Positions 1 to 64,000 of a stretch of DNA of 64,000 bases are shown here, piece by piece; positions within the stretch are counted from its first letter, which is position 1, and each line of letters starts with the position of its first letter. A model generated the notes under the pieces. The model ran no database searches, had not been told where the DNA came from, and saw nothing but the letters and a program-made list of their open reading frames with translations. The stretch comes from Liolophura sinensis (lineage: Eukaryota; Mollusca; Polyplacophora; Chitonida; Chitonidae), in NCBI RefSeq assembly GCF_032854445.1, contig NC_088299.1, positions 5,555,001 to 5,619,000 on the forward strand, read 5' to 3'. Both the position numbers and the translations under genes were made by a program.

Positions 1-411
1 CAGACATGTAAAAATGCAAAAAATGCTTAATGTGACTTGCATTGTAAATTTTAAGACATGCATTGACAAGGCTGATATTTTGTGCAAGGTAGTTACTTGG
101 TTATTCCAAAATAGAAGCAAAGATTTGAATGCGTTGGCGCTGATCGTTTTTGTGCCCAAAAGCTCTAGCATAACCCTTTAAAGCTTGATTTTAGTGTTTA
201 GAAGTCTAGACGGACTATTTGAAAGTTTCAATGGTCAGTGTTTTACAGCTGCTATGTTCTAACATGTTGCGAAAAAACTTTTTTATAAATATGACATCCA
301 CACTAAAAATAACTTTGAGGATATGACTCTAAAACGAAGACTAAGTTCAAAGTGATCACTTTAATACCCAATACCCAGATAATCATTTTTAACCGTCCAA
401 ATAAGAGCCCT

Positions 412-654
412 ACTTATTTATTTATCTGATTGGTTTTTTATGCCGTATTCAAGAGATATTTCACTTATACGGCGGCAGTCAGCATTATGGTGGGTGGAAA
501 CCCGGCAGAGCCCGGGGGAAACCCATGACCATTAACAGGTTGCTGCCAGACCTTCCCACTTACGGCCGGAGAGGAAGCCAGCATGAGCTGGACTTGAACT
601 CACAGCAACCGCATTGGTGAGAGACTCCTGGGTCATTACACTGCGCTAGCGCGA
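412..654 (-). repeat. MetaSINE-like family A, near complete
   Basis: Reversed copy from tatttatttatctgattggt to gtcattacactgcgctagcg; B-box complement ggacttgaactcacagcaac present. Only the outermost head is missing. Lies downstream (gene sense) of TONSL exon 5. Confidence 0.88.
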
Positions 655-819
655 AGAGCCCTACTTAAACTGGGACTATGTTAGATGTTTTCCCTTCATA
701 TTGTTCATTCTTGTTAATCTAAAATTCCTATATCTTTCATCAGGCAGAATAAAAAAAAGCATATTTCCCTTTCAAGGTTACCCCCAATGAAAGAAATGAC
801 AAAGATCATCTGTTCATAC

Positions 820-3800
820 CAGAGATTTCTGTGTCAGAGCCTCACTCTCCAGCTGCTTATCTTTAAGTTTCTTTGCGCATTTCTGAGCCTCATCAATTTG
901 TCGCAGAGCTTGACTGAGGTTGCCATGGCGCTGGTACATACATGACAAGGCAAACTGACAGCGGTATAAGTCATCAAACAGCTGGAATTTTCTGTGTAAA
1001 GTATAAAAAAAATTCCTCCTCTTACAAAAAACAAACAAGTGACAGCTACATTTACACTGAATATTCTCATAATGACAGAAAAAAAAGTGAACTACAATAA
1101 AATAAAACATCTTCTTAACAATTCAGACTAAACAGTACAACAAAATGTCTTTTAACAATTCAGTTTTAAATTTTAGTCCAAATTTCTTCATTCTTCTTTA
1201 TAAAAGTAACATGATCTTTTTAGAGCATTAGTTTTTGATGGTCCACCATCAATGATCAATTTCCTAATTACAGCAATTAGCAGTCCATGTGACCCAAAAG
1301 CCACTAATGGTTATGCAGGGATGAGACAGACACTAGGATGAAGAGAAAACTATACAGCATAAACCATAATTTTGTCATTTTTAGCATTTCTGCATAAATT
1401 CTGAACATTTTTTGTAAAAAAATAAAGAGGAATTTCTCCAAATAGGAGGACAAATCTCATGCTTGTTATGGTAGGTGGATAATTACTGATGTAGGTTCAA
1501 TAAATACAGTCTCACCAATGCGGTGGCTGTGAGTTCAAGTCCAGCTCATGCTGGCTTCCTCTCCGGCCGTAAGTGGGAAGGTCTGCCAGCAACCTGCGGA
1601 TGGTCGTGGGTTTCCCCCGGGCTCTGCCCGGTTTCCACCCACCATAATGCTGGCCGCCGTCGTATAAGTGAAATATTCTTGAGTACGGCGTAAAACACCA
1701 ATCAAATAAATAAATAAATAAATCAATAAATACAGCCTAATGTCCACACAAAACCATTTTGTTACAATCATTAACATCTCATTTTATGTGTATGAGCAAA
1801 ACAGAAATGTCATATTTTGTAGCTGTTAACCGCAGACAAGCTGCATATCCAAAATAGTAAATGTGGAATCATATGTTTGGATTTCACAGTGACAATAAGA
1901 ACAGGGGAGTTTCGAGTTAGATCTCTTTTATCGTTTAAGTAAAAAAACAGTCCATCTGTATCATGTGACCTGTGAAAATATAAGGCAACTATTTTTGATC
2001 ACATTTACTATAACATGGGCATCTGAAAAAGTTGGACAAAAAGTAAGTATGACTACACAAATGTTCAGGAGCTGAACATTTGTGAACTAGAGAAATGAGA
2101 AATCAAGAAAGAGGTGCCAATTGTGCCTCTGGAACATGGTGAAGCTGTCACGACCATCCGCAGGTTACTGAAAGACCTTCCCATGTATGGCCTGAGAGGA
2201 AGCCAGCACGAGCTGGACTTGAACTCACAATACATTTAAACGATGCTAGCTGAATACAACATGATCTCAAAACAAAGTCAGAATCAGATAGTTCATTTTA
2301 CAAAACACCTGTACACACTTACTCATTTTTGTCAATAGCCTGCTTTATGTAGTCTGCTGCTAGCTTCAATTCTCCCCGCCCATCATATATCAGACCTGTC
2401 AAAATAAATAGTACTTTTGATCAAACACATTCAACATTAAACTGTTGTTAAATCACTGGATCAGAAATAATGCCCAAACATTATATTTGTAACCAGGTAA
2501 GATCATCATTAAAAATATGATCACTGGGTGTAAAGATTTTACTGACATTTTCATAGAAGTCTATTTTCTCAAAGTGTGAATTTCTCTAAAATCTTAATAT
2601 ATTTCATTCTCCAGAATAAGAAAAATTTGTTCCCTACCAACCAATCTTCTTTTTCTTGACATTTTCTGTATAAACACTTAAGATCATTGTTTAACAACAT
2701 GTTTGTTGCATGTACCCTGACTGACTCTTCCACAACTCTAAAGTTTTTATAGGGGTTTAATATGAGATTTTTCAAAATAATTTTCTCTTTAGTCATGTTA
2801 ATTTTCTATCTCTGTCCTATCTTTATCATAAACCAAGATAAAAAAAGAACTCAGTGCTGCTTGATCCTATTTTTCTGGTAATAAGTTACGCCAAACAAAA
2901 TATTTTTTAAGGATTGACTAAACTACAGTCTTGAAAATTGTCTATTTCCAAAATGGTCATGTTCCATCCAACAAACATTTTTTAAGAATGGCCTGAGTTG
3001 CTGTAAAAGACCCCATAAGATACTGTACAATTACCTAGATTCAACAGAAGGCGGGCTTTCATCTGCATGTGTTCATCTCTCTTGATGGACCCCTTCAGCT
3101 TTTCGCACACCTCCAAGCTGTGGATGAAGGCCTTCTCCGCCTGCTGGGATGCCTTGTTCACAGCGGGTCTCTCTCGTACTCCCTCAGATTTCAGCAAATA
3201 AGTCCGCCCTAAAGTTGCCCATGCCCGCTGCTCTTCTAATGTATCACCACACACTTTTGCTAATTCCAAGTAACGATTCTGATGACTCAAGGCTTTCTCA
3301 AAGTCACCGATCTCTGAGAAGCATTCACCGATTTTGCGACATGCTATGGCAGAACCTATTCTATCATCCAATGCTTCGCTCAACGCAAGTTCTGAATAAT
3401 GCTCGGCAATCGCGTCTTGGTATAGTCCTGAAAAGTGAAATAAATGTGACAAAATAATTGACAGCAGAAGTTAAGTTGAGTAAGAAGGAAATGTCAGGTG
3501 TATATACCTTCCAAGTTACAGTTAGAACTGTGCACAATTTCGTGTGACAGATATATCCGTTTAACAGTTCTATGGAAAATCAGATGACATATACATGTAT
3601 CTAATAAAGATTTATATATTTATTTGGTTTGTGTTTTATGCCATACTCAAGAGTATTTCACTTATTCAGCAACGGCCAGCATTATGGTGGGCAGAAACTG
3701 AGCAGAGAATGGGGGCAAAACTCACGACTATGTACTAAAGAATGTGTAAAATAGGTAAAATGCCAGGTGAATTACTCAGAGAAAAGAATCACTATTTGTA

Positions 3801-6800
3801 AGCAATGGTATCCTAAAAGTTAATTACTTTATCTTTTTGCATATTAATGAGCAACTTTCAGTGCAATTTATGCACCTTATTTATTTAATGTTGGACCGCA
3901 CTGATTGAAGTTGATCCATTTCAGGGCTGCATGAAAAGTACAATTTTACCTGTCACTATTTACACAAAGTAATGTCTTTAGAATATCCCTGAATAAATAC
4001 CTTACAAGCATATGGAAAAGTTAAAGGATTCAGTATCAAGGCATATCTACCTTTGCTCCAGGGGCCGATATTTAACCCCATTCCCAGTGATCTGTGATCC
4101 CCAAAATATATTGTTTTGCAATAAAATTTTCAAACTTGTAACCCCACAGGACCTTTCCCAAAATTTGTGGATATGCCCTCAGTATTTGAAGATGACACAC
4201 AATCAACAGCTTACCATTTTTGGCCAGCAGTTCACCAATGACATTACACAGCTTAGCCACTTCTTTCAGGTTGTCTTTTCTTTCCGCTCTCTTCTTTTCC
4301 TTTCTTAGTCCTGGTACATACATGAAAAAAACATACACACACAAATTAACACAGTAAAAACCATTTCCCATATTTATTAAACTTATGTTCAAAAATGTAA
4401 GACTAACAGAAGGCTTACATTTCCTTTTTGTGCAAAAGACTACCATTGAAAATTAGCCCACTACAGTGTACCAGGTAAAGAAGTAATTGAAGTGAAATAG
4501 GAACTTTGGCCAAAGCAAGAGGCTCAATTTTTATAGAAGTAACAAGCTGCTGTTATATGGCAACCAACATGTAATAAACCGCCCGTAATATAAACAAATC
4601 ATGAAAGGGAAACATCAAGGCTGAATTTGCTGTTCCAGTCTGTCCGTTATACACATTCCAGTCCTTATGATGCACAGCTGTAAGATGTCAAATAACTGGA
4701 TGAAACAAGGCTTAGGCAATATGGATTAGTTGCGGAATGTAACTCTAAAATCGAGCACCCCAGTTGCGAGAGTTACGGCGAGAAACAGCTCCAAATGTGC
4801 TGAACTGGGAGTAAGAAACATTTGAAGCTCTTCACACAGGCATTAAATCTTCCCTAGGATAAATTGGCAACCATGTGGTCTCTGCAATTAACTAAACTGT
4901 TGTGAGACTCACAAAACCAAAAGGGTCCGCAGCAAAAAATAAAATAGTCACATTTTCCGAGCCTATTCCTAATGAGTTATCAAGATTATAGGGAGAGTTA
5001 CATTACGTAGCTAGCGGTGGATAACCTTCAGTCTGTTAGACCCAATGGAGTACCACTGCTTCCTATAAAATCATTCTAGATTGGACCTACACTGTACTTC
5101 AATTTAAAACTTCATGCAAACTAGAAACTTTTCCAAATGACACTGCGAAGAAGAAACTGGAAAGGCAAGGGGATTAGTAATCAACTGTTTTCCAAACTTT
5201 ATTACCAAGGGACCCTACAACCATGACTTTTGTCAATTTGCAATCCCCAGCCAAGGGGACCACACTTTTCTTGGACCAAAATCACCTCCTGTTTTGCTCA
5301 TACTGATCATCTCCAGTGTATGACCCAGTAAAACTTCAAACAGATTCTTCTATAATCAAGACAGAAATGCTCATCCTGGCCAGATGCAGAGATGCCAACC
5401 TCAACTTAAGCCAATTTGTAGTCTGGAAAACAAAATCTGTAGTTTACTGTCATTAACACCCACATAGTGGGAGTGGGCGAGTGACTGATGTTTCACGTCG
5501 TGTTTAACAGTATTTCAGCCATGACGACAGTCCGACACGGACAGCATGGGGGTGAGTGGATATGCCAACTCTGGAGGAAGTGAAAAATAAATAAAAAATC
5601 AAAGCAATTTCTTTAATGCTTCAAGCTTTATTTTTCCAATACAAAAAGTCCTTTGCCACAAAAACACTTTCTGTAGACTTCTCTCATGTGTGTATTTGTG
5701 TTGTATCGCCTTGAAGATTAACACTGCTGGAAAACTTAAGATATTAACAATTAGTATCCAACACTGTGACTGTTTCTATTCAATTGAATTAAGTCCCCTG
5801 TAAGTGGCACTCTTGGCCATTGATTAAAAGTCTGCAGTAAACTCTTGTTGAAAACAGGGTTTGTCTCTGGCTTGCATGTCAGTTTTTGTGATCATTAGAC
5901 TCTGAAGCAGGGGAACACCCATACTGGGATGGAATTCTGTCTGGTTCTTACGCACAGTGGAGAAAATTCTCTCAGAATCAGCATTGCTGTGAGGGATTAC
6001 CAGTATTCCCAACATCACATGTGACAACACTTTGTACTTTGGCTGTGTGGTATCCAGTTGCTTTAACTGTCCTAACAAATGCCAAGACTGGTCAATTCTC
6101 ATGTCTGGGTCCACTGAAGGCAGCAGATCTACCTTTTACATAAGAAACTCCATCTGCAAGTCATCTTCTGTGGCATCATCTGGCATTATACAGGGAAACC
6201 TACGCACAAAGTATAGTAGGTCAGAGAACTTTGCCTCTGTTCTCCTCAACATTATTGGCGTTTTGCAGCACAGGGTCATTGAGAGGGAACTTTTGAGTGA
6301 TGTAAGTGGCAGCAGTTGCATAGTATTTCCTCACACAGTCAAAGAACAGGTTTCTGTCCTTAGGGGTCATCAGGCCCTGTTCCTTGCACTGCTCCATGTA
6401 ACACCTGGCATTTTGTCTGATGACGATATCTTCTCTGGACCTGCAATTTTCTCTCATGGAAGTCAAGAGTCTGCAAGTTTTCAGCTTTGGTGATGGCATC
6501 TGGAGTAATAAACCTAACCAGCAACTTGGTTAGAAATGTGACACACTTAGAGTGAACCAAGTGGATCATGGGTTCCTCTCTCTGTAGCACTAGGTTCCTG
6601 GTGTTGAATGTTGGAATAGCTGCTAATAGGAAAAGGCAGTAGAGCTTGGTGTTTGGATCTGTCAAGGCATGCGGAACTCTCTCAGGTCTTGACTTTAAGT
6701 TGCCACTGGAAGTGTCTTTCTGCAATTGTAAAAGAAAAGAAAATTGGTTTAAAAACAAATAAAAAGCATAAAAAATTTATATTAAACAGTGGTGATATGG

Positions 6801-9765
6801 CTGCTTGGGTGTCTAATGCCCTATCCACTGTGCACAACTAATGCATCATTGAGGGCTGTACATTACTGTGTGTGACAGTATTTATCATATACATGTACAA
6901 TACATATCTACTCTAAACATTAACAATTGTTTTTTTTTATTGAAGTGGAGGAATGTACATATCATACGTACATTCCTCCACTTCAATACATGTTAGGGGA
7001 GACAATTTGCTAAGGGAAAGATATCTCTATCTCCAATGTTGGCCTAAATTAATGTATGTAGAAAAAAATAACAACACGTATTCAGATATGTGATTCCTTA
7101 TAATTTATTTACACATATCATATGTGTAAATACATTATAAGGAATCACATATCTGAATTAGGCCAACATGGGAGATAGAGGTATCTTTCCCTTAGCAAAT
7201 TGTCTCCCATAACATGTATGAAAATTATGAAAGGCATTAACACTATGTTTCTTAATTGTTGATGGGATAAAAAAACATGCCAATCAGCCATGCCTCATAA
7301 CTTTAGACATGTTAGAGGGCAGGAAAGCTGTTTGCAAACTTTATGGAGTCTGTATATATAAGAAGCTACAGAAAACAATTGTGGTTACTAAATATAAAAA
7401 ATATGAATTTCATATTCTTGATTTGCAACTGAACTACAGCTTTATGTAACAGATTACCTCAGTTAGCTTCCATTTGCGACCGGTTTTCACTGAAGTAGCA
7501 CACTCCTGCTCAAAGAATTGAGAAAGTGGTGCCCACATCTTCAACAGCCTGTCAATTGAAGCGGCTAGTGACAGCCAACGTGTGTTTGTATGCTTTAGAA
7601 TTCCTAAAGTGTCACTTCCACATTGTTCTTGAAACTCCATCAAGCTCTTGGTTCTGTTGGAGCTTTTCTCAATGTAGAAGTATACATCAACAAGCAACTC
7701 CTCAATGTTTGATACATGATTGATCTCACTGGCTGCTTTGGATGCAGCAAGGTGGCACAGATGACATGCACAACCAGCCACAAAGATATCTGGATGCTCC
7801 TGAATGACAAACCCTGCCACACCTTTATTTCGTCCCATCATCACATTTGCATTGTCACTACAAAAAGCCACACACTTTCTCCATTCTGAGTGTTCCTTCA
7901 CTTCATTATCCAATAGTTTGAAAATATTTTCACCTGTACTATGCCCGTCACATGCTGAGAGGCTTTAAAGTCCAGTCTATACTCTACCGACAGCTGGATC
8001 ATAGTATCTAATGACAACTGGATATATTTGATTAGAATACCCTCTATCATTGCTACCATCAGTAGCGATGCCAAAGACATTGTCCACAATCACTTGTGAC
8101 AATTTTTGAACACAATCCTTAGACATCTCATGAATGATGTGAGTAGTTTTGGTTCGTTTACAAGAGAATGACTTGGCGATTTTGCTGTCTGGAAACATCT
8201 TATACATTAGTGGCGAAAGTTTGTCAGCAGTGGCGACAGGTACGTTGCATTCAACTAGAAAACTAGTCATCAGACATTCTGCCTTGATAACAGAGTTGTC
8301 AGAGCCACTCGACCGTGTGACTGTGTTGAAGTTCTCGATCGAATGGGTCTAACTTGCTGTGTTGATGTTGTCTCTGTGTTTCGGCGAAGCGATGTGAGTT
8401 TTTATATCGTACTGGCCACTGTGTTGGACCGAAATGTCACTTTTGCAAACTGTACACGTCGCGTAATGTACTCCCTTCCTCGATGGTCGAATACAGGGCC
8501 ACATGGATGTATATTTATCATTGAACCGCTGATTATTCTTTCCCTGAAGTTGCTGAACGCCTTCCATCTTCCTTCTGGCTTCGGTCATGGCGGAAAACCT
8601 AACACACCTAGGAACAAGAACTTATGCATCTAGTTTACTCATTGGCCAGGTGTCCGAAAAAGCGCGAAAATCCAACCAATCAACGTTCGCGTTACACGCA
8701 CTGACAAGGTTCATTCTCCCAGGATCGGCAGTTTTGGAAGCAACAAGGCCTCTCATGGAGACTGGGACAGGGTTGTGTGAAAATACGGATTTCAACATCC
8801 GAAATATATATTTTTTGTACTTTCGACATTTTTGTAGTAGCATAATATATTTTTTTCGTAGTTTCATGGTAACTGGTCGTAGTGTTGTTTTAAAATGGAA
8901 AATTCGTATAAAATACGAAAAATTCTTATGTGTTGGCATCTCTGCAGATGTCGCCTCTTCAAATTGCTAGTAAATCCAACAGAGCCGAAAACTACATGAC
9001 CATCTCTGCTAGGCACAAAACACAACTGCCATATTCATCTCACAAGTTTTTGACAGCCCGCGTTACCTTGCAAGAAAATCATTTGGTTGCTTTCGTGTCC
9101 TTCCAACGTCAGAGCCGATGTTTTCGTGGGTTTATTGTTGTTGACTTTGGAAGGACCCGAGAGCAACTGAATGATTTTCTCGCGATGTAATGTGGGTTAT
9201 CAAGAACATACGTGATCAACATGATGGTTGTGTTATGTGCCTAGCGGTAATGGTCATGTAGTTTTTGGCTCTGTTGTATTTACTAGCGACTGGAAGAGAG
9301 GACATCTGCCCGAGATGACCATTTCGGTCAACTACGAGTACGGGCAGACAGTTTTCTCTGCCCTAACATCGAGGTGTGACAGACAGCATGTAGAGCAGGT
9401 ACGGTTATATCACAGGTAGCATTGTTGGCATCTGGGCCGTTATCCTTTAGGACGAAGAGACCGCCGTCAAAGCTACCTTAGACTAGGTCTAAGCTAAGGC
9501 TAAGCTGATCCCTCTCAAAGCTGGTCTTTATACCCATCAGGCCTGTGATTCTGGTCTTTAGGCCTATCCTGATAACGTTTACATTTAGCTTACGATAGGC
9601 CTGATGTCCGACCGCTACAAATTAGACATCATAATGCCCTAGTGTTGCATGTACGTTTAACATTATGTTGTTGTTGTACTGACTAGATCGTCAGATTTAT
9701 ATTAAGTTATGGACGAGCTAACATCACCACTTACTCTCCAGCTCCAAACTGTCGTCTGCATTCAT
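820..9765 (-). CDS. TONSL: TONSL (Tonsoku-like), N-terminal TPR part, 5 exons, continues off left edge
   Basis: Exons read on the minus strand: 9765-9735, 4310-4215, 3427-3035, 2395-2323, 991-820. All junctions are GT-AG and the phases join to 255 uninterrupted codons. The start is a 31-nt exon beginning MNADDSLELE, joined to an LRKEKKRAERK stretch; this resembles the basic N terminus of TONSL. Tandem TPR helices follow. Family-like motifs include CRKIGECFSEIGDFEKALSHQ, then RAWATLGRTYLLK, LLLNLGLIYDGRGELKLA and YQRHGNLSQALRQIDEA. Known role of the family: nuclear scaffold that with MMS22L binds post-replicative histone H4 and promotes RAD51 loading at broken forks. The ankyrin, UBL and LRR parts of the usual ~1,300-aa protein would lie left of position 1. 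Intron 1 (5.4 kb) contains a hAT element. The gene is divergent from BBS10. The family call is strong by TPR sequence; the microexon start is inferred from phase, Kozak context and donor. Confidence 0.87.
1510..1722 (+). repeat. MetaSINE-like family A with perfect target duplication
   Basis: Starts within the head (tctcaccaatgcggtggctg), ends (aaat)n. Flanked by a perfect 13-bp repeat tcaataaatacag at 1497-1509 and 1723-1735. In TONSL intron 4. Confidence 0.92.
2140..2235 (-). repeat. MetaSINE-like family A, internal fragment
   Basis: cgaccatccgcaggttactg, ttcccatgtatggcctgaga and gctggacttgaactcacaat; both ends missing. Confidence 0.75.
3615..3735 (-). repeat. MetaSINE-like family A, 3' half
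   Basis: tatttatttggtttgtgttt, gccatactcaagagtatttc and gccagcattatggtgggcag, then decays. In TONSL intron 2. Confidence 0.8.
5821..8588 (-). pseudogene. hAT transposase pseudogene (BED finger, RNase H-like, dimerisation domain)
   Basis: Blocks in order: an N-terminal BED-type zinc finger (8588-8349; CTVCKSD then H-x4-H in IKTHIASPKH), a block with ATDGSNDRGYSN (8270-7977), a block with CSDNANVMMGRNKGV and the CHLCHLAASKAA motif (7913-7434), and a C-terminal hAT dimerisation segment with PHSNADSERIFSTVRKNQ (6114-5824). A GT-AG intron fits at 7457-6720, joining KLTE to KDTSSG. Damage seen directly: frame changes near 7980, 7915-7945, 6445 and 6240, and an in-frame TAA at 6133-6135. It cannot make a transposase. 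The hAT assignment rests on the C-terminal motif, BED finger and termini; the subfamily is not determined. Confidence 0.85.
6986..7219. repeat. Nested long inverted repeat (foldback/MITE-like) inside the transposase intron
   Basis: Outer arms 6986-7047 and 7158-7219 are reverse complements with only a few mismatches (both contain GACAATTTGCTAAGGGAAAG or its complement). Inside is a second near-perfect palindrome, 7081-7118 against 7121-7158, with one mismatch in 38. The spacer 7048-7080 is unpaired. A separate perfect 20-bp hairpin lies just outside at 6939-6958/6968-6987. No coding capacity. It most resembles a foldback MITE that inserted into the hAT element. Confidence 0.85.
9068..9185. 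repeat. Imperfect foldback, ~44-bp arms
   Basis: Arm 9068-9111 (contains AAGAAAATCATTTGGTTGC) and arm 9141-9185 (contains GCAACTGAATGATTTTCTCG) are inverted relative to each other with roughly 80% identity and a 29-bp loop. It lies in the TONSL first intron just outside the hAT element. A small MITE relic is likely. Confidence 0.6.
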
Positions 9766-9861
9766 TGTTAGGTTCTTCTAAAACACACCGACCTTCGGTC
9801 AATCACGCTCCTAAAGCCTTAAAAAATAAACATTCCATTCATATGATGTTCTCCGCCCTGA

Positions 9862-9912
9862 GAGCAGCCATTTTGTTTTTTCGCGGGTGATTGTTCAGCG
9901 CATGCGCACCTT
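9862..9912. promoter_or_regulatory. Bidirectional TONSL/BBS10 promoter with YY1-like and NRF1-like sites
   Basis: GCAGCCATTTTG at 9864-9875 is the reverse of a YY1-type site (CAAAATGGCTGC). GCGCATGCGCA at 9898-9908 is a palindromic NRF1-type core. Both lie ~100-140 bp upstream of the TONSL ATG at 9765 and upstream of the BBS10 5'UTR. This combination without a TATA box is typical of divergent housekeeping promoters. The transcription start is not visible; the assignment is inference from motifs and gene orientation. Confidence 0.55.
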
Positions 9913-10133
9913 CGTCCTTCGTCTTAAGTAAGCTGTCAAAGCACATCGACATTTGCTGTGGAAGGGTTCGGATAAGAACGTGGTATGTGACTAACATATC
10001 CCCCGTTCGTAACACGAACATGGCTTGAACTGCTATGAAAAGAGCAGCTGTGTGTGACTTGTATGTCTATATTTTCGTGCCGGGTACACGTACACGATCC
10101 GGTGTGTTATTGACTAGCATTACTGTAATGATT

Positions 10134-10503
10134 GGGGCCTCCATGGCCGAAGGGGTTAGCACGTCAGCAAGGCTCACCAATGCGTCGCTGTGAGTTCAAG
10201 TCCAGCTTATGTGGCTTCCTCTCTGGACGTCAGTGGGAAGGTGTGCCAGGCGTTGGTTTCCCCCTTGGACTCCCCCCTTCCATAAAACTGGCTACCACGG
10301 TGTAAGTGAAATATTCTTCAGTACCGATACGGCATAAAACACCAATAAAATATTTATTTATTTATTTGATTGGTGTTTTCCGCCGTACTCAAGAATATTT
10401 CACTTATACGACGGCGAGCAGTATTATGGTGGGAGGAAACCGGGCAGAGCCCGATGAAAACCCGTTATCATCCGCAGGTTACTGGCAGACCTTCCCACGT
10501 ACC
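10134..10503. repeat. Two MetaSINE-like family A copies, tail to tail
   Basis: 10134-10350 is a plus-strand copy with head (ggggcctccatggccgaagg); 10351-10503 is a minus-strand copy. Their AATA/TTTA tails meet at ~10351, making a large inverted repeat able to form a hairpin. Sits between the shared promoter and the BBS10 coding exon. Confidence 0.88.
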
Positions 10504-11296
10504 CAATCAAATAAATACATAGTCGTGACTGTATGTAGAATGCATACATATAGTAGACTTGGTACTGGTAGAGCTTCAGTTGACAGTATCCATAGCATCA
10601 TGTTCAGGCCTGTGTGATTTATGTGGAATTTCAGGTTTGATGTGTAAACTAAAAATCATAATAAGTTTGCAAACAAAACAGACTACGTGATGCACTGATA
10701 CTGTTTTCCTTGCAATATATTGCAGAAACAGTACAGTAGTAGGCACGCTCGCTATTCTTTATTACCACACGAGAGTGCCTTGTGGTGCTCTGGGCATCTG
10801 TGGTTGTGAGGAGGTTGAAGTACATAAAGTGAAGTGGGATGTGTGGTGTTCGACTTCAACCACAAGACACAAAAGATGCAGGTTCAACCTGGATTTCACT
10901 GCTCATCTCACAATTGGGCAAGCAATTGTGGTGAATTGATATAACCAGGCAACAGTGACAGTGATCTTTTGAGAACTTGTCTTCAACCAGTATGGGTTAT
11001 TTATCTACATATGTCCATATATATGTTACATGTTGGACAGTTCGGAAGTATAATCAAGGCAACAGTTGGTGGTTTACCCCAGGCACTCTAGTCCCTTACT
11101 TCCACAAAGCTTACCACAGTTGCATATGTATATGAAATTCCAGCAGAGAAAATATTGCTTTCAAACATTATTAAACCAACTACAAGTTATGTGCTAAAAT
11201 GAAATTATAAGGAAACTGTTAGTTGAATGTAAAATTTAACATCAGGTGATATTTTTTCTTACTTTGAGATTTTTGTATAATAACAAGTGTATAATC

Positions 11297-11311
11297 AATT
11301 TTGTTTTGTAG
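11297..11311 (+). promoter_or_regulatory. BBS10 coding-exon splice acceptor
   Basis: A pyrimidine-rich run ending in TAG just before tttgggtaaatc marks the 5' edge of the BBS10 coding exon. It explains why the reading frame extends upstream of the likely start codon, and it implies a spliced 5'UTR. Confidence 0.6.
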
Positions 11312-11355
11312 TTTGGGTAAATCAAGAACATATGCGACATATTCAAAGAATCACA

Positions 11356-13152
11356 ATGGACATGGAGTTAGAGACATCACTTTCTATCAGCAGAACTCTA
11401 TGTCGGGTTGTAGAAGAAGCGTTTGGTCCCCATGGTGGAAAGTCTATGATAACCTCTGCGACTGGCAAAGTCCTCGTGACAACAAACGGAGGAACAATTC
11501 TGAAGGCTCTAAACCTAAGTCATCCTGTGGCTAAACTGATAGTTACATCGGCCATCCGTCATTCGGATGTGAATGGCTGTGGCAGTAAAACTTTTGTTCT
11601 ATATGTGACAGGTGCTTTGGAAACAGTTCATAATATAACCAACAAACATTGTCACTCACAAAACAATAGTTTTGTCAGAAAGGCGTTTATTTTGAGGCTG
11701 TCTGAGAATTTGAAAAGGTTAACATACAGGCATATTGCCACAGAACTAGAAAAGTATTTAATAAGTTCAAAAATAATAGAACGTCTCAGCAGCTCTAGGT
11801 TGCGAGAGGTTGCCACCAATCTGATCCATACACAGTTATCTCCCTTGTTCTTCCCAGGCGTTGCAGAGCACCTCACAAAGTTGATGACTGAATTTTTAAA
11901 CCAAGGTGGCAGTGGTCCAACTGACTTCATTAGGAATGCAAGACTAGTTGCTGAGAATTTTCATGAGTTGTGTATAAAGGTTGACTGCCAGAGTTACATG
12001 GAATCGGTGTGCTCAGAGGGAATTTTGATAAGAAGAGAATTCACAGTTCAACCCCCTGCTGAAAGCCATGGGTCTGTTAGACTTCTCATTTTAAAGTGTT
12101 CGCTGGATGACCATAACAGGGGACATTCAGATTCTCACAGGATTCGAATAAACCATGTAGATGTGCTGCACGATTCACTTGACCAAAAGCAGCGTCAAGC
12201 GGACAATTTCTTAGCATTTTGTCTAAAACATAAAATTGGTTTAATTTTGAGTACGGAAAAGTTGCTTCTGTCTGTCGTGCACAAATGCAGGTTGAGTAAC
12301 ATTGCTCTTGTGGAGTATGTTCCAGATTCTGATGCAGATAAACTGGCACGGTTGTGTCATATACAGCCGGTACACAGACTGACAGAGCTTTGCAGTGATG
12401 ACTTTTGTGAAGTGTCTTCATTGAAAAGTGCAGTCTTTGGAGGAAGACATTTTGTTGAAATCCGTGTTGGTAATGCCATGTCAAGCGTGTTGGCAAAGCA
12501 GCTTGTGCTCTGTGGACCAACTGAAGGACTTTGCGATCAGGTGTCTCAGGCTCTACACAAAGCGTCAAAAGTCTTAACGTGGGTGCAGAATACTGGGTGC
12601 CAGTTTCGTGAGGATAAAAATTCAGAAGTGGCAGTGGAACACGACACAACAAGCAAGTGCAATGAGGATAATATTAACAGTGAAAACTATGCCTTTGGGA
12701 ATACAGCAGACATGAATACTGCCTACCCACACCAAAATCTAGACTGGTTATTAATTCAAGGTGGAGGAACTTTTGAAATGTTTGTGGAGACATTTCTCAA
12801 CAAGATTTGTGTCAATGACGATACGCATAAGCTAGCCTGTGAAGTTGTCAGAGGAGCAGTTTTTGAAGTGTTGCATACGCTGTATGGTAATATTCAACGA
12901 AGTTCAGACCAGTTGGCTAACAGATGTTACCTTAAATTGTACAAAGACTTTGGCCTCAAGGTAGACAAAGGTGAAGTTGTAGGCTTAGACAGTGGGACAG
13001 TTGAACTGGGAAGATTGTCAGACATTTTGGAGCCGCTTTCATGTAAAATTGCCTCTTTGGTAAAGGCACTGGAGTTAGTCTGCCAAATTTTAAGGATTGA
13101 TTCCATTGTCAGTGTAAGAAAACTTCAAAATGTGTCTCCTGGTAGTCCATAA
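11356..13152 (+). CDS. BBS10: BBS10, group II chaperonin-like Bardet-Biedl protein
   Basis: One long exon encodes 598 aa from the ATG at 11356 (context cacaATGG). The frame stays open upstream to 11312, where ttttgttttgtag is a clear splice acceptor, so a noncoding 5' exon probably lies nearer the shared promoter. Chaperonin/BBS10 signatures: GPHGGKS (residues 24-30), TNGGTILKALNLSHPVAKLI (43-62), a P-loop-region GCGSKTF (74-80), LVLCGPTEGL in the middle and WLLIQGGGTFEMF near the C terminus, ending in a DSIVSVRKLQ segment. Family role: with BBS6, BBS12 and CCT it assembles the BBSome for ciliary trafficking. Oddity: the chaperonin GDG catalytic Asp position is Cys (TGT, 11578-11580). An ATG at 11332 could be an alternative start. 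Confidence 0.88.
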   Translation: MDMELETSLSISRTLCRVVEEAFGPHGGKSMITSATGKVLVTTNGGTILKALNLSHPVAKLIVTSAIRHSDVNGCGSKTFVLYVTGALETVHNITNKHCHSQNNSFVRKAFILRLSENLKRLTYRHIATELEKYLISSKIIERLSSSRLREVATNLIHTQLSPLFFPGVAEHLTKLMTEFLNQGGSGPTDFIRNARLVAENFHELCIKVDCQSYMESVCSEGILIRREFTVQPPAESHGSVRLLILKCSLDDHNRGHSDSHRIRINHVDVLHDSLDQKQRQADNFLAFCLKHKIGLILSTEKLLLSVVHKCRLSNIALVEYVPDSDADKLARLCHIQPVHRLTELCSDDFCEVSSLKSAVFGGRHFVEIRVGNAMSSVLAKQLVLCGPTEGLCDQVSQALHKASKVLTWVQNTGCQFREDKNSEVAVEHDTTSKCNEDNINSENYAFGNTADMNTAYPHQNLDWLLIQGGGTFEMFVETFLNKICVNDDTHKLACEVVRGAVFEVLHTLYGNIQRSSDQLANRCYLKLYKDFGLKVDKGEVVGLDSGTVELGRLSDILEPLSCKIASLVKALELVCQILRIDSIVSVRKLQNVSPGSP

Positions 13153-13263
13153 ACATATTTAAAATGAAAAGTTTTTGCCTTCTTAATTTTTCATTTGATG
13201 ATCTCTGCACTTCCTTGAATGACAACCTTCAAGTATGAGATTCTGAAGACAGATATGTGTACA

Positions 13264-13269
13264 AATAAA
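13264..13269 (+). terminator. BBS10 poly(A) signal
   Basis: AATAAA about 110 bp after the BBS10 stop codon, in AT-rich DNA. It is the first canonical hexamer downstream and so the likely 3' end of the transcript. Confidence 0.5.
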
Positions 13270-13469
13270 TTTATTTATTATGTAGGCCATCATTAAAAAA
13301 ATTCTTTGTTGTTAAAAAAAATAGCTTGGGTCAGTAGAGAATTCTTTGTAATTAAGCAAATGTTGAGAGAAAAATCTTAAAAAATATATCAAAATCCCAA
13401 TAGAATATGTCACTTTTCTGGAGTGTGGATTGGGTTTCGACAATGAACATATTTTTAATGATGGCCTTA

Positions 13470-13610
13470 GCACCATATACATTGAAAAAGTTTTCAATGG
13501 TACAGTGATGATAAGTTTTGGTTGAAGGAAACCAAGAGTGCCCAAGATAAATCACCAACCTTTGGCAAAGTTACTGACAAACTTCCACACAAAATTTCTT
13601 ACAGCAATAC
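13470..13610 (-). repeat. Relic of SINE-like family C (core seen reversed)
   Basis: Contains ggaaaccaagagtgcccaag then caccaacctttggcaaagttactgacaaac split over 13527-13580. The same word order recurs near 23090, 27190 and 31150, which shows an interspersed family. The copy is degenerate. Open frames across it are not conserved between copies and are not annotated as genes. The rest of 13270-14500 shows nothing else I can support. Confidence 0.5.
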
Positions 13611-14528
13611 AGAGTGTTGGTGAAAGACAAGGGGCCTTCTACCAACATCAGACTGTATATCAGGGTTGTTCACAGCTTATCATCACCATGGCTCCAGAGA
13701 TATTGGAAGCATTGGCTCGAATCAGATTATGTCTTCAGTTTGTGATAAATATTCTCTTCTTTGTGTCTGTGATAATGTTTGTTCTGAAGTTAAAAGGTAG
13801 GACATGTTTTATTTGTTTTGCCTGTTTTACTTTTAGGGTGGGTCATGATCGCATGGTAAAGATGCTGCCTCACAAGGTGTTGGACAAGGAATCTCAGAGA
13901 TTTTCTCTAAGATCACTTGTTAAATCCAGGAAGTCTAATTTCCTGCTTTAAGATCTGACCTGTTGTATGAATGAAATGCATGTATTCTTGTGTAAGATAA
14001 AACTGAAATCAATCAGGTCAAGGTGTTGACGTTATTATAATTCTCTCTCAAAGATGTTCAAACTTCAAATCTACCTGATGTTACATTCATCAATAGCTTG
14101 TAAAGATCAGCAGAAAACAGAAAGTATATCCTTCACGTAAGCAAAATAGTTTTTGTATTTTCCTTTTTCGGTTGTGTGACAAAAAACAAGAATTAAAAGA
14201 CTACATCTGCAGTTCCTGGGAGAATAATGTTCATGTTAATCGAAAAAATAAACATTTAACAAATTCAAATTTATTACGTCCGGTTTTTTTTTTTTCTCCA
14301 GCATTTTACTGTGAAAATGAAACATTCCTGAATTTAATGCACTTGATTTACGCATACAGGGAATCAGATTTACCCTTCTGTTTGAAGCGGGTTAAATGGT
14401 TACAGATTCATGGGTATAGTATGGTGTGTCTGTGCAAGTCCTGTTTTCAAATATTCTCACCCTTCGATCATGGGGATTCCATCCAGCCTCGCTTTCATTC
14501 CTTACGACTGCTTGGGGGTTCCCTAGTT

Positions 14529-14571
14529 CAAGATGGCAGCGATCGAAGGTTTCGATTTCTCAAGTAGATAG
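14529..14571 (+). promoter_or_regulatory. YY1-type element with overlapping short uORF, upstream of the PPR gene
   Basis: CAAGATGGCAGC (14529-14540) matches the YY1 consensus, which in many housekeeping genes sits just after the transcription start. Its ATG opens a 12-codon frame ending in TAG at 14571, about 97 bp before the main start. If transcribed, this would be an upstream ORF able to damp translation. Motif is seen; function is inferred. Confidence 0.5.
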
Positions 14572-14667
14572 TTTTATAGGCTTTTGTACACCGGTGTGGT
14601 GCTGACAACTGGTAAAACAGGACGTACGTGAATGTGTTAACGTTTTTAAGTGTTCTTAACCCAGAGA

Positions 14668-16813
14668 ATGGCATTTTGCTACGTCTGGAGAAATGGGCGC
14701 GTAGCTTTATTGTCGCTTTACCGGTCCACAGGTACAACAACAACGCGATCGCTGGCATCGGTGAATGAGTTTAGCTACGAGTGCTCACTTCGATCGCCTT
14801 TATCACCTCTTATACATGATACCAGGTTAGCACGTGTCAGGAAAGAATGTCAAAATAGTTATGATACTATATCACCTAGTACCATTATGGTTCTCCGTGG
14901 ATGTTTGCATACCGGTATGATGAATACCTGCATGACGTATAGGTCCTTCTCGACCGACAATACGGACAGTACAGACGTACATGATGAACTCTTGGCACCA
15001 AACCTGAAAATAGAAAAACAGTTAATGAAGTTTATGGATATGTGGGAAATGCATAAAGCTATCAAACTTCTCCGTTTGTCAGTCCAAAACAACATAATAC
15101 CGCACCAGACGGTTATTTTGAATTTATTACAGCAGCTGGCGAATTTGGGAGAAGTTGATTTCTTAGTAGAGATGCATCAGTTTCTGTTGGACGAGAAGCT
15201 TTGCTCCAATACGGCTTTTTACATGTGCTTGCAACAGGCATACTTTAACAGCGGAAGAATTGATGAAGGTGTTGATTTCCTGAGAAAGATTTACCACCTA
15301 ACCAGAAAATACCAGGATATCGACACATATTTTGTCCTTCTGACCGTGATGATTTTGAGACACTTTCCTGACAAGGAGCCCATGATTAAAAGCGTTGTCA
15401 CCGATTTAGCTCAGCGTGTTCCGTCTGATCATGAAGTAAGAGCTGGACTCTGGAAATGTTATATGTTGATGGGAAACTTCACCAAAGCAGATGACCTTGT
15501 TCAAGAATTTGGGAAAGACATGAAGCCATTCTTACCAATAATGGTAAATGATATCTGTTTGCAGAGAAATAAAGTGGATCAGGTAGACAGAAAGGAGGTT
15601 TTGGCTAATCTATTGGATTTTCCTGGATTGGGAAGAAAGCAGCAAGCTCTTCTCTATCAAACTTACATCTTTCTGTTGGGTAAGACTGTCATAATGACAC
15701 TTTGTCAATTTTTTTTTTAAACCTATGCACAAAATCAATTTCTTAAAAGAGATTTGACTAGAATAATGTTATTCGAAGCAAAAGAAAAAAATAATAGCAA
15801 GATAGAGTAATGGAGAATGCAGAGACCACAAATAAGACCATATCATTAGTCTTAATATTAATGATACTGGGAAAACTTTTACTTTTTCTCTTTCAATATT
15901 AATTTCTTTAAAATCTGTTTTTTTATTATCCAGAATAAGAAAGAATTTCCCCACCAACCTAAACTACCTTTTTCTGATAGGGTTGGGTTACTCCAGCAAA
16001 GATTTTTTTATGAATGGCTTAATGCATCGAATTACAGTAACGATCTTTCAGTATGCTGTTCATGCATACTGAAATATTCTTGCTGTTTTATGGTGTAATT
16101 CGATCATTCACTTTAGAAATCTGTTCTGAAACTTACATGTACCATACCCAGAAGAACCTATGACTGCCATTTAAACTTAAAAATAGAAGAAAATGAGAAT
16201 TAGAAAAATAAATCCATGTTTTTGTTCAAAACTAACTTGTCTGATTTAAGTTTTGTTTTACCTACAGAATGATTCTGTTTGTATTATCAGAGAAAAGGAT
16301 AAAATTTTTAATTAATCTTGAAAATCATCCAATTTATGTCAAACGTACACTATCCTGTCAAAGACATATTTATATTGATTGGAAAGCATTGGAAAAACAA
16401 AAAACTTGATACGTGTAAAACCCCTCTAAATTGGATGATCTACTCGTTTTATTTTTATGCTATTTATTGATTTTGCTGTGTAAGCTCGCCGGTAAAACAC
16501 AACATAAAATTTCTTTCACTAAAATAATAAATAAATATTAAAGCACAAAACTGAAACATGTTCATATAAATATTTACCAGCGATTCCCTTCTGATGTCTG
16601 ATTGTTGTAGTTGAAGAAGCCAAGTATAAAGCAAGCCTGTTAGCTCTGAATAAAGCCAGACAGCAAGATGTTGTACTCAAGAAAGAAGCTTTCCTTCCTG
16701 TGATACAAGTGTTAAAAACACATGTGGCTGAATCCAGTGAAGGAGATGAACAAGAAAGCCTAGAGTCAGTCCTGACAGCTGTTAAAACCTGGCTAGAAGG
16801 AAGTGATAACTAA
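14668..16813 (+). CDS. Predicted mitochondrial PPR/helical-repeat protein, 2 exons
   Basis: Exons 14668-15679 and 16611-16813 (TTGG/gtaaga donor, ttgttgtag acceptor, phase 1) give 404 aa ending GSDN. The first ~30 residues are rich in Arg and hydroxyl residues with no acids (MAFCYVWRNGRVALLSLYRS), a mitochondrial presequence. From about residue 110 on, the chain is paired helices of pentatricopeptide type: KAIKLLRLSVQNNIIPHQTV, then NLLQQLANLGEVDFLVEMHQ and AYFNSGRIDEGVDFLRKIYH. The C terminus is charged (EEAKYKASLLALNKARQQDV). Family knowledge: such proteins bind organellar RNA; some resemblance to LRPPRC-type repeats is possible but I do not recognise a specific orthologue. It is shorter than LRPPRC. 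Both exons are intact. Confidence 0.75.
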
Positions 16814-17032
16814 GGGAGAAATTTAGATCCATCATTAAAAATTGATGAGATATATGATTTTTTTTTTTTTGATTAATGTCACCATGAGAAAGGAAGCTCC
16901 ATGATTTCACAGCTGTGAATACCGTAAATCTTCAAGCTTTTCAACCTCTTTAGCACTTTTTTCTGTGGAATTTATCACCACATGTATGTGACTGTTGTGA
17001 AAATGACATCAAAAAATGATTTGTTTGGGTCA

Positions 17033-17038
17033 ATAAAG
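17033..17038 (+). terminator. Poly(A) signal of the PPR-protein gene
   Basis: AATAAA about 220 bp after the stop codon at 16811-16813, preceded by an AT-rich 3'UTR with a T run at 16859. A second hexamer near 17190 is an alternative. Confidence 0.5.
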
Positions 17039-17235
17039 ATGCAAGTTGCGTAAAACTGTGCAGATTATTTCTCTACACCCCAATGTTCTCTCAGAATGTT
17101 TACTGATTAAAATTAAACATTTGTCTCCCTTGTACAGGTGTCTCACATTTATTAGTTCTGTGAAGATATGCATGTATATATTTATTTAATAAAGAAATGA
17201 TATTTACCCTGTACAGAAGAAGTTTTCATTTACAG

Positions 17236-17580
17236 TAAGAGGGGCCTCTGTGGTCGAGAGAGCGACCCCAGTGATTCAGTAAATGGTAGAGCGTCGGATG
17301 CAAGAGCGGTTGATCCGGGGTCAATCCTGGGTTGGGTCACACCTCAGACCTTAAAAGAGGAAGCTTTAGCTTCTTTGCTTGGCGTTCAGCATTAAGGGGA
17401 TAGTGCAACAACTGGTTGACCCATATCAGCATAATGGCTCGGGTGGCGTCGGTCTCAGTGAAGCAGCACTAGATAAAAAGAGTGGTGGAAATCTTTCCTG
17501 CAACAAGGAGGCCCATTACAAGGATTCCTTTGTCGTCAAGTGACTAAAAAATTGTTAAATACGACGTTAAACCCTAATCA
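17236..17580 (+). repeat. SINE-like family B, near-complete copy
   Basis: Begins ggggcctctgtggtcgagag, has a tRNA-like centre (ggttgatccggggtcaatcc, a B-box-like word) and ends with ctaaaaaattgttaaatacgacgttaaaccc. The long shared body (cttggcgttcagcat, gggatagtgcaac, ctggttgacc) recurs at 33231-33597, and its tail recurs at 23520, 33540 and 50970. Confidence 0.75.
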
Positions 17581-17620
17581 CTTACGCACTCTATGGTTGA
17601 GATGTTTAGCTTGCCAGCTG

Positions 17621-17772
17621 GAGTCTCACCAATGTGATTGCTGTGAGGAAGCCAGCATGAGCTGTCCAGCCATACATGTATATGGGAAGGTCTTCCAGCA
17701 AGTTGCGGATGGTTGTGGGTTTCCCCCGGGCTTTGTCCAGTTTCCTCCCACCATATTGCTGGCTGTGGTCAT
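17621..17772 (+). repeat. MetaSINE-like family A copy
   Basis: Shares the family-A body (ctcaccaatgtgattgctgtgag, then tgcggatggttgtgggtttc and ttcctcccaccatattgctg in the 3' half). It has lost its tRNA-like head and AATA tail. Confidence 0.8.
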
Positions 17773-17808
17773 AGCGAAATGACATGATAATGTTCAGGCT
17801 TATGATTG

Positions 17809-17942
17809 CATGGAGGAAACCAAAGTGCCCATACAGTAGTTACATGTACATGGAAGAAACCGAAGTGCCCATACAGTAGCTACATGTACATGGAGGAAAC
17901 CGAAGTGTCCATTTAGTACCTACATTTACATTGAGGAAACCA
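17809..17942. repeat. 40-bp tandem repeat, ~3.3 units
   Basis: Three successive 40-bp units beginning catggaggaaacc and ending tacatgta, with a partial fourth. The unit resembles the family-C core (gaggaaaccgaagtgccc), so it probably arose by local amplification of that SINE. Confidence 0.75.
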
Positions 17943-18042
17943 TTGTCCTGTGAAAGATACGCCTGACAAACTTCTTGAAAAAGGTTCTTCTCAAACAAGC
18001 AGGGCCTGGGTTTGAATCTTGGGGATTATGAGTCTTTGGCAT

Positions 18043-18262
18043 ATTTCACCTGACTGCTTCAGTGGCCTAATTGTTAGTGCATCCACCCTGAAGTCAGGAG
18101 ACCCGGTATCAAACCCAGGTCAGGTCATGCCAAAGACTTCGGCATTTTGCTTCAGTGGCTCTGGCGGCATGCACTCACCTTGTCACAAGAAAGCACAGTG
18201 TATGTACACTCATCTATTGACGATTCACCAAATCACTGAAAAACTAAGTACAACATAAAATC
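18043..18262 (+). repeat. SINE-like repeat related to family B
   Basis: Head-like sequence (gcttcagtggcctaattgtt and aggagacccggtatcaaacc, resembling A- and B-box words) followed by a body ending cactgaaaaactaagtacaac, a decayed form of the family-B tail. A sister copy lies at 23385-23585. Confidence 0.6.
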
Positions 18263-18387
18263 CAAAGCATACATCCATAGAGCTGTTGGGTTTTGGAGAA
18301 GATTCACCAGTGACAACTCCTAATGTAAGGCACACAAGGTGCAGGTTCAATACCGGCCTTGGACGAAGCATATATAGATTTCTCGTG

Positions 18388-18660
18388 CTCTCACTGTTGT
18401 AGACACTGAGCTCACACTGTTTGTAGACACTGAGACACTGCGCGCACACTGTTTGTAGAGACTGAGCTCTCACTGTTTGTAGAGACTGAGCTCTCACTGT
18501 TTGTAGAGATTGAGCTCACACTGTTTGTAGGCACTGAGCTCTCACTGTTTGTAGACACTGAGCGTTCATTGTTTGTAGACACTGAGCTCTGTTTGTAGAC
18601 ATTGAGCTCTCACTGTTTGTAGACACTGAGCTTTCACTGTTTGTAGACATTGAGCTCACA
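18388..18660. repeat. 24-bp minisatellite
   Basis: About eleven tandem copies of a unit close to ctcactgtttgtagacactgag with a few substitutions and one shortened copy. Its length being a multiple of three gives a long repetitive frame on the minus strand (QSLQTV-type), which is an artefact of the repeat and not a gene. Confidence 0.85.
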
Positions 18661-19021
18661 TGACTGACCATTTGTCTTACACCTATTCAGCAGGAAAGTA
18701 TATGTCACATGTAGGAAAGTTTGTCAGTAACAGGTCAAAGGTGGCGGCCGTCGACAGTTTCCTCCGGCTATCCAGAACACTGATGACCATGTTTACATGT
18801 GAGTGAAAGATTCATAAGCATAGAGTTATAAACAATAAATCAATTAATCATTACTGTTAAGCCACAGGTTCAGTCTGTTGTATTATCAAACATCACACAT
18901 CTAACACTATGTGGTCAGACTATATCGACAGGGGTCAAATGAAACTAATTTAAATAGACTCCACAAACTTTTTTAAAAACAGAATAATAAATGCATTTCT
19001 GAACAGAATAATCAAAAACTT

Positions 19022-19137
19022 GCAAATGACTGTGGGTTTCCCTTGGATTCTGCCAGTTTTTCTCCCATATAATACTGGTTGCTGTCCTATAAGTCAAATA
19101 TTCTTAAGTATGGTGTAAAACACCAATAAAATAGTAG
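19022..19137 (+). repeat. MetaSINE-like family A, 3' fragment
   Basis: Contains gtgggtttcccttggattct, ataatactggttgctgtcct and tggtgtaaaacaccaataaa, the 3' half of family A with its hallmark hairpin-forming gtaaaacaccaat end. Confidence 0.75.
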
Positions 19138-19149
19138 TAAGTAAATAAG

Positions 19150-21151
19150 AATGGTTAAGGAACCTAGATAAACTATAAACTGAAATAATTCACTTAAAGC
19201 TAACAGCTGTCTAAAGCAATCTCCTTTATTTTTTTCATTTAGAACAGTTTGGCAAATGTATACACGTAGATTTACATACATAAGGAAAATACTGTAATCA
19301 ATAAAAAAGTTGACACTTTTGTCTAGTTCTGTAATGAAAAAAGGAATTCATTCACAACACAACAACAGTAAGCTTCACACAACAACATTTAAAGACGTTT
19401 TTTTATCAATATGAACATTGCCTATGGACGAACAGCCCACTGTTAGGCCTACAAACCAAACAGTACAATTTATTCCACATGTTCTATAAAGAGTTGTGCG
19501 TATTATATATATATAAAAGGTGAATACTACGTGCAACATGACACCAAATACAGCAGTAGGCCTATACCTTTTAAATTAATGTTTACATACAAGAAATAGG
19601 AGAAGTAAAAGTTCTACTTCTTTGCTTTAAAGTCTACAAGACTGTAAAACATAATCATTACATACTTGTACATCTGTAATCACAATAGAGGTTAACAGGA
19701 AGTAATTAACGCACAAGTACTCTAACCCGTACAAGACAGATAAACCAAACATAGCATGACTGAAACAGTGCTAATATACATAACCCAACAAGTTGTTGTT
19801 TGAACATTCAGGCAAGCACTTAATACATTTGCACGTACATGCATCTATATTTACACATAAAACACACAATAATTATATTCGCATTATGTATATAGATCTG
19901 CATTAACAAAATCGACCTTAAAACCTATATGTATTAGAAACAGCCATCAAGGCCTCATTCAGCCAATCAAAAAGAAACTTCCACTTTGTTTTACTGCTGG
20001 TCTTGTGAAACAGGTAAACTGATTGGTCGATTGTCAGGATATTAATGCCTTTAACAAGTCTGAAACCAGACTTCATCGTGCAGACTATGCTACAGATGTG
20101 CATGAAATCACAGTTTGCATAGTCATTTACACCTGATTTGTTGTTAAGTAGACGTACGTAAATCAAAATGATGACACATTTGTGCAAACAAACATGAAGT
20201 GTAACCAGGATAATGGTGATCAGTGAAAAAAAAAACAATGCTCATGATATATTTATAACAAATTAACCAAATTTCAGCAAATAATTTGTGCAAAAAGCAC
20301 CTGAAAAAGCCATAGCTGCATAAGTAAAGATTCTCCTTATTAAGTAGAGACAATTAAGTATACAACCATATTCAAAAGCAACAAAATTTAATTGCCCCCT
20401 GAGTAACATCATCTAAAATTTGTGCCAAAAAGTGCACATTTGGAGGCAAAAAACTTGCATGTTTGCAGCAAGATACCACTTACTTTCCATACAAGGCCAA
20501 TACATTTTAAGTTTCGAAAGTGTGCAACTTTGTCATGGAGAAAATTTTAAGTTATTTACCGCACATGTATATAACATAGATTCACATGCATCTCATAGAC
20601 ACCTAACAAAGAACATTTTTTTTTTTTAATTTAAACTAAAGACCAACAGTCCTTTGTCATTTTATTGGGGACTGGACAACCCTTGTTCTTCAGAATCACA
20701 ACACAATGAATAGAACAAATTAACTATCTCCTGTGCCACGCACGTATACCTGTGCATGTATGTGTAAAGACTTCAAAAACACCATCCATAAACGTCACAT
20801 GTAAGTGATCAACAGGTTGCCCAATCATCATGGAAAAAATCACACGCTGTCAGTGATGCTGGTTACATAAAGTTATCGTTGTTAAAATTACATAATATGT
20901 ACAAGGAAATAAAATAAACTTCATCTCTAACACATTCCCATTCAGATCTTTAACCCAATTGAAATAGCCATCAGGCGGTAAAAAATGCTTTGGCATATAT
21001 ATATATACATTTATGTATGTATTGATGAAATATAGTGAGTCATCCTGTGATCAAAGGCTATATGACTACATCGAGAATAATGTTTGACATGTCTGATACA
21101 CAGTTGTTTGACGGGGGCGAGAGGAGAGTTATCCCCCCTTATTGAAACATC
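19150..21151 (-). other. AT-rich stretch, probable BPHL 3'UTR and intergenic DNA
   Basis: No coding signal on either strand, rich in homopolymers and TA runs. Reversed AATAAA hexamers (TTTATT) occur, for example near 19228, downstream of the BPHL stop on the minus strand. Part of this stretch may be a long 3'UTR; no end can be proven without transcript data. Confidence 0.3.
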
Positions 21152-24100
21152 TTATTGTTTTAAAAAATTCTCCACGATGCTGTTGAATTCAGTGTTATGG
21201 GTGAGATGTAACTTGTGGCGACCACCCTCAACGATTTCCAAACTGCAACGAAAAGTATACAGGATACATTACATTTAACTTTCATAGGATTATTCTCAGT
21301 ACAGCATACACAATGTGACATTATCTTAGGGCTTCCAGAAATCAATCTGATTTGAATGTCGCTTAGCACCATGAAAAAAACGATATTGTTGCAATTTTGA
21401 CAATACTTAAACACTACAGATGACCATGTTACAAAACTTCATTTCTTTAGCAATATGTATTAAAGACTTATGTTGTTACCAATCCATTTGTCTATTATAC
21501 GGATAATCACTATTTCATTACTGTTCCTGTAACTCATGGCCCCAGTCACAAGAAGCTTTAATTATATTTTCCCACAAATTTTCCCACAGCTGACATAGAG
21601 ACTTGCCCACCATCTTGATGGAAAGACATGTGATCTCCCCGATGGACGATAAAATTGTAAAGTTAAGAAAACTAGAGGTTCACTCTCTGAGGCTCGGATT
21701 GAAATGCATGTAATGTGGCAGGCTGTTTGGAGTTGCACGCAATATACTGGGCCCAGTTCCACTTCCTATCATAGAATTTTTTCTGCTGGATGACTAAGGC
21801 AGCTGTTTTGATTTCTGTTCTACAAAGTTGTCATAATGCTGCACTGAGTGACTGGGCTAAGATACAGATGTACTGTACTTACTGTGATGCTGGCTTCCTC
21901 TCCGCCCGTAGGTGGGAAGGTCTGTCAGCAACCTGCGGATAATTGTGGGTTTCCCCCCGGGGTTCTGCCCAGTTACCTTCCACCATAATACTGGCCACCG
22001 TCGTAGTGAAAATAGTGAAATATTCTTGAGTATGGCGTAAAACACCAATCAAATAAATGAATAAATAGATGTACTTACTGTGAGTTGCTGATGTTGTTGT
22101 GAAGAAATCGTGGGTGCTGTGTGTGAATGACGGGGGTCCTTACTGCCGTGAAGAATCAGCGTGTCACAGGTCACCTTCTGAAGGTCGTCCACACAGATGT
22201 TACCTGAAAGTTGTTCATCCAAATACTGTATTACATTAACAAACTGAACATCACAGTTTATTTATTTGATTCTAGTTCAACATCATACTTTAGAATTTTC
22301 ACTGATACAAAGGCTAGTTAGTTTCTTTCATCACTATGATCTTTATTTATTTCTCTGATTCTTGTTTAACATACTATCACAAATTGTATAACTGATATGA
22401 CTGCTTGTTTGATCAGCATCAATCTTTAATTATGTATTTGATACTTGTTAAACATAATATCTTTCCATGTTTCACTGATAGGACTGTTTGTTTGATCAGC
22501 ATCATCTTTATTTATCTGGCTCATGTTTAACATGATATCTTACAATTTTGCACTGACATGACTGTTTGTTTGATCAGCATTGTCTTCATTTATCTGACCC
22601 ATATTTAACACGATATCTTACAATTTTGAACTGATATGAATGTTTGTTTAATTAGCATTGTCTTTATTTATCTGACTCATGTGTAACATGACATCTTACT
22701 ATTTCGCACTGACAGGACTGTTTGTTTGATCAGCATTAACTTTATTTATCTGACTCATGTTTAACATATCTTGCAGTTTTGCACTGATATGACTGTCTAT
22801 TTGATCAGCATTATCTTTATTTATCTGACTCATGTTTAACATGACATCTTAGTATTTTGCACTGATAGGACTGTTTGCCTGATCAGCATTATCTTTATTT
22901 ATCTGACTCATGTTTAACATATCTTGCAGTTTTGCACTGATATGACTGTTTGTTTGATCAGCATTATCTGACTCATGTTTATCATGATATCTTACTATTT
23001 TGCACAGATATGACATGTTTCTTTGATTGTTGTTTTACACCTTACTGAAGAATAATACTGCACTTATACTATGGGGGTCCATTTCATGGGTGGCGGAAAC
23101 CAAGCACGTGGAGAAAAGCTCAGGCTGCACTTTCATAAAGCTGTTAGTCACATTTCTTGTAAATTTTTCATAAATGTTTAAGTTATAGCTCCATAAGACA
23201 ACCTCATTTCCAAGGAAAGTTATACAAAACTGATTTACAAAGTTTCATAAAAGTGGCCCCAGACCTAAGCAATTTACTGACAGACTTTCTCACTTCTGTA
23301 AAGGTACAGATATGCACACTACTCTGGTGGAAGACAAGTAGTCACATGGGGACCATCAAAAAAAAACTGGCTCAGTGTAAGTATAATGCAGCTGGGTAGG
23401 GTGTCATGTCTGGTGTCAAGTCGGCATGATACTTCAGTGGCGGCAGCACTTTGGTGACATGGAATCGCCCCGCCCCAAGAGGACACAGTATATGTACACA
23501 CACCTAATGACTCCTCGTCCTCATATGACTGAAAAATTGTTAAGTACGACTTTAAATCTCAAGCATTCATTCATTCATTCATTCAACCAAAATACCACGA
23601 ATGCTAGGGGGAATGTAAAAATACCCTGTTCAAGGCAAGCCTTGAATCCGCACGACATGTGCCTATTCACTTGAAAGACAAGCTCCTTAACCGCTTAACC
23701 ATGTCGGGCTCTTTGATGATTCACTTGTGATCAGTTTAATATACCTGTGGAGGAAACTTAAGTGAGGAATTTCAGAGACTGAATAAGTGATGACTGAATG
23801 TACCTTTACGCTCAGTCCAGTACTGTCTCAGAGTGTTCATGCGAAGATTCCAGTTTGTTTTGAAGTAGTCTTCACCATAGTGATCTAATACAGGTAGCTT
23901 CATCCCATCTGTCCACTTGTCTAAAACAGAAACATAATTATCATATAACACAAGGATTGTTATAGCAGTTACATGATCACGTAGGACTCATTACATACAA
24001 TTACATATCTGAAACAGAAACATAATTGTCCTATAACACTAGGATTGTTACCACAGTTACACGACCACGTAGGGCTCCTCACATACAACTGTATATCTGA

Positions 24101-27100
24101 AACAGAAACATAATTATCATATAACACTAGGATTGCTACAACAGTTACATGACCACATAGGCCTTATCACATACAATTACATATCTGAAACAGAAACATA
24201 ATTATCATATAACACAAGGATTGCTGCAGCAGTTACACGACCACGTAGGACTCATCACATACAATTACATATTTGAAACAGAAACATAATTATCCTGTAA
24301 CACTAGGATTGTTACCACAGTTACACGACTGTGGACTCCTCACATACAATTGCATATCTGAAACAGAAACATTATTATCCAAGTAAAACTCATCATGTTA
24401 CATGCACACATGTCGGATGTCCTAACACATTTTTCAGAAAAAATGACTCAATCTGGGTGTCCCAAAGCTCTATAAACGAAATTTTTGGAAACTCAAGACA
24501 TGCCAATTATTATCATAATCAATAGGCTCCTTGGGCTATGGTAGGTAAATAAGAATCTTTAGTTTAAAACCTTAAAGTGAAGTGATTCTGTCAAAGCTGT
24601 GTTAATCACATTAAAACCAATATATACATAAAGGCCAAAACTGTATCAACTGTTATTGGGATACATGTTCAATAGACACCAGACATACCTTACATGACCC
24701 TAAATTTCATCCATAACTAACTTACCCATTTTTCCTAATTCTGAGAGTTGTATTGCTTTCAGAAAGGTGTTTTAAGATTTGTTTGGAACATGGGATGATA
24801 TTCTACTGGAAAATTGAAAGTTTCAGCACCAAAAATAATATCTGGTGACATTTACTCGCCTAGAGTAAGCATCTCAAGTTTAAAAGATCTACCCTAACTC
24901 TTCTACCTCTTTAACCCTCTCTGCAACCAATATTTTGAAACATTCTAAGAGAACTATGGAATGTAAAGAAATAATCTGCACTGCTTTATGAAGTCTGCAT
25001 CTTTAATGAACAAAACACATTTTTAGCATCATTGTCATAAAAATTTTATCCATAAATTCCACTGAAAAAAAGTGATTTAGCGGCTGAAAATGTTGAAGAT
25101 TTATAGTATATGTAGTAGGTCTCCAGTTATAACGTTTACCCTGGAAAATTAACAGATTGACGGACAGACAACATTATCCCATAATGCAATCTGTCACTGA
25201 CGATGGGCATATCAAAACACTTGTACAAGGGGCATGCAATCAGAGGGCACTCAAGCTCTATATGAGTTTGCATGTACGTACTTGTCCTCCAGGCTGATTA
25301 GGACGTGTAAGGTGTGAGATACCCCAAAATATCTAGTTACAGCTACAATGATACCCTCAGGTATATATGTATATGTGGTTACAGCTGCAAAGACAACCCG
25401 TAATTAATTTATTTATGTATTTGATAGGTGTTACATGCCGTACTCAAGGATATTTCACTTACAGAACGGCAGCCTGCATAATGGTGATAGGATACTGAGG
25501 GGAAGCTCATGACTATCCACAGGTTGCTGGCAAACCTTGCCACATACGTGAGCTGGACCTGAACTCTAAAGCACTAAGCACTTTAAACCACCTCATACTA
25601 AAATGACTTGCAACTGACTCCTAACTAAACTTTGCAGGCTTATATTTTTCCTTTCGAATTCCCATCACTGGTGTGAACTGTCTGCCTGACGAGATAACAT
25701 GCAAATGAGACAGCACAGAGATTTCCACAACGTAACATTCGCTCGTGGATCGCACATATACCAGCGTAAACTATAGGATAGGATATAAACGTGATCCTCC
25801 TTTCTATCGACCATGTATCATAAAATATCCATAACTCCCACCAATCTGCATAGCAGAACTAATGGTACATGTACATGGTAGCATAATTATGACACAATAC
25901 CGTGTCTGACATCTGAAGTTCACTGAACGTCCCCTGTATACTATACAGGTGATGCTAAATCTGTCAACAGAGTTATGTTTCTAATATTTGAGCGAGTAAA
26001 TGGGTCAAAGGGAAACCTAAGACAAAACTGAACATTTGATTGTCCACTTGTCAGTAGACATCCTAGTGTCTTAACTGTAGATGACCTTTAAAATTTTTTC
26101 TCGTCAGTAATATGCCCCTAAAAGGCTCAGTTCATCATAATGTGCCCTGGTACTTACTGCTGGTCAGACTTAAATCATGTTCTGTGATGAAGGCACTTGT
26201 CCCCCACACCACCAGCTTGTTCACGAATTCCGGGAACCTGGCTGCTAACTTCACAGCCACTGTACCCCCGTCTTCATAACCTAACACATCAAACTTTTTT
26301 GCACGCATCATCTGAGAACAAAAAAACACAAAGGTTTTCTTGAGAAATTATATTCTTCCAACTTGTACTGAAATTACATCTCGGAAAACAATTTCACATT
26401 GTGTGCCATTAAAAGCTCAATCATCTTAGATTAATTAAGATAAATACAGAGCTTGAAAGCTAATGATAACTTATTTATTAATTTGATTTCTTTTAGTGAA
26501 GCTGTGTTGAAGAATTTAACACCTATACAATGGCAATCAATTTAGATTTATTTATTTATTTGATTGGTGTTTTATGCTGTACTCAAAGATATATCCCTCT
26601 TATGACAGCAGCCAGCATTATGGTGGGAGGAAACTGGGCAGAGCCACGACTATGCGCAGGGTGCAATCAGTTTAGAGGTGGCGGAAACCAAAGTACCCAG
26701 GGTAAACTAACCAGATGCTAAAAATCACCCTTGGTCTTGGCATGTGTTTGGCAAGATGACATCCAAATACTGTGTATTTACTTTTGTAAATAAAGTACTC
26801 TGACCAATTTCATAAAATAAGTTCAACTGAAATCAATGATGCCACTGCAGCAGTGTTCCCCATCATGAGTAACAACAGCAAACACTGAGTCATATTTTGT
26901 TCTGTTTCACTGTATATAGATGAACTGATACACATACCTTCATCAGTCCTACGGCATCCTCTACGTCCTTGTCAAAGAACTCCAGTGCCCATTTCCTCTG
27001 AGGGGGGATACTCTTCCCATATCCCCTGGGGTCCAGAGCCACCAGAGTAAATTTGTCTTTGTCCAAACCCCGGAGCTGTGGCCCAAAGTCTATCCTGGTG

Positions 27101-30100
27101 GAGCCTGAAACCAAAATTCAGTACTCATTTATTTGACTGAATGCGTATACCCCAGAATTTTTTCACTGACACAATGAGAGGAGTTTTAAGGGTGGAGGAA
27201 ACCAGCGTGCTGAGGGAAACTATCTACCTTTGGCAAGTTACTGATGAGGTTTTCCATATGTGACATACAGAGTACCAGTATCTCAAGTGACTGAATATTT
27301 ACCAATTTATTTTATTGATATGCAAATGCATTTCAGGCACTAATTACTGTTATTTCATTTACATGTACATAACAAACGCCAAGCTTAGAGATAGTGAAAG
27401 GCTTCCATCTTAAAACATCATTCATAACCCTTACACCTATGATCAAATTATTTATAAAGGTGAAATATCCTCCAGTACACAGTATCATATAATGAAAAAA
27501 CATCAATAAATAAACAATTTTTTTTATTCCTTAAAAGTGTATTGTTCTACTGTCCAATTCTGATCAAACATATGCCCTCTGTAGTGATTCTAGAATGGTG
27601 TACTAAATGACTCAAGTGCATGTCACATGACCTCAAAACTGAATACACTAATTCATTAACTTCCTGTGGTTTTCATATTTTAACCTTTTTTGATTTTCTA
27701 CTTAATGTAAATGTGATCTGATTAAAGATGCAATCATTTTCACATAATTAAGACATAACTGTTTCCTGGTTATAACTGCCAAGGTGTCATAAAGCCATAC
27801 TCTTTCATTTCCTAGACACTATCCTTCCTTTCTTTATTCATTCATTAAATTACTTAATATTCCAGAGATCTGGAAGCTTTATATGGATGAAAATTATTTG
27901 CTGTTCTACACTAACCCAGAGAGCCTGGCAGCAGCAAGACAAAGTTTTCTCCCGTGCCTGTCTCTTCATAGTGAAGATCAGCCCCATTGATAATCAGTCT
28001 GCGAGACTCTACAATTCTGTAACAAAGATGCAGACTCTTTATCACACCTCGTGTCACGTCGCAGGGATGAATCGCATTAGACTATCTCTTTATCTATATA
28101 AAAATATCTATATCAAAACTATTTTAACGTTTCACTCAATCTCTCTTATAAGTGACATTACCAATGCCATAACCACTTTAAACATCAATAGATATATTAC
28201 TTCTCATTCCAAGGGTACACAGGGTGCCTTCTATAGCTCTCAGATCATGAACAAGTAGCTTCCACATACATTATTAACCTCTCAGAATCGTTACATTCAC
28301 CAACCTGGAACTTCCAGTCCTGTCGCCTGCACTGTCCTGAAAGTGTCAATGCTGTACCTCACAAAAAGTGGTGCCCCATGATCTTAAAGTAATTCTGAAT
28401 TTATATCACCTCATTATGCAGAAATAATAAAGACCATAACATCACAATTAACGGAAATGTAATCACCTCTGCTCATTTTCAAAGAACTAGATCCTTTACT
28501 TTTTTTTTTTTTCAACAGTTGATAATATAGTTCCTTCTGTTCAGTATTAGCACAGAAATATTAGAGATTATAAACTTAACAGTTCCAAATAAGTTGTCAG
28601 TCACCATTTTAATGGTGTACACATGCTTGGTTTTAATCCAATAGTATGAGTTTATCTATATTATTGTGATGATGTTGACGCCATGGCCATTATTACTGAC
28701 TAGGACATGATTTGAACACAGAATTACTGCAGGATTTGAAGAAAACATGTTTTAGTAGGGTACAGATTTGACATATTGAGAACAGCACACTTGAAAAGAT
28801 CGAGTTCCCGGTTAGTCAATAGTAGAGTACAAATCTGTCATGTCTGTATTTCTGAAAGCAAAGCTGAGAAGAATGGAACGGATCTCAGATGGACACATGT
28901 AGATGCTGCCTCACTGCAGTACTGGTCCAGACATGACATCCACTCAAATATGACAAAAACTTTCATGCAAAATGCAAAGATTCATGATACTCTACAAAAG
29001 GCCTATGATATTATGATAACAGTTCTCAACAAGCTAATTCAGACACATATATGTTCACATGGTCATGTGCAATGGCAACATCATGGTTTTTACATTAACC
29101 TTAAAAGATGCCCACAATCTCTCCCTGACAAAACCAGCATGACTTTAGCTTGAACTCAGTTAATGCATTTAGGTAATTAGAGGCTCATGAGGAAGTTGTG
29201 AAGACTAGGGTGACACCTACATGTAACTTTCTACATCACTACTTAGGTCAATCCATTCATGCTTCCCTGAATGAGGCTGGCCAAATATCGAGGAGACCCT
29301 TTTCAGATGTAGTCCATGTGACAAAAGCATGTGACACACTCACATGTACATTCAACCCTAACCATGTGCATCTGTCTTAAAGACGTCTAAACACCACATG
29401 CTAGCACAACAGCTTGAGTTGTGTAGTGGTACAAGCAATTGGCTACAAACCTCACAGGCCATCTGAAACCACAGTGTTTCAAGACAAACTATGGAAATCC
29501 TTTCAAAAATGTATGTACCACAAATAATCTCATATGTAACACTAACACATAACACTATGTAAAATGATCAAAATCATATTTACACTGTTTTTCTTCGTAT
29601 GCAAACTGAACATCACCCCATTCAATTTTAATCAATCAAAAATCTGTCAAAGTACCGTGACCGTGAGAGAAAAAACATTACGTCAGAACGCATCTGGAAA
29701 TCAACATGTAAATATTACTCTAGTCTTTACAACTTCAGCTTGTGAGTCAATGTGCTGCACTAGCAGGCTAACAACCAAGCCACAAAGGCCTACACACATA
29801 CTTACCCTTTCCTCCAGTCAGAAGGTGGAGTAGCCAGGCACTGGTTGGCTTGTGTCATCAGAGTGAAGTAACTGTAAGAACATAACAACATTGATCAATA
29901 AATCAGGAATATTAATGCGATTGTGCGACTGGAAAACTTCTTGAACTATGTATAACTAGGCGTGAATATTGTCCGAAAGTCTTCGCAGTTTGCATCGTTG
30001 ACTTGCCTGTTTGTAGTGTCAATGTGATTTTTACGACATGTTAGCGCAAAAATCTTGTCCTTCGCCGCTGCAACAACAACAGCTCCGACGTTTGAGAATT

Positions 30101-30131
30101 TTCCTCCACCAAAAGCACTGACCAATGCCAT
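21152..30131 (-). CDS. BPHL: BPHL-like (valacyclovir hydrolase-like) alpha/beta hydrolase, 7 exons, nucleophile Ser replaced
   Basis: Minus-strand exons: 30131-30003 (start MALVSAFGGG; end uncertain), 29871-29806, 27104-26938, 26311-26158, 23920-23804, 22203-22079, 21242-21152. Phases agree from exon 3 to 5. Family signatures: LLTGGKGSTRIDFGPQL (oxyanion region), ALDPRGYGKS, the elbow LGYEDGG (family GWSDGG), KLVVWGTSAF, LILHGSKDP with the acid Asp, and GGRHKLHL with the catalytic His. Known members are mitochondrial serine hydrolases of amino-acid esters and homocysteine thiolactone. Oddities: the elbow Ser is Glu (GAA, 26273-26275); exon 2 changes frame between LLHSDDTSQPV and WLLHLLTGG; exon 6 has five Cs after AAGGA that break the frame before VIHTQHPRFLHNN. 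It could be a pseudoenzyme, a decaying copy, or partly assembly error. Expected length ~275 aa against 291 in human. Confidence 0.85.
21888..22069 (+). repeat. MetaSINE-like family A inserted at the BPHL exon-6 splice donor
   Basis: 5'-truncated copy starting at tgctggcttcctctccgccc, ending in aataaatgaataaata. It is flanked by a perfect 14-bp target duplication tgtacttactgtga (21874-21887 and 22070-22083). On the minus strand that duplicated word contains the exon-6 donor (CACA/GTAAGTACA). Confidence 0.9.
22250..23020. repeat. ~90-bp minisatellite in BPHL intron 5
   Basis: About eight diverged units of roughly 80-95 bp, each with the words ctttatttatctgactcatg, tttaacatgatatctta and gcactgatatgactgtttg. 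Units differ by small deletions (one lacks the ctttattta part). Lies immediately 5' (gene sense) of exon 6. Confidence 0.8.
23040..23320 (-). repeat. Family C SINE-like relic
   Basis: Contains ttactgaagaataatactgc, ggtggcggaaaccaagcacg and agcaatttactgacagactt, in the same order as the copies near 13530 and 27190, with an unrelated stretch at 23130-23260 between them. Degenerate. Confidence 0.45.
23385..23585 (+). repeat. SINE-like family B copy, 3' half
   Basis: Shows tgatacttcagtggcggcag, a body with acagtatatgtacacacacc, the tail gactgaaaaattgttaagta and then (attc)n. Sister to 18043-18262. Confidence 0.65.
23928..24372. repeat. ~87-bp minisatellite in BPHL intron 4
   Basis: Five tandem units, each running ctgaaacagaaacataatta, then ataacactaggattg, cagttacatgaccacgtagg and catacaattacatat. 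The array starts against exon 5 (ends 23920) and so touches its splice acceptor side on the minus strand. Unit divergence is low, suggesting recent expansion. Confidence 0.85.
25407..25568 (-). repeat. MetaSINE-like family A copy
   Basis: Reversed copy: tail tatttatgtatttgataggt, then ccgtactcaaggatatttca, ataatggtgatagg and ggttgctggcaaacct. It is truncated before the tRNA-like head. Confidence 0.8.
26547..26662 (-). repeat. MetaSINE-like family A, truncated, with target duplication
   Basis: Reversed tail (tttatttatttatttgattg) to ccacgactatgcgcagg. Flanked by gcaatcaatttaga (26533-26546) and gcaatcagtttaga (26663-26676), a 14-bp duplication with one mismatch. Confidence 0.85.
27140..27290 (-). 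repeat. Family C SINE-like copy
   Basis: Contains gtggaggaaaccagcgtgct and acctttggcaagttactgat, the family core. Sits just upstream (gene sense) of BPHL exon 3. Confidence 0.5.
27300..29800. other. BPHL intron 2, no further gene seen
   Basis: 2.5 kb of AT-rich DNA between BPHL exons 3 and 2. I see no coding block with splice sites, no RNA gene and no recognisable transposon. It has a T run at 28499-28512. Confidence 0.4.
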
Positions 30132-31119
30132 CTTAAACACATAGACCTTTCAGTTACTTCATACACGGATGCACGCTGTTTCCACACTTCGGTATGTTTG
30201 AAGTGTTTAATTCGCCGACGCAGCAAGACAGGAATCTAGAGTTATTGAACTTGGCCTACTGAACTTCTACATGTTTACTGACACAAAAACTAGGCCGGAA
30301 GACAATTTAGGCCGAGGGACCGCCCATTATTTACAACTACGCTGTAGCCGTTTCTCAAATTCTTTCTTCGTAGATTTGAACTATTTCACAGCTGTTAGTA
30401 TTGCCTGATAAATACCATCACATACAACAACAATGCTGCAGTAAGTTTGTTTAAAATCTGGCCTAACATATATTGTTGAATTTGGCGTTCAACCGTGCAA
30501 CGAAGACTCCCCTTCCACAACATTCTCCGACCCCTTTGCCTGTTTAGTTGAAACTGTCACGTGTCAATATTTACAAGCTATGCACACAACTGCGTAATTC
30601 ATTAAGAGAGAACGAGTGTGCAGTACTCATAGTATTTCAATGCAAAACTGCATAAATGGTATAATTCAAATATATTGGAATGAAAAGACAGAATGATTAC
30701 ACATTAAATTTTGTAAGATCAACAGTAGGCCTAAATTACATGCATGCATTGGCAACTCTAAATAGATTTGGAATCATGTAGGCCCTATGTATGTCTACTC
30801 GATAGATATGATCGATGGAACGGTAACTAAGTAATTACTTTACCTATTACAATTATTCGTTTTTTCCCCCTGAATAGTCCTAATTAAGTCTATATTAGGA
30901 ACTGCGTGGTGTCCTAGCTGCGATCCGAATGCAATGTATTATGTGAACAGAGTAAGTAAGCCTACGTGTAACACCTCTAATTATTATAAAGTGGAATTTT
31001 GTCGCCAATTTTCTGGTTAATAAAATAACATAATAATTCTTTTGACTGTGTAAATTTTGCTTAATATTAGTATGGAATTCAGTCTTATATTTTTGAAACT
31101 GTGTTTTGTTAAAACATTT

Positions 31120-31468
31120 AGTTTTTCATTTATATGACGGTGGTTACTTTTGTCGATGGAGAACCGAAGTGTACTTAGTAAATCACCGCCAATCGCTAAG
31201 TATTGAGTATACTAACAAACTTCCTGACCTAAAAATCCTGCCGATCGAACTAGCGACAGCGGGAATCGAACACACGGTCGACCCCATCGGTTAGATCCGA
31301 TTCGACAGTAGGCAGAAGAAGCTGTTACACCTTCTGAGTTACACTATTCGTTTTAGTGGTTTTCATGACACATAATGCCTATAATGCTGGTCGCCATCGT
31401 ATAAGTGAAATATTTTTGAGTATCGGTATGCTGTAGTACGTATTCCAATCGAATAAATAAATAAATAT
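31120..31468 (+). repeat. Composite of family C and family A SINE pieces
   Basis: 31120-31345 has gagaaccgaagtgtacttag, then aatcaccgccaatcgctaag and a tRNA-like end read in reverse (gcgggaatcgaacacacggt, a B-box complement). 31381-31468 is the 3' end of family A (ataatgctggtcgccatcgt to aataaataaata). Two SINEs appear to have been juxtaposed. Confidence 0.6.
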
Positions 31469-32726
31469 GATAACCAGTCATTGCTTAATTTCAAGGAGTA
31501 AATTACTACACAAGGATAGATAGTGTTAATTTCCATCATTACGATGGAAGTTTTGACGGGGCTTTAATCAATCCTATATACAAAGATATACTCGATAATT
31601 TTGTATGAAAGAAGATACAGGTATATGGAACATCCATAACTTCTAGCTTGTAGCTGCTTAAAAATTCTCTTTTGGAATGGATAATTTGTTATTATTTGTA
31701 ATATAATTGGGAGCCAATAAGAATAAGATTTGAAAAATATTTTATTTTGGGGGATATATGTAATAAATGGATATTCCATATTGAATAACGTATATTCCAT
31801 ATTCACAATGAACTGTTCAATACTGTAAGTAGATTTTATATCAATGCCCATATTCTCCCCTCGAATATAGTCTCGATGGAAAAGTTCAGATTTGTTTCAA
31901 CTGACATTGAGTAATTTACATGCATGTTATTCGGTTTTCACGCGATGCTTTTATCTGGTCGGATTGTTTACAGTCTTGACGGATGTCAAACCAACACTGT
32001 ATGACAGTTTTGTACCCAAACCCTCCATATTATGCAACTCTATATACAATGATAACTACAATGATGCGCGTACTTTTGAAGCTTTTACTATGTATATTGT
32101 CCTGTTATTAACAAGTGTTTTGGGGGATATTGCATATTAGTCTCGACTGGCTATTCGTTAAATATCCAATATCTTTCATCAAATAAACAGTTTATCACTA
32201 GCACTGAGACCTAAATGTATGATCATCACGGTGGGAACGATCTGGACAAGTTTTATCGACATCGTTAGTCAAACGTATGGAAACTGATAGTCCAAGATTA
32301 CTTTAGCTTTAGGAAATATCCTCAATCCTTGATTGAAGAGCATTATACCAAACCCAACGCCATAGCAATCTGGGACAATGGGAAACTGACAGGAAGTTAA
32401 GTTTGACTGCAAATTTTAAAATGTGTGTGCACCTTAGCCAGATTCAAGTGCATGTCATGCAAAACGCATGCTTGGTATTTATGCGTCTTAACAATTCTTA
32501 TGACACATCGTGAATAGACTAATGTTTATATTACCTTATTCAGTCATATTTACAAAGTAGGCGGGCAATCGTAGTTTTGAGAAATATCAACAAGGACTGA
32601 AGGAATACTTACCATGTACTTTTGAAATGAATAGTACCATCATATTACTGTATATATTGAGAGAGTAAATACATGTATGTTCTGCATGCACAACTTTCTG
32701 CATGAAACCAGTTAAGACAAGTTTTC

Positions 32727-32999
32727 GGGGCCTCCGTGGCTCAGTTGGTTAGCGCGCTAGCGCAGCGTAATGACCCAGGAGTCTCTCAACAATGCGGTCG
32801 CTGTGAGTTCAAGTCCAGCTCATGCTGGCTTCCTCTCCGGCCGTTCGTGGGAAGGTCTGGCAGCAACCTGTGGATGTTCGTGGGTTTCCCCGAGGGCTCT
32901 GCCCGATTTCCACCCACCATAATGCTGGCCGTCATCGTATAAGTGAAATATTCTTGAGTATGGCGTAAAACACCAATCAAATAAATAAATATAATAAAT
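32727..32999 (+). repeat. Full-length MetaSINE-like family A (reference copy)
   Basis: 273 bp with all parts: head ggggcctccgtggctcagtt (A box TGGCTCAGTTGG), B box GAGTTCAAGTCC near 32813, conserved centre (gctggcttcctctccggccg to ccaccataatgctggcc), 3' part tcttgagtatggcgtaaaac and an (aata)n tail. A perfect 12-bp target duplication agacaagttttc flanks it (32715-32726, 33000-33011). Pol III-type SINE mobilised in trans by a LINE; MetaSINE membership is from memory of the family layout. Confidence 0.92.
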
Positions 33000-33230
33000 A
33001 GACAAGTTTTCTTGATCCTTACCTACAGGTACATGGTTGCAGTTCTAAACTTGTCAATTCGTCATTTGCAAGGATATATAATCATATCGTAAACCAATGT
33101 ATACATGTAAATTAGTGGTTGTCTTCATGGCTGCCATGACTTGTTTATTCAAAAGAGGTTTGTAGTAAAGCTCAATGCACAAAAATATAACGAAGTAAAA
33201 CGAGTTCATCTTGCTTGCGTGGCGTTATTG

Positions 33231-33597
33231 ACACATGTTCTGCCTCCAATCGACGGGGTCGGGAGCGGTAGGTCGAGGGTCAATCGATGGTCAATCCCGG
33301 GTCGAGTCACACATAAGACGTTAAAACAGGAAGCTGTAACTTCCTCGCTTGGCGTTCAGCGTGAAGGGGATAGTGCAACGACTGGTTGACCCGTATCAGT
33401 AAAATGGCTCGGGCGGGGCGTCTTACTTGCCTTCGGTAAGGTGTTTCAGTGAAGCAGCACAAGATAAAAGAGCGGTGGAAATCCGCCCTGCAACAAGGAG
33501 GCATATTACATGTACATGCACTCTAAGGATTCCTTCATCGTCATATGACTGAAAAATTGTTGAGTACGACGTTAAACCCCAAACACTCACTCACTCC
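33231..33597 (+). repeat. SINE-like family B, near-complete copy
   Basis: B-box-like ggtcaatcccgggtcgagtc, body cttggcgttcagcgtgaagg, gtgcaacgactggttgaccc and agcggtggaaatccgccctg, tail gactgaaaaattgttgagta then cactcactcactcc. It lies directly against the tentative 33608-33764 exon. Confidence 0.8.
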
Positions 33598-33607
33598 AAT
33601 AGACGGA

Positions 33608-36228
33608 TTACAATAACAATGTGTTGAAATCCAACGTAGCGCATTCCAGAAATTCAACTTTCGTCCATTTAATTGCACATTCTTGCGCGCTGACATTTGG
33701 AAAGACATCCACGATTCTTTGCCCAATTTCCGCTTCCGAATCACAAACAGACAATTTGAGTGACCTTCGTATGAAAAGTTACTTGGAGTGATTTTTTTTT
33801 TTATTGACATGTGATATAATGGCATCTCTGGATATGAATTTAGTCACTTATGCCATTGCCAATGTCTGTATGAAGTCTCTCTTCCTCACATCTTCATCTT
33901 GATATTGTTCGAGTGTCTAAATTAATCTGACACGTTAATTTGGTGTATAAGTTTAAGACGACCAGCAACCTACCAACGAAAGCCAAAATACACACTCGGA
34001 TGGACTCTTGGCTTTAGGTGACAGTAACTCACTTCACATGTTCTTAATTAATTAATCCACATCCGGAGATGAGAGGAACATCGGATCGAACTTATACCGA
34101 ATTTGCACATTGCACTAAATGTGCCTCAAGTTATTATTTTTGTTAACCCGTTATACAGACCCCATATACTGATTTATGAACGTCACATATATAGACAGAT
34201 CTTTAGAAGTTTTCTGTAAAACTTGTCCGCTTTAATTTTATAAATCAAGAAAAAATTCTGAATACAATCTCGGGGTCCAAATCTTTGAAGATTTGACCTA
34301 CACGTACTTTACTGAACGATTTGACCCGTAGTTCAAGTGCGTCTAACTGTCTGTTTGCATACCTGTATGTTTATCTGTATATCTATTCGGTTTGTAGATC
34401 GGCCGGCTTGCCTGTCTGTCGGACAATCGCGGTCGGTCGTGAGAGCGACTGTCAACATTTTGGGAGCTGCTCTCAAATAACACGCATGGGTCATTCACTT
34501 AATAACAAGTGCATGACATCGATCGAAGACATCGACAAATTTGCGAGATGTCACAACTATTGTAAATTCCAGTTTTTAATTTGCCAAGATAATTTGTGTA
34601 TAGGCGTGCTTAATTTCGCTTCCCGATTGTCCATATTATAGCTGCTGCAGAGTAGACTATACTTTTTTAGTCTTCTTGATGCGCTTACATGAAACTTACT
34701 TGTATCGGAATCGGAAAAATTCTTATTCTTATCGCAAGCGTTGCACAGTTTGTGCCATAGAGCCACGCTACTACAGCTGCGATAGTGCAGACACCTCGAT
34801 ATGTAGCTTTGTCGGTGTGTATGTCTGTCGGTCAGTCAAATGACTGACATGCTATATACCTTTTTTGAAAAGTCCTTCACTTTACGAGGAACCCGGGTGT
34901 GAGATGACGTCGGCTTTTCGGGGAATGTTCCATATTTTGCAAATTTGCACTTGTTATCTTTTTACATTTTGATTTGTTTATTCGAAAGTTACTGAATTTC
35001 TAGGCATACAGGTATTATTTGTTTTGAAAATACAATTTAAAACACTACAGCAACATTTTATGTTAAGCATTATTTAAAACAGTGGCACGCTTTCAAGAAA
35101 CTTGAACGGCGACGAGCCAGAGCGAAAAATCAAAGACATGTGAACACAGTGGTACACTTAGTTGAAAGAATTTACAAATTAGAAGTAAATAACATATTTT
35201 CCCTGGATAATTTTACTGTGATGAGCAAATGAAAAGCAAAATTTATAGCACTAGGCTTATACAAAAACATTTCATATTAAGCCAAATTTTAAAACCAAAG
35301 GAACACTTTTTTAAAAACCTGTATGTTGACAAGCCAGAGCGAAAAAAAAAAACTCAGACATTTATCTATTTATTTATTTATTTGATTGGTGTTTTACGCC
35401 GTACTCAAGAATATTTCACTTGTACGACACCGACCAGTATTATTGTGAGAAAACCAAGCAGAGCCCGGGGGAACCTCAAACATTTGAACACGATGGTATA
35501 ATGTGAAACAATTTAGAGTTTAGTGGTAAGTAAAATATGTTATCAGAAAAATTGGATAGTGAAGTGTAAAACAGAACTTTATGTGTAAATACTAACTTAT
35601 TTCATCACATGGCGCTGATCATCTGTATGAGGGCGACAAATGAGTATTATGTATTTATTCAAAAATATTTTTGTCGAGAAGTGTGAGTATATTGATTAAA
35701 AGTAACTGGTAGGAGTTGTGGGTTTGAGCTATACAACTAAGGCTACAGGCTACATCTACAAACTGATATATAGGTGATATATGATAGCATGCAGATGGTA
35801 CAGTCAACACATTGTATACCGTAACGCGGCAGACAATAGGTCTGTGTACATGTAATGATATAATAATTTAGACCACACTTGTGCTATGTAAAGGGTCATA
35901 AGTTAGCATTAACTATAAGCATTTACATGAACGGTTAGAAAATAACCCAAGTGGGGTAAACCGACAAGAGACCGGATTTTACCGGTTACGTTTGACCGCT
36001 TGCCTACAATCACAGTGTCGTCGCTGCTCTGGGTTTTATTGTTCAAGCGGTACTGTCTTTTATATTATGAAAGTTGGTTGTTTAAAATACTTACCCATTC
36101 ATACCCTGACCATAGTTTTGGTAGCTGTTGAATGGCATATCGCTCAGTCGCCTTACACACGGCTTGTTTGAAACGAAACATCTCGAAACTGCTTTCAATG
36201 CGTTAGTACGAAGGGCACGAGACGCCAT
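33608..36228 (-). CDS. Tentative two-exon gene, ~96-aa mitochondrial-type protein
   Basis: Exon 1 (36228-36095) starts in good context (cggcATGGCG). Its first 29 residues (MASRALRTNALKAVSRCFVS then NKPCVRRLS) form a textbook basic, acid-free presequence; PFNSYQNYGQGMN follows, then a strong donor GG/GTAAGT in phase 2. Exon 2 (33764-33608) has a TACGAAG/GTCACT acceptor whose phase fits exactly and reads SLKLSVCDSEAEIGQRIVDV onward to a TAA. Exon 1 is fairly convincing; joining it to this exon 2 is inference, and other exons may lie between. I do not recognise the family. The acceptor lacks a good pyrimidine tract, a weakness. Confidence 0.35.
35364..35475 (-). repeat. MetaSINE-like family A, truncated
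   Basis: Reversed tail to gcagagcccgggggaac. Possible short target duplication (ctcagacattt / ctcaaacattt) at 35354 and 35476. Confidence 0.8.
35920..36065 (+). repeat. Interspersed repeat D, 3' part
   Basis: Contains agcatttacatgaacggtta, then aaaccgacaagagaccggat and cacagtgtcgtcgctgctct, the words that define repeat D elsewhere in the window. Confidence 0.7.
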
Positions 36229-36889
36229 GCCGAGGCATGAAATATCCATGTTCACTACGATTTACTCAGCTGAAAGTTTGACCGCAGTTGTTTTTCGATC
36301 CCAGATACGTTCGGATCAATAGTGCCAAGTTGTTGGCAAACAGAGCATGCTGGATGTTAGCAACCCGTGAGGTGCCGATAGTTTTTAACGTCCAGTGCTC
36401 ATCAACGCGTGCATGCGCTAACTTGTCGGACGTAGGACTGCTTTGCAGCGGAGAGCTTGCCTATATAGGTTTTTGTTTTCCTCTTATCTACAGAGCGCGT
36501 GCAGAGGCTTAGATATACATGTAGGCCAACACAGCTGAGAGAAAAGAGATTATTGCGTCAACAGATTTGTTGAAAGTAGGCCATATCATAGCGTATACAG
36601 GGGAGGGGGGTAAATGAGTCGTTCTAAGGTCATGTAAGGTACATCGAGCGTTCAATAAGTTACCCATGCGGTATTTATAGGTCGAAACAATAGCCAAGTA
36701 TAAAGATTAAATATTACCTCGTTATGGATTTCTTGATTTATTTAACGGAAATTCTAGTTTGTCATTGTAAGTAGATATGTAGGAGGCGTATACTCAAAAA
36801 AAGTCTGAGTGATACCAGAATATTGGTTATAAGACATTATTGTGCCATAGTCAACATAATATTTTTTTAATTAAATCGAATCGTTACAT

Positions 36890-37040
36890 TTATTTATTTA
36901 TTTATTTATTATTTGGTTGGTGTTTTACGCCGTACTCAAGAATATTTAACTTATACGACGGCGGCCAGCATTATGGTGGGAGGAAACCGGGCAGAAACCA
37001 CGACCATTCCCAGGTTGCTGTCAGACCTTCCCACGTACGG
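36890..37040 (-). repeat. MetaSINE-like family A, truncated
   Basis: Reversed copy, tail (tttatttatttatttatta) through gacggcggccagcattatgg to ttcccacgtacgg. Centre well conserved; head missing. Confidence 0.85.
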
Positions 37041-38199
37041 TGTTATATTGAACTAACAGAATATAATATGTATATTTAACAGAATAATCTGCTGCAATGA
37101 CAGAATACATTCTAGCGTCAGTCAGACAACGTTTTATGTTAAAATTAACAGATTCATTTTTCGAGTGTGCATCTTATCCGATCTGTATAACCTCATCGAG
37201 TATCAACAGCTTACAGTTAATTGTATACATTAACGGATACATTAAACGATGGGTTTGTATTTCATTATGTATAGGATTTAGGATGTGTCCTAAAATGTAC
37301 AGTGTTAGATCTAGGAATGTATGAAAAATTTCGCCCACCGCAGTGAGGTAAAACGGACCAAACTCGTAGGGATATGGAGGACACATATTTCGGTACATGC
37401 TTCTGTGAAATCCATTTTCGGCCATTTTACACTATTTCTATGCATGACATGTACATTACTGGCATCTAACGTCAGTCCTACAAATTCTTGAACTGGAACA
37501 ACCGTACATGTCTTTATGAATAGTATACGTTTCGTCCATCTCTCGGTTGAATTTCTAGAAGGTCTGAAGTAGTTTAGATATTTTTTGCTATGAAATTAAT
37601 CTATCAGTGACATCTTAAATATTGAGCACAAATTTAATAATATATGTTTTGGACAGATATCATTTGATTTTTTCAACTTTTGCCCATTTGGTTTTTTAGA
37701 AGAGCCCCTTTGACGAACGCAATGAGACCCAGTATCCATCCCTCATATACAAGTACTAAAAAGCTCTTGACCTTTTCTTCTTGGTGCGTAAAATGGCTTG
37801 AAACAAGAATTTTCGTCAGGCTCGAGCGCCCAGTCTGAAAGTTAAATAGGATGGATGTTCTGGTGACATCAACGGTGTTAGCTGTCAAAACAAAAAACCG
37901 AATTGGGGAAAAAAACCGAATTGTGGCCGCAAAGCTGGTGAAAGTGTGTTCATCGATGACTTCATTTCCGAATATTCCCGACTATTGAGGGAAAATTTAC
38001 ATAAATTAAATGTGGTTACTTAAAAAAAAATCCGATGTGCCTTAAATGCCCCTTAGAAACGAAAAGAGAATTCTTAATTTTTGGCATGTCTGTAGGATAC
38101 ATGGGGGAAAATTCGTGAGTAAGGCTGAGTGAGGAATCCAGTTTTCTCCACCCAGAAAACAGACAAATATCGTATAATATAATTAAGTTCTAAACTTTA

Positions 38200-38217
38200 C
38201 CCCCCCCCCCCCCCCTC
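38200..38217. repeat. Poly-C run
   Basis: Uninterrupted C tract of about 16 bases, next to ctcgaaatagtgg. A smaller C-rich tract of the same type occurs at 56947-56970. Confidence 0.9.
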
Positions 38218-38357
38218 GAAATAGTGGAGGATCTGCAGTATCCATATTATAGTAGCCCAAATTCACGCCATTGCACGACACGTTCTCTGTCAGTTCCTTG
38301 TTTGTACTAGTCTAAGTGCTTAACTTGTCTCCAAGCTGAACAGAAAATTCCCATTCA

Positions 38358-38481
38358 GGTCACCTCGCTCAAGAACATTTCACTTAAACGAAGGTGGCCA
38401 GCATTATGGTAGAAGGAATCCGGGCAGATCCCGGAGAAAACCCATGATCGACTGCGTGTTGTTGTCCGACGTTCCAAAGTA
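38358..38481 (-). repeat. MetaSINE-like family A, degenerate
   Basis: Contains aagaacatttcacttaaacg, ggccagcattatggtagaag and cgggcagatcccggag; both ends are lost. Confidence 0.7.
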
Positions 38482-38974
38482 CGTATTTCCGAAAACGAGG
38501 CCGGAATGAAGATTCTTCCACGTGGATTTGACCAGCTAGAGGTAACTGGATTGCTTATTCGGACCACCATCTGTTCTTCACAATTTAACCAACTACGATT
38601 TATCTCTGACTGTAGGTTGAGCAACCATGTTTATGGCGTCTCCAAATATTCTTCAACCAATAGTCTTTGTATTCGAACAATGTTATAGAATTAGTTAATG
38701 TATTAATATTACATGAATAATATCAAAACAAAAATGTGAGGTAAGAAAAACGCCTTCACATCATTATACGTACATTATACGCCTACTAATCTCACCTTAT
38801 ACAATCTGAACTGAGTCATGAAACCATTATTACAAGTAACACAGTAAAACAGATGGAATGATCAAAGACATCGGTACTTGTGGCCACAGAGAAACACGGG
38901 AGGTTACTCTAACGGTACAAAGGTACATCGACCATGCACTGCGCTCAGTTCTCGATGTCGGCTCAAGGCAGGGT

Positions 38975-40145
38975 TTCCTGCATAAACCAGGATTTTGCTG
39001 GTAGACAAGGCATCCTCAAGGCCTGGCATCTTTGCGTTGTTTTCATTTTAATGTTTCTTAAATGTGATAACAACACAGCATTTAGAGTAGACTAGTGAGG
39101 TTTAATATATTGTAATTAACATCACTGCATTTTTTTTTACCTTGTGTTTAAGCCATGGTGCTAGGGGGTGTGTCGTTAAAATCATTCTTAAGAATTACAT
39201 GAACGCCTTTTGTTTACCTCAAGTTCTGAAGCCAGGCACACTTCAGCAAATGCAAGGAAATTAGCCCGTCACATCAATCTTGAACACAAGGTTGATTCGT
39301 GCGTAAGTTTTGCATATTAAACATCTCCGGGTTAAATTGGTCAGCCATTTATCGTTTAGCTACTGAGAGCTCTTTCCCATATGCATGTATACACTGAGCT
39401 AACGACACAAGAAAAACAACAGTATAGCGGTAGTTTACTTCATATCCTTACATCAGTTATTCGGTTCAAGGCTTGAATTTTACTAGCTCAAGATAAAAAG
39501 TGAAAAAAGGTTGACGTCATTTAAAGTCAAGTACATGTATGTGGGTGGAAAGCGAGTCTAAACAGATAACCAAAGGCATTTTCACATAGTTTTCAATAGC
39601 CTTTCTGTACAGGAGCTTACCTGATTTTGTACGTTTTCCCCCGTCGGAGTGAAATCTGGGTTTTTAAAATTGTAAGGTAACTTCACCATCTACTTATGAC
39701 CATTTGCCAACTGTTAAGCAGCGTCGCTGCTCTGGTTTTACTTTCTATGCTGTAAGACTTTCACTTTAAATGCCTGTGAAAACCAGGATTCTCTGCCTGA
39801 GGACTAAACATCGCCAAGTCATGGTCCATTTGCATAAGTATTTTCATGTAACCAGGATTCTCTGCCTGAGGACTAAACATCACCAAGTCATGGTCCATTT
39901 GCATAAGTATTTTCATGTCATCACAAAAATGTTTCCTTTTATCTAGTTCTGCTTCAGCCATGTTGTTTGGCGCATGTAATTTGATACTATATAAGCACTT
40001 ATATGAACAGTTAGAATAAAACCCTGACTAAGGTAAATTTACATGAGGCTGTATTTCACCAGTTACATGTGACCATTTGCCAACTAACACTCTGTCGTCT
40101 CTGCCCTGGTTTTACTCTCTATTATGTAAGCCTTTCATAATGTAA
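38975..40145 (+). repeat. Repeat D cluster with an internal 69-bp in-frame duplication
   Basis: Pieces of at least two D units: cctgcataaaccaggatttt near 38978, attgtaattaacatcactgc near 39112, gtttaagccatggtgctagg near 39147, tgaccatttgccaactgtta near 39698 and again near 40070. Between them, 39782-39918 is a tandem pair of ~69-bp units (each with tctctgcctgaggactaaac and catggtccatttgcataagt). The pair keeps a short minus-strand frame open, but its words belong to repeat D, so I do not call a gene. Confidence 0.65.
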
Positions 40146-40152
40146 GTTTGTT

Positions 40153-40270
40153 GTTTGTTTATTTATTTGATTGATGTTTTACGCCGCATTTAAGAATTTA
40201 ATTCTTAAAAGTAGGAGGAAGCCGGACAGACCCCGGGCGAAACCCCACGATTATGCTCAGGTTGTTGACA
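40153..40270 (-). repeat. MetaSINE-like family A, truncated
   Basis: Reversed tail (tttatttatttgattgatgt), ttttacgccgcatttaagaa, then gaagccggacagaccccggg. Internal part shortened by deletion. Confidence 0.8.
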
Positions 40271-41000
40271 GAGAAACAAATGACAAACTTCATCACTTGA
40301 TATTTCGTACTTACTGTCTTATGTGACTTGCCTAAGGGCACCATCAGCTGTGTTGACATGTCGTGCTAGGCGGATTAAGCCAAAAAATCGCCTTGGGGTT
40401 CTACCTTATACCCTATATCTTCCTAAAAAACCAACGAAAAATGGAGAGAAAAAAACGGCAAAAGAAGGAGACTTCCGTCGACAGGTAAAGAAGATAGAAG
40501 AGACTTAATGTCCGTTTTCAACGTGTAACGGTGAGTCTCCAAAGGCATACGTCAGACACCTAATACCATTTTATTGTGGAAGTAATCTGTATTATACGCG
40601 AGTCAATGAATAGAACACTGCTTTTTAAGCCAGGATGCTGTCAAGCTATGCAACCTGGAATCAAATGGATTTTACGAGGACACTGACCTGCCTGAAAGAT
40701 GTGCCAGAACAGTTTATGGGTAAAAACAAGTTGCCAGATCGGCCGGCACCAGCGCTTCTATGAGACATTCATTTGCAACCTCAACTTCATTTAGACATTA
40801 CGCATTTTAGTATACGACCCAGTGATGGTCGTCGGAATTTAAGAGCTTCCGGGAAGCTCCCAGAGATGTCTTTCCCACATTAATTTTTGATCCGAACTTG
40901 TAAATTCCTCCGCTATCTCGCTTGTTGGGTCTTAGTGTCAATTAGCCGTCATTGACGCTCGTGTGGTTGCTTGCACAGTCTAACATGTTGAGGACCACTT

Positions 41001-41122
41001 TTTTATTTATTTATTCATTTGATTGGTGTTTTACGCCTTCTCATTTCACTTATACGACGGCGGTCAACATTTTGGTGGAAGGAAACTGGGTTGAACCCGG
41101 GGAAGGCCCACGATCAACTTAT
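41001..41122 (-). repeat. MetaSINE-like family A, truncated
   Basis: Reversed tail tttatttatttattcatttg, cacttatacgacggcggtca, then gggttgaacccggggaagg. Head absent. Confidence 0.8.
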
Positions 41123-41799
41123 GATGTATAATAAATATAAGGTCGGTGGTTTACACCGGTGGCTTACCCTAAGCACTGTTGAGTATGGTGATAATCAACA
41201 ATACTTGCAATAAATAAATAAATAAAAACCGCGTTTATGTAATCAGTAGAGTATTTATTTGATGCACTGGTGAATAGAAAATGGCGTCAGAGGTACCAGT
41301 TGCTAGGGAGCAGGCCGTCAGCAACTGTACACAAATGGAGAGAGAAATAATGTTAGAGGCACCAGCGCGTATATCAAGAGAATAGGCCATTGAGATTTGC
41401 AAGGTTCGAAGGCACCAAGTGTTTGGCAACAGAATATGTAATCAAGAGCAATGTATACACAAGCATTAGAGTGTAACTCCACTAGTAGCACGGAGAATGG
41501 TGTCAAAGGCACAAGCTTGTAGCAGGCGATCAAGAACACTGTCTGGACATATTAGTGAACCATCAAAAGTACCCAAGTGTTAACGTTGCCCCACAATATA
41601 ACATAATCGGATGTAACTTCAGAGATACAGTGAACAGAAATGACAGTCCATCGAAAACAGCACAAAATGCAACATGGCAAATTTTAAAATTCCACTCCTC
41701 AAGAATCTCTGGCATTTTAGTGGGTAAAGCGAGTATTATGTTCATGGCTAACACTTTGTGATCTTCATGCACAAGAGAAGTATTCACATGTCACGTGAT

Positions 41800-41990
41800 A
41801 AATAAATCCTAATAATTACTACTGCTTAAACCGGGGTACTAGGATGTGTTTAAGTTGCTACTTTTCAAGCATTTACACGAACAATAAAAAAAAACCCTAA
41901 CTGAAATAAAATGACAAGAGGCCAGAACTCGACGGTTATGGTTGACTTTTTCAAAATACCACCCTGTCGTCGCAACTCTGGCATTACTCT
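41800..41990 (+). repeat. Repeat D, 3' part
   Basis: Shows tgcttaaaccggggtactag, aagcatttacacgaacaata, aaatgacaagaggccagaac and cctgtcgtcgcaactctgg. Confidence 0.65.
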
Positions 41991-42409
41991 TTGTGTCGGA
42001 GTATTCAGATATCGAAATTCCTCTCTGTTTGTAGGAGTGACTTAAATCATGATGACTGTGTTCTACTTATAAATGAGTGGCCAATGCCCGCATCGTGGAG
42101 CAAGGCAATGAGAACGCAAATCGCTAAATTACTTCCACCAATAACTGTACATAACGTCTTCACTTCCCTGTGGACTTATCGGTGAATTAACTTTACCTCG
42201 GCATTTACCCTTTGACCTTGGCCTGGTCAATCCAACTCAGGTACTTTGAATTTTTGGTGTTATTTTCACCTGCTGGTCTTACTGGGAGAAAAGAATTGTG
42301 CGCTACGTATATGTAGTCTTAGAGACGGCATTTGTGGATTCCACCTCTCTCGCCGCTCATGACTGAAAACGGTTGACGGCTGTCTTGTGCATGGTGGTTT
42401 GCACAGTCT

Positions 42410-42640
42410 GTCTTTCATGCCTGGAATATCCACCGTCTGCCCGGAATCATTGAAAACTGATGACCGTCTCTCTGTTTACCGGCTTTGTATAATTTCTTAC
42501 ATACCTTTGTCTTTGGGAGCTAGTGTTAAAGGTTGATTTGGAAATGGATAATGCGATGATCGACTTGGAACGCCCTTTACGGACTACGAATGGTATATGA
42601 ATGTCGGACATGACGCTTATATTTTGTTAGAGGTCACTTC
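42410..42640 (+). repeat. Interspersed repeat F
   Basis: ggaatatccaccgtctgccc, attgaaaactgatgaccgtc and tttcttacatacctttgtct with gggagctagtgttaaaggtt. Nearly the same series occurs at 58250-58440. Confidence 0.7.
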
Positions 42641-43268
42641 TTTTCCACCAGCATGGGTTTGTCAGTACAATACCAACGTCTTAGTGGATTACACCGAGGT
42701 TTCCTCAGGTTTCCTTCACACATAAAAGTGATCATAAGAATAAAATACGGCGTTGAAAAAACAATCAAATAAGTAAATAAATGTTCATTCGGAAAGCTGT
42801 TGTTTTTCAATATTGTTCTAAAATCTGATAAGACTTTTCCCTGTTGTTGTTGTTTTATTCTTTTAGAACAAAACTGACCGATGGGCAGTCACAAGCTGCG
42901 AGGTATGCGCATTATAAACATTCAGCCAATCATCAACAACATTACACAACAAGAACACTACAACAGGAACAAGAAGAAAATCAAGAAAAACATTAAAAAA
43001 AAAATGATGTTCATTCTTAAAATTCAATCTGTCGTGACTATCAAAACCGTCATGCCCTTGGCTGTTTCCATTCCTCTTTGCGAAGTTTAAAAAATATCTC
43101 CCATGATTATGAAACCTGCCCTTATCTATTTCCTTTTCGCCTTGTCCGACCGTATAACAAGATCTTGCCGCAGATGCCGTGTTACTGTCACGGGTTACTG
43201 CTTACGCGTTGTGTCAGTAACATAAAGGAATCAGATTACATAGGTGTACAGCTGTGGACATTGTTTAT

Positions 43269-43533
43269 TTATTTATTTATTTGATTGGTATTTTGCGCCG
43301 TACTCAAGAATATTTTACTTATACGACGGCGGCCAGCATTATGGTGGGAAGAAGCCGGGCAAAGCCAGGGGGAAACCCACGACCATCCGCAGGTTGCTGC
43401 CAGACCTTCCCACTTACGGCCGGAGAGAAAGCCAGCATGAGCTGGACTTGAACTCACAGCGACCGCATAGGTGAGAGACTCCTGGGTCATTACGCTGCAC
43501 TAGCGCGCTAACCAACTGAGCCACGGAGGTCCC
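43269..43533 (-). repeat. Full-length MetaSINE-like family A, reversed
   Basis: Complete from (tttatttat)n tail to head (gcgctaaccaactgagccac, the A-box complement). Flanked by the 12-bp duplication gacattgtttat at 43257-43268 and 43534-43545. One of the best-preserved copies, so probably young. Confidence 0.92.
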
Positions 43534-43879
43534 GACATTGTTTATAACTAAACACGTCGTATTTTCGCTGAACATTGCAGATGTATGAAAAAATGAAACA
43601 ACCGCTGTGAAAGAAATTAAAGGTTGCTTAGGTCTAAAATAGAGTTTACCTTTCTTATCCGCTTCCCCGCAGTTTGTCTACGTCTCATTTGAATTTGTTG
43701 GATTAACACGAAAATATACGGAAATACATGTACATATACAGTATGTTAATATATAACATTAGAATCGGTCGTTTAGAACACATCTAAAGTCTCAGTGTAA
43801 ATAGCGCGATGATATTCAGTCAATCCATGAAATGATTTCAAGTTTCATAACTTATCTAAGGCTTTTGGCTGGCACATAC

Positions 43880-44460
43880 ATATGTGTATTTAGTGAAGTT
43901 CGCTGTTTCAACAGGAATCTTGGCACCAAAACAGATATTCGTATATTAGCCGTCACAAAATTGGACTTTCTAATTAAGGCCAGTTCCCAAGACAACGTTC
44001 AATACAAATCAACAAAGAACTAAGAATATAAAGTACGAAATTAGGATGGACTCATGCACTGGGAAGCAGCCGGCAGTTGTCAGTAATGTTGGAAAGATGT
44101 AAGGAATGTTCTAGCCGACTGAATGAAACCAGTGTCAAAATGGTGTACCACACCAGTTGTCCATAATAAAAGCGCGTACCCGACGACTTTCCAGTTGTCC
44201 AAAGAGCTGATTTACTTCAACACGACGAATACCCAGCCTCTAGCCCCGATTTTAGCTATATTAGACACAGCTACGACGCTGAGTGGCAAAGATTCTGTGT
44301 CCATATTCACTCCTAATGCTCATAGTAAAACTTAAGAAACTTAAAGTGAAGATGTTTGATAGAATAAATATGTGATGTTGGTCGATATAGTCACATACCA
44401 TAGAAGATCTAACAAATGCTACAAGGCGAGATATGAACACGAAATACATGTAGATGACTT
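43880..44460 (+). repeat. Interspersed repeat E, upstream copy
   Basis: Colinear with 48355-48850: aaaacagatattcgtatatt, aaagaactaagaatataaag, gaaattaggatggactcatg, ttcaacacgacgaataccca and acaaggcgagatatgaacac. About 580 bp. No coding capacity conserved between copies. Confidence 0.7.
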
Positions 44461-44724
44461 AGTATAGGATTGGCTGACCCAAAACTTGGAAGTACACATA
44501 TCTTTGGAGTGATAAGAATCTCCATGTTGGTCTATGAAATGCCTGTACGACTATAATACAAACTAACGTATATACTTTGCCCAATCTGTGTGTCAGAGTG
44601 ACTCAGCGATCGTCACTAAAGCGTACAACCCTAAACCTTATCCCTAACCCTAAAAGTCATGAGACCGAAATATTCCTTAGCATCCCGTTCTGCCCTTAGC
44701 AATAACGGATTTCCACGGGTAGGT

Positions 44725-45060
44725 GTGACCACTTGTCAGATATCACATTGTTGTCAATGCCTTGGTTTTTACTTTTCTTTTTTCTCTTTATATTGTTTAA
44801 ATAAGGATTCTGATGGTTAATTAAGCATCCCCGAGAAATTTATTTGTCCTTTTGCATTGCTTTCATGTAATTGTGCATCATATTTGATGACAAGACAGCA
44901 TTTCTAAACCTGTGGCGTTTAATAAATTGCAATCAGCATGACTGTTCTTTTTGAGCATTTACATGAAGGGGTAGAATAAAACCCTTACCTGAAGTAAATT
45001 AAGAGGAAGCTAAATTTCACCTGTTAGAGGTGACACCTTGCCAACTATTATAATTTCATA
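44725..45060 (+). repeat. Repeat D copy
   Basis: gatgacaagacagcatttct, taataaattgcaatcagcat, gagcatttacatgaaggggt and gaggaagctaaatttcacct follow the D order. Confidence 0.7.
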
Positions 45061-45188
45061 TAATAATTATCTGAGCCAATAATCGTTTCGCGGTGAGAGT
45101 CCCAGTAAGTTAATTAACCCGAAATACGTATCTCTCACTATACAAGAACTGGTTCTATAACTTATTCGTCCTTGTCAGCCCACGTAAT

Positions 45189-45207
45189 TTGATATATATA
45201 TATATTT
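45189..45207 (+). promoter_or_regulatory. TATA-like element before the 3D-domain gene
   Basis: tgatatatatatatattttt lies ~130-145 bp upstream of the ATG at 45334. It could be a TATA box giving a ~100-nt 5'UTR, but simple TA repeats are common here. Confidence 0.35.
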
Positions 45208-45333
45208 TTGCGCAAAATGCCTATATCGGCCTTTCATACATTTCTCACCGAGATAGTGAGAAGATAAAGCCTTCAGAAAATCAGGCTTGGTCTCCAGTTA
45301 AGGAATCTTGCTCGTCATCGTTATACAGCCAGT

Positions 45334-46741
45334 ATGTTAAAGTTGTTTGTTGCTTTGCTGGCATTCGTTTGTGCTGTGGTGGGTGAGTGAAGATTTTCTG
45401 GTATCTTAACTGTGTTAAACTATGGAGTTAAAATCACTTGGCTAAAATGTGTAATGTGTAATGTTTCGTGCATGTCGTCAGCAAACTCTCTGCTGGAACG
45501 GCGAAATTATGGCTCTGTTTTCATATATTTTATCTGGGCATACACACTGCTGATGTGACATGAATTTTACATACATGATATGACCTGAGAATGTGGTGGG
45601 GCCACATGTAATGTTTGTTTTTCAGCCGTTGAATGGTGACACTCGGCCCCAGTCATTCTCTATCCTGGGGTTACGCATATTGTTGAAGTGTGAGACTATT
45701 TATTACTTAGTGTTTTATCCGTTAGACAAGTTGCCGCTGGCATTTTGCCATGTATCGTAGAAAACTTTGACACAAAACAAGCGTTAGTTTGATTGGAACC
45801 AGCTACCTCATTGACCAACGCTTAAGGAACATTCACCAAAAAAAAAAAAAAAAAAAAAAGAACAGCACTATCCTCGGTCACGTCTTAGTCGTATATTGAA
45901 ATCAGATTTTTGCCATACCGAAGACACCAAACTCGACGCTCCATTCAGTCGCCTACTTGATCCTATTCATCCTATGTTGATTGACATGCGACGGCGTGCC
46001 AAAACTACCACGGTACTGAAATCCTAGGTATGACTTGATTCGGTATTGAACCCCGGATCTACGGTTTACTAATCAAACCAGTGTAGGTATACACGTACAC
46101 ATTCTTCTGTTATTGATTTCAGGTGATCAGTGCACCACATATCACCACCCTAAGTACGGCAGTGTTGGGAAATGCATGCAGAAATCATGCTGTGCCTATG
46201 GTACCTACATATCAAACCTATGTCCCGGCGACAGCAACGTCAAATGTTGTTTTTCCCACAGCACGTGTGGGGAGGGGTCGGTAGGTATGTATCCTTAAGG
46301 AAGCCAAGAATTATCATACAACAGTGATTTACCTTAAACTTTAATCCTTTTTTTTCTCATTCACGTATAACAGAATTTCTAAGATGTACCGAGACACATG
46401 CCGAGACATTTGTACATTTCTGTGTTGAAATCACTAAATATCTGGGTTAAACCACGGAAATGTTGGCCCCTTTTCAGGTACAGGAGGTTCTGGCTGTAGC
46501 GGAAGTCGTCATTACAGTGCACGAGGGACGGCTTATTATCCCGATCCCAGTCCTTTAGAAGGGGGATACAATGATAGACATGGTGTTAAGCTGAGGACGC
46601 TCCAGGTAAGGAACTCTCCCAATTTCGTTGACACTTTATTCATAGTTCTTAAATACTGTTTGAATATGCCGGTACTCCTTATTCATTGCAAGTCATTCGC
46701 TTGGCATGTTTACCGATTTAATAGATTTAAAAGAGCCTAGC

Positions 46742-46773
<32 letters not shown>

Positions 46774-48080
46774 ATGCCTATGATGACTGCACGTTGCAAT
46801 CATTGTACTTTTTCGACCTGATTTTCCAGGATTTTCTCGAGGGCTCTGCTAGCTACGTCAGCGTGGCAATGGATCAATACCTGAACTTACCCTACGGTAC
46901 TATCCTCTGCATTCCGGAACTGGATCGCAAATATGGCAAGCACATCATTTTTAAGGTACCTCTTCCTGTACATGTAGATTGCAAACGGTAGATCCCGAGT
47001 TTAAATCCAAAATCGAGTCATACTTAAGACTTTAACATTGGTAATCATGGCACTGCATGTATCTTGCTTAGGGCTCAGGAAAATGAATTAGGCAAAGTTT
47101 TGGTCGGCCCAGTGTTAGTAGACTGTAACTTGCTCGGGCATCGTGTTTGGTGTCTTCTGCATGACTTTTTAGTGACACAGCACTATACGTGTGTTGTGTC
47201 ACTGGATATGTGAAAGACTACAGCATACTTGTATACAAAAGAATAAATAAAAGCAGCGACGATTGGTGAGTCCTGATCAGACTTTACTGATATGATCCAA
47301 AAAGTGTTCGAAGCGACGTTACATGATTTTCAGGACCATGCACATTGAGTTGACTTTCAGTAACGAGGAAGAGGATTATTGATCTTTCTGTTTGCTTGAG
47401 TTTATCTAACGACAGGTGGAGGTTTATGGTAATCGATAATTTGGACATGACATAGCAGATTTAAACTGTTTCACTTCACCGATGAACACACTTTATAAAG
47501 GTAAACGACCGTTGAAAATAACTTTTACTGAATAGACATTTGTCACATTTAAATCCTCTTATAATAATTTTATGATAATTAATCGTGAAACAAACTTTGA
47601 CTGAATAAAGACTGCTGGCATTCGTATCCATCACGACTGAACTTGCTATACATCTCTGACGCGCTAGAATACAGAGTGAGCGTGAGAGAAAGCGTCTGTA
47701 CAATGCCCGAAGTGGCAAGGTCAACCATCACGGAAGCAAAAGCAAACGATGGCTGTGAGTTAATGCGGAGATACGTTCGCGCGAGAAATAATTTGCATAT
47801 TTGCGTTTGCTTTACTCAGTTGCGATAATCTTGAAACTTCAGGTATACATAGAAGACAAAGATTGGTTATTTCAATTAGTGTACTATTTCTAAACTAGGC
47901 AAGTTACCTTTTGTTCCCTGAGTAATTCTGCTACTTTCGTTGAATATATTTATCCAGGTTGTGGACACCGGAAGTGCTTTTAACCACAAAGGTTACAGTC
48001 GAATTGACATCTGTGTTCGAGATCAGCAGCATTCCTATGACGCGGCCATCAACAATCATATCACGCTCGTCTTCAAGTAA
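45334..48080 (+). CDS. Secreted Cys-rich + 3D (double-psi beta-barrel) domain protein, 5 exons
   Basis: Exons 45334-45382, 46123-46284, 46478-46605, 46830-46955, 47958-48080; all GT-AG with matching phases, giving ~195 aa. Residues 1-16 are a signal peptide (MLKLFVALLAFVCAVVG). Residues ~18-70 hold eight Cys: DQCTTYHHPKYGSVGKC, SCC, NLCPG, VKCC, STC; this GxC...CPG...VKCC pattern resembles N-terminal modules of some eukaryotic peptidoglycan-active proteins (memory-based). A Gly/Ser linker follows. The C-terminal half fits the bacterial 3D domain: SYVSVAMDQYLNLPYGTILC, then VVDTGSAFNHKGYSRIDICV, with Asp residues at the DTG and RID positions characteristic of MltA/3D folds. Likely extracellular; a role in binding or cleaving bacterial wall glycan is inference. 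Codon use and introns look native. Confidence 0.8.
45838..45859. repeat. Poly-A tract
   Basis: About 21 A in a row within intron 1 of the 3D-domain gene. Could be the remnant of a retroposed sequence but no source is recognisable next to it. Confidence 0.8.
46741..46771. repeat. (AAT)n microsatellite
   Basis: About ten AAT/ATA units in intron 3 of the 3D-domain gene. Confidence 0.9.
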
Positions 48081-48085
48081 ATAAA
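48080..48085 (+). terminator. Poly(A) signal overlapping the stop codon of the 3D-domain gene
   Basis: AAGTAAATAAAC contains AATAAA starting at the last base of the TAA stop. If used, the 3'UTR would be only 20-40 nt, unusually compact. Confidence 0.4.
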
Positions 48086-48209
48086 CATCACCTGGCGATA
48101 CCAAGAATTCGTTAAAGAAATCGTCTTTTGCTCTTTTAAATAGAATTTAGACAGTCTATTTTTCCGTCCTGAGCTCAGTTCGACAAAGACCATCCAGGCG
48201 AAATAGATT

Positions 48210-48345
48210 GCTGTAAGGCCATTCACTCATGTTGGTTTCCTCTGCAGTCGTACGTGAGGAGGTTTGTCAGCAATTTGTCTATTGTTGTGGGTTTTCCGTG
48301 GGGCGTACCCGGTTTCTTCAAACCATATTGCTAGCCACCATAAAT
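48210..48345 (+). repeat. MetaSINE-like family A, degenerate
   Basis: catgttggtttcctctgcag, ggaggtttgtcagcaatttg and tgtgggttttccgtggggcg follow family-A order with many substitutions; an old copy. Confidence 0.65.
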
Positions 48346-48354
48346 ATCCTGTAT

Positions 48355-48850
48355 CTATGGGTCGAAACAGACATTCGTACACCAGCCGTCAACCAATAAG
48401 GACCTTCCATGTCAATAATCACAAAACCAATTCCTGAAACGACGTTTATCACAAACCACCAATGAACTAAGAAAGTACATAAAGTACAAAATTAGGACGG
48501 AATCATGCAAAGACAAGCGGTCAACACTTTTGAATGATGTTAGAAAGGCGCAAGGTTTTTCCTAGGCGCAATGAGTGAATGAGTATTCAAATAGTATACC
48601 ATGCTAGTATAAGAGATGTCGATAGTAAAATATGTGTCTTAGTTGCCATTTGATTGCAACAGTTCCTGTATCCGACGTAGCGATCTAGTTCAACACGATG
48701 AATATACATTCTCTGGCCAGGGACGCTTGACACTGTGTCCACATTTATCAACTTATGTCGTTGATTGAAATCATCATATCACAAGGGATTTAGCAAATGG
48801 TACAAGGCGAGATATGTAATGTACAGTCATGTATTGGTGTTCAAGTAAGG
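48355..48850 (+). repeat. Interspersed repeat E, downstream copy
   Basis: gaaacagacattcgtacacc, accaatgaactaagaaagta, aaaattaggacggaatcatg, ttcaacacgatgaatataca and acaaggcgagatatgtaatg, colinear with 43880-44460. Confidence 0.7.
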
Positions 48851-48992
48851 ATATTTTACAAGGTCAAAACTGAAACCATCTCTCTTGTTTTGACTTTGTA
48901 CAGATATAGGTCCAGATAAGATGTACAATTTGGAGAGTCTGAGGTTTCCTTTAAATACGGCGAAGGTAAATATATATCTCTACAACCTTTGC

Positions 48993-49201
48993 GGGGTCCT
49001 CCGTGGCTGAAGGGTTCATCACGCCAGCCCGCCGCAATGACCCAGGTGCCCCTCACCAGCTCATGCTGGCTTCTTCTTCGGCCGTAGGTTTCCACCGGGC
49101 TTTGCTCTGCTTCCTCCCACCATAATACTAGCCGCCGCCCCATAAGTGACATATCCTTGAGTGCGGCGTAAAACACCAATCGAATAAATAAATAAATAAA
49201 T
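48993..49201 (+). repeat. MetaSINE-like family A copy with head
   Basis: Head ggggtcctccgtggctgaag (A box altered), a shortened centre (B-box region deleted) and intact 3' end gtgcggcgtaaaacaccaat plus (aata)n tail. Confidence 0.85.
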
Positions 49202-50289
49202 AGATTCACAGCTTTCGCTATATATGGATTGTTTAGAGCTAGCAGATAATCAAAATACCGTTTTCGGAATGAGAAAGTACGGGCCTGATGAGGATTACTC
49301 CTTGATAGTTACTGCATATACTGCGTCGTTATCTGTATGAAAACTGATCATGAACGATATCTTTTTATCTACGTTAATGTCGTTTGGACCCATGAAAGTG
49401 ATGATGTAGTACGCATAATTTGTATTCTACAACATGAAAAGAGAATTTCTCGAGTTTAGACAAGAACCGGATTTAACTTTGTGGTAGTGAGTTTTTTTGG
49501 AATAAAAAATTCGAGCTCAAATTCCAGTAACTTCGACATGCCACAAGAAATCCATGTTGCCTTCTGTACTCTGTAAGTGACTGGCCCATGTTGAGGTATA
49601 GAATGCCAAAAGCTTTACCCACCAACCATCAGGCAGAGAAACAGTGGCACAGTCAGTACAATTTTAGAGCAACTTGTAGCAAGTGATATCCAAGACTCAT
49701 TGGCAATATGGCAGACAACTGGTTCAGAAGATATGCACCGGTAAGGTACGATTAGCCTTGACGTTGTTTCCATCAACAAAATGCTGAAAAGAACGGAAAA
49801 CCAAGGATCATGGGAAGTAACTGTAGAGTGACTGGATCGAAAATACGGATCGATATCCATCGGCGGAAACTCGTGAGGAGGTTAATTTCGACTTGATTGC
49901 TCAATGACGCGATCATGATATGGTGATTTGACCGGACAACGGCCTCTAGGCATTCATGAGTTCTCACCACAGAATGGTGCTGGCAGGTCATCTTCTCCCA
50001 TGCATTACGGATGCGGTCAACGTGATCTTATCAGTTACGGCCCTTGTCTCTTGGATGAAAACTGTCTTCTTATCCAATAAGATGTACTAAATGACAAGGT
50101 AATCAAAGGCGTAGTATATCATCATCACATCACCCGTAATTCCAGGGTGCTGCCAGCGTGACAATCATACTACATCAGCATTACTAAGCACTAGATGTTC
50201 TGAAATTTAAATGAAAACTTTCTACTTTACCCGCATCAATATACTATATTGTCTGGCCTACCAAATGCGTTATACATCATTATCACCGT

Positions 50290-50482
50290 AAGCTTGTCAA
50301 AGGCGTTACTCAATATTATCATCTTAAGTCAATTGTCATCTTAATACAGAGAGTATTTCAGGTTGCGGTCAGAATGACTATTGACCATAGACATCCTTGG
50401 TGTGGATGCCTACTGTATATCTATACGGTGTAGTACATTGGCAAGCTTGTCAAAGGCGTTTCTCAATATTATCATTTTAAGC
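50290..50482. repeat. Direct duplication, two ~39-bp copies
   Basis: aagcttgtcaaaggcgttac...tcttaag at 50290-50328 and aagcttgtcaaaggcgtttc...ttttaag at 50444-50482, plus a shorter third echo near 50562. Confidence 0.65.
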
Positions 50483-50689
50483 CATAATTCAGTGAGCGTG
50501 ATTTATAAGCTGTCGGTAGTAGCTTGCAGTATTCATCTATTTCATGCGATGGCATACGATGGCAAGCTTATCAAATATAAAAGGACACCAGCATAGAGCG
50601 TGAAAGCAGAGCAGTGACAACAGTGTGAGGTAGCTGGCAAATAGTAACACGTGCTACGAGTGAAATCTGGGCTGTTGTCAGTTTGCGGC

Positions 50690-50788
50690 AGACAGGCTTT
50701 GCCCGGTTTCCTTCCACCGTAATGGTGGCCGCCGTCGTATAAGTGAAATATGACAGCGTAAAGCACCAATCAGACAAATAAATAAATT
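50690..50788 (+). repeat. MetaSINE-like family A, 3' fragment
   Basis: caggctttgcccggtttcct, ccaccgtaatggtggccgcc, gacagcgtaaagcaccaatc and an aataaataaa-type tail. Confidence 0.8.
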
Positions 50789-50824
50789 ATCAATGACGAT
50801 ACACTGTACTGTTCATCTAGTCTA

Positions 50825-50998
50825 TATAAATTCCTCGCTTGGCGTTCACCATGCGGGTTAGGCGTCTCAGTGAAGCAGTACTAGATGAAAGAGCGGTGGA
50901 AATCCGTCCTACCACAAGGAGGCACATTACATTACATGCACTCTAAGGGTTCCTTCGCCGTCAAATGACTGAAAAATTGTTAAGTACGATTTTATCTA
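50825..50998 (+). repeat. SINE-like family B, partial copy
   Basis: cctcgcttggcgttcaccat, agcggtggaaatccgtccta and gactgaaaaattgttaagta. Directly follows the family-A fragment with a common stretch (atacactgtactgttcatct) also seen near 58088, so the A+B pair was duplicated as a block. Confidence 0.7.
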
Positions 50999-50999
50999 A

Positions 51000-53065
51000 G
51001 TATATATACATATATGATACTACCTATGTTATTCAGTTTAATGGAATGTCCGGTTTTCTTCTCAAGTAGGGCTATTCCCTCAGTAATGACGATGCAAATG
51101 GAATAGAAAGCAAAACTAATGTTATTTCTGATCTCATTTCACACGTCTGGTAAGATTGTGTATACAGAAGAAAATTTCTGTAGAATATAAATGTAACAAA
51201 ATTGTTGCTGAAACATTCATTGTGCACTCAGAGGCTGTACATACACAGCGCCAGGGCTTTCATATAAATGTTCAAGACATCATGGCGACACAAGACATGC
51301 CGTCAGTTTCTATCTATCAACAAAGTCAACATGAATGCAATAAAAGGATAATTTAACATGAATTGTATTGCTGACACAAATCCTGTTTACTCAGATACCT
51401 CTGGTGACTTAATTTACACAATTTCATAATTCAAAATGTAATTACTGATTGTTCTTCGGCCCTTGAACATATTTTCCTTCTCTCTCATTCATGTTGATTA
51501 CCGTCTTTGTGTTCCCGATGATATTTCAGGTTTCCAGTTTTATAATTATTGGCATAAGATCTCATTTCTTAAGTGTAGGTCTCATTAGTTTGATATTCTT
51601 GAATAGCGAGGCTAATTTCGCAAATGCGTTTGAATATTTTATTTACAACTGAATCGACAAAGAAATACATAAAGCATATCGCATGAGGCCTTTGAAACAA
51701 AGGGCCTTAAGCTACTTGTACAGTTTACAGATACAATTATTATTGCTTTTTCTTTCGTTAAAGAAGCACAGGAGCTATGTCAATGAAGATGCAATAGTAC
51801 TGCCAGTTAAATAACAACTGATCAGTCCTGTTTTTTTTTATAAGAACGCTTTAGCCTGAAAACATTTGATAACGATACCAAAGTATGTATTTAGTCGACT
51901 CGTTAAATATTTTTCTTTTTAAACAGTGATAATGTGTGAATTCTGAGCGAAAGGAAAATGCTGTTCTGACGCTGTAACGAGTCTGTGTGAGGTGGACTGA
52001 AATGTGATATGGTTGTGTAGATAAGATCTATACGTGGAAATGTCACGGTGTCGAACATGCGCTGACATTAGAAATCCGATTATTACTCAGTTACAAATTT
52101 AACACTGATGTATGTTAGATAGCGGTGGGAGTGAACATCAACAAAACAAGATCGCCTTCACCATGCGACTGTGCCTTATCCATTAACATTGTTTACACAA
52201 GTATGTACTACAAATACGACAAAAATGAATCTCCTAAGGGTAATAAAAATGTCAATCAGCTTTAATCTCTTCGAATCGGTTTTCTCATTAAAGGCCTGAA
52301 TGTAACGCAGTCTGACAATATTTCTCGAAATTTCCTTATCCACACCGCGTGCGCGTGATGTCCAGATTTCGATATTTCATGGTGTACAGTGTACATTATA
52401 ACCAGAGTTAAGAAAACCGAGGCCATCTGTCTTTTGATATCAGAGCTGTACATACATGTGTATGTCGCATTGCTGAGAGCTGGAAGGCAAACCCGAGTGA
52501 GGTAAATAAATAACACATAGTGAGGTTGATGTCACGCACACGTTACTAATTCTCGCAATCAGTTGTGGTTATGTTCAAGCAAATAACTATTGACTGTAGG
52601 AGGCTTGTTGGGCGGGATTACCGGAGAGTCTGGCTAATCAATGATATGGTTCAATAATCATCACCTAATTCTGCCGTGTTTTGCGGAGCTTCTATTGAGA
52701 AGACCTTGGGTGGAGCCCATGTACACGGTCCACTCTTCAGTCTACCAGCCCTGTTATTCCCCTGCGCATACAGGCCATCGATTTTTCCGGCCGTTGAAAC
52801 ACCTGTTACTCTACGCATCAACACATAGCGAAGTTGTGCGCACGCGCACTCAACAATGTTGCTTGCCATCAGCAGTTACACACAGCGTCCTCAGTCATTT
52901 GTTGACTGTGAGTTCCTGGGAGTTCTGTCAGTGTGAGAGGTCTGCCGTATAAACTACAGCCTATACAACTCCTTATCTTTCTGTTTTACTTCGGATAAAA
53001 CTCTCGTGAACAACCCTTTTCAACCAACCTTTACACTCCGATCAGTTCTAATCTTGAAAGGTGCT
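51000..53065. other. Intergenic DNA and probable calbindin promoter region
   Basis: Mostly unique AT-rich sequence with no supported gene. Close to 53066 is a TATA-like gtataaac (52947-52954), about 115 bp before the calbindin ATG. Confidence 0.3.
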
Positions 53066-56000
53066 ATGGCAACCAAAGAGCCCGGGAAGAACTTTTTGCG
53101 TCAGTTTCGGGACAAAAGTACCCGTGATTTCAAGGAGCTAACAGCAGCCCAATTTATGGATGTTTGGAATCATTACGACGAAGACGGTAAGTGTTAGTAA
53201 CACAACACAGCTGTAAATTTCTATTGTGATATCTCACTAAATCACAGCTGATTCTGTCGGTAACGCATACGCCTTCATGCGATGTTTAAACGGCTTTTGA
53301 AATACATGCACCTCGTTTAAATTCTAGCCTTCATGTTAAGGATATCATAATTAAAAGCAATCGCTGCAGCAAATGTCCTGTTCATTGGATGTAATAGTAA
53401 TACAATGCGCCTGTATATTTGATAATGCTACGGATGTCGTTTAATGATGGTGACAGGCTAGTCGATGAAGCTCAGCGGGACGCTGTTCTGCATTTGGGCA
53501 CAGGCAGCATAACGTTGTCTGAACAAAGCCTTTGTAAAGGCTGCCGGAGATTTGTACTGGGGAAGGTGGCGTATAGAGTCGCACCACACCAAATGTATAC
53601 ATATCTGACCACAATGCATAGAGACATTGATTTGCCGGCGGTCGTAGCTCAAGACTGGAACCGTTTAACTGGGATTGATCAGAGGAAGTTTCACGTAACT
53701 CGACTCTCCTTTGTGAGTCGAGTTTGTATTATTTGTGTCTCAGCGTCTGGCTCTTCTGTCAATGGTTAGCGGTTCTTTCTTTCGCTTAGGTATTGATTGG
53801 AGATCTTTGTATTTTTCGTATCAAGTAACCATTCCAGCATAAATGCATATCGTAACGTCCATTGTAGCATGTGGACCTGCAGTAACATCTTTTCCAGCAT
53901 AAGCGTCTAAAGGTAACATCTATTTCAGCATGTGCGCATGGCGTAACTTCCATTGTAGCATATGAGCCTGCCGTAACGTCCATTACATCATAAGCGCCTG
54001 CGTAACGTACATTGCCGCATAAGCGCCTATCGATATGATACCTTACTTGGTAATCCTGAAGACAAGTAGTCTTTTATGAACGATAGCGAGCTAACGTTTG
54101 GCGCCGAGCGCCTGTTCCCACCAAAGTCCCACAAACTGGAAGGGCAAGGGGCATGGCGGGATGAGGGTGTTGGACTTGGAATAGGCCCCAGTTACTGTCG
54201 TGTTATATGGATATGAGACAGTAGCGAATACGATTTTCTAACATACATGTAGGTTACAGAAGACGCTTTGAATTTTTTTCAACAAATTCAATTTCAGAAA
54301 GTAATGCAAGACTGCATCTGCATGTATCACTTTGCCTGCATTTATTGTAATTTATTCTAGAACCGTGATGAAAAGAAATTTGAATACGTGTTCAATAATG
54401 GCATTCAGTCATGCCATAAAACTTTAATTGTTAGGAATGATAAATCTGGATGTAGAGTAGATGTGTAGCGTGTTATGCGCACAATTCTAAATTTAAATGA
54501 GGTAACCTCTGTATACATATGCGAGTGGGTTTCAAGTATAGTCTGTGCATGGGTACATACATGAACAGACGCGCATTTAGTCGCGGAAAGTTGCAAATAA
54601 GAATATGCTTAGAGTAGGGCAAAGCTGGTTGCCTTCGTATAAGTGAAATTTTCTGAAGTTCGGTGTTAATAAATCAAATAGATCTAGGCGTCGTAACTCA
54701 CATTCGTAGACCAATCATCAACCAGTATTATCAACCAATAATTCTCCAAAACAGCGTAGACGCAACAAACCACCAGTTACATGAGTGCTTAAACTACGAA
54801 ATTATGACGGATCTAGGTGTCAAAACAGATGTCTGTATACCTGCCGTCATCCAAAAAGGACGTTCTATGTCAAAATCACAAGGCCAATTCAACAAAACAA
54901 GTATGTAAAGTGCGAAGCTAAGGCAGATAAGTCAAACAAACAGAAGCAGTGAACAGTTTTTACGACGAAAGGAATTTTCTAGGCGAATATTTGGAATCAA
55001 TATCCAAATTATGTACCACTGTGTCACGCATAGTGAAAAAATGAGTGATTTTTAAAGATATTTTTAATATAATCAGTATCCAAATCTTGTATGGCCTGCT
55101 GTTTTATAAGGTGTCGGTGAACAAAAATTTATGTCATGCTGCGTTTGTCATTGCGTTGTCATTTCAACAGTTTGTCATCTGTTGAAGACATCTGCTATGA
55201 CAATTTTACGTAGATTTCATGCAAAATAATATAAAATACTTTGCTTTCGGGGCCTTGCTAATGAAATTAAAGACTAATAGTACAGAGAGCCAAGCCAGAG
55301 CTTTGACGACAGTGTGCTGGCTGGCCAGTATGCTTTATTTCAATTTTAAACTTATCGGGTTCGTGTTATCCAAAATATGTGTGCAAACCATGTTGAATAT
55401 AGACAGCGAATCCAACCAAATGTTTTATTCAGACAGATACGTTCAATAAAAACCTCTACTGAAATCTATCCATAATATAACATAGTTTAACAAAAAGTTA
55501 TATCATCGTGAATCCGGTTGGAAAGGATATCTAACGAAGAAAGAGAAATTCGCATCTTTTGAATCTAGACAATATTTCTAAACCATCTTTTCGTACTTCG
55601 ACCTTTGCGTAGTCAGTAACATGGCATATGCTTATACCACGCGACATGCGTTGCTATAGAGGCATGTGAGTTTCTTAAGGTTTCAAAAGTTCGAAGAACA
55701 TCAAATTCTCTTGTGTCTATAGAAACTTGGCCAACGTTTCCGGAAATCGAAGACTGCTCAGCCTTAATCAGCCAAAGTGGCACCAGTTCATTGACCCAAT
55801 ATGTAATGTTAGCTAACAGTTTCTTAATTACATTATATAATCTCTAACATGCAACACACAACATCCATTTATGACCTATCGCGGCTGTATTAGTTAATAC
55901 AACTAATTAGTCTCAGCGGCACTGTGTAGAGATAGCAAATACAGTTCCTCGGTTACGTTTATACATTGCTTCTGGAAAGGTATGTTCTACGCGTACAACA

Positions 56001-59000
56001 ATACATACAGACGCTCTCAGCACCTGCGCATCTGGAATGAAACATACTGCATAAAAATATTTCCAGGCTAATTAGGTGTGGCAATATGAAGCCTTTGATG
56101 AAGGCTATTATCCGAAATGTGGTAGTAGAGCTTTTATATTTTCTCGTTTTTCAATCTTTCAGTTCATTTACCTCACACATATTGAGGATATTTAGCTTTT
56201 TCTGTGTTGTCACGTACCTCATATACAAGACAGTCTCGATCTGAGCTAGGCGGTAAATGTATTATGCTGTAGTGCTTACATGTAGCTGGTTAGTTTCATC
56301 ATTCATTATGATGAGGGGTAGAGAGGTTTGCCTGTCTACGGAGAGAATAACACCAGCTTCTGGTCCTTACGATTAGCATTTACTCAAACGTAAAGAAACC
56401 GCACCTTCAATGGGGAAATACGCGTACATGTAAAAATGTGACAATTATGCTTAAGCCATGGTACTAAGATGCATGTAATCTCCTGCAATACAGGCATTCA
56501 CATGAACAATCAAAATAAAACTCTAACTAGAGTAAATTGACAAGAGACTGTATTTCATCCGTTGTGTGCCATTTATCACACATTCGTCGCTGCTCTAGCT
56601 TCACACTTTATGTTGTAAGTGTTTTATTACAGCTATGACGTAGAAAGTGTCCATATAGAGATATCTAATAAGTTGCTGTTCATATCACTGCTCTTTGCAA
56701 TTTCACTGGTGCTAATTAAGTTGCTAATTTTTAAGGATTTACAGATAACAGTTAAAAAGGTAAATTAAGTAAACTGACAAGATATAATTGAAGACGTACA
56801 GCATAGAGAGCAAAACCAAATCAACGACGACAGTGTGACAGGTGGCCAATGGCCACATGCAATCGGTGAAACACGGTCTCTTTTCAGTTTACCTGTCAAG
56901 GTTTTATTCTAACTATGTAAACCCATGAATAGTAGCAATTTACATGCACCCCTCCCCCCCCCCCCCCCTCCCGCCAACTCCATGGCTTACGCAGATTTAG
57001 GTAAATTACAAAATACAAATTTAGGTTATTAGACGTTACATGTCTAGAATTACTCAAAATGCTGTGTTGTCATAACATTTAACATAGCATCACATTAAAA
57101 CAATTACAAGAGGCCGGATTTCCCAGGTTACACATGACTGTTTACCAACTATCTCACGATGGTATAACCGCTGCTGTTTTTCTTTCCATTTCTTTTGGAA
57201 CTGAATGTCACCACTCTGTTCTGCTGAAGGCATGATGTTAAGATGCATGTAAATTACTGTGCTATTTACTCACTTGCATAGGTTAACCTGTTGAAATAAA
57301 ACCTGAGGTAAATGGGCGAGAGGCCGGTTTTGAACATTAAACGTAGTGACCATTTTCCAGCTACTATACTGCCGTCGCAACTCCAGTTTTACATTTCATG
57401 CGGTCGTTCTTCATCACTGCAATTTTTCACCTAGTTTTATTTGAGTCAGGTTGCCAGGATGCCTGTAAGTCACTACTATGTAAGCAACTAAATCCTCATC
57501 GGTTCACTGGCTACGCTTTGCACGTGTGACAGTTTCTTAGCTACGTCGTCGCTAATAAATTGCAATTAAAATCACTACAACTTCTTTTTCTGTCTTTTTA
57601 CCAAATTGTGCTTAAGCCATGGTGCTAGGGGTCGTGTAAATTGCTACTGTTTTTTATGCATTTACATGAACAGTTAGAATAAAACTCTGGCTGAGCTAAA
57701 CCGACAAGAGGTCGTATTTCACTGGGTAGGTGTCACCATTTGCCAGCTATCACACTGTCGTCGCGGCTTTGGCTTTAGTTTCTATGCTGTACGTCTTCAT
57801 AGTCAGACGATGTGCATCGACAGACTGTTTAATCGATAAAATAGCGCGGCGTAATGACCCAGAAGCCTCTCGCCAATGCGGTTGCTGTGAATTCAAGTCC
57901 AGCTCATGCTGGCTTCCTCTGCTGCCGTGGGTGGGAAGGTCTTCAGCAACCTGCCGATGGTCGTGGGTTTCACCCGGCCTCTGCCCGGTTTCCTTCCACC
58001 GAAATGGTGGCCGCCGTCGTATAAGTGAAATACTCTTGAATACAGCGTAAAGCACAAATCAGACAAATAAATAAATTATCAATAACGATACACTATACTG
58101 TTCATCTAGTCTGTGTAACTTCCTCGCTTGGTGTGGCCGCCGTCGTATAAGTAAAATATTCTTGAGTACGGCGTAAAACACCAATCAAATAAATAAATAA
58201 ATAATCGATAAAAGCTCACAGGGCAGGTTGCTCTGTGATATGGATTTCATGAATGGAATATCCACTGTTTGCAGGGCATCACTGAAAACTAATGACCGCT
58301 TCTCTCTTGTGTGTTACCGGCTTTATTTCCTATTTGTATAATTTCTTACATACCTTTGTCTTTGGGAGCTAGTGTTAAAAGTTGTTTTGGAAATGAATCT
58401 TGCAATTACCGGTTCGGAACTTATATCTTATATTTGGCAGGAATTTTCCTTGATGCGACGACTTCTTTTTTGTGATTCCAACTGAATATTTATATATCGT
58501 CATTTATAGCCTCAGGCAGATGATACTGGAATTCACGGTTCATTGACAATTCCATTCCGAGCTAGTCAGTAATACTTGTTTCCATCTTTGTTGAAATGAT
58601 TGTTTATATTTCAGGTTGCTCCTACATTTGTCTTGTTCATTGGACATAAAATATACATTACACCTGGCAGTGATCAAAGAGGATGAAAATTCAGTGTTGA
58701 TAAATGAGTTTCGGAAGAAATATACATGTATGCTTGCACGCAATCGATTCACTTCGCTCTACATGAATGCAGACAGAGGCAGGCTCTGTAGTTTCAAATC
58801 AGCTCACGAAAAGCTTCAGTAAAAATCTTCGAAAAGCTTACATATTGAAAGATCGGACCAAAGTGTCATACCCTGTGTTTTCATCGCTATCATAACTACA
58901 TGAAGATTTGAGTTTTTGGCTGTTGGTTGTCTATTTCATTGATTTTTACACCTTACTCAGCAATATTTTATTTACAGGTTTAATGGGTTAAGGGAATGGA

Positions 59001-61279
59001 AGTGGGAGTAACATTGTACATATTGCGAGAGGCATATTATGAGTTAATATGGAAGGGATGCCCAGAATTTAATTGTGGCAAATGCCGCTTAACTTGAGAC
59101 TGTAGGGTATGTATATGCATCGTGGTGAAAACGGTCGCCTTGTTGAATATGTGAACAATTTAATCAAAAGTTGATTACGACATGCATGACGCACGACTTG
59201 ATGCTCATTAATTATTCTCCCTTTACGACATCTCATCCAGCATCATTAAAAACTGTTGACTGCTTTTCCTTTCATGAAACCACTCTGATTTCTTTGGTTT
59301 TATACTTTTTTAGTTCTGTGATGATTTGTGTTATAAACGTGGTTTTGGAACATGTCACATTGAGCATCATGTCAGTAAGTATGGACAGAATACCCTATTT
59401 TTTTTTAGCTTTAGGCTATACGCATCGCCTTGTATAAAATGGTCACCTTGGATGCACGCAGGGTTGCAATGAAAGCGCAACGGAGATACTGATCTTTGAT
59501 TAACGACAGCTTACGAGCAAGGTACAAGACTGTTGCTCGTGAAATTTACACTTCCAGAATATTCCTTAGGCCACTCTACCTAGCATCATTTAAGGCTGTC
59601 AACTGTTTCTTTTTGCATAAATCCATCCTAATTTCTTACATTAAATATATTTTCTTAGTTCCTTGGTGGTTTGTGCTGAACGTACAATTGGATATTGGCG
59701 ATGCGATTATTGGCCTAGCACTTCCTTTATGTTTGACAGTTGGCGTACGAATGTCTGTTACAACGTTATAAACAGAATTGAGTGCTCTCATGACGATCAT
59801 TGTAAGCCGATCTTCCTCGCTGGCTCAGTGCACTGATGTGTCACTCTCCCTAAACCAAGCCTTAGAGTGACGACGTCATTAGTCATATTTTATCTGGTTT
59901 AATAATGTGCTAAGACTGAATTTCACTAGTTCAAATGCATTGTTTAAATGTCTTTGTGTGTAACGTTTTGAATAATTGTAGACCATTGGTATCAAATAAA
60001 GTGTTTGTGTTGCTCCTTTTAAGCATATACACGAACCACTAGAATAAATCCCTAACCCAGCTAAATTGGGAAGAGCTGTTATGGGTTTCATTCTACATGT
60101 TATAATCCTTTAGATTGTATTCCTGCATAAACAAGGATTCTGCAGATACAGGCCTGGTCCATATACATTGTTTTCATGTGATGCTTTATTAAGTGTTATG
60201 AAAACACAGCGTATTTCGAGTATTTCTATACTAGAGATCAAATAAATTGTAATTAACGCACTGCGTTCTGCTTAATCGCCTTGGCGGCAGGCGGTGTTTA
60301 AGTTGCTTCGTTTAGAATAAAACCGTCACTGAGATAATGAATAAATGCTTAGTTTGATTATTTGATCGAGTAAAGCTTCAGAATGTTTTGTATTTTGACT
60401 TCAAATCAGGATGTTTGTCAGGTACCCGGAGATGTTGTATACACCAGTTTCATCTACAGTCTTGCGCATAGTGTTTATAAATTTGTATATTTGTATATTT
60501 AAGCAGCCCCAAAAAAAAATAAATAAATAAACCGGGACAAAGAACGGAATGCCAAGCTAACGTCTTTCATCCGCTATGTCTCACTGGATTCCAATTATCA
60601 CACTGTAATCGCTGTTTTATTTCACCTGGAGAAGTCATTCGTTTTTCAATACTCACATTTACATATGTGTTAGTGCCAGAACTACCAATGTGAACTGACA
60701 GCGAATAAATAATGAAATTCCCATGTGAGATGTGTTGAGAGTCCAAAGATCGGGGTTTGGTGACAACGGCATAAAGAAATACATCACCTGTTTCACGCTT
60801 TCTTCTTTTACTGCTCGCCTAATGTCCCAAAACACTTTTTGTCATGCGCTATAAACCTGCGTAAGCCTTTTAACCTTTTTGATACGTCGTAATGTTCCTG
60901 GCTAGTTGCCTTTCAGCAGTCGTAAAATGCAGACGTATGTGTTGGTTCCAAACGTATGTCCCAGCGCCTAGCTAATGGTGTGAGTAACAGTAAGCTATTA
61001 AGCCGTCTAATAATATTCTCTGTAAATCCTCTTTACTTGTGCTTATATAGCTCGCCTACTGATTAAAGTCCAATCGACCATTATCTATTAACGAACATCG
61101 TTACTCACCTTCTCTTTCTCACCTTGTAAAAACGTTGAACTGCCCACTTATACCAATGTATACATATGTATCATATTTGTTACTGTTGTTTAGGAAATGG
61201 GTACATCGAAGGTGTTGAACTGGAGCAATTCCTGGCAGAACTTATTACCAGCGCGTGTCCAGCTTCTTCTAGTCGAGAG
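53066..61279 (+). CDS. Calbindin-32/calretinin-type EF-hand protein, 5' exons only
   Basis: Exon 1 53066-53186 (MATKEPGKNFLRQFRDKSTR then DFKELTAAQFMDVWNHYDEDG) joins in phase 1 to exon 2 61194-61279 (NGYIEGVELEQFLAELITSA onward). Together they give a complete first EF hand with the 12-residue loop DEDGNGYIEGVE (Asp 1, Asp 3, Asn 5, Glu 12 present). The N terminus strongly resembles insect calbindin-32 (Cbp53E) and the vertebrate calbindin/calretinin family, cytosolic six-EF-hand calcium buffers of neurons. The intron is 8 kb and full of repeats. The remaining five hands lie right of the window. A possible third exon at 63926-63955 (VLSEESYTTS, in frame, weak donor) is listed separately. Confidence 0.87.
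53696..53727. repeat. Perfect 10-bp-stem hairpin in calbindin intron 1
   Basis: AACTCGACTC, loop TCCTTTGT, GAGTCGAGTT. No T run follows, so it is not a bacterial-type terminator. It lies in a 116-codon open frame (53419-53769) that I do not recognise and do not call. Confidence 0.6.
53828..54032. repeat. ~32-bp minisatellite
   Basis: About six diverged units with the pattern catt-agcata-gcgcctgccgtaacgt (for example ttccagcataagcgtctaaa and tacatcataagcgcctgcgt), in calbindin intron 1. Confidence 0.75.
54620..54680 (+). repeat. MetaSINE-like family A, tail fragment
   Basis: ggttgccttcgtataagtga, then ttctgaagttcggtgttaat, the last part of family A, directly followed by repeat E. Confidence 0.5.
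54680..55030 (+). repeat. Repeat E, partial copies
   Basis: gtcaaaacagatgtctgtat, cgtcatccaaaaaggacgtt and aatcacaaggccaattcaac match the E series; an extra partial unit (54690-54810) precedes it, suggesting a local tandem duplication. Confidence 0.65.
56440..57790. repeat. Repeat D cluster, both orientations
   Basis: At least four D units or pieces: 56445-56635, an inverted piece at 56790-56935 (tacagcatagagagcaaaac, gacgacagtgtgacaggtgg), 57060-57410 and 57480-57790 (taaattgcaattaaaatcac, aattgtgcttaagccatggt, gcatttacatgaacagttag, tatcacactgtcgtcgcggc). Includes a C-rich run at 56947-56970. Confidence 0.7.
57842..58206 (+). repeat. MetaSINE-like family A, two adjacent copies
   Basis: 57842-58078 is nearly complete (gcgtaatgacccagaagcct through aataaataaatt). 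58131-58206 is a second 3' end (gtggccgccgtcgtataagt to aataaataaataaata). Between them lies atacactatactgttcatct plus a scrap of family B, the same arrangement as 50690-50860. Confidence 0.85.
58250..58440 (+). repeat. Interspersed repeat F
   Basis: ggaatatccactgtttgcag, actgaaaactaatgaccgct and tttcttacatacctttgtct, closely matching 42410-42600. Confidence 0.7.
59100..59770 (+). repeat. Repeat F, two tandem diverged copies
   Basis: 59215-59400 and 59560-59765 share agcatcat-taa-actgttgactg-ttt and a hydrophobic-looking stretch (tagtt-tg-gtgatttgtg, gcgatg/gagcatcat). Short open frames of ~90 codons exist in each but differ in frame and are not called. Confidence 0.5.
59880..60345 (+). repeat. 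Repeat D copies
   Basis: agcatatacacgaaccacta, cctgcataaacaaggattct, aggcctggtccatatacatt, acacagcgtatttcgagtat and aaataaattgtaattaacgc. This copy shows the 5' part of D best. Confidence 0.7.
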
Positions 61280-61892
61280 GTAAGTTATACATCTCCTTCT
61301 TACTTAGCACTACGAGAACATATATTATTGTGGGCTCTTACAAAAATGACGTCCAATGAAAAAAAAGACGAATTCGCTGTTCAACGCTTTATTATAAGAT
61401 GCTACAACAAGGCCGTTTTTTCTTCTGTGCCCTTCATTGTGTCATTTTCAGCATACACTTTAACAGAAACATAACGTTTTTTTAGCCGTATCAACAAGAA
61501 GCCCTCTATGCACCGAGGTCACGTGTAGCGTGAATACTTAATTTGGTATAATCATAAGAAAAACTTGAGAATGGGCACAAGAGGAAGGCGAACATTTGCA
61601 TGTAAATCTTCCCCAGCTAATACCACGTTCGGTGCACGCACCTGTTATTAGACACTGAATTGAGATAACGGTAGATTTTTATTAACCCAGGTGTATTAAT
61701 CTATTAACCAATCAATGATCACTTCACTTTTTCTTTTATATATGTTCTTCATCATAATCGGCCGCTGTCAAATTCCATTCTTCAAGGGTAAACCTCACAC
61801 GAGTACACAACTGTTGTTAGAATGTTTTATAATAACATAAAATACCTCTCTATGGCCGTGTAAGTTGTAACTATTAAGCATTTACATGAACA

Positions 61893-61893
<1 letters not shown>

Positions 61894-61967
<74 letters not shown>
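61894..61967. repeat. (AT)n microsatellite
   Basis: Pure AT dinucleotide run of ~37 units, starting where a repeat-D word (agcatttacatgaacagt) breaks off. Confidence 0.95.
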
Positions 61968-61968
<1 letters not shown>

Positions 61969-62084
61969 GTATTTTTATCCCCGTTTATAAGTAAATGAAA
62001 CACGCTAGTTATCTACCCAGACGTCTTATGCTGTATTAAATTATATTTTATTCGTACTAAATTTTTAACAATCCTTTGTGTTAA

Positions 62085-62338
62085 TTATTCATTTGATTGG
62101 TTTTTTACGCTGTACTCAAGAGTATTTCACTTGTACAACGGAGGCCTGCATTATGATGGGAGGAACCCGGGCAGAGCCCGGGTGAAACCCACGAACATCC
62201 GCAGGTTGTTGTAAGACCTTTCCAAGAAAGGTTGGAGAGGAAGCCAGCATGAGCTGGACGTGAACGCACAGCGACTGCGTTGGTGGGAGGCTCCTGGGTC
62301 ATTACGCCGAGTGCTAACTCCCTCGGCCACGGAGGCCT
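62085..62338 (-). repeat. Near-full-length MetaSINE-like family A, reversed
   Basis: Tail attcatttgattggtttttt, centre ggcctgcattatgatgggag, B-box complement gctggacgtgaacgcacagc and head cctcggccacggaggcctcc. At the head end a 20-bp unit (ggcctccagcag + tccttgga) is tandemly doubled at 62332-62372. Confidence 0.88.
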
Positions 62339-62653
62339 CCAGCAGCCTTTGGAGGCCTCCAGCAGTCCTTGGAGAAATGAAGCCAATTCATAACCTGGAG
62401 TATTCCTCTGACTGACAAGCGTCATTATTTATCCTTATTGACTGATTTAACCCACTACTGTGTTCACTCGGACAGATTATACGCTCTACAGACATCTTTT
62501 ATGTCTAACTTAATAAGTTCCACTGCCTTCTTGATATTAATCTAGCTACATGCATAAGGGAAGAATTCTCTGGCTGTCTTTCGATTTTGTCCATAGAGCT
62601 TATTCGGTCAAATTCACACTTGGTATATTACTGGGGACTGAGATCAGTGTTTT

Positions 62654-62805
62654 ATTTGATTTGATTGGAGTTTTACGCCGTTCTCAGTAATATTTCACTT
62701 ATACGACCTCGGCCAGGATTATAGTGGGAGGAAAATAGGGCGATACCCGCGGGAAACCCACGACCAGCTCAAGGTTGCTGTCAGATCTTCCCACGTAGGA
62801 CGGTA
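62654..62805 (-). repeat. MetaSINE-like family A, truncated
   Basis: tttgattggagttttacgcc, cacttatacgacctcggcca, gaaacccacgaccagctcaa and ttgctgtcagatcttcccac; head missing and tail short. Confidence 0.82.
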
Positions 62806-63925
62806 GTGGAAGGAAGTGCAGTGTCGTGTATTGTGTATTGCTGATGCCAATTCAATGTCATAAATCTTTCGCTTTTACATTTATGAATACTTTCCCTGGC
62901 TGTAAAATGAATACTATACAACGTAAGGGCTTAACATGTGCATTGTGTGACAAATAATAAATATTTTCAACGGTCACTGCAGTGTAAGTTCTATATATGT
63001 GAAAATGGCTATGTTTTAGTGATGACGGTCCTCAATATGGTAGACCTAACCATCCGGCACTTGATTCTGGAAATTAAGAAGCACATAAACAATTAAATTG
63101 CGTTCCAAGTCTAGAATGAGGTTCAGGAATGACGGTTTGTCAAATAAGTTGAAAGCCTGTTGTATAGCCGAAAATGAGAAATAATAATCAATGTTGACGG
63201 TACATTTGCACCGAGATAGGGTCTGGTATAAAACTATGAATTTTGGCCACTCCGTCCATTACGCTTTACCGTCGCCCTTCAACGGGAATATTCACATTGC
63301 CATGTATTTATGCAGATGCGTCTGCCAATGCAGTCTTAATGCTAGTATTTATCTCCATTGTTTCTCCAATGAGTATACTGCGTTGTGATTTTATTTGATA
63401 AGCATCAACTGCTCGAATATATTAACGTTAACTTTCGGTATGCAATTGGTCTTGGAATACCTTCTAGACAATTGAGATTGAGAATACCCGGTTGCTCATG
63501 ACTTCCAAACAAATACCCCCAACCCCCCCTAGGGTCTTAGCTGACCACAACAGACGGACACAGCCGGACGCGGGGAAATCATTAACTAAGGCTCAGTGAA
63601 TATATACATAATGTTGAATCGGTACCGTTATTCTGATATCTTCGGTTAACCGCTGTAAACGCAAAATAACGTGGTTATCTGTGTCCCTGAAGCTTAAGGC
63701 TGTCTTGACTGACAAATCTGTCTGTAACCCCCATGCAGTTATTTAGACACTGGTATCAGTAACATATGTAACATGGGAATCATTTATATTTCTCTCGTCA
63801 GCGAACGGGACGGATATTATTACGAACCCGTCCTATTGTTTGTCATCCGTCCGTGACGCTTTGTTTTTTCTTTGCAATAACTGCTCTGATTGTTGCCCGA
63901 TTTTAATAATAATGTTTGTGTACAG

Positions 63926-63955
63926 GTTTTGTCTGAAGAATCGTACACCACGTCC
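63926..63955 (+). CDS. Possible third calbindin exon (30 nt)
   Basis: A tgtgtacag acceptor precedes GTT TTG TCT GAA..., which continues exon 2 in frame as VLSEESYTTS; then CC/GTAAAC is a weak donor, though the frame also stays open to the window edge. The family has a short linker with an LSPE-like word here. Weak evidence. Confidence 0.3.
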
Positions 63956-64000
63956 GTAAACCATACATTCAATAGGGTTTTGTTTCCATGTAAAACTGCT

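Follow-up and report, generated by a model that had tools for sequence, protein, structure and literature searches.

A probable 3D-family domain, split by introns and placed behind a cysteine-rich module, in a predicted secreted protein of the chiton Liolophura sinensis

A five-exon gene of the chiton Liolophura sinensis, at 45334..48080 on the forward strand of the window (the whole 64,000-nucleotide stretch of DNA that was analysed), encodes a protein whose C-terminal half is very probably a 3D domain. This domain is best read as being of the MltA/YuiC lytic transglycosylase kind, and as belonging to a subfamily found here in viral contigs. Because the C-terminal half is about half identical to a protein encoded in a lysis-like block of phage genes, the animal lineage probably took over a wall-cutting enzyme. 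The fuller account that we favor, with a probability of roughly 0.55, is that a phage-type wall-cutting domain was acquired horizontally, became split by introns, was joined to a secreted cysteine module, and is used against bacteria.

Gene structure and locus

As an earlier note on this DNA had proposed, the gene is intact. With splicing predicted from the sequence, five exons bordered throughout by GT-AG join into an uninterrupted frame of 195 aa plus a stop codon. The features of the gene are these:

45334..45382, + strand: exon 1, start codon and signal-like peptide (residues 1-17), ending in phase 1; read from the sequence and its hydrophobic stretch
46123..46284, + strand: exon 2, cysteine-rich module (residues 17-71), phase 1 on both sides; sequence, with genome relatives at E 0.002 to 0.011
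46478..46605, + strand: exon 3, start of the probable 3D domain, GTAYYP with Thr88 (46528-46530) and the subfamily motif PLEGGYNDRHG; sequence and alignments
46830..46955, + strand: exon 4, YVSVAMD with Asp128 (46872-46874), and LPYGT; sequence and alignments
47958..48080, + strand: exon 5, VVDTG with Asp158 (47964-47966), RID with Asp172 (48006-48008), and the stop codon; sequence and alignments
48080..48085, + strand: AATAAA hexamer sharing the last base of the stop codon, possibly the poly(A) signal; sequence

Exon 2, with a phase-1 intron on either side, is a symmetrical exon of the shuffling type, and the C-terminal domain is spread over exons 3-5, two introns interrupting it. In a six-frame search of the 609-Mb genome each of the five exons was matched once, and a second copy of the C-terminal domain was not found by that whole-genome search, in which a missing match does not show absence.

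The gene lies on a 19.5-Mb contig. Eukaryotic-type ORFs with Pfam matches to Cpn60_TCP1 (E 6.5e-43) and TPR_12 (E 3.4e-10) stand 32-42 kb from it within the window. The Cpn60_TCP1 match belongs to an intron-free 622-aa ORF at window positions 11284-13152, a divergent chaperonin-like gene. An ORF on the minus strand at 7434-7964 matches DUF659 weakly, below the cut-off (E 0.0031), and is perhaps a transposase remnant. A repeat-like stretch near the gene, at 48217-48399, translates as LMLxSSxVVxExVCQ and similar; related stretches also lie near the cysteine-module genes L006, L007, L126, and L129 discussed below, and this is probably a dispersed repeat.

Assignment of the C-terminal half

The 3D hallmarks that the earlier note had pointed to, a DTG followed by RID, are present in the C-terminal half as D158 and D172. 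The profile search that it had suggested, for Pfam 3D/PF06725 or DPBB, gave no match for the protein (hereafter the query). The whole query drew no family from Pfam (E up to 10), PHROGs, or NCBIfam, and the C-terminal half again drew nothing; nor was there a Pfam match to PF00959 (GH24). A sequence search of the PDB with the query returned nothing better than E 0.3, and PF06725 run against the animal's own genome in six frames found no match, as may happen with a domain split over three exons.

Comparisons with generic 3D profiles span a range of outcomes. A profile built from 19 Bacillota 3D domains gave the query 1.9 bits and the best shuffle 7.8. On a home-made alignment score, tried at three gap settings, 75, 32, and 2 of 300 shuffles did as well as the query, the cheapest gaps giving the figure of 2. 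When the profile was broadened to take in viral as well as Bacillota 3D domains, the query's score was reached by 1 of 2000 shuffles; by hhalign it was reached by 3 of 1000, with TAY, VAxD, PxGT, DTG, and RID aligned. By these generic profiles alone the 3D assignment is suggestive. A pattern built from the catalytic motifs matches the query, 67 of 78 3D-family sequences, and none of 300,000 query shuffles, a result that is partly post hoc: a stricter version, which caught 65 of those 78 sequences and 0 of 200,000 shuffles, had not matched the query, and its first position was then loosened.

The more telling route passes through the viral-contig protein L151. A profile made from the query, L151, and a further viral relative, L131, aligned to nine Bacillota 3D domains with a probability of 79 and an E of 1.6e-5 (one comparison), the three aspartates in register. 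Two successive matches, that of the query to L151 and that of the L151-containing profile to 3D, connect the query with the 3D family.

The residues on which catalysis would depend are in place. The available text of PMC4499186 names D162/D308 as the catalytic Asp of YuiC and MltA, with D129/D261 and D151/D297 as two further aspartates and T91/T99 as the residue that orients D162/D308. Our alignments put Asp172, Asp128, Asp158, and Thr88 of the query at these active-site positions, with Asp172 as the equivalent of the catalytic Asp. The three aspartates are invariant in 24 of the 24 rows of alignment A3, and all three together with the Thr are invariant among the query, L131, L145, and L136 in alignment A4; the Thr of L131, in line there, is out of line in alignment A5. 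In a second viral branch of the subfamily the position of Asp128 holds Asp in 3 of 9 sequences, Asn in 5, and Ser in 1, the other two aspartates being kept.

Folded alone, the full 195-aa protein yielded an unusable model (pLDDT 39.2), and the C-terminal 123 residues modeled with 23 viral 3D rows reached pLDDT 78.9 and pTM 0.72. Foldseek ranked a diffocin baseplate chain (E 3.7e-4) first among solved structures for the latter model and YuiC (E 1.8e-3) next; an expansin and MltA followed closely, and kiwellin barrels were also listed. Among viral structure models, several named 3D proteins match it. VIA-align gives a tie between YuiC (Z 8.6 over 97 residues, 3.1 A, 26-27% identity) and the diffocin baseplate (Z 8.5), and places MltA-type rows at Z 5.8-7.2, barely above unrelated barrels such as NSF (Z 6.1). 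The alignment used for modeling contained 3D rows, and the model's match to 3D folds is therefore not independent of the assignment. The predicted double-psi beta barrel of YuiC/MltA type agrees with that assignment without proving it.

Relatives in viral contigs

There is a bacterial family with the motif DTGGAFxGKG, from which the pattern DTGxAFxxKG was taken for a scan of viral contigs. Eighteen stretches were found; four encode relatives of the query, and the other 14 are not relatives at E 0.01. Identity to the query is 49% over 96 aa for L131/L141 (E 5e-22) and 38% for each of L145 and L136 (E 4e-9 and 1e-8). The closest relative is L151, at 53% over residues 11-115 of the query domain (E 2e-33) in an alignment-based scan and at 50% over 113 aa (E 9e-40) pairwise, and this pairwise match is the strongest support for the reality of the domain. 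For L165 the corresponding figures are 37% (E 1e-16, scan) and 38% (E 4e-20, pairwise). The subfamily is carried by 13 distinct viral contigs, in stand-alone and fused forms, and most rows have an insertion between TAY and Y(V/I)xxA, in the form of EGG or similar, R.G, and T(L/V)xD.

When five of the viral relatives were scanned against Pfam, 3D was the sole match of L151 (E 0.0086, 16.7 bits, against a curated cut-off of 23.8), and L131, L145, L136, and L165 had no match. Their PHROG matches are weak and to families of unknown function (the L131 domain at E 0.013, L151 at E 0.12).

Gene context was examined for these five contigs, L131, L136, L145, L151, and L165. That of L151 is laid out as follows:

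IMGVR_UViG_3300048575_000506 (L151), 2486-2884: putative 3D protein, a stand-alone 132-aa ORF, with neighboring ORFs at 2109-2477 and 2881-3123

Both of the short flanking ORFs contain hydrophobic stretches as read by eye, and neither has a PHROG or Pfam family. One ORF after the L151 protein comes a portal-type gene (PHROG head-tail adaptor E 1.9e-14, portal 1.6e-10). Judged by these neighbors, the neighborhood looks like a candidate lysis cassette, one that PHROGs does not recognize. In L131 the domain forms the end of a 1001-aa ORF that is preceded by a short LysM-like ORF and that was read by eye as a baseplate protein, its PHROGs matches being weak; L165 and several other relatives lie within long ORFs of virion type, also by eye. 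Such lysis-type and virion-type contexts suggest that the domain sits where phages keep their wall-cutting enzymes. The earlier note's idea of kinship to the 3D family beyond animals therefore stands in part: relatives outside animals do exist, and those closest among the sequences found are lysis- or virion-type proteins of viral contigs rather than MltA, Rpf-analogue, or YabE-type wall proteins.

The second branch of the subfamily, L154-L162, has EGGY...GPDGK and is found in viral-contig ORFs, many of them long. A scan with the L131 domain matched L131's own two contigs only. Four of the eight loci of one scan (L166-L169) have just a short stretch in common, and L166 and L167, on being read, are without 3D motifs. 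Searches of named phages and plasmids for relatives of the query, L131, and L151 gave nothing but one phage match at E 0.3 and a match, H1, to a Burkholderia plasmid (E 4), the latter due to chance, with no 3D-like ORF at the matched place. A match in a Clostridiaceae contig, L010, is likewise ascribed to chance, as no listed ORF of at least 60 aa carries it. In 398 genomes belonging to the phylum of a Clostridiaceae MAG the subfamily is nearly absent, with two weak matches, of which L163 can be read as a 3D-like domain and L164 cannot.

The secreted start and the cysteine module

The N-terminus begins with a hydrophobic, signal-like stretch, MLKLFVALLAFVCAVVG, which was recognized by eye and agrees with the signal peptide of the earlier note, and the product is probably secreted. 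The cysteine module described there, GxC...CPG...VKCC, is present too, with seven cysteines from C20 to C59, plus C65. The module resembles the published rusticalin-type cysteine-rich repeats; its spacing is C34-x4-C39-C40-x9-C50-x7-C58-C59, against the C-x6-C-x6-7-C-x8-C-x7-CC given for those repeats in the available text of PMC6339383. The module has no match among solved structures or Pfam families.

Within the genome, a search with one module from contig C2 found nine places, the query exon among them at E 0.002, and the reverse search with the query found the C2 modules at E 0.011, a reciprocal result that suggests modest kinship. On contig C2, at 16.49-16.55 Mb, two modules stand before exons with M15-peptidase-like motifs, and in the C2 gene the second module is likewise bordered in phase 1 (splice sites read by eye). 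The pertinent places are:

C2:16492419-16523665 (L006, L007, L126, L130): two near-identical gene copies about 30 kb apart, each with two cysteine modules and M15-like motifs
C2:16549555-16549704 (L009): cysteine module, then lysozyme-like motifs VEG...TYDA and GIGFSL; from the motifs alone
C10:29383843-29383974 (L129): cysteine module, then lysozyme-like motifs YEG...AYDA and GVGFNL

In the second of the two C2 copies the first cysteine module is divided between reading frames. A further module is L128, and at L127 no domain was recognized downstream when the surroundings were read.

The labels given to these neighboring domains are weak. For the M15-like domain on C2 they come from the motifs SGDR, GRAADF, and GGVHLHIG and a PHROG endolysin match at E 0.34; Pfam, phage, and viral searches gave nothing, and its PDB matches were judged spurious. 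For the lysozyme-like domain on C10 they come from the motifs and PF00959 at E 0.2, beside another family at E 0.25, with nothing in PDB, phage, or viral searches. Tentatively, and with a little less than even confidence, we suggest that this lineage has a set of modular antibacterial proteins built on one shuffled cysteine exon. The exon would provide a secreted chassis to which three or more unrelated wall-cutting domains of phage type would be attached (3D here, M15-like on C2, lysozyme-like on C2 and C10). The 3D protein of this set, drawn from a phage lysis cassette, would then be the first MltA/YuiC-type enzyme to be described in an animal.

Comparison with known systems

The L151 protein is collinear with the query over the whole domain and has the same three Asp and Thr, but it is without signal peptide, cysteine module, or introns, and its lysis role is one suggested by its neighbors. 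YuiC/Sps proteins and MltA, which are lytic transglycosylases of the 3D family (PF06725), share with the query the catalytic, second, and third Asp, the Thr, and, in the model, the barrel. The query differs from them in its low identity to YuiC (26-27%), in the insertion between TAY and VAMD, and in having no Pfam match; YuiC and MltA, moreover, are bacterial. RlpA has a double-psi barrel and is of a family separate from 3D/MltA. The aphid rlpA genes resemble the case as proposed here in being horizontally acquired animal genes for a bacterial wall protein, as far as described in the available text of PMC9116674.

Closer in architecture are the proteins with rusticalin-type cysteine-rich repeats, which form N-terminal parts of eukaryotic proteins with prokaryote-type domains (main text of PMC7379824). 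In the survey reported there, 63 of the 124 cysteine-rich-repeat proteins with a recognized domain had wall-cutting domains, and the term 3D domain is not named in that main text. Like the query as predicted here, rusticalin and its kin combine a signal peptide, an N-terminal cysteine module, a C-terminal prokaryote-like wall-cutting domain, and introns (available text of PMC6339383 and PMC7379824). Compared with rusticalin, the query has a putative 3D domain and not an M15 peptidase, one module and not two, and C-x9-C-x7-CC in place of C-x8-C-x7-CC (PMC6339383, same text).

The co-opted phage lysozymes of bivalves (BCPL) likewise represent a phage-type wall-cutting domain in animals, with intron gain and fusion, but belong to another enzyme family (GH24), and the available text of PMC5303276 mentions no cysteine module. 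Placozoan PLys, as presented in the available text of PMC12855814, carries its cysteine-rich repeats in front of a bacterially derived wall-cutting domain; it differs from the query in being a GH23 lysozyme, whose cysteine part stabilizes the enzyme and is removed on maturation. By analogy with PLys (PMC12855814), the query's module may stabilize the enzyme, or it may bind the wall.

Origin, mechanism, and alternatives

A tree of 16 rows was built from the query (its sole animal row), 11 of the 13 viral contigs, and four outgroup rows; L153, whose contig carries a domain identical to that of L131, and L158, which is partial, were left out. In it L151, L131, and L165 join the query in one group (80/77, an open fork), which is separate from the remaining viral rows and the generic 3D domains. 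Support for this grouping is weak; the branch of L131 is long, and the letter composition of L151 odd. Of 149 genomes in the phylum to which a Clostridiaceae MAG belongs, 119 have PF06725, and a Bacillota 3D domain matched 231 phage records. As the family is widespread in bacteria and the sole animal copy found is intron-split, a phage or bacterial origin of the domain is the economical reading.

On this account, an ancestor would have acquired a lysis domain from a phage or bacterium, two introns would have been gained inside it, and it would have been fused to a preceding signal peptide and a shuffled cysteine module like the rusticalin repeats. Exported by way of the exon 1 signal peptide, the protein would use Asp172, with Thr88 positioning it, to cut the MurNAc-GlcNAc backbone and leave a 1,6-anhydro end, thereby weakening the walls of bacteria on mucosal or digestive surfaces; the disulphide-rich module of exon 2 would stabilize the protein or bind the wall. 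Catalytic antibacterial action is somewhat probable. The whole account can be no likelier than this step, which it includes.

The most serious competitor to catalysis, though one that we think rather unlikely, is a protein that kept the fold and the aspartates for binding or regulation (wall sensing, matrix, mucus) and does not cut peptidoglycan. Expansins and kiwellins offer parallels among other barrel proteins for such a binding or regulatory role, and it is in keeping with this that Foldseek lists expansin and kiwellin barrels for the model, and that the query is without the inserted second domain of MltA. All four active-site positions are nonetheless retained in the query, and YuiC, which is equally stripped down, is reported to be catalytically active in the available text of PMC4499186.

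The preferred direction of transfer, from phage or bacterium to animal, would be overturned if the gene were an old vertical eukaryotic one, or if phages had taken the domain from eukaryotes. The weak tree support for the query's place and its position as the only animal sequence compared leave some room for this, but we hold it to be improbable, given a subfamily that occurs in 13 distinct viral contigs in both stand-alone and fused form, a wider 3D family common in bacteria (119 of 149 genomes) and phages (231 records), and one animal copy found, with introns inside the domain. Bacterial or phage contamination of the assembly, to which the location of the domain's relatives in viral contigs might point, has very little to recommend it in the face of four GT-AG introns, a 19.5-Mb contig, and fusion to a module with relatives on C2 and C10; that eukaryotic-type Cpn60_TCP1 and TPR_12 ORFs sit in the same window is a further reason to consider it exceedingly improbable.

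Implications

Lysozymes and certain acquired peptidoglycan enzymes are known to be used by animals. Among the top matches listed for the open-licence literature, there was no report of an MltA/YuiC-type 3D enzyme in an animal. Co-option of phage-type wall-cutting domains by animals is itself already known (available text of PMC5303276 and, for rusticalin, PMC6339383). The present case points to a viral-contig 3D subfamily that Pfam barely detects and that includes a candidate stand-alone lysis protein. If active, the chiton protein would be another kind of wall-cutting enzyme for animal defense or digestion, and it would show the capture of phage lysis domains behind one secreted cysteine module.
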